DNA from: a virus
Length of the DNA: 24,635 bases
Reading direction: 5' to 3' (one strand)
Virus record (IMG/VR): IMGVR_UViG_3300031974_000277
Coordinates: 1 to 24,635 of that record
This document shows positions 1 to 24,635 of the stretch, piece after piece; within the stretch, counting starts at the first letter, position 1, and the number at the start of each line of letters is the position of its first letter. A program made the translations under genes and the position numbers. Under the pieces are notes generated by a model. That model was given only the letters and a program-made list of their open reading frames with translations, had not been told where the DNA came from and searched no databases.

Positions 1-1743
1 TGATGTTGATATGTCAATATTTCCAGACAGGTAGAGGTCTTTGAAGCGCTGTGATGAAGAACCAAGGTCAAGCGCATCATCGTTGCCAGCAAGCACGTTA
101 CCGCTAGAGTCGATACGCATGGCTTCATTGAAAGCACCAGAAGCGCCTGAATGAAAAGACAAGAAACCTCGGCCAACACGCAAACCAGACGTTCCGTTTG
201 CGGCACTATCGGCTGCCGTCGCTGCAGTGTCGTAGTTATTAGTTATATAAAAATCATTCTCTCCTGCGCTTCGGATTAGACGAATATCATTTGACCAGCC
301 GTTTGCTTCAATCTTGAGGCCAAGAGATGCGCCTGTGTTGCCAAAAAGATGCGTAAGCGTGTCAGGACTCGCCGTGCCAATCCCGACGTTCCCTGCGCTG
401 GTGATCCGCATGGCTTCGGTTTGACTGTTATTTAAAACAGGCGAGAAAACTAATGAAACATCTCTACCAGCACTGGTGCTAAAGTCTGCGTTTTCTTTTT
501 CAGCATAAATTAAAGCGCCGTTACCTCTTGAGTCTGGCGCTAAAAACAAGGCCGCAGTTTGCGTTGTGGTGTTAGAGTTGTCTGTGTTGTAGACACGGAT
601 TTGCGTAGAACCGCCTGTGGAGTTTTCTCTGCAATCAAGAATAGTTGCAGGACTCGCCGTGCCGATACCGACGTTGCCAGACGTATTTACTGTTAAAACG
701 CCATGAGTCGTTAAGCTAGGCGAACCGTTACTCAGGTAGGCAAGAGAAAATGCGCTAGAGTTACTGTGGTCTATCCCCATTGACCAAGTGTTTCCAGATC
801 CTTGGCCCTTAGTGAACTCAATTAAAGCGTCAGAGGATGCGCCAGTTGTTTCAACAACCGACTTGGTTGTTGTGGTAGAAGATACATGAAGGGTTGTGTT
901 AGGACTCGTAGTACCAATCCCGACGTTACCGCTATTGTCGATGCGTATGGCTTCTGTTGAAGTATTAGTAACAAACCGCAGGTTACCACTAGACTTTAGG
1001 GCAGTTACGGCACTAGCCTCAGCAGCAAGCTCAGACGTTGTTTGTCCAGTATAAGAAAGACCAAGATTAACTTCTGCTGCTCTGCGGATTTGAACGTCAA
1101 ACGTAGGACTTGATTCACCAATCCCGACGTTACCGCTTGAGTTGATGTACATGGCTCCTACATCGTTTGCAACTGCGTTAGCTGTAGAAAACTTGAGTGT
1201 AGTTCTACCAGAACCGTCTTCGCCAAAAGCCTCAATAGCAGCTTTAACACCTGCACCTGCACCTGACGAGTCATTTCCATAAAACTCAATTCGTCCGATA
1301 CCTTGGTTGCCTAGCGTTGTTGTGTCCGTATCTTCAAGGCGAAATGTTGCTGTATTTGTTGTACTGGTGTTGTCTGTAGAGATATGCAAGTTTGCACTAG
1401 GATTCGTCTCACCAATCCCGACGCTATCAGCCGTCACACTACCCGTTACGTCGATTCCTGTAGTAGTGACTTCCAGTTTCGTGCTGCCACCTTGTTGAAG
1501 CTGAAGAGAACCAGTTCCAGCATCATTGATTAGGCTATTAGTCCCATCATGATAAATAAGCAAATCCTGGCTATTACCAAGACGGATCTGCTCGTTGTCC
1601 CCCATATTGATTTGATCAGGATTTAACGTTGTAACGTTGATCGTATCGTTTACTACTTTGACATTGGCTCCAGAACGGACTGCAATTAGCGTATCTGTAG
1701 GCAGTAATGACCCGCCATCTGTAAGTTCTGAAATCTTTGACAT
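1..1743 (-). CDS. Tail fibre protein with GNVGIG repeats (partial, C-terminus off window)
   Basis: The frame is open from an ATG at 1743 to the window edge: 581 codons with no stop, so the C-terminus is missing. A ribosome-binding site (AGGTG, 7 nt spacer) precedes the ATG, which lies 9 nt after the preceding 60-aa gene. The N-terminus (MSKISELTDGGSLLPTDTL) resembles the virion-anchoring start of many phage fibres. The rest is Ser/Thr/Asn-rich with five diverged copies of a GNVGIGxxSP motif followed by an LHV-like strand. After these comes an LDLGSSSQRFKDLYLSGNI segment. In known fibres this often precedes a C-terminal chaperone (peptidase S74) domain, which would lie outside the window. The likely role is a trimeric, beta-rich host-contact fibre. 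The family assignment rests on repeat recognition, and the receptor is unknown. Confidence 0.8.
   Translation of the reverse strand, partial: MSKISELTDGGSLLPTDTLIAVRSGANVKVVNDTINVTTLNPDQINMGDNEQIRLGNSQDLLIYHDGTNSLINDAGTGSLQLQQGGSTKLEVTTTGIDVTGSVTADSVGIGETNPSANLHISTDNTSTTNTATFRLEDTDTTTLGNQGIGRIEFYGNDSSGAGAGVKAAIEAFGEDGSGRTTLKFSTANAVANDVGAMYINSSGNVGIGESSPTFDVQIRRAAEVNLGLSYTGQTTSELAAEASAVTALKSSGNLRFVTNTSTEAIRIDNSGNVGIGTTSPNTTLHVSSTTTTKSVVETTGASSDALIEFTKGQGSGNTWSMGIDHSNSSAFSLAYLSNGSPSLTTHGVLTVNTSGNVGIGTASPATILDCRENSTGGSTQIRVYNTDNSNTTTQTAALFLAPDSRGNGALIYAEKENADFSTSAGRDVSLVFSPVLNNSQTEAMRITSAGNVGIGTASPDTLTHLFGNTGASLGLKIEANGWSNDIRLIRSAGENDFYITNNYDTAATAADSAANGTSGLRVGRGFLSFHSGASGAFNEAMRIDSSGNVLAGNDDALDLGSSSQRFKDLYLSGNIDISTS
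364..1430 (-). repeat. Five diverged repeats encoding GNVGIG-type fibre motifs
   Basis: On the plus strand a shared core (aatcccgacgtt or close variants) occurs in five copies: about 364-417, 649-680, 901-953, 1105-1156 and 1399-1430. A shorter degenerate relative lies at about 90-126. Spacing is irregular, about 200-290 nt. The copies encode GNVGIGTASP, GNVGIGTASP, GNVGIGTTSP, GNVGIGESSP and DSVGIGETNP. They are internal repeats of the fibre gene, not a CRISPR array. Confidence 0.85.
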
Positions 1744-1752
1744 GATAAGCAC

Positions 1753-1935
1753 CTATTCCGATATGAACATTTTAACGATTTTTTCGCCTTCTTGATATCC
1801 AGCCCAGCAAAAAAGAACTGATTCATCACCAGCTTTTTGTTGCTTCAGATCGTTCAGCATAGGAATCACGTCCCTAGCTTTTGGTGCTGTAGTGACCTGA
1901 TGCTCGCCATCTTGATCTGTATATCCAATGATCAT
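1753..1935 (-). CDS. Small protein of unknown function between tail-tip and fibre genes
   Basis: A 60-aa protein. Its ATG overlaps the stop of the upstream tail-tip gene (ATGA), and the fibre gene starts 9 nt after its stop. This arrangement implies translational coupling and makes a real gene likely despite the short length. The sequence starts MIIGYTDQDGEHQVTTAPKA and ends with a short hydrophobic, aromatic stretch (VLFCWAGYQ). There is no signal peptide or transmembrane segment. I do not recognise the family. The position suggests a small tail-tip, fibre-attachment or fibre-assembly protein. Confidence 0.7.
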   Translation of the reverse strand: MIIGYTDQDGEHQVTTAPKARDVIPMLNDLKQQKAGDESVLFCWAGYQEGEKIVKMFISE

Positions 1936-4900
1936 CTTGTGTTTTCCAATACGCCTTGGGTTTTATAAAAAGTCACTGTGCTGTTGGTGGCTCCACTGCT
2001 TACTTCAGCTTGCAATCTCAACGTAGTGAGATCAGTAGCCTTTCCGAAATATCCTATTATCGGGATCGTCATGTATTGAGTATTCCCGCCTGCGATAACG
2101 TATTTACTATCTGAAAATTTACCAAATGCATAATATGTCGTTGTTCCTGTATCAAATGCATCTGCGGAATAGTAAACATTATCGCTTACAGACCATGAAT
2201 CAGTCCCAGAGACCCTAAACAATTGAATGTTCGTGTAGTTCCCATCAAACCATACACTGTCGATGAATCGATAATCTATAATTGAAGAGCCATCCGACGC
2301 TGAATCACAAGCCCCATAATGACCGATCTGATCGGTGACATCTCCGGTGATTTGAATGGTTCTTTTGCTTCCAGATCCTGATACAGCCGCTACCGTTCCT
2401 ATCAAGATTGATGACTGTCCTTTTGACTTTCTAAACAATCTGCAATCAATAACAACTTCATCATTTCCAGTCCCGCCTGCACGACTAATTGAAAATTCAG
2501 CAGTAATATTTGCTAATCCTCGTTTTGAAATACCGCCTGTAGGCCCTGGAATCACAAAATCATGAAGAGTTGTTGAACCGCTTAGAGTAGTAACTGCATC
2601 TGAATAGCTATATGCATATTTTTCAGTGACATCACCTGAAATCAAAGTAGCCGCTAAGCTACCAGCCGTCACAGTCCCTAGATCTGCACTAATGGCAGCA
2701 AGATTCGTGACAGAGATCTCAGTGGCACCGATAGCGCCTGCTTGAATTTCACCTGCTGTGATTGTATTTGCTGCTATTTCCGATGCCGTGATTGTATTAG
2801 CTAATATTTCGGCAGAAGTTATAGTGTTAGCTGCTATCTGACCTGCGGTGATCGTGTTAGCTGCTATCTCATTCGCTGAGACAGCCCCCGCTGCGATCTT
2901 GCCCGCAATGACGGCATTGGCTGCTATGTAGTCAGATGTCACTACACTCAATGAGGCTAGATCGCCAGAGTCTGTGACGAACGAAAGATCTATGTTGCTT
3001 AGACCTGCCAATGTTCCTGCGTCCGTGACCTTAGATAGATCGATATCGTTTAGTGCGGCCAAAGCCCCAGCATCACTAACTTCTGTCAAAGTAATAGCTT
3101 TAGTCCATGAGGTGCCGTTGTACCTGTAAAGATTATTGTCGGTAGTCAAGAAGAACATATCCCCTTGAGAAGCAGTAACCGGCAGTGTGTCGCCTAATTC
3201 AATTGGATTTACGTCTGCTTGAAACTTATCTTTGCTGATTGCATCTCCTGCGAGTTGCGTATTCCCAACGGCTGATGCCGCAATCTGTAAAGACGTGACT
3301 CCATCTTGCTTAATGATCAGATTGCCGCTTCCGTCAGTATCTAGGGTAATGTTGTCAATCTGAAGTCTTTCGGCAGAAATAGTCCCAAGCGTAATCAGAT
3401 CACCGCTGATACGAACATCAGTGTTCATCTCAATCTTGTCTGCTGTTACTACAAACGGGATGAACGGATCGTCGCTAGGTGATGCTGGATCTACTACTTG
3501 GAACTTGTCTGCTAGGACTGTGAATTCGCTGAATGCTGGATCATTCGTATCTGTAGGAAGCGTAGATGAAAGGCCAAATCCAGCAACCCTACCAGCATTA
3601 TCGATCTTGATTGAATACTGTGCACCTAAAGCCGTGACTTCAGTGTAAGTGTAAAGGCCAACGTCTCCTGATGTTTGAATTAGTAATCTATCGCCTAATT
3701 CAGTTTCCAGTATAACGTTATCCTCATCCTCTATATTGACCGTGACCTGATTCTTTACATCCGTCGTCCCCATAACGGTTGTATCATCAATATCATATAA
3801 ATCAGTCCCAATCGTAGCCCCGACGGTAGCGTTGTCCTCTGGTGCCCCAGTTGAACCAGAAACATCAGTCCATTCGACTCTTCCGACTGTGGCGAAAACC
3901 GTGGTGTTGGGATCAGCATTAGGCTCTAAGATAGACTGAGCCTCAGATGAAGTCCCGATGTACCTAACAGCTCGCACCCAGTAGTAACGAGTGTCACCAG
4001 GGCTTACTGCATCAATACCGTTGGCGAAGTCATGAACAAACTGAGTCCCGTCCGTTTCACCGATCTTTACTGCTGACGAGAAGTTACCATTCGGAGATGC
4101 GTAGACAAAGATAGACTCAAAATCTTTGTTATTTGGAGGATTAACCCAATCCAGCTCTACGTTCTTGAGACCAGCAGTAGCGCTTAGACCAGACGGGCCA
4201 GGGACTCCACGAAACCCAGGATCAATATCCCCAGTAGCAGAAACTGTAGAATAGTCTCCGACAGCAGGGTCTGCATACGACGTGGACGAGTCTTCACGTA
4301 ACGTAAGATTGACACCACCTTCTTCACTAAACGTCCATCCTAGACACTGGAATACTTTGTTAGACCAGCTAAGTTCTTCAATAGAAACCTGGACACGATC
4401 ACCAACGGCAACACGCATCGCAGATAAATTTGCGGGGAAGCTAACGACTTTTTGCTGATCAGATAATTGGATCAGCTTGTTAGAAATCCTTTGTGCCATA
4501 TACGACGAATTAGTCATATTTAGCGCAATTTCTTTGTCTAAAACTTCGTTGTTGTCCCGACTCAGGGCATCGGCTAGTTGTACCTCTGGAAACTCTGTGG
4601 ACTTGTAGTTCTGACTAGGATCAATGAAGACGCCTTTGATCGTATTGAATCGATCACCACGCTCCAAAGACGTTTTAATTGACAACCCAGAGATCAGATC
4701 ATCTTCGTTCAGGCTTATCGCTGGTGCTTCGTAGATCCCAGCACGCATGACATACTTCCCATTCACATAGGAAAGATTGCCGTTCATTGAGCTCAGGATC
4801 TTGTTGATGTTCGTTCTGTGCGAATCAGTACCGAACAGGACACCGTTACACGTAAACCTGGACTCAGAACCTCCTGGGACTGAAACGGAAACATCACAAC

Positions 4901-5756
4901 CATCAGCGGCTGTGACTACTGCATCCCAATCAATCTTAGACGCAGCTATCCCCATTCCATAGTCTGAGTTAATCAGGTAATCAACCAAACAAAGGGCTGG
5001 ATTATCACCGTAGGCTATATAACTTGCGTTGCTTATGTCTTGTCCGTAAGTCGATACAGCCGCAAACTCTAACCGTGGATCATAGAGCTTCTTACCCTGT
5101 ACTAGAGCCTTGATGTTCTGAGGTGTATATTTATCCCAAGTCTCTTGCGAATCCTCGTCTAGCGTCCACTTAGTAACGACGTAAGCGATTCCCTTACCTG
5201 TATGAGCTGATGTCCATCTAGTAGGAAAGGCAGCAGTTAAAACGCTATCGGCAGTCTGTGTAGATGTCCCAAGATACTTGCTGATTTTGACAATAGTCTT
5301 TGAGTTCTTAGGCCCAAAGATCCCAGAGCCTGTAACGTTACCGCCAGCGCTAGAACCACCGCCGATGTCTGCATCTGAGATAACAACATCATCAAAATGC
5401 ATGTCCGTGATGTCATTGACTTCATGGCCTGCTAGAGCGATAACGTAGTAGAGATCTTTGTTGTCCGTTCCTGCCGTACCTAAGAAGGCAATAGGCCCAG
5501 AAACAAGAGTTTGACCATAAATGATCTTGTAGGGTTCGGTTGTAGACTTGACGGTAGCTTGACGGGATCGATCAGTATCGACTTTGGGCATTTCTACTTC
5601 AAAGAGGCCCATGACCTTCTTAGCGGCTAGAGCAGCTCCGACAACAACTGCTCCTCCTATTACAGCAGCAAACGCACCAGTCCCAGCCGCACCAAGCGTT
5701 GCAGCAGAACCTATTCCAATTAAAATTCCTTTGATTGTAGGTACTATCCAGCCCAT
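1932..5756 (-). CDS. Tail tip / host-specificity protein (lambda gpJ-like)
   Basis: About 1274 aa, the usual size for central tail-tip proteins of siphophages. Visible regions: a hydrophobic Gly/Ala-rich segment at residues 6-45; a long gpJ-like hub region to about 510; a fibronectin type III-like domain (about 520-610); a DUF1983-like region (about 745-815); three 17-residue repeats (892-942); seven decapeptide repeats (945-1014); and a beta-rich C-terminal domain. A longer reading could start with TTG at 5765. I prefer the ATG at 5756, which has an AGG 9 nt upstream. The gene overlaps the preceding NlpC/P60-like gene by 13 nt. It should form the distal tail tip that contacts the host. The call is strong at family level, and the receptor is unknown. 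Confidence 0.85.
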   Translation of the reverse strand: MGWIVPTIKGILIGIGSAATLGAAGTGAFAAVIGGAVVVGAALAAKKVMGLFEVEMPKVDTDRSRQATVKSTTEPYKIIYGQTLVSGPIAFLGTAGTDNKDLYYVIALAGHEVNDITDMHFDDVVISDADIGGGSSAGGNVTGSGIFGPKNSKTIVKISKYLGTSTQTADSVLTAAFPTRWTSAHTGKGIAYVVTKWTLDEDSQETWDKYTPQNIKALVQGKKLYDPRLEFAAVSTYGQDISNASYIAYGDNPALCLVDYLINSDYGMGIAASKIDWDAVVTAADGCDVSVSVPGGSESRFTCNGVLFGTDSHRTNINKILSSMNGNLSYVNGKYVMRAGIYEAPAISLNEDDLISGLSIKTSLERGDRFNTIKGVFIDPSQNYKSTEFPEVQLADALSRDNNEVLDKEIALNMTNSSYMAQRISNKLIQLSDQQKVVSFPANLSAMRVAVGDRVQVSIEELSWSNKVFQCLGWTFSEEGGVNLTLREDSSTSYADPAVGDYSTVSATGDIDPGFRGVPGPSGLSATAGLKNVELDWVNPPNNKDFESIFVYASPNGNFSSAVKIGETDGTQFVHDFANGIDAVSPGDTRYYWVRAVRYIGTSSEAQSILEPNADPNTTVFATVGRVEWTDVSGSTGAPEDNATVGATIGTDLYDIDDTTVMGTTDVKNQVTVNIEDEDNVILETELGDRLLIQTSGDVGLYTYTEVTALGAQYSIKIDNAGRVAGFGLSSTLPTDTNDPAFSEFTVLADKFQVVDPASPSDDPFIPFVVTADKIEMNTDVRISGDLITLGTISAERLQIDNITLDTDGSGNLIIKQDGVTSLQIAASAVGNTQLAGDAISKDKFQADVNPIELGDTLPVTASQGDMFFLTTDNNLYRYNGTSWTKAITLTEVSDAGALAALNDIDLSKVTDAGTLAGLSNIDLSFVTDSGDLASLSVVTSDYIAANAVIAGKIAAGAVSANEIAANTITAGQIAANTITSAEILANTITASEIAANTITAGEIQAGAIGATEISVTNLAAISADLGTVTAGSLAATLISGDVTEKYAYSYSDAVTTLSGSTTLHDFVIPGPTGGISKRGLANITAEFSISRAGGTGNDEVVIDCRLFRKSKGQSSILIGTVAAVSGSGSKRTIQITGDVTDQIGHYGACDSASDGSSIIDYRFIDSVWFDGNYTNIQLFRVSGTDSWSVSDNVYYSADAFDTGTTTYYAFGKFSDSKYVIAGGNTQYMTIPIIGYFGKATDLTTLRLQAEVSSGATNSTVTFYKTQGVLENTR
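2715..2924 (-). repeat. Seven tandem 30-bp repeats encoding decapeptides in the tail-tip protein
   Basis: Seven consecutive in-frame 10-residue units follow the pattern AANTITAxxI: AANAVIAGKI, AAGAVSANEI, AANTITAGQI, AANTITSAEI, LANTITASEI, AANTITAGEI, QAGAIGATEI. The strict 30-nt period suggests a repetitive beta or coiled stalk before the C-terminal domain. Confidence 0.9.
2931..3083 (-). repeat. Three 17-residue repeats in the tail-tip protein
   Basis: Three in-frame 51-nt units encode EVSDAGALAALNDIDLS, KVTDAGTLAGLSNIDLS and the more diverged FVTDSGDLASLSVVTSD. They lie directly upstream of the decapeptide array, separated by two residues, and look like part of the same stalk. Confidence 0.85.
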
Positions 5757-6139
5757 ACGTCCCAACCTGATGCGATATGTTCTGAAGGGATTCTAATTAT
5801 TCCCTTCTGTACCAGACATACTGCTGTCTTGCCCAGTTTAACGCCCATAACTTGGCCTTGAGGCGTTTTTACAATGACAGGGCTACCATCCTTCAAGGAT
5901 CTAATATCCTCTGTAGGCGTCCCTAGAACGCTCGCAGCAGTGTCTTCCAGATCGCCAAAGTCCTTGATAATTGACTCAGCATCTGTCTCAGAATTATAGT
6001 GGAAATCAGCTAGATAGTCTTTGCCTGTTAGCTCTTTAACTATGAAACCTGCGAACTGACAGCAATCTACTGAACCGTAATCAAAGTCCTTCTTTTCCCA
6101 CTTATTCAGGGCTTGTAGAACTTTAAGAGCGGAATTCAC
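5744..6139 (-). CDS. NlpC/P60-like (DUF6950-type) tail protein
   Basis: 131 aa, starting at GTG (6139) inside the end of the preceding gene; no better start is visible. The N-terminal pattern GSVDCCQFA, then LTGKDYLADF, then a GSPVIV...VMGVKLG...GIIRIP tail is typical of DUF6950, a short NlpC/P60-related family found between the tail hub and tip genes. Cys26/Cys27 sit at the position of the NlpC nucleophile. The usual HVG-type histidine is not apparent: the equivalent segment reads VMGVKLG. The protein may therefore be structural rather than an active peptidoglycan hydrolase. The position matches lambda gpK and the gene transfer agent NlpC protein. Confidence 0.8.
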   Translation of the reverse strand: MNSALKVLQALNKWEKKDFDYGSVDCCQFAGFIVKELTGKDYLADFHYNSETDAESIIKDFGDLEDTAASVLGTPTEDIRSLKDGSPVIVKTPQGQVMGVKLGKTAVCLVQKGIIRIPSEHIASGWDVWAG

Positions 6140-6758
6140 GGTATTCTTTGATATCGCCTGGAGTCTGTTTATTATCTACTGGGCCTTGCCCACCTGATGC
6201 TGCACCCCACTTGATCTTTGCCCCTTCCACCTTGTGAATATGACTGAAGAACAAATCACCAGCATATCTCTGTTGCTGGTTAGCGTTGGTGTACATCAGG
6301 TTCTTAGACTTATCAAACCGTGATAGCTCGGACTCAGCGATAAGCTGAATAGCATCCCCGCCGTCAGCACCGACGGTAAGGTTCATCTGATCCATCAGCC
6401 CTTCCCAGATCTGAGTAGGCGTATCGATCAAGACATCATCTGAATCCAGTAACCCGAGGTAAACGGTAACAGGACGCATGAAGTAATCTTCAGTCAGCGC
6501 TGCACCTGACATTGTAGAATCTAACCCTGATAGCGTAAGCGTAATGGCATAGGGGCTAACATCTGTTCCTTCTTCTACCTTAGAGATAGAACCTAGATCA
6601 CCGACGCCTAGCCAGTCTTGCGAGTCCCAGTTATAAGTACCAAGCCCGTTGTGAACGTAGAGCGTCCCGCTAGGAAACTCTAACTTGGCGAACATAACCA
6701 GATTGACATTCTGGGCCTGTAGAGCTGTATTGACAGCAGTAGAAAAGCCACGAGTCAT
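6123..6758 (-). CDS. Tail hub protein (DUF2163-like position)
   Basis: 211 aa, joined to the gene before it by an ATGA overlap and overlapping the gene after it by 17 nt. The sequence (MTRGFSTAVNTALQAQ, later VTVYLGLLDSDDVL and IWEGLMDQMNLTV) shows the beta-rich pattern of phage hub proteins that follow the distal tail protein. The slot between a Dit-like protein and an NlpC-like protein is that of DUF2163 / gpL-like proteins. I assign the role from synteny and general similarity. The exact family would need a profile search. Confidence 0.65.
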   Translation of the reverse strand: MTRGFSTAVNTALQAQNVNLVMFAKLEFPSGTLYVHNGLGTYNWDSQDWLGVGDLGSISKVEEGTDVSPYAITLTLSGLDSTMSGAALTEDYFMRPVTVYLGLLDSDDVLIDTPTQIWEGLMDQMNLTVGADGGDAIQLIAESELSRFDKSKNLMYTNANQQQRYAGDLFFSHIHKVEGAKIKWGAASGGQGPVDNKQTPGDIKEYREFRS

Positions 6759-7375
6759 GCCAAGACATCCTCAATAGCTTCAATAGTGAAGTTAGATACC
6801 CGTCCTGGCCGTGTATCCCATGACGCAGTAGAAGTAACGATCATTACCGCAAGAGGAACCGTGAAATTGATGGGATCGTCGTCATCAGGCGACTTTCTGA
6901 GCGGTGGGGCTATGGGAATTGTTATCTCTCCTAACCCGTCGGTAGAGCAATCAGCCGTAACAATGTGGAATTCATTATTGAATGCTACGTAATCACCAGC
7001 TTTGAAATAGTCGGTATTCGTTAGATCACCGCCGTCAGCGATCAAGCTAGATCCTGTCTGGCCAGCACCTTTGACTAATAGATTAGTCACTGAATCCCCG
7101 CTAGGCGCATTGCCTGATCGGTTGTAACCGTAATCGGTAAAGAAGATCCTATGAACTTGTCCGTCTAACTTGGCCAGAAACGCCTGCATCTTGGCCCTAT
7201 CAGCGCCTTGTAGGTTGTCAAAAGTAGCCGTTGTCTTCCAGTACGAGCCTTTTCTAGTCTGCGTCTGGATAGCGTTAGTCAGCGGAGATTGAAACGTCCT
7301 AGTGTTCGTGATCAGTTCCCAAGTCTGAGTAGTCGGAGTTACACCAACCTCTGTTGCGAAGTTGTAAGTTGTCAT
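6755..7375 (-). CDS. Distal tail (Dit-like / DUF2460-position) protein
   Basis: 206 aa, starting at an ATG that overlaps the tape-measure stop (ATGA), with AGAAGG about 11 nt upstream. The N-terminal half has the look of distal tail proteins: an early WELITNTRTFQSPLTN segment, a conserved GSYWKTTATF strand, then a helix (GADRAKMQAFLAKLDGQ). The C-terminus closes with TRPGRVSNFTIEAIEDV, a typical last strand. As the first gene after the tape measure it most likely forms the ring linking tail tube to tip. Lambda gpM or DUF2460 proteins are the positional equivalents. Confidence 0.65.
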   Translation of the reverse strand: MTTYNFATEVGVTPTTQTWELITNTRTFQSPLTNAIQTQTRKGSYWKTTATFDNLQGADRAKMQAFLAKLDGQVHRIFFTDYGYNRSGNAPSGDSVTNLLVKGAGQTGSSLIADGGDLTNTDYFKAGDYVAFNNEFHIVTADCSTDGLGEITIPIAPPLRKSPDDDDPINFTVPLAVMIVTSTASWDTRPGRVSNFTIEAIEDVLA

Positions 7376-9147
7376 ACGAATCTACGCCTTCTCATCAGAT
7401 CTTGTACTGTTTCTATCGTTCGCTGAGACGTTACCTGCATAGCCTGCTGGATCTTAATATCCACTTCTGGGCCAGAGCCACGAGCATCCACGTTATTGAT
7501 GATCGTAATGCCTTGGCCTTGGCCCTTGGTGTGATCTATGACTGATTCATTGGGATGTAGCACACTCAAAAATCCTCCCTTTGAATCGATGCCTCCAGCT
7601 CTAGCACCAAACCCAGTAAAACCACCACCTTCAAATGACTGAGCCTTAATCTGGGCTACTTGCCCTAAACCAGCCGCTACTTGAGCTGCTGCCATAGCAA
7701 ACGATAACGGAGGCGGATACGAGCTGATAGCTAGGGTAGCGCCTTGGTAAGTCTGCATGATCGCTTGTGCAATCTGGAAGGCTTTATTCAATGCGAACAG
7801 CTTTTTGTTATTACTAGCAACGCCTGCGAACTGGTTGCTTAACTCGCCCAAAACATGGCTAGTCTGAGCCGTTGTAGACTTCATGATAAATTCTTTACGC
7901 TTCTTCTCACCTGCTATGGCTTGCTCTTCAAAGAATGACAGCTTCTTAACAGCTTCTTCCGTTCCCTTGCTCGTACCTTCAGCGATCACTTTTCCTGGCG
8001 CAGCATCTGCAATTGCTTCAGCAGTAGCTCTAGCACCAGCTTGGATTTCCTCAAAGAATGTTTGGAATCTTTCACTAGGAAGTGGCGCATTCGTCATGGT
8101 GGCTATCTGATCGTTAACCTCCATGATGGAATTACCCACATCCATAGCAGCTCTAGCAAGTGCATCAGACGGGATCAGATCCATCTTAAAGACGCCTGCT
8201 ATCGTGTTATACAGATTTGAGAAGCTAACGAATGCAGGATTTAGCTTCTGCATGATTGTCTGAACGACTTCAAGCATTGATCGCTTGATGAATGCAAACC
8301 CTAAAACGAGGTTATGTAGTACGTCCCCAACCTTGCCGAAAGAACTAACAACGGCCTGGGCTACACGCTGTCCGATACTACCGAACCCTTCTGTGTCTAG
8401 TGCTGCCTGCCTGAAGTTGTCTGCGGCTTGCTTAATCAACGGACTGAAAGAAACCGCTAACTGATTACCTATGCCCTCAAAGACTCCCTTGGCCTGAGTA
8501 ACCGCATCGTTAGCCTGCTCTATCTTTGCAGCGTCAACACGAGATATCGCTAGTCCTAGCTTCTCTGTCTCTTCTGCCATCAGCTTGAGATTCTCTGAAC
8601 CTCCGCCGATCATATTAAGAACAGCAACGCCACGAGCGCCGAATAAATCAGTGGCTATTCGTACCTTGTCAGTCTGGTTTTCAACATTCTTCATCGCATC
8701 TGCGACCAAGAACATCTGCTGATCTAAAGGTAGCTTCTCTAGTCGTTGAGCGCTTAGGCCCAGCTCAATGAATGCGTCTTTGGCAATACCAGTCCCATCA
8801 GCGGCATCAGAGACGCCAACTGCTAGGTTCTGTAAAGACTTTTCCAGGGTTTTGTTTTCTACGCCAGCAAGGGCTGCTGACATCTGTAGACTACGCAAGG
8901 ATTCAGTAGTGATCCCAATTCTATCCGCAGTCTTAGCAAGCGCATCAATACTTTCCATCGATGCCTTGGTTAATGCTATCCCCGCTGCTGCACCTGCTGC
9001 GGCAAATGCTGCCCCGATCTTAGCTACCTTAGTCGCAGTCTGAGCTGCTGCTTTGCCTAACTTAGCTAATCCGCCCTGCGCCTTCCCAAATGTTTTGGAG
9101 AACTTGTCAGTTGCGCTTATCGGAATGTTAACGGGACTGATTGCCAT
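7372..9147 (-). CDS. Tail tape measure protein
   Basis: 591 aa, with a strong ribosome-binding site (GAGGTGA at 9151-9157) before the ATG. It lies directly after the tail chaperone pair and overlaps the frameshifted T extension by 20 nt. It has an alanine-rich hydrophobic segment near residues 35-60, a long helical middle, a second hydrophobic stretch near 455-495 (MAAAQVAAGLGQ), and the Gly-rich FEGGGFTGFGARAGG...VLHPNESVI tail typical of tape-measure C-termini. It sets tail length. It is short for the family, which suggests a tail near 90 nm. It probably also helps DNA cross the inner membrane. Confidence 0.92.
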   Translation of the reverse strand: MAISPVNIPISATDKFSKTFGKAQGGLAKLGKAAAQTATKVAKIGAAFAAAGAAAGIALTKASMESIDALAKTADRIGITTESLRSLQMSAALAGVENKTLEKSLQNLAVGVSDAADGTGIAKDAFIELGLSAQRLEKLPLDQQMFLVADAMKNVENQTDKVRIATDLFGARGVAVLNMIGGGSENLKLMAEETEKLGLAISRVDAAKIEQANDAVTQAKGVFEGIGNQLAVSFSPLIKQAADNFRQAALDTEGFGSIGQRVAQAVVSSFGKVGDVLHNLVLGFAFIKRSMLEVVQTIMQKLNPAFVSFSNLYNTIAGVFKMDLIPSDALARAAMDVGNSIMEVNDQIATMTNAPLPSERFQTFFEEIQAGARATAEAIADAAPGKVIAEGTSKGTEEAVKKLSFFEEQAIAGEKKRKEFIMKSTTAQTSHVLGELSNQFAGVASNNKKLFALNKAFQIAQAIMQTYQGATLAISSYPPPLSFAMAAAQVAAGLGQVAQIKAQSFEGGGFTGFGARAGGIDSKGGFLSVLHPNESVIDHTKGQGQGITIINNVDARGSGPEVDIKIQQAMQVTSQRTIETVQDLMRRRRFV

Positions 9148-9609
9148 CCTTCACCTCAAAATATGCAACCCAACCTTCAAACTCGACCACATCCATTTCC
9201 ATGATTTCAGCTACTGTCTTATGCAGCAGTTCCGCTAGTTGATAGCAGAAGAATAGGACGTGATCGTTTTTTAGTTTCCCGCTATGTCATCCGCTTGTGG
9301 TTGCATCTCTGCGATTTCACTAGCTACTCTGATCAGAACGTCTGGATCTACTGAGCGGCAAATATCAACCATGTCTGCTTTTTTAAAACAAGCATCGCCA
9401 TTACCGTTGATCATGTAGTAGATCAAAGTCAGAGCAAGCCCTTCATCCATCTTATCCCCTGTTAGCTTTGCTTGAATTTCCATCTTCTTTTTGACGGAAA
9501 TCTGGGGACGGACGAAGTATTGACCGCCCCACTCGGGGATTTCTATAGGCTTGGGATCTGAACTAAGAACGTCCTGATAGTGCTTCTTTGCCTGATCAAG
9601 AATACTCAT
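9128..9609 (-). CDS. Tail assembly chaperone GT fusion made by -1 frameshift
   Basis: The zero-frame G product ends at TAA (9271-9273), immediately after a G_GGA_AAC slippery heptamer. Shifting back one base opens 48 further codons (from LKNDHVLFFCYQLAELLHKT to VKDGNQSR) to a TAA at 9128-9130, giving a 160-aa product. The extension has no start codon or ribosome-binding site of its own, so frameshifting is the natural way to make it. The arrangement matches lambda G/GT, where the minority GT product bridges tape measure and tail tube protein during assembly. Proof would be mass-spectrometric peptides spanning the shift. Confidence 0.85.
9271..9609 (-). CDS. Tail assembly chaperone (lambda gpG-like)
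   Basis: 112 aa, starting at an ATG that shares bases with the tail-tube stop (TAATG). There is no clear ribosome-binding site, so translation probably depends on coupling. The sequence (PIEIPEWGGQYFVRPQISVKKKMEI at its core, split by charged stretches) is the familiar pattern of tail chaperones that sit between tail tube and tape-measure genes. It likely coats and solubilises the tape measure before tail polymerisation, and is not expected in the virion. The last codons form the frameshift site that gives the GT form. Confidence 0.85.
   Translation of the reverse strand: MSILDQAKKHYQDVLSSDPKPIEIPEWGGQYFVRPQISVKKKMEIQAKLTGDKMDEGLALTLIYYMINGNGDACFKKADMVDICRSVDPDVLIRVASEIAEMQPQADDIAGN
9274..9280 (-). 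promoter_or_regulatory. Programmed -1 ribosomal frameshift site (GGGAAAC)
   Basis: The coding strand reads GCG GGA AAC TAA in the zero frame, so G_GGA_AAC fits the canonical X_XXY_YYZ slippery rule. It differs from lambda's GGGAAAG only in the last base. The zero-frame stop follows directly, which may add pausing. I see no obvious strong stem-loop just downstream. Confidence 0.88.
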
Positions 9610-10007
9610 TACGGAGTAGTGGTCTCAGTCAGTGCGCCATTACCTTGAAATTGGATTGACGCCTCTACCATTCCATCAAAAGATGCAGATCTTGTGATAG
9701 AGGTAATATGCATTGCGCCAGAATAATAAACATCACCACTAGCACCAGCATCACCTTCTGGATAGAAAATAATAGCTGTATCTTCTGCCCCGATAGTCAG
9801 AGCATCTTGCCCTGCGTCATCTGGGTCCCAGTAGACATCAGCAGATCCGCTGAAGCTAGTTACTGTTACCTTATAACCTCTCTCGGTATCAGTCATAGCT
9901 GTAGTTTCTACTACGTCTGCGGTTTCCTCAATTGAAAAGCTACGTAAAGAGGCAACAGCCGTACCTCCTACTGTGATCTTTCCGTCACGTCCAATAGTTG
10001 CTGCCAT
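9609..10007 (-). CDS. Major tail tube protein (gpV-like)
   Basis: 132 aa. The ATG has GAGG about 9 nt upstream and lies 3 nt after the preceding 54-aa gene. The sequence shows tail-tube hallmarks: GRDGKITVGGTAVASLRSFS at the start, a VVETTAMTD loop, SFSGSADVYWDPDD, and a late strand with VEASIQFQGNGAL. The length matches a single tube domain with no C-terminal Ig-like extension. It sits between the terminator group and the chaperone, as in lambda (U, V, G). It should polymerise as stacked rings around the tape measure. Confidence 0.9.
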   Translation of the reverse strand: MAATIGRDGKITVGGTAVASLRSFSIEETADVVETTAMTDTERGYKVTVTSFSGSADVYWDPDDAGQDALTIGAEDTAIIFYPEGDAGASGDVYYSGAMHITSITRSASFDGMVEASIQFQGNGALTETTTP

Positions 10008-10010
10008 TTA

Positions 10011-10175
10011 TCAATCCTCTTGGGTTTTTTCCTCTAGGGGTTGTTCTTCGCTTTTCTTTGGCGATCGCTTCGCCTTAGAACCTTCTTCCTTCCATCCTTT
10101 ATTCATCATTGATTCTATTTTAGAAGGATGAACTTTGATTTTAGTTTTACCATCAGGGCTTACTAATTCCTTCAT
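10011..10175 (-). CDS. 54-aa small basic/acidic protein of unknown function
   Basis: The coding strand gives ATG at 10175 overlapping the terminator gene stop (ATGA), an upstream GGAG with a 9-nt spacer, and TGA at 10011-10013. The protein begins MKELVSPDGKTKIKVHPSKI, continues with a short helix (ESMMNKGWK), then has a charged Lys/Glu/Ser-rich tail. The tail tube gene follows 3 nt later. The tight fit between two tail genes supports a real gene. Comparable short proteins with a V..(x)n..GW core are common near phage connector genes, but I cannot name a function. Confidence 0.75.
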   Translation of the reverse strand: MKELVSPDGKTKIKVHPSKIESMMNKGWKEEGSKAKRSPKKSEEQPLEEKTQED

Positions 10176-10615
10176 AGGCTAGACTCCGCATCATTAACGG
10201 CTGTTCTGTATTGTACCGCATAAGTCAAGGTAACAACACCTACGGGGCTTTCACCCTCGCCGTTATAGTTGATCTCTGTAGACACTAACTGACTGAATTT
10301 AGCTAGGTTATTCAATGTCCTGTCAGCACCCATTGCAGCCTCTACCTGGGCGCAAATGGTGTCTACCGTGTCATCAAAGTCAGTAGTGGCTTTGACGTAA
10401 CCTTCAATCACGATGTTCAGATCCCGCTGGGCTACTAAAGTAGAGCCCATGACATCAGCGTTTGAATCTTCGTTAATTGAATATACCAGCAACGCAGGCA
10501 GATTGGCATCCTGTAGCGGATAAACCCTAGACTGGAATACGTTAGATCCCGTTGTAGCCAGTCCCGTAACGGTAGTCGCTACCTGCTCTCTAATCTGCTG
10601 TCTTACGTGGCTCAT
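10172..10615 (-). CDS. Tail terminator (lambda gpU-like)
   Basis: 147 aa, with an ATGA overlap at each end. The N-terminal helix (SHVRQQIREQVATTVTGL), the FQSRVYPLQDANLPALLVY segment, and a following strand (QRDLNIVIEGYVKA) with a long helix are the pattern of gpU-type proteins that cap the tail tube and join the connector. The position between the FII-like gene and the tail tube supports this. No catalytic features are expected. I am confident of the family and less sure of the precise subgroup. Confidence 0.8.
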   Translation of the reverse strand: MSHVRQQIREQVATTVTGLATTGSNVFQSRVYPLQDANLPALLVYSINEDSNADVMGSTLVAQRDLNIVIEGYVKATTDFDDTVDTICAQVEAAMGADRTLNNLAKFSQLVSTEINYNGEGESPVGVVTLTYAVQYRTAVNDAESSL

Positions 10616-10911
10616 TGCTCTTCCAGGGCTACTTCAGTCATCCCTGTTCCATCAGGGCGAACATTGACAGCTTTATAAGTGACTGCGCTGATAACGAACG
10701 TATCGTTGTGCGCTAGATTAGGAGCATCTGCTGTCCTAATAACTGCTATGGGCTGGCTCATTTCCATACCAACCGTTCCAGCATCAACAGAGTAATACTC
10801 GTTAAGGAAAATGGTTTTGATCGTTGACGGAGATCCACCGTCTGGCGTATAGGTTGCATCAACGCCAAAATCAGACAACATGATCAATCTATCATCGGCT
10901 GTCTCAACCAT
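10612..10911 (-). CDS. Head-tail joining protein (FII-like)
   Basis: 99 aa, overlapping the upstream 70-aa gene by 8 nt and the terminator gene by 4 nt. It is a small all-beta protein: an LSDFGVDATYTPDGGSP hairpin, an IFLNEYYSVDAG strand, and a VISAVTYKAVNVRPDGTG element typical of phage FII/connector proteins. Lambda FII is similar in size (117 aa) and holds the same place before gpU. It would sit at the head-tail interface under the portal. Confidence 0.72.
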   Translation of the reverse strand: MVETADDRLIMLSDFGVDATYTPDGGSPSTIKTIFLNEYYSVDAGTVGMEMSQPIAVIRTADAPNLAHNDTFVISAVTYKAVNVRPDGTGMTEVALEEQ

Positions 10912-11116
10912 TCTTCTTAGGCCGTCCCCGACGCTTAGGCTGCTCGTCTGACTCGTCTAAGCCTACTGATCGATTCTCTACTTTAGGCTCATCGTAAGGC
11001 ATGATTCTGCCCATCGATAACAAAGCCCTTTCTTCATCACCAGTTACGTCAACAATAGATCCCGCTTGAGCAGGTTTTTTATTGATGACGCAGCTTTTTA
11101 ATACTTGATATTTCAT
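10904..11116 (-). CDS. 70-aa protein with C-terminal AT-hook-like tail
   Basis: It follows the capsid gene by 48 nt and has a good ribosome-binding site (GGTGA, 4-nt spacer). The first half (MKYQVLKSCVINKKPAQAGS, then VDVTGDEERALLSMGRI) is a short beta/helix domain. The C-terminus is basic and ends KRRGRPKKNG, which contains the RGRP core of AT-hooks that bind AT-rich minor groove. The position right after the capsid gene fits a small head-completion or internal DNA-associated protein. The function is not known. Confidence 0.75.
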   Translation of the reverse strand: MKYQVLKSCVINKKPAQAGSIVDVTGDEERALLSMGRIMPYDEPKVENRSVGLDESDEQPKRRGRPKKNG

Positions 11117-11131
11117 AGATCACCAAGACTT

Positions 11132-11149
11132 GCGGGGCCGAAGCCCCGC
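11132..11149 (-). other. UUCG-tetraloop hairpin after the capsid gene
   Basis: The coding strand reads GCGGGGCTTCGGCCCCGC: a perfect 7-bp GC-rich stem closing a C(UUCG)G tetraloop, one of the most stable RNA hairpins. It lies in the only 48-nt gap between called genes, 15 nt after the capsid stop codon. No T-tract follows, so it is not a standard Rho-independent terminator. It more likely protects or processes the capsid message, or attenuates downstream expression. Confidence 0.85.
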
Positions 11150-11164
11150 TCATCATTGTTGGTA

Positions 11165-12418
11165 TTAGCTACCGCCGTCGTTTCCGATACAGAAGCTAAC
11201 AGCGTGTCGTACTGCAACGTCGCAAGTTTGCATTGCGATGATTCGTACATTACCGCTAGTAGCGCCAGCATATGGATCTACGAGGATATCAAGGCCGCTC
11301 CAAAAACCTACGAGTAGCGAGTCAAAATCGCCAAAATAGGCATCACCTGATGCAACCTGATTAGATACGATGGCCCTATAGCCATTAACCGTACCACCAG
11401 GTTCAACTACGAACTGTGCAGTTCCAGTTGCTTTCTCGGTAGTCTTCAAAGCACCTACCATCGCAGCGTTCATGATATAAGCCAAGTTTCCACGAAGAGC
11501 ATTGTCTTCAGCGACCTTGGTTTCCATTTCTACTACTTGTGGGAAAGTGGGAACTAAGATCGGTGGAGGCGTACCAAAGTCAACAGTGTTGATTCCAGCA
11601 GTGTTCTTGATACCAGTGGGTGCGCCACCAGTTCCGTCGCCTTGAAGTGCGCCCAGATCAATCGCAAGAGCAATAGCTTGAGCAAGATCATCACGAACAA
11701 GAGCTTCAACGCTTAATGATGACTGTTGCATGAGCTGTCGTGTGATGTCCGTAAACGCCCCAAGATGCCTCGGCGTCATGCTGACAGAAGATACAGTCAT
11801 TTCTGATTCAGAAACGGCAGAACCTTCAGTTACCCAGCTAGAAGCAGCAGCAGTTGCCTTCTTGGGGATCTTAACATCGCCAGAAAGGCCATTCAGCAAA
11901 CGTGCGCCAGCTTGCATGACAGAAGAAGAGTTTCGCAGAACGTCGATGAACTCACCGCCACGGAAATCATCCGTGAACAATGATGCTTCATCAGTGCTGT
12001 TCAAATCTCGCTTCCAGTTACGAAGTACATCAGCAGGAAGCATCACGCCTTGTGCTGCTCGTCCATACTGATCAGCAGCAGCTCGTGAACATTCAAATTC
12101 AAAAGCAGCGGCTTCTTGAGCACGTCGATCATGTGGGTTAGCAAGAGCGTTTACCGCACGAAGGATTGAGAAGCGCTTAACTTCTTTATCAGTCATGCCG
12201 ATATCTTCAGCTTGCAGGGCTTTCTCTGAGCCAATTGACTCAAGCAGTTCACCTCGGAACTCCTCAATTGACTTGCCATCACGAATAGCTTTCTGAGCCA
12301 TTTCGCTCTGGTTGTGTCGAGCACCAAGCTCAACGATTTGTGCAGCGTTCTTCTGTTCAGCCTTACGAGCTTCCGCTTGTACTGCTGCAACATCAACTGC
12401 GTTTTCTACGTTTTCCAT
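11165..12418 (-). CDS. Major capsid protein from an internal start (nested product)
   Basis: The ATG for Met335 of the fusion lies at 12416-12418. It is preceded by AAGGTGA (12424-12430) with a 5-nt spacer, one of the best ribosome-binding sites in the window. Initiation here would give 417 aa: the helical delta/scaffold region plus the HK97-fold capsid, a normal length for an HK97-type capsid precursor. The internal start falls exactly between the protease and capsid domains. This would let the phage make many capsid subunits per protease. It is predicted from sequence only; protein N-termini would settle it. Confidence 0.6.
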   Translation of the reverse strand: MENVENAVDVAAVQAEARKAEQKNAAQIVELGARHNQSEMAQKAIRDGKSIEEFRGELLESIGSEKALQAEDIGMTDKEVKRFSILRAVNALANPHDRRAQEAAAFEFECSRAAADQYGRAAQGVMLPADVLRNWKRDLNSTDEASLFTDDFRGGEFIDVLRNSSSVMQAGARLLNGLSGDVKIPKKATAAASSWVTEGSAVSESEMTVSSVSMTPRHLGAFTDITRQLMQQSSLSVEALVRDDLAQAIALAIDLGALQGDGTGGAPTGIKNTAGINTVDFGTPPPILVPTFPQVVEMETKVAEDNALRGNLAYIMNAAMVGALKTTEKATGTAQFVVEPGGTVNGYRAIVSNQVASGDAYFGDFDSLLVGFWSGLDILVDPYAGATSGNVRIIAMQTCDVAVRHAVSFCIGNDGGS

Positions 12419-13420
12419 AGGAATCACCTTAGAGTTTTCAGTTACAGTTATGGTGGAAAGCTCGTCTGAACGACCAACGCCGACTGTCACATCAGCAGGG
12501 ATCGATACCAAACTTGCTTCTACTGGACGCCATGACTTGGCTACGTATGTATCCTTGCCACGCTTTTCCATTTTGTTGATGGCGTAACCAACACTAATGT
12601 TAGCTTTGATGCCATCTACAACATCGTCAAACGCTTCAGCAGCGATACCGTTTCGTCCAAAACGTACCTTGGCCCGTAGTCGACGGGACTCGCTGTCGAG
12701 TTCAACAGATTCAATTTTCCCGATCTGCTGTTTTGGATCGTGATCCAGCAATAACGGGGCTCTGCCAGAAGCTAAGAATGATAAATCAATAGCTTCTTCA
12801 GAATGTTCTAATACTTCCATGCCGAAAGATCGTTCAACAGGCTCTTCTGATGATATAGCGATCATTGCTGTTCGCATTTCTTCATCGATTGGGCCTTTCT
12901 CCATATGGATAGCTCGGTATTCAACCTTAGCTGAACGCTCTTCTTCCATATGCTCTTTCATGGCTTCGTAGTCTTCATCACGCTGCTCATCTTTTGCCAA
13001 CTCAATGACAAAGGAATCCTCAGTCTCTGTGACATTTACTACGTGTCTTTCTTCTAGTTCCATATCATCAGCCCTTTCGTCTGCTGCTTCCATAGATTTT
13101 TTAATGCGTCTAACCCAAGCCTGTCCGCTGTCCCCTCCCCACAAGGCCCAGGCTATACGGCCTGCGCTTGGATATCCTTTTTCACCAGGGCTGAACCCTT
13201 CGCCTTTCTTGTCAACTTCATGCCTCGCAAAATAACTAGACATGCGATTGACTGTCTCTATCGATAACTCTCTTTTGTTAGAGATATCTCTGGCTCTGGC
13301 AACACCAACAGCAGTTCCACCCCTGCCGTATTCTTCCCGCCATTCCAGTCCACGCTTGGCCTCCTTAGCCATTGCGTCACTAGGCGTCGTGTTTATTTCT
13401 TTGCCCTTATAACTAGCCAT
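11165..13420 (-). CDS. Fused N-terminal domain / HK97 prohead protease / major capsid protein
   Basis: 751 aa in one continuous frame. Residues 15-110 form an uncharacterised domain (GRGGTAVGVARARDISNKRE, then GYPSAGRIAWALWGGD). Residues about 165-320 match HK97-type prohead protease, with probable catalytic His227 (LLLDHD) and Ser276 (NISVGY). Residues 335-415 are helical and charged, like a delta/scaffold domain. Residues about 415-751 are an HK97-fold capsid protein (SSWVTEGSAVSESEMTVSSV; late LGALQGDGTGGAPTGI). Protease and capsid are usually separate genes, but fusions are known. Self-processing should release the capsid. An internal start at residue 335 could add free capsid. The GC-rich hairpin follows. 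Confidence 0.9.
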   Translation of the reverse strand: MASYKGKEINTTPSDAMAKEAKRGLEWREEYGRGGTAVGVARARDISNKRELSIETVNRMSSYFARHEVDKKGEGFSPGEKGYPSAGRIAWALWGGDSGQAWVRRIKKSMEAADERADDMELEERHVVNVTETEDSFVIELAKDEQRDEDYEAMKEHMEEERSAKVEYRAIHMEKGPIDEEMRTAMIAISSEEPVERSFGMEVLEHSEEAIDLSFLASGRAPLLLDHDPKQQIGKIESVELDSESRRLRAKVRFGRNGIAAEAFDDVVDGIKANISVGYAINKMEKRGKDTYVAKSWRPVEASLVSIPADVTVGVGRSDELSTITVTENSKVIPMENVENAVDVAAVQAEARKAEQKNAAQIVELGARHNQSEMAQKAIRDGKSIEEFRGELLESIGSEKALQAEDIGMTDKEVKRFSILRAVNALANPHDRRAQEAAAFEFECSRAAADQYGRAAQGVMLPADVLRNWKRDLNSTDEASLFTDDFRGGEFIDVLRNSSSVMQAGARLLNGLSGDVKIPKKATAAASSWVTEGSAVSESEMTVSSVSMTPRHLGAFTDITRQLMQQSSLSVEALVRDDLAQAIALAIDLGALQGDGTGGAPTGIKNTAGINTVDFGTPPPILVPTFPQVVEMETKVAEDNALRGNLAYIMNAAMVGALKTTEKATGTAQFVVEPGGTVNGYRAIVSNQVASGDAYFGDFDSLLVGFWSGLDILVDPYAGATSGNVRIIAMQTCDVAVRHAVSFCIGNDGGS
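12424..12430 (-). promoter_or_regulatory. Internal ribosome-binding site for the capsid part
   Basis: The coding strand has AAGGTGA followed by TTCCT and ATG. It complements the 3' end of 16S rRNA (UCACCU) and stands at optimal spacing, inside the fused protease-capsid ORF. Confidence 0.65.
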
Positions 13421-13431
13421 GCTTGATTCTA

Positions 13432-14592
13432 CTAAATATCAGTGTTATGTGGAATAAGTTTAGAAGCCTTCTTGACACCCTCGTTAATCACGTTCAGTCC
13501 CGCAGTATTCGTCTCCACAAGAGCATTGACTGTCAAATCCCGAACGTCACAAGTGCCCGTACTGAAGTCTCTAACGTCTGCTATACCTCTAATAGGCATA
13601 AAGCCAGCAGTACAGCTTGAGTTTATAATCACCACGCCAGACGCCATATCTATACATACATCGCCATCTGGATCGTCTGAGGTGTGGTTGTTTAATTCTA
13701 TAGCGCCTGCATAGTTACGCAGCAATAGCTGTCCGCTTCCATTAAAGTCAATTGCTGGGTTAGGCTCGCCTGCCAGAGTATTACTGAAGCAGTCCAATGC
13801 TCCGAGCATAGCTCCAGGCTCAAGCGTTATAGTGTTATTCAAGCTGCATTGGAAAACAAAACCAGACGTGTAGGTTACGTTCAACAATACACACTGGCGA
13901 TAGATGTTATTGCCGTCCAGCGTTCCTTGTATCCTACAATTGACGAAATCACAGTTTCTTATGTTTGCAGATGGATCAAACGTCAATGTCTCAGTAACAG
14001 GGCTATCTGTGGTAAAAGCATATCCATCGCTAAAATCAACATCGGCGATAGTCATAGAGCTAAGTATTCTAATCTGATGTATGCCATTGGCATCAGCGAT
14101 CAACTTAGCATCTGCTAGGTTATTAACTGGCGTCTTTCTTGTGCCTATTGGGATGTCAGTTCCTGAGTTTGAAGAATTGACATCTACACAAACCTCTCCG
14201 TTGTATGACGCAATTAGGATAGTCGATAGATCCTGCAAGCCTGCTGAGTTAGCAGATCTAACAGAGACTTGGTTTACGTTAACCACATCACCTACGTTAC
14301 TATTAGCGCCTACGAGGTTGACGGCATACTGACCGTCCTCAAAAGTAACTGTGTAACCGTTGATGATCTCAATTACACGAGCCAGCGTTACCCCACCTAC
14401 TGTCACCGAGGTGTTATGGTTATGCGTCTTAGGCCACGGCATACCCGCAGGATCATCTTCTAAGTCCTTTAGCGTAAGTCTGAACGTATCCAGGTTTAGC
14501 TGCCGTATCTCGGTAGGCGTAGACTGAATCAGCGTAGTGTCTGCCTTTGGGACAGTTATTACGCCCGTAGGCCAATCAATGGAGATTGCCAC
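13432..14592 (-). CDS. Beta-rich structural protein with probable beta-helix (accessory head/neck block)
   Basis: I choose the GTG at 14592 (386 aa) because a perfect GGAGGT lies 7 nt upstream. An earlier GTG at 14601 overlaps that site. The N-terminal 110 residues (SIDWPTGVITVPKADTTLIQ, then ARVIEIINGYTVTFEDGQYA) look like a conserved domain I have seen in other phage structural proteins of unknown role. Residues about 180-290 carry a right-handed beta-helix pattern (NIRNCDFVNCRIQGTLDGN). The C-terminus is a short amphipathic helix. The protease-capsid gene starts 11 nt downstream. It is likely a virion surface protein or fibre; there are no catalytic motifs. Confidence 0.72.
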   Translation of the reverse strand: MAISIDWPTGVITVPKADTTLIQSTPTEIRQLNLDTFRLTLKDLEDDPAGMPWPKTHNHNTSVTVGGVTLARVIEIINGYTVTFEDGQYAVNLVGANSNVGDVVNVNQVSVRSANSAGLQDLSTILIASYNGEVCVDVNSSNSGTDIPIGTRKTPVNNLADAKLIADANGIHQIRILSSMTIADVDFSDGYAFTTDSPVTETLTFDPSANIRNCDFVNCRIQGTLDGNNIYRQCVLLNVTYTSGFVFQCSLNNTITLEPGAMLGALDCFSNTLAGEPNPAIDFNGSGQLLLRNYAGAIELNNHTSDDPDGDVCIDMASGVVIINSSCTAGFMPIRGIADVRDFSTGTCDVRDLTVNALVETNTAGLNVINEGVKKASKLIPHNTDI

Positions 14593-14785
14593 TAGTAGCA
14601 CCTCCGCTGAATAATTTAACCTGCAATGCTTGGATCTGTCTTCGCATATCGTCCATCTGTGCCTTAGACCATAGGATTTCAGCCTCTAAGACTGCTACCT
14701 TGTTCTCTAAGTCATTGATCAACATAGTATTTCTCTTTGAATGATCAAATACTGTGTTGATGTTACGTTCTAGCACGTTACTCAT
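14576..14785 (-). CDS. Small coiled-coil protein
   Basis: 69 aa, overlapping the genes on both sides (8 nt upstream; 17 nt downstream with the chosen start). Residues 20-58 form a clear heptad coiled coil (LINDLENKVAVLEAEILW, then MDDMRRQIQALQVKLF), followed by a short Gly-rich tail. Its last codons contain the GGAGGT ribosome-binding site for the next gene. It probably trimerises or ties together the large beta-rich neighbours. I do not recognise a named family. Confidence 0.75.
   Translation of the reverse strand: MSNVLERNINTVFDHSKRNTMLINDLENKVAVLEAEILWSKAQMDDMRRQIQALQVKLFSGGATSGNLH
14600..14605 (-). promoter_or_regulatory. Ribosome-binding site GGAGGT that fixes the 14592 GTG start
   Basis: A perfect GGAGGT on the coding strand with a 7-nt spacer to the GTG at 14592. 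The alternative GTG at 14601 begins inside this site and cannot use it. Confidence 0.8.
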
Positions 14786-16535
14786 CAGGGATCATGCTTA
14801 CTGTTAAGTCAGTATCATTAGAGCTAGAAATAGTTCCGCTTATTGTTGTTGACTTGTAAAAAACACCGCTAGAAGCGAGTCTAACGTTACCCGTATACGG
14901 TTGATCACTAGAGTAGCTTCTAGTATCACTTACCTGCCCACTACCGTTTGTTAGAGCCTTGTCAATAATCACTGTGCCTTCTGTCAGTGCACCACCTGCT
15001 GCTGCCGTAACATAGACTCTAGCGTTTTGTAGTGCTGAACCAGTATTAATATCCTGAACCGTTACCGTAAATGTACGTTGCCCAGCTACAACATTTACCG
15101 TTGCACCTGCGCTTCTGATAGATGGGATTGTTGCTCCATCAGCTACGTTTATTGTCAAAGAGCCGCTTGAGGTGCTGACGTAAATTGTTTCACTTCCTGT
15201 AGACGTTGGAGTAACAGGACTGCCTGTTGCGCCAGCATCATAGTCAACCGCAGTACAGTCCCAAGTCATAGTGCCACTGCCGACAGAAGTTACCTGTACT
15301 GCATGGCCTGATGTACCTTTTACAAATCTACAAGATGATAAGTTGCTCAAATCAGAGGTCACAGTCGCTGTAAGTCCTATGCCTTCTATAAATGAACAGG
15401 AAACTAAAGATGCGTCTGCGTGAAAGGCAGGTTGGCAATTTACGAACGAACAATCACTTGCAGTGGAACCAGAAGTAAAAACCACAGAACCGCAATCGAC
15501 TAGCGTATTTCCTCTAAACTTGTGGTTAGAAGAATCAAAGCTAAGTGTGCCACGTATGTTTTCTAAAGTGCATCCTAGCCAATCTCCTGTTTCTACATTT
15601 CCGTCCGAAAAATCAATGCCCGTAGTGTAAGTACCATTACCAACAAAGCTGATACCATTTCGCCCGTCTGTAGTGCCTACCTCCTGTCCAAGTTTTAGGC
15701 TCTGATTACCAGCACCTCCAACCACCTCTATGCCGAAATAAGTAACCGGTACAGTTCTCGTGGTCTGGACGCCGTTGTAGTACTTGGGTTCTGCGACAAA
15801 AATCTTTGAGTCTTCATCGGTAATTGTAGAGGCTGCGGTCGTGTCTCCTAGTATCAATTTCCCCGCTAATTCAAAAGCTGTATCTGAATCGTTTAGCGAT
15901 GTAACAATACCGTATCTGTTAGCCTCTTCGTTTGCCGCTAACTCCTTAAACAACCCATCAGTGCTGGTGCCTGTGACTGTAATACCAGTGCCGACATCGA
16001 TAGAATCAACAATCAAGTTGTCAAATCGTGCGGTTGTGTTGCCGACATCAGCGAACAGCCCGATATAACGGATTGATCCAGTGTTTATAGCCGTTCCTGA
16101 AGAGGTGGTTGCGCTTAACGTCGGGTCAAGAATAAATCTTTTCCACCCACCTGCGTATGTGTCCGCACCGTCAAACGTCCAGCAATGATACTGACCAGTT
16201 CCTGGCGTTGATGATTCTAAAAAAACACCAAACCCGTTAGCGTTCTGGTTATTGAGCAGTGCAGCAGCTAGGAAGTTTCCCCAGATATATATCATCTGGC
16301 CCTCGTTAGCGCCGCCTACGCCAAAATCTAACTCGTTTCCTGCACCAACATCATAGTAAAGAGCAACAAACTGCCTAGATACCGTAGCCGTAACAGCTCC
16401 GCTCCCTTCAATAGCACCATCAGCGGCGGCGGCAGACGGGCCTCCGCCTGTACCGCTAATCTTTAAAGCAGTCCAACCCGTCAACGAGTCGGCTGCGTTG
16501 ATAGGCGTACCGTTGAAGGCGACGGAAACTGTCAT
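14778..16535 (-). CDS. Large beta-rich structural protein with beta-helix and Ig-like C-terminus
   Basis: 585 aa, starting at an ATG sharing bases with the previous stop (TAATG). Three regions are visible. Residues 1-190 are a jelly-roll-like beta domain with aromatic patches (YHCWTFDGADTYAGGWKRF). Residues about 290-440 have a beta-helix ladder with recurring xCxFxxC rungs (SDCSFVNC, SSCRFVKG). Residues about 480-585 look like an Ig-like or carboxypeptidase-regulatory beta sandwich (FTVTVQDINTGSALQNARVY). There is no signal peptide or enzymatic motif. It probably forms an appendage or decoration. The role is inferred from fold pattern and neighbours only. Confidence 0.72.
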   Translation of the reverse strand: MTVSVAFNGTPINAADSLTGWTALKISGTGGGPSAAAADGAIEGSGAVTATVSRQFVALYYDVGAGNELDFGVGGANEGQMIYIWGNFLAAALLNNQNANGFGVFLESSTPGTGQYHCWTFDGADTYAGGWKRFILDPTLSATTSSGTAINTGSIRYIGLFADVGNTTARFDNLIVDSIDVGTGITVTGTSTDGLFKELAANEEANRYGIVTSLNDSDTAFELAGKLILGDTTAASTITDEDSKIFVAEPKYYNGVQTTRTVPVTYFGIEVVGGAGNQSLKLGQEVGTTDGRNGISFVGNGTYTTGIDFSDGNVETGDWLGCTLENIRGTLSFDSSNHKFRGNTLVDCGSVVFTSGSTASDCSFVNCQPAFHADASLVSCSFIEGIGLTATVTSDLSNLSSCRFVKGTSGHAVQVTSVGSGTMTWDCTAVDYDAGATGSPVTPTSTGSETIYVSTSSGSLTINVADGATIPSIRSAGATVNVVAGQRTFTVTVQDINTGSALQNARVYVTAAAGGALTEGTVIIDKALTNGSGQVSDTRSYSSDQPYTGNVRLASSGVFYKSTTISGTISSSNDTDLTVSMIPDE

Positions 16536-18262
16536 TAGGCATCACTTGTGCGAATCGCTGCTACTGAACCGCCGTTAGTTCCCAAGGTTGCACCAGTGAT
16601 GAACTCCTTGATCGGACTAGCACCACCGTCTCTGACCTTAACTACTAGATCTCTATCGGCATTGTATACCGCAGTGAATGTTGCTGACGCTGCGCTTGCA
16701 AGCTCGTCGATATACGAAATAAAGACGTTTTTGCCTGATGCTGATGCATTAGCAAATGTTCCTGTACATCCCGTGAAGTCTGATCCTGAGAATCCAGTAT
16801 AGTTCACCAAGACATAGAATCCAGAATCATCTTCTACACGGATCGTACCTGCTGATGGAGTATCGCTTGGGATCGTTGTGCTTACGCTAAACGTGCTAGG
16901 TACTGAGCCAACAGATACAGCCGTAGCAGACGCTAACTGTGCCGTGTCCAGCGTAGTACCGCCAGAAGACGGGCCTACTAGTACCCTGTCTTCACCACTA
17001 ATCAAACCAGTAACGCTAAACGTCACATTGTTTGGGGGCGTGATCTGAGTATTTGTTAAGTCAAACACTTTGTCGTTTGGCCCCAAGTCAGCAGGCGTTA
17101 CACCGACACCGTAAGCGCCAATGATCGCTGAACCCGTAGATACACCAAGTCCTGGCGCAGAAGTAGATTCTACTGTGCGCTCTGTAGCAGTTCCTGAAGT
17201 GGTTGCAGTTGCGCTAGATGTTCCACCAGTTATCAGCGTAGATCCAGCAGGTGCTGAACCTGTCAAGAGCTGAATATACATCTTGGTTGCAGATGATGCT
17301 GTAGTATTATCAATGGCGAGCATTTGACCAGTACCGCCAGTCCAGCTGACAGGCTCAAAAGCGCTAAACGTTCCTGAGTTAGTACCACTTAATGAAAGCT
17401 CATGAGTAACACCACGGAACAGTAGACCATTCAAACCAAACAACGTTTCAGCCGTGCCATTTCGTGTTACGTACTTCACGTATTCATAGAGATCATTGAT
17501 CGCTGTACGAGTACCAAGATCCCACTGAATGTAGTAGTTCTCATCAGTGCCGTTATTATCTACGTCTAAGGAAACATAGCCAACAGTCGTTGCAGAAGTG
17601 TCATAAGCTGCAACAGTTCCAGAAGCTGTAGCATTGTTTAAGTCAGTTGCTCTTGATAATGCTAGAACGTTGTTACCACGAGACGTAGCAGAAATCGCAA
17701 ACTCTGCATATGTAAAACCATAGTCACGAGACAAACCAAGCAGTCTTCGTCCGTCAGTATCAGCACCGCCAGTCCGTACTTTAACCATGAACCGATGCGA
17801 GATACCGCCAGCAGGATCAGAGTTAAGGCCTAAGCTGTTACCTTGCGGATCGTTGTTCCACCAGTCATCAGCGATAACTGTTCCATTCTGAACAACCTGA
17901 ATCGTTGGAGCGTTACCAAAGTTTACGATGCCGTCATAGATAACATCACCTGATGACTGAATGATTGATCCGTCATACAAATGCTCACTGGCTGCGTCAT
18001 CAATGTTATAAGAACCTAGCAGTGTGATAATGTTATCTGTTGAACGATCAGACGGGTTATCGTCTGTAATGTCTAGCTGATCATCACCGCTAGAAGACGC
18101 ATCATCGGCAAAGTCTTGTAAAGCTCGGTGAAATTCAATCACCGTAGCATAAGTTGGAGTCGTTCGTCCGTTAGATCCCGCAGTGCCGTCGTGGTCTGCA
18201 CCTATGTAACGGATGTTCCCTGATGAGCGGGTAATCTCCCAGTCAAGTGGTTCAAAAGCCAT
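16535..18262 (-). CDS. Large beta-rich phage structural protein, function unknown
   Basis: 575 aa. It has a strong ribosome-binding site (GAGGTGA at 18266-18272) overlapping the stop of the collagen-like gene. The N-terminal 200 residues (MAFEPLDWEITRSSGNIRYI; then WWNNDPQGNSLGLN and GGISHRFMVKVRTGG) look like a conserved domain of phage structural proteins. The rest is Thr/Ser/Gly-rich beta sequence, ending in DLVVKVRDGGASPIKEF and a short tail. No catalytic residues or membrane segments are evident. It is the first large gene of the accessory block, so it may be the scaffold to which the collagen-like and beta-helix proteins attach. This is inference. Confidence 0.72.
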   Translation of the reverse strand: MAFEPLDWEITRSSGNIRYIGADHDGTAGSNGRTTPTYATVIEFHRALQDFADDASSSGDDQLDITDDNPSDRSTDNIITLLGSYNIDDAASEHLYDGSIIQSSGDVIYDGIVNFGNAPTIQVVQNGTVIADDWWNNDPQGNSLGLNSDPAGGISHRFMVKVRTGGADTDGRRLLGLSRDYGFTYAEFAISATSRGNNVLALSRATDLNNATASGTVAAYDTSATTVGYVSLDVDNNGTDENYYIQWDLGTRTAINDLYEYVKYVTRNGTAETLFGLNGLLFRGVTHELSLSGTNSGTFSAFEPVSWTGGTGQMLAIDNTTASSATKMYIQLLTGSAPAGSTLITGGTSSATATTSGTATERTVESTSAPGLGVSTGSAIIGAYGVGVTPADLGPNDKVFDLTNTQITPPNNVTFSVTGLISGEDRVLVGPSSGGTTLDTAQLASATAVSVGSVPSTFSVSTTIPSDTPSAGTIRVEDDSGFYVLVNYTGFSGSDFTGCTGTFANASASGKNVFISYIDELASAASATFTAVYNADRDLVVKVRDGGASPIKEFITGATLGTNGGSVAAIRTSDA

Positions 18263-18270
18263 TCTTCACC

Positions 18271-18978
18271 TCAGATATTTATTTGTTTCTCAGCTAGTAA
18301 ACCCGTCAACGTATCCGTTGCGGAATCATAATTTGAATAAAACGCATCAGCAGGATTTCCCACTAACCTATACGCAGTTGTCCCGCCGTTGTAAGTATAC
18401 TGGTAAACATCGCCTTCTGCGATTGTTTCTAACAACGTAGGCTCAGTTGAAAACCCAGTTGCGTAATCAGTCCAAGTCAAACCACGGCCACCAGAATAAT
18501 ACTGGTTGGTCATATTGAATTTGATCCATTCGCCGAACTCGCCAGGACGTTGCTCAAACGCTATGGCTCCGTTTTGAATCTTGTGGCGTGGAATTCTTCC
18601 TGATCGTCCGTCTGCGCCTTTCTTACCTTGTGCGCCAACGTCACCCTTCTCACCTTTATCGCCTTTTGGCCCTTTATCACCCTTTGGGCCTTGTAATCCT
18701 GGCTCACCACGTTCGCCCTTGTCACCTTTCGGGCCTTGTGCCCCTGGCGCTCCTCTCGGGCCTTGATCACCTTGCCTACCGTCTTGACCAGCTAATCCCT
18801 CTGGGCCTCTATCGCCACGCTCACCCGTTTCGCCCTTATCACCTTTGTCACCAGGGATAAGTTTGAACTTACGGACTTTCTCTATTTGATCCGCAAGCTC
18901 TTCAACGTCTTGTTGTCGCTTATCATCAAGCCTCTGTAGACGTTCAACGAATAACGCAATGGCCTGATTAATCTTCAA
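18271..18978 (-). CDS. Collagen-like protein
   Basis: 235 aa with a TTG start at 18978 inside the end of the portal gene; AAGGG lies 9 nt upstream. No ATG occurs in frame before residue 156. Residues 1-40 are a charged helix, probably a trimeric coiled coil. Residues 43-126 are 28 uninterrupted Gly-X-Y triplets, rich in KGD, KGE and PKG, which stabilise triple helices without hydroxyproline. Residues 130-235 form a small C-terminal domain (WIKFNMTNQYYSGGRGLTW) that may be the trimeric tip. It is likely a rod-like virion fibre. Collagen-like phage fibres are known, but this place beside the portal suggests a head or neck fibre. Confidence 0.85.
   Translation of the reverse strand: MKINQAIALFVERLQRLDDKRQQDVEELADQIEKVRKFKLIPGDKGDKGETGERGDRGPEGLAGQDGRQGDQGPRGAPGAQGPKGDKGERGEPGLQGPKGDKGPKGDKGEKGDVGAQGKKGADGRSGRIPRHKIQNGAIAFEQRPGEFGEWIKFNMTNQYYSGGRGLTWTDYATGFSTEPTLLETIAEGDVYQYTYNGGTTAYRLVGNPADAFYSNYDSATDTLTGLLAEKQINI
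18601..18852 (-). repeat. Collagen repeat: 28 Gly-X-Y triplets
   Basis: A 252-nt stretch with glycine at every third codon from residue 43 to 124 of the collagen-like protein, without interruption. Recurrent blocks encode GPKGDKGE-type units, so the DNA is itself repetitive and could change length by slippage. Confidence 0.92.
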
Positions 18979-20497
18979 CGCTGAACGCCCTTTTCAGACT
19001 TTCTGCTAAGGCTTCGTTTAGATCTCGCTCTGATTCGTCTTCTGGTACTGGCTCTTCCCGACTAGCCCCGTAAGGCTCAATAGCATACTGAACACCAAAT
19101 TGTTCTGCGAGCGCTTTATCTCTTGCGATCTGAGAAAGTAGCTCTTCTGTGTCCATCCCATACTGACTAGCAACATGCCCTAGAGAAAGGATGCCGTTCT
19201 GCAACCCTGTCACAGCAGCAGTCATTTCCTTCTGCGGATCTACCCAACTGAAGCCTCGACCACGGAACTCTGCCGCTACTGAGAATTTCTCGTATTGCGT
19301 AAGAGGAATCCCGAATGCATCAACCTGCATTGCAGCGTCTAGCCACTTGTCAAACACGATTCGGACGAAGTGCTCAATGAAGAACGATGTCATATTCTTA
19401 TAAAAGTCTCGTTCCTCTAGCGCTCCCTGTCGGATACTTGAGTACGACGTAGCCTCTAAGTCGTTTGACAGGCTGGTATACGAAACACCCAATCCACTGG
19501 CGATACCTCGCAAGATAGACTTGTGGAATGCGTCAAATTCGTTATTAGGAAAGGCAGGCTCAAAGGATTGGAAGTCAACGCCTTGCGGAAGATTGTGAAA
19601 CGTCCCAGGTTCGGCCGAGATAATCGGTGCAGCCCCGTCATAGTCGTCCGCTAAGAACCCATCACCGCCAGATGTCTTGAAGAAACCCATCTTAGACGCA
19701 CCAACTCGTGCGTTAATTACCGCAGCTTCACGGAATGCGCCTAGCTGTTTGATCGCAGGGATTGCTGGTGCAAGCCAAGGCTCGCCTCTAGTCTGGCCTG
19801 GGCGAATCTGCTTAAACAGATGAATAACTCTATCAGCAGAGATTCTGACGTGCTTAGGGCTTTTCTTAGACGTTGTGTAGTCATAATCGCCTGGATGATA
19901 CGTCAAAATGTGATATGCGATAGGTTTCTTGAACTGGTTAAGCTCAACACCCATTCGTATCTCGTTTCCACCGTCTAATTTCTTGTTTAACTGCTCATCG
20001 ACTTGATCTGCCTCCAAAAACTCCAACGCAATGGAGTCTCTGAACTCAGCGCCACGATGAACCACCAAAAAAGCCTCGCCATCCTTGGCAAGTAGCTCAA
20101 CAGCGAGCTTTTGTATATCAATCCATGATAACTTGCCGCAAACAGTCGGATTTCCGAACTTGCCCCACATTTTGAAGGCATTTTCCACTGCTTGGTTGCC
20201 TGATTGGTCTAAATTACCGACCGAATCAAGGGCTTTTGACTGCAAAAACACGCCTTTTTCGCCTACTACGTTGACTTTTAGCAGCTCAAAATAGCGCCTT
20301 GCGTACTCGTTATTCATCGCCAAATCACGGGATCTGTTCCGTAATGGCTTGATTGCATTGCGTAATTCGCTGTCAGCAGAACGCTCAGAAGACGTAAAAT
20401 CAGCAAATAAACGCCCCGTATTAACGGCTGCGTACTCTCTTTTAACGATTTGCTGCGCCTTTTTAGGCGATTGCTTGAAAATATCTAGTATTCCCAT
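18968..20497 (-). CDS. Portal protein (lambda gpB-like)
   Basis: 509 aa, starting at an ATG that overlaps the stop of the gpW-like gene by one base (TGATG). Portal hallmarks are the N-terminal NNEYARRYFELLKVNVVGEK segment, a VIHLFKQIRPGQTRGEPWL wing/stem region, the conserved GLGVSYTSLSNDLEATSYSS stretch and RGFSWVDPQKEM near the C-terminus. This is the lambda-type portal family. It forms the dodecameric vertex through which DNA is packaged and to which the gpW/FII connector binds. The length is close to lambda gpB (533 aa). The C-terminal codons host the TTG start of the collagen-like gene. Confidence 0.93.
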   Translation of the reverse strand: MGILDIFKQSPKKAQQIVKREYAAVNTGRLFADFTSSERSADSELRNAIKPLRNRSRDLAMNNEYARRYFELLKVNVVGEKGVFLQSKALDSVGNLDQSGNQAVENAFKMWGKFGNPTVCGKLSWIDIQKLAVELLAKDGEAFLVVHRGAEFRDSIALEFLEADQVDEQLNKKLDGGNEIRMGVELNQFKKPIAYHILTYHPGDYDYTTSKKSPKHVRISADRVIHLFKQIRPGQTRGEPWLAPAIPAIKQLGAFREAAVINARVGASKMGFFKTSGGDGFLADDYDGAAPIISAEPGTFHNLPQGVDFQSFEPAFPNNEFDAFHKSILRGIASGLGVSYTSLSNDLEATSYSSIRQGALEERDFYKNMTSFFIEHFVRIVFDKWLDAAMQVDAFGIPLTQYEKFSVAAEFRGRGFSWVDPQKEMTAAVTGLQNGILSLGHVASQYGMDTEELLSQIARDKALAEQFGVQYAIEPYGASREEPVPEDESERDLNEALAESLKRAFSVED

Positions 20498-21093
20498 CAG
20501 AAACGTACCTTAATCGTCGCTTGAGTCTCTCTATGGTTCTCTGCGTCTAGTTTCGCCTTCTCAGATACCACTTTCTTTCTAAAATACTTCTCAGCGTCGA
20601 TGAGTTCAGTGAAAGTCAGCTTGGTTAGACTTCTACCAGCGATTGAGTAGCTAGAAACGTCTGCGTCTGCCTTACCCTCTAACAGAGACTCAATCTTATC
20701 TAGCATGATTTCAGAATGGCTACGAGGATCGCTTGCATTGATGTCAAGATCAGCAATAACCTCAGCAAAGCCACGATCAATGACGATTCGTTCGCTGTCT
20801 GAGTTGCGGGTAACCTCTAACTGCCAGTGGTAATAACCAGGATTATAGGTAGACGTAACAGTAGAAGATTCTTGAATCAGGAAGTAGCCACCACCGTCAG
20901 TTGCAGTGATGTTGATCTCGTTACCACCGCCAGCAATTCGGGCGATATAACTTAAAGTGTATAAAGTAGGATCGTAGACTTCAGCGATGTCGCTCTTTTT
21001 CCACTGAAGATAATCTCCGACAACGATGGTTTTGGGCTCACCCTCTCGTATCTCGTCGAAGTAATTTTGTTTGTCTGCCATTGTCACCGCCAT
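20497..21093 (-). CDS. gpW-like head-tail joining protein with N-terminal beta domain
   Basis: 198 aa, overlapping the large terminase by 10 nt. A second ATG lies at codon 5. Residues 1-120 are beta-rich (VVGDYLQWKKSD; YHWQLEVTRNSDSERIVIDR), resembling an Ig-like fold. Residues 128-180 (IESLLEGKADADVSSYSIAG, then RSLTKLTFTELIDAEKYFRK) match the pattern of lambda gpW, normally a stand-alone protein of about 68 aa. The position between terminase and portal is the classic gpW slot. It likely acts in head completion. The N-terminal domain is an addition I cannot assign a job. Confidence 0.7.
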   Translation of the reverse strand: MAVTMADKQNYFDEIREGEPKTIVVGDYLQWKKSDIAEVYDPTLYTLSYIARIAGGGNEINITATDGGGYFLIQESSTVTSTYNPGYYHWQLEVTRNSDSERIVIDRGFAEVIADLDINASDPRSHSEIMLDKIESLLEGKADADVSSYSIAGRSLTKLTFTELIDAEKYFRKKVVSEKAKLDAENHRETQATIKVRF

Positions 21094-22913
21094 GCATTAA
21101 CGAACCCCTTACTCATTGGCGGAATAAAGGGCCTTTGTGGTCTGATAGGTTCCGATTTAGTCTCGGGCTCTGGCTTAGATTTTATCCTATCAGAAATGGT
21201 ATTGACATCTACGTTGAGTATAGCGTATGCGGCCATAGAATACACCATACAGTCAAGCGCCTCGTTGCGTGGCCTTATCTTCTGGAATACTCGTTTTTTA
21301 TATCCTCGGACGAACTTGGTGATGATCTTCTCAGCCGTAAGTTGGAGGAAGTATTCATCGTTCAGCTTGTCAGAGAAATGCATATAACCAGCCCCAGGCT
21401 CGTTGATTCTCATCCTTGCAAACAACAAGTCTTTAGTCGCATCTACTCCTATAGGGAATAACGGACACTTCATAGAATTATTCTTGCTTGGCTTGCCTGC
21501 TATTGGCTTACCTTCACCACCAACACCCTTGATTGCGAAGTACCGTTTGCCATAGTTCTTTTTGCAATAAGCATATACCGAATTGGTAAAGTGTCCACCT
21601 GAGTCAACGCAAGCAGCACGAACAATCATCTGCCTGCCGTCTTCTGTTTCATATTGCTGGGCTAAAGTTTGATCTAGCAAGCCCCACATCTGAGGCGTAG
21701 ATGGATCGCCATACAAGACCTTGTGATCGATAACCCAGCTCTCGTCGTCTCTACCCCATCCGATGACAGAGACTTCAAGACGATCATCCTGCGTATCTAC
21801 TCCAGCCGTAAGGAATGCGACTTCTTCAGGGATTTGCTCCATCGGTTCACGACGTTCAGACAACGAAAGCTGATCGATTGATTCACCTGCATCGGCCCAA
21901 GAATTCCCAAGATAAGTGTTCGTCCAAACCTTTAGCTGTTCAGGGTTCTTCCTCACAGTTAAGAACTCTCTTACGCCATCAGCGAGCGGCGTCCACGGTG
22001 AGTACAATCCAGAGATCTTGAATCCTGCTACACCCTTGAAGTCTTCTTTGGCTACCCATTGTCCGTTACGGATTGACCACCTTCTGTCAGCGTCAGTCCA
22101 AAGACAGCCGCATTCCTCACACATATACCCAGCAGTCTCAGGATCTTCGTCTGTCCATCTGACGTTAGCCCAAACCAAAGTTTGTTGATGCTCGCAATGC
22201 TTACACGGGATGTAGTATTCCCGCATGTCTGATTTCTCGTAAGCGTCTTCAATCCTAGAGACACCTTGGATCGTCGGAGTAGATACCGCAATGATCTTGC
22301 GATTCCAGAATGTCGCTGTTCTCTTCCTAGCTAGACTCAAAGGATCGCCTTCAGATCCAGCAGACGCAGGGAATCTGTCGACTTCATCTGCGAGGCAGAT
22401 TCTGATAGGTCTTGAGGATAATCCAGAAGGGCTGTTGGCCCCGACCAGACTAATGCTGCCGCCAGGAAAGATCTTATGAAGTGTCGTGTTGTTGGAGTCT
22501 CTAGCTCGTGGATCTTTAACCTTCCCCTGTAAGACAGGCGTCGCACGTAAGAGGCCATTAGCTATTCTGTCTTTACTAAAGGCTTGAGCCATAGACTCTG
22601 TAGGTTGAAGCATCAGGATAGGACAAGGATCATGATCGATGTGGAACCCTATGATATTGAGAAGGGCTTCAGACTTGCCCAACTGAGCGCCAGCCATGAC
22701 AACGACTTCTTTGACTTTAGGATCAGAACACGCATCCATGATCCCTCGCTGGTACTCAGCCCTGCTGGTATACCATTGTCCAGCCTCTGAGCTAGTTTGA
22801 CTGTCGAGCTTCCTAGAAGTATCTGCCCACGAGCTAACCGTTAGCTTTGGTGGTGGGCGCAGGATTTTCATCCCATTCAATAAGATCTTCTTCGCTTTGG
22901 ACAGGTTTTCCAT
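21084..22913 (-). CDS. Terminase large subunit (GpA family)
   Basis: 609 aa, overlapping the small terminase by 80 nt; a Met at codon 15 (22871) is an alternative start. The ATPase domain has Walker A GAQLGKS (75-81), Walker B RICLADEVD (170-178) and coupling motif STPT (211-214). Zinc-finger-like CxxC pairs follow at 237-240 and 265-268. The nuclease domain has acidic residues in AGVDTQDD (Asp373), VDSGG (Asp437) and a late NEALDCMVYS. The N-terminal LRPPPKLTVSSWAD is typical of GpA. It cuts and translocates DNA into the prohead; GpA-type enzymes usually make cos ends. Confidence 0.94.
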   Translation of the reverse strand: MENLSKAKKILLNGMKILRPPPKLTVSSWADTSRKLDSQTSSEAGQWYTSRAEYQRGIMDACSDPKVKEVVVMAGAQLGKSEALLNIIGFHIDHDPCPILMLQPTESMAQAFSKDRIANGLLRATPVLQGKVKDPRARDSNNTTLHKIFPGGSISLVGANSPSGLSSRPIRICLADEVDRFPASAGSEGDPLSLARKRTATFWNRKIIAVSTPTIQGVSRIEDAYEKSDMREYYIPCKHCEHQQTLVWANVRWTDEDPETAGYMCEECGCLWTDADRRWSIRNGQWVAKEDFKGVAGFKISGLYSPWTPLADGVREFLTVRKNPEQLKVWTNTYLGNSWADAGESIDQLSLSERREPMEQIPEEVAFLTAGVDTQDDRLEVSVIGWGRDDESWVIDHKVLYGDPSTPQMWGLLDQTLAQQYETEDGRQMIVRAACVDSGGHFTNSVYAYCKKNYGKRYFAIKGVGGEGKPIAGKPSKNNSMKCPLFPIGVDATKDLLFARMRINEPGAGYMHFSDKLNDEYFLQLTAEKIITKFVRGYKKRVFQKIRPRNEALDCMVYSMAAYAILNVDVNTISDRIKSKPEPETKSEPIRPQRPFIPPMSKGFVNAWR

Positions 22914-23376
22914 AATCTGATAATTCTAACAGAGCTTCCTCAACAAATTTTTGCAACATATCCATGATCACATGAATTTCTGTTTGACCACTCAATAGGG
23001 GGGCTGCTTTAGAAGGGATAGACAGCACCTTTGATTTCATGTCTGTCAAGATATTTTCCCATTCTTTAGCTACATCTTCTGTCTTTACCAGCACCTCATT
23101 GAGATGATCCAGCTCAATTTGGGCTTTGTCTGCCTGGAGTTTTACAAGCCTAGACTTCTCCAGATGCATATCGGCTGGCGCTGCTGTATTACCCGCCATT
23201 CTTTCTTGCAGATACCTTATATACCCTTGGACTGCTGGCGCTAACTCGTATCTATTGCGCTCAGTCTTTGGAATAACCCCTTCTTTGACAAGCTGCTGGA
23301 CTCTTCGTTCAGTTAAAAGCAACAGTCTAGCGATAGTCGCAACGGGATAGGTCGGCGCACCTGCCTCAGTCATCAT
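22834..23376 (-). CDS. Terminase small subunit (Nu1-like)
   Basis: 180 aa, beginning MMTEAG, with AGAGG upstream; spacing favours the second ATG (5 nt) over the first (2 nt). Residues about 10-60 are a winged helix-turn-helix (PVATIARLLLLTERRVQQLV, ending GVIPKTERNRYELA) as in Nu1, followed by a long helical dimerisation region (about 70-165). It should bind the cos/pac site and load the large subunit. The gene overlaps the methyltransferase stop by 11 nt and the large terminase start by 80 nt. No packaging site was located in the window. Confidence 0.85.
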   Translation of the reverse strand: MMTEAGAPTYPVATIARLLLLTERRVQQLVKEGVIPKTERNRYELAPAVQGYIRYLQERMAGNTAAPADMHLEKSRLVKLQADKAQIELDHLNEVLVKTEDVAKEWENILTDMKSKVLSIPSKAAPLLSGQTEIHVIMDMLQKFVEEALLELSDYGKPVQSEEDLIEWDENPAPTTKANG

Positions 23377-24571
23377 CGCCTCTTAGATCGTTAAACTTTC
23401 TGCCATCTTCATGGACAGCTTCTTTACCAGTAAAGTCCTGCCATCGATTAACGATCACGTCGCAGTATTTTGTATCTAGCTCCATCATGAAGCATGATCG
23501 ATGATTTTTCTCGCAAGCTATCATCGTAGACCCAGATCCTCCGAACAGATCAGAAACGATATCTCCGCTTTTACTTGAATTTGTCAATGCTCTCTCAATC
23601 AATGTCACAGGTTTTGGCGTTGTATGCCCTTGGGTTTTTTCTTTTTTAAAGTGCCAAACGCTCACTTGTTTTCTATCCCCGTAAAAGCTGTGCGTTCCAT
23701 TATTCACCCAACCATACAGGCATGGCTCGTGCTGGCTTTGATAATCCGTTTGCGACAGTGTTAGGCTATTTTTAGCCCAGATAATCATGCTACTAAAGTG
23801 GAAAAATTCCCTGAAGGTTGAGTGAAAAATATCAGCACATCTATCAGAATGAAAAATATAACAAGATGCACCCGATTTTGATGTCAGATAATAATTTTCA
23901 AAAGCAGCCCTCAATAAATCTTCTAGACCTGATCTGTTATCATTTTTGATTCCTTTGTAATCAACTCCGTATGGTGGATCTGTAAAAATCATGTCAGCCT
24001 TGTTTGATTGCATCAACTTCTCAACCGCATCAATGCTCGTACTATCCCCGCACATCAACCGATGGTTGCCTAGGATCCAGATATCGCCTTCAACCGTGAC
24101 AGGATCTTCAGGTACTTCAGGAACCTGATCTTCGTCAACTAAACCGTTTACTTGCTCTGGTAGCAATAGATTCTTCAGCTCGTCATCGCTGAATCCAGTT
24201 AGGCTAAGATCAAAATCATTCTCGTCAAGATCGCCTAGCTCTAGCCTTAAAAGTTCATCATCCCATCCAGCATTTAGCGCCAGCTTGTTATCTGCAATGA
24301 TGTACGCTTTCTTTTGATTATCTGTCAGATGATCTAGGCGTAAACAAGGGACTTCGGTTAGCCCTAACTTGATAGCCGCTTGGACTCTGCCATGCCCAGC
24401 GATGATCATATTATCAGCGTCGATCAAAACAGGATTCGTGAATCCGAATTCTTTGATGCTAGCAGCCACCTGATTTACTTGATCTGGCGAATGAGTCCTG
24501 CTGTTGTTGACGTAAGGGATCAGCGTCTCAACTGACACGCTTTCTAGGTTCTGTGTTTTTTTTCTTGGCAT
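23366..24571 (-). CDS. ParB-domain / adenine-type DNA methyltransferase fusion
   Basis: 401 aa. Residues 12-110 are a ParB/sulfiredoxin-like domain with the IIAGHGR motif (56-62). Residues 160-380 are a methyltransferase with motif IV DPPY (198-201) before motif I-like FGGSGST (343-349), i.e. beta-class order; the recognition region lies between. DPPY suggests N6-adenine (or N4-cytosine) methylation using S-adenosylmethionine. Such fusions are common just upstream of phage terminase genes and probably protect phage DNA. The start ATG has no recognisable ribosome-binding site, and an A8 run occurs in codons 3-6. The target sequence cannot be read from the protein. Confidence 0.9.
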   Translation of the reverse strand: MPRKKTQNLESVSVETLIPYVNNSRTHSPDQVNQVAASIKEFGFTNPVLIDADNMIIAGHGRVQAAIKLGLTEVPCLRLDHLTDNQKKAYIIADNKLALNAGWDDELLRLELGDLDENDFDLSLTGFSDDELKNLLLPEQVNGLVDEDQVPEVPEDPVTVEGDIWILGNHRLMCGDSTSIDAVEKLMQSNKADMIFTDPPYGVDYKGIKNDNRSGLEDLLRAAFENYYLTSKSGASCYIFHSDRCADIFHSTFREFFHFSSMIIWAKNSLTLSQTDYQSQHEPCLYGWVNNGTHSFYGDRKQVSVWHFKKEKTQGHTTPKPVTLIERALTNSSKSGDIVSDLFGGSGSTMIACEKNHRSCFMMELDTKYCDVIVNRWQDFTGKEAVHEDGRKFNDLRGDDD

Positions 24572-24589
24572 AGTAAACGAAACGAATGA

Positions 24590-24635
24590 TTATTTTCTGT
24601 CGCTAGGCGAAGACCGAGGTGCGAATTTACCAGAT
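24590..24635 (-). CDS. Possible end of an upstream gene (partial)
   Basis: Fifteen codons (SGKFAPRSSPSDRK and TAA) are open from the right edge and stop 18 nt before the methyltransferase ATG, as expected for an upstream gene in the same operon. One other frame is also open here, so this is only a possibility. I see no promoter in the 18-nt gap. Confidence 0.25.
   Translation of the reverse strand, partial: SGKFAPRSSPSDRK

Follow-up and report, generated by a model that had tools for sequence, protein, structure and literature searches.

A probable nested start for the capsid-protein precursor within a protease-scaffold-capsid fusion gene of a marine phage

The stretch of marine phage DNA analysed here (IMG/VR record IMGVR_UViG_3300031974_000277, positions 1 to 24,635, hereafter called the window) carries, on its minus strand, a protease-shell fusion ORF of 751 aa (13420-11165) in which a module at the N-terminus is followed by a prohead protease of the S78 type, a scaffold (delta) domain and a major capsid protein (MCP) of the HK97 type. 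We consider it highly probable that the ATG at codon 335 of this ORF (ATG335) is a genuine internal translation start, which would make the 3′ part of the fusion a nested MCP-precursor gene, with a weak start for the long chain, a strong internal start for the short one, co-assembly of the two and removal of the scaffold. The features involved are the following.

11165-13420, minus strand: fused ORF, with matches to PF04586, PF05065, NF045541, TIGR01554 and phrog_617
13037-13420, minus strand: N-terminal folded module, about residues 1-128 (AF2 pLDDT about 90 over residues 1-120; phrog_2859 at residues 10-117)
12509-12880, minus strand: S78-like prohead protease domain, about residues 181-304 (PF04586, TIGR01543, beta-rich model, H227/S276)
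12392-12487, minus strand: disordered linker of hypervariable sequence, residues 312-343 (pLDDT <50; alignment)
12424-12430, minus strand: internal Shine-Dalgarno (SD) sequence AAGGTGA, preceded by a T (duplex energy -6.9 kcal/mol)
12419-12423, minus strand: 5-nt spacer TTCCT between AAGGTGA and ATG335
12416-12418, minus strand: internal ATG, Met335, kept in all homologues of the window's clade
11165-12418, minus strand: putative nested gene for a 417-aa capsid-protein precursor, scaffold/delta plus MCP (constant product length; TIGR01554 alignment)
11990-12418, minus strand: scaffold (delta) part, residues 335-477, helical at 344-452 (model; boundary inferred from the 8GTA alignment)
11168-11989, minus strand: predicted mature MCP, about residues 478-751 (8gta_A alignment and Foldseek; presumed cleavage point)

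The fused gene and its internal start site

The encoded protein is a member of phrog_617 (fused head proteins), its own family, which it matches over nearly its full length (residues 165-747, E=9.6e-147). At the C-terminus, Pfam recognises the HK97-type capsid domain (PF05065, residues 490-747, E=1.1e-42), and the prohead protease is matched by PF04586 (residues 211-311, E=2e-4, 22.0 bits against a gathering score of 21) and, under that profile's own cut-off, by TIGR01543 (E=5e-8). H227 and S276, which we take to be the catalytic pair of a protease with the predicted S78 activity, are invariant in a 57-sequence alignment. The match to the whole-protein profile NF045541 (scaf_prot_MCP2) is confined to residues 178-442 and, at 145.8 bits, falls short of the curated cut-off of 525. 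TIGR01554, which describes stand-alone HK97 MCPs, first aligns at residue 353 with position 6 of the profile; M335 is thus located approximately where a separate MCP gene would begin.

An AlphaFold model of the 751-aa protein, built on the 57-sequence alignment (mean pLDDT 79), contains four parts: residues 1-128 form a helical N-terminal module, 181-304 a beta-rich protease, 344-452 the helices of the scaffold and 491-747 the capsid domain, with pLDDT below 50 in residues 312-343 and in most of 128-175. M335 is found in the low-confidence linker between the last protease strands (to residue 304) and the first scaffold helix (344-368), which begins nine residues after it, and the structure prediction therefore agrees with a preliminary description of this DNA that had located ATG335 at the junction of protease and capsid precursor. 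The same description spoke of a protease-capsid fusion; both parts were found, but the ORF also has a folded module at its N-terminus (about residues 1-128), and the 417-aa product contains the scaffold as well. Among solved structures, the capsid of roseophage R4C (8GTA) is the nearest in both sequence and fold: Foldseek returns 8gta_A as the best match to the model, with the HK97 and D3 capsids among the next, and residue 481 of the window protein is aligned to position 4 of the 8gta chain, which has 268 residues.

Around the junction, the minus strand reads TCT AAG GTG ATT CCT ATG, the ATG being in frame as codon 335, and the product expected from it (scaffold plus capsid protein) has 417 aa. 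The arrangement first noticed from the letters, AAGGTGA followed by a 5-nt spacer and an in-frame ATG at residue 335, is indeed present at 12430-12424 and 12418-12416. Among the 24 in-frame ATGs of the ORF, ATG335 alone has a strong SD: its anti-SD duplex energy is -6.9 kcal/mol, compared with -4.4 for the next best (M120) and -0.4 for the first ATG of the ORF. A value of -6.9 kcal/mol is reached by 19 of the 448 ATGs (4.2%) on the minus strand of the window, true gene starts included.

M120 itself (13061-13063; SD -4.4 kcal/mol) is a weaker start candidate, situated between the N-terminal module and the protease and near the ORF beginnings of close relatives, and might give rise to a third nested form. 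Regulation of the internal start by RNA structure was also considered, since the start region in the window folds slightly better than shuffled sequences (z=-2.25), an effect that could modestly damp initiation. Nevertheless, it was set aside, as such structure is absent as a common feature of the clade, where the start region is less structured than the rest of the ORF (mean z +0.98).

Conservation of the site in the window's clade and in other fusions

For comparison, 80 relatives of the fusion were retrieved from IMG/VR. Methionine occupies the aligned place in all 80 and in the window, while the other linker residues are variable, and an SD-like sequence is found upstream of it in the relatives. 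In an anchored nucleotide profile of 28 representatives, position -11 is A in 26, -10 is G in 27 and -9 is G in 25, with variable neighbours, and the residue that follows the internal Met is S, T or E. The SD matches begin in all three codon phases and encode different peptides (KV, KE, RS, RG, EE and EG), which indicates that it is the nucleotide sequence, and not the protein, that has been kept. The combination of ATG and SD was found in 30/30 non-redundant members of the window's clade, as opposed to 22% of windows of the same size elsewhere in the same ORFs. Conservation at the nucleotide level had been set beforehand as a test of the proposed start, and the outcome is that every one of these members has the site, although the linker peptide and the SD phase vary. 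In this clade, the SD is stronger than in synonymous shuffles (p=4e-4) and than with permuted linker codons (p=7e-16), p-values that count the representatives as independent, which is true only in part. The mean SD energy is -7.1 kcal/mol for the internal starts and -2.2 kcal/mol for other in-frame ATGs.

The lengths of the two parts of the fusion behave very differently. In 44 distinct complete relatives, the part upstream of the internal Met varies from 180 to 506 aa (sd 76), whereas the internal product is always 408-418 aa long (sd 2.9). Complete full-length chains in the window's clade range from 595 to 919 aa. We conclude that the internal start site is under selective maintenance in the window's clade, above chance; like the site itself, the domain boundary and the constant product length, this is established from the sequences. 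As to the N-terminal part, the closest relatives (87-92% identical) are devoid of the window's first ~130 residues, and in others this highly modular part is replaced or extended, the extra N-terminal domains of some relatives including Hva1_TUDOR (PF11160).

The Met is also present at the aligned place in 18/18 named phages, 15 of which have an SD (threshold of -4 kcal/mol, anywhere in the linker). These phages are Roseobacter CRP-811, -821 and -406; Synechococcus S-CBS1 and S-LBS1; Escherichia ep3; Salmonella PT1; Acinetobacter Alexa; Xanthomonas M29; Achromobacter Mano; Pseudomonas Persinger and PPpW-3; Rhodobacter RcCronus; Dinoroseobacter R4C; Vibrio VP882; Burkholderia Mica; Halomonas phiHAP-1; and Serratia MQ-4. 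The SD bearers include VP882, ep3, R4C and CRP-811, and an internal Met with an SD is also found in E. coli phage HeidiAbel_Bas97 (Bas97), where the ATG is codon 217 and GAGGG stands before it. A nested CDS is annotated in none of the 18 records, which give the long ORF alone. In the wider family, with linkers delimited by alignment-anchored columns, ATG is present in 153/154 distinct linkers (control 71-91%, depending on the group) and, outside the window's clade, in 46/47 non-redundant members; the sole linker without ATG (L105) has GTG with a strong SD. In a maximum-likelihood tree, the SD-bearing rows (51/64) are spread over all the main clades. The synonymous test by itself is not significant outside the window's clade, partly because the linker peptides are rich in Glu, Lys and Gly. 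The retrieved sets, whose composition favours the architecture of the query, contained no unfused ("split") close homologue with its MCP gene starting at the conserved Met.

The expectation that homologues would carry the internal site holds, with respect to the Met/ATG, in essentially the whole family, but not entirely with respect to the SD, which is mostly missing in a marine/cyanophage subclade (S-CBS1, S-LBS1 and most of L144-L216). In this subclade, the Met is kept and is followed by acidic residues at the scaffold start, a pyrimidine-rich sequence is located where the SD would be, and the linker codon permutation test is null (p=0.53), although neighbouring genes in the same contigs do use SDs. 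Either initiation is SD-independent in these phages or the internal site is unused; the SD-driven version is, consequently, not universal.

Similar junctions occur in other fusions. Pseudomonas phage MD8 (L100) is a separately assembled fusion, as it joins a ClpP-type protease to a Mu-type MCP. At its junction there is an ATG (codon 220) with a GGAG SD, kept in 13/13 representatives; in this type, conservation extends to the upstream peptide, and the synonymous test gives a neutral result. In Stenotrophomonas phage S1 (L299) and its relatives, S78-like or ClpP-like proteases (in the relatives, typed by sequence) are joined to a related Mu-type MCP, and the non-redundant linkers have ATG in 41/42 cases and SD in 35/42 (control 29%; permutation p=2e-19). 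The presence of ATG and SD at MD8- and S1-type junctions suggests that nested starts have arisen repeatedly in response to the fused layout. We are inclined to believe, with some reserve, that a nested start for the capsid protein recurs as a rule among protease-capsid fusions, and that fusions of S78 with HK97-type MCP and of ClpP-type or S78-like proteases with Mu-type MCP have converged on a linker SD-ATG. If so, an MCP gene would have escaped annotation in many tailed-phage genomes, and the rare long form, its N-terminus being free, would offer a place for loading extra domains into the prohead.

Proposed mechanism and alternative readings

From these data we infer initiation at ATG335, an unequal ratio of products, their co-assembly and subsequent cleavage, so that one ORF would give little protease and much capsid. 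The weak upstream start would produce the full-length chain in small amounts, and the strong SD of ATG335 would direct bulk synthesis of the 417-aa scaffold-MCP precursor. Long and short chains would then co-assemble through their common scaffold and MCP domains, and the protease, along with any module at the N-terminus, would enter the prohead on a minority of the shell subunits. There, the protease would cut off the scaffold domain (about residues 335-477), leaving a shell protein of ~274 aa with the HK97 fold. Translation from the first start alone would instead mean one protease per shell subunit. For scale, the shell of R4C consists of 415 MCP copies, the product of ORF 006, which belongs to the family of the window fusion (PMC10276861), and the deposited R4C chain (8GTA) corresponds to the C-terminal 268 residues of that product.

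Such one-to-one synthesis is nevertheless what a single polyprotein would entail, i.e., all shell subunits being made full-length and trimmed by the protease, with the internal ATG unused. The papers on MD8 (PMC8508860) and Murka (PMC10892653) treat protease, scaffold and MCP as a single gene or as one propeptide of 684 aa, phage records annotate the long ORF only, and this reading could hold in the SD-poor subclade. However, each shell would be loaded with hundreds of proteases and with N-terminal parts of up to ~500 aa, and it would be left unexplained why the long ORF begins in the window with almost no SD, and why an invariant Met is accompanied, in a linker that is otherwise hypervariable, by an SD whose codon phase differs between relatives. 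We regard it as improbable, although it is the least improbable of the alternatives.

The invariant Met could also be accounted for by its protein context, if it or its surroundings were, for instance, a self-cleavage site at which the protease frees the MCP, rather than a start codon. In fact, the prohead protease has to cut somewhere between itself and the MCP. Yet the flanking residues vary freely (EESI|M, KETE|M, VIP|M, GDP|M), only the Met being fixed, and at positions -11 to -9 it is the nucleotides that are conserved, in differing codon phases, an objection that is weaker for the MD8-type fusions, in which the upstream peptide itself is conserved. A cleavage site therefore seems very unlikely to us. 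We give equally little credit to the idea that ATG and SD are now-dispensable relics of an MCP gene that once stood alone and was recently joined to the protease gene when the latter lost its stop codon. Such an origin would fit with the coincidence of the internal Met with the beginning of stand-alone MCP profiles and with the fact that unfused protease-MCP gene pairs are the common, usual arrangement; a relic should decay, however, and ATG is found in the 30/30 window-clade and 46/47 other members mentioned above, across highly diverged linkers, the L105 exception being a GTG with a strong SD.

Comparison with known systems and genomic neighbourhood

A nested start at ATG335 would have well-known counterparts. 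In lambda C/Nu3 and Mu I/Z, translation that begins in frame where protease and scaffold meet yields a protease-free protein with the same C-terminus, and that nested product is the scaffold only, the MCP being encoded by a separate gene (gpE in lambda). The likeness to Nu3 within C that had been pointed out for the window is thus valid for the design, an in-phase internal ATG with its ribosome-binding site at the protease/scaffold junction, but not for the product, which here would comprise scaffold and whole MCP, as all of the capsid protein lies within the nested frame. Herpesvirus UL26/UL26.5 likewise combines a protease-scaffold protein with a nested, in-phase and more abundant scaffold form; the short form has its own transcript and no MCP, whereas the fusion has an SD internal to the ORF as its signal. 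With HK97 gp4/gp5 the fusion shares the S78-type protease, the N-terminal delta domain as scaffold and the HK97-fold MCP, and the 417-aa product has the layout of gp5 (385 aa). By contrast, HK97 has two separate genes, and in the single ORF described here the internal start would replace the start of the second.

The fused layout of the window is the same as in phrog_617, NF045541, MD8 gp5, the Xanthomonas phage Murka and R4C ORF 006. In the descriptions of the MD8 (PMC8508860) and Murka (PMC10892653) fusions an internal start is unmentioned, and we found no report of one in protease-MCP fusions in the open-licence literature. In the phages studied here, judging by their junction sequences, a separate nested MCP gene is very probably expressed in bulk, and it is not described in the phage records or the literature found. 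Published work on the fusions has left open how one ORF yields several hundred shell subunits together with a small dose of protease, a question that the conserved internal start would answer. Moreover, a nested start would correct the start of the capsid gene in many phage genomes, with consequences for work on structure, expression and engineering, and it predicts the exact N-termini of the precursors, which isolates such as Bas97 and R4C would allow to be verified. It would also explain how the N-terminal part can vary between 180 and 506 aa and gain domains without disturbing the shell.

As to the neighbourhood of the fusion gene, five ORFs (13432-18978 of the window) are located between it and the portal gene (18968-20497). 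The ORFs of 389, 585 and 575 aa in this interval have no Pfam or PHROG family match, and the ORF at 18271-18978 contains collagen repeats (PF01391). In related Roseobacter phages, the portal gene is found directly upstream of the fusion gene.
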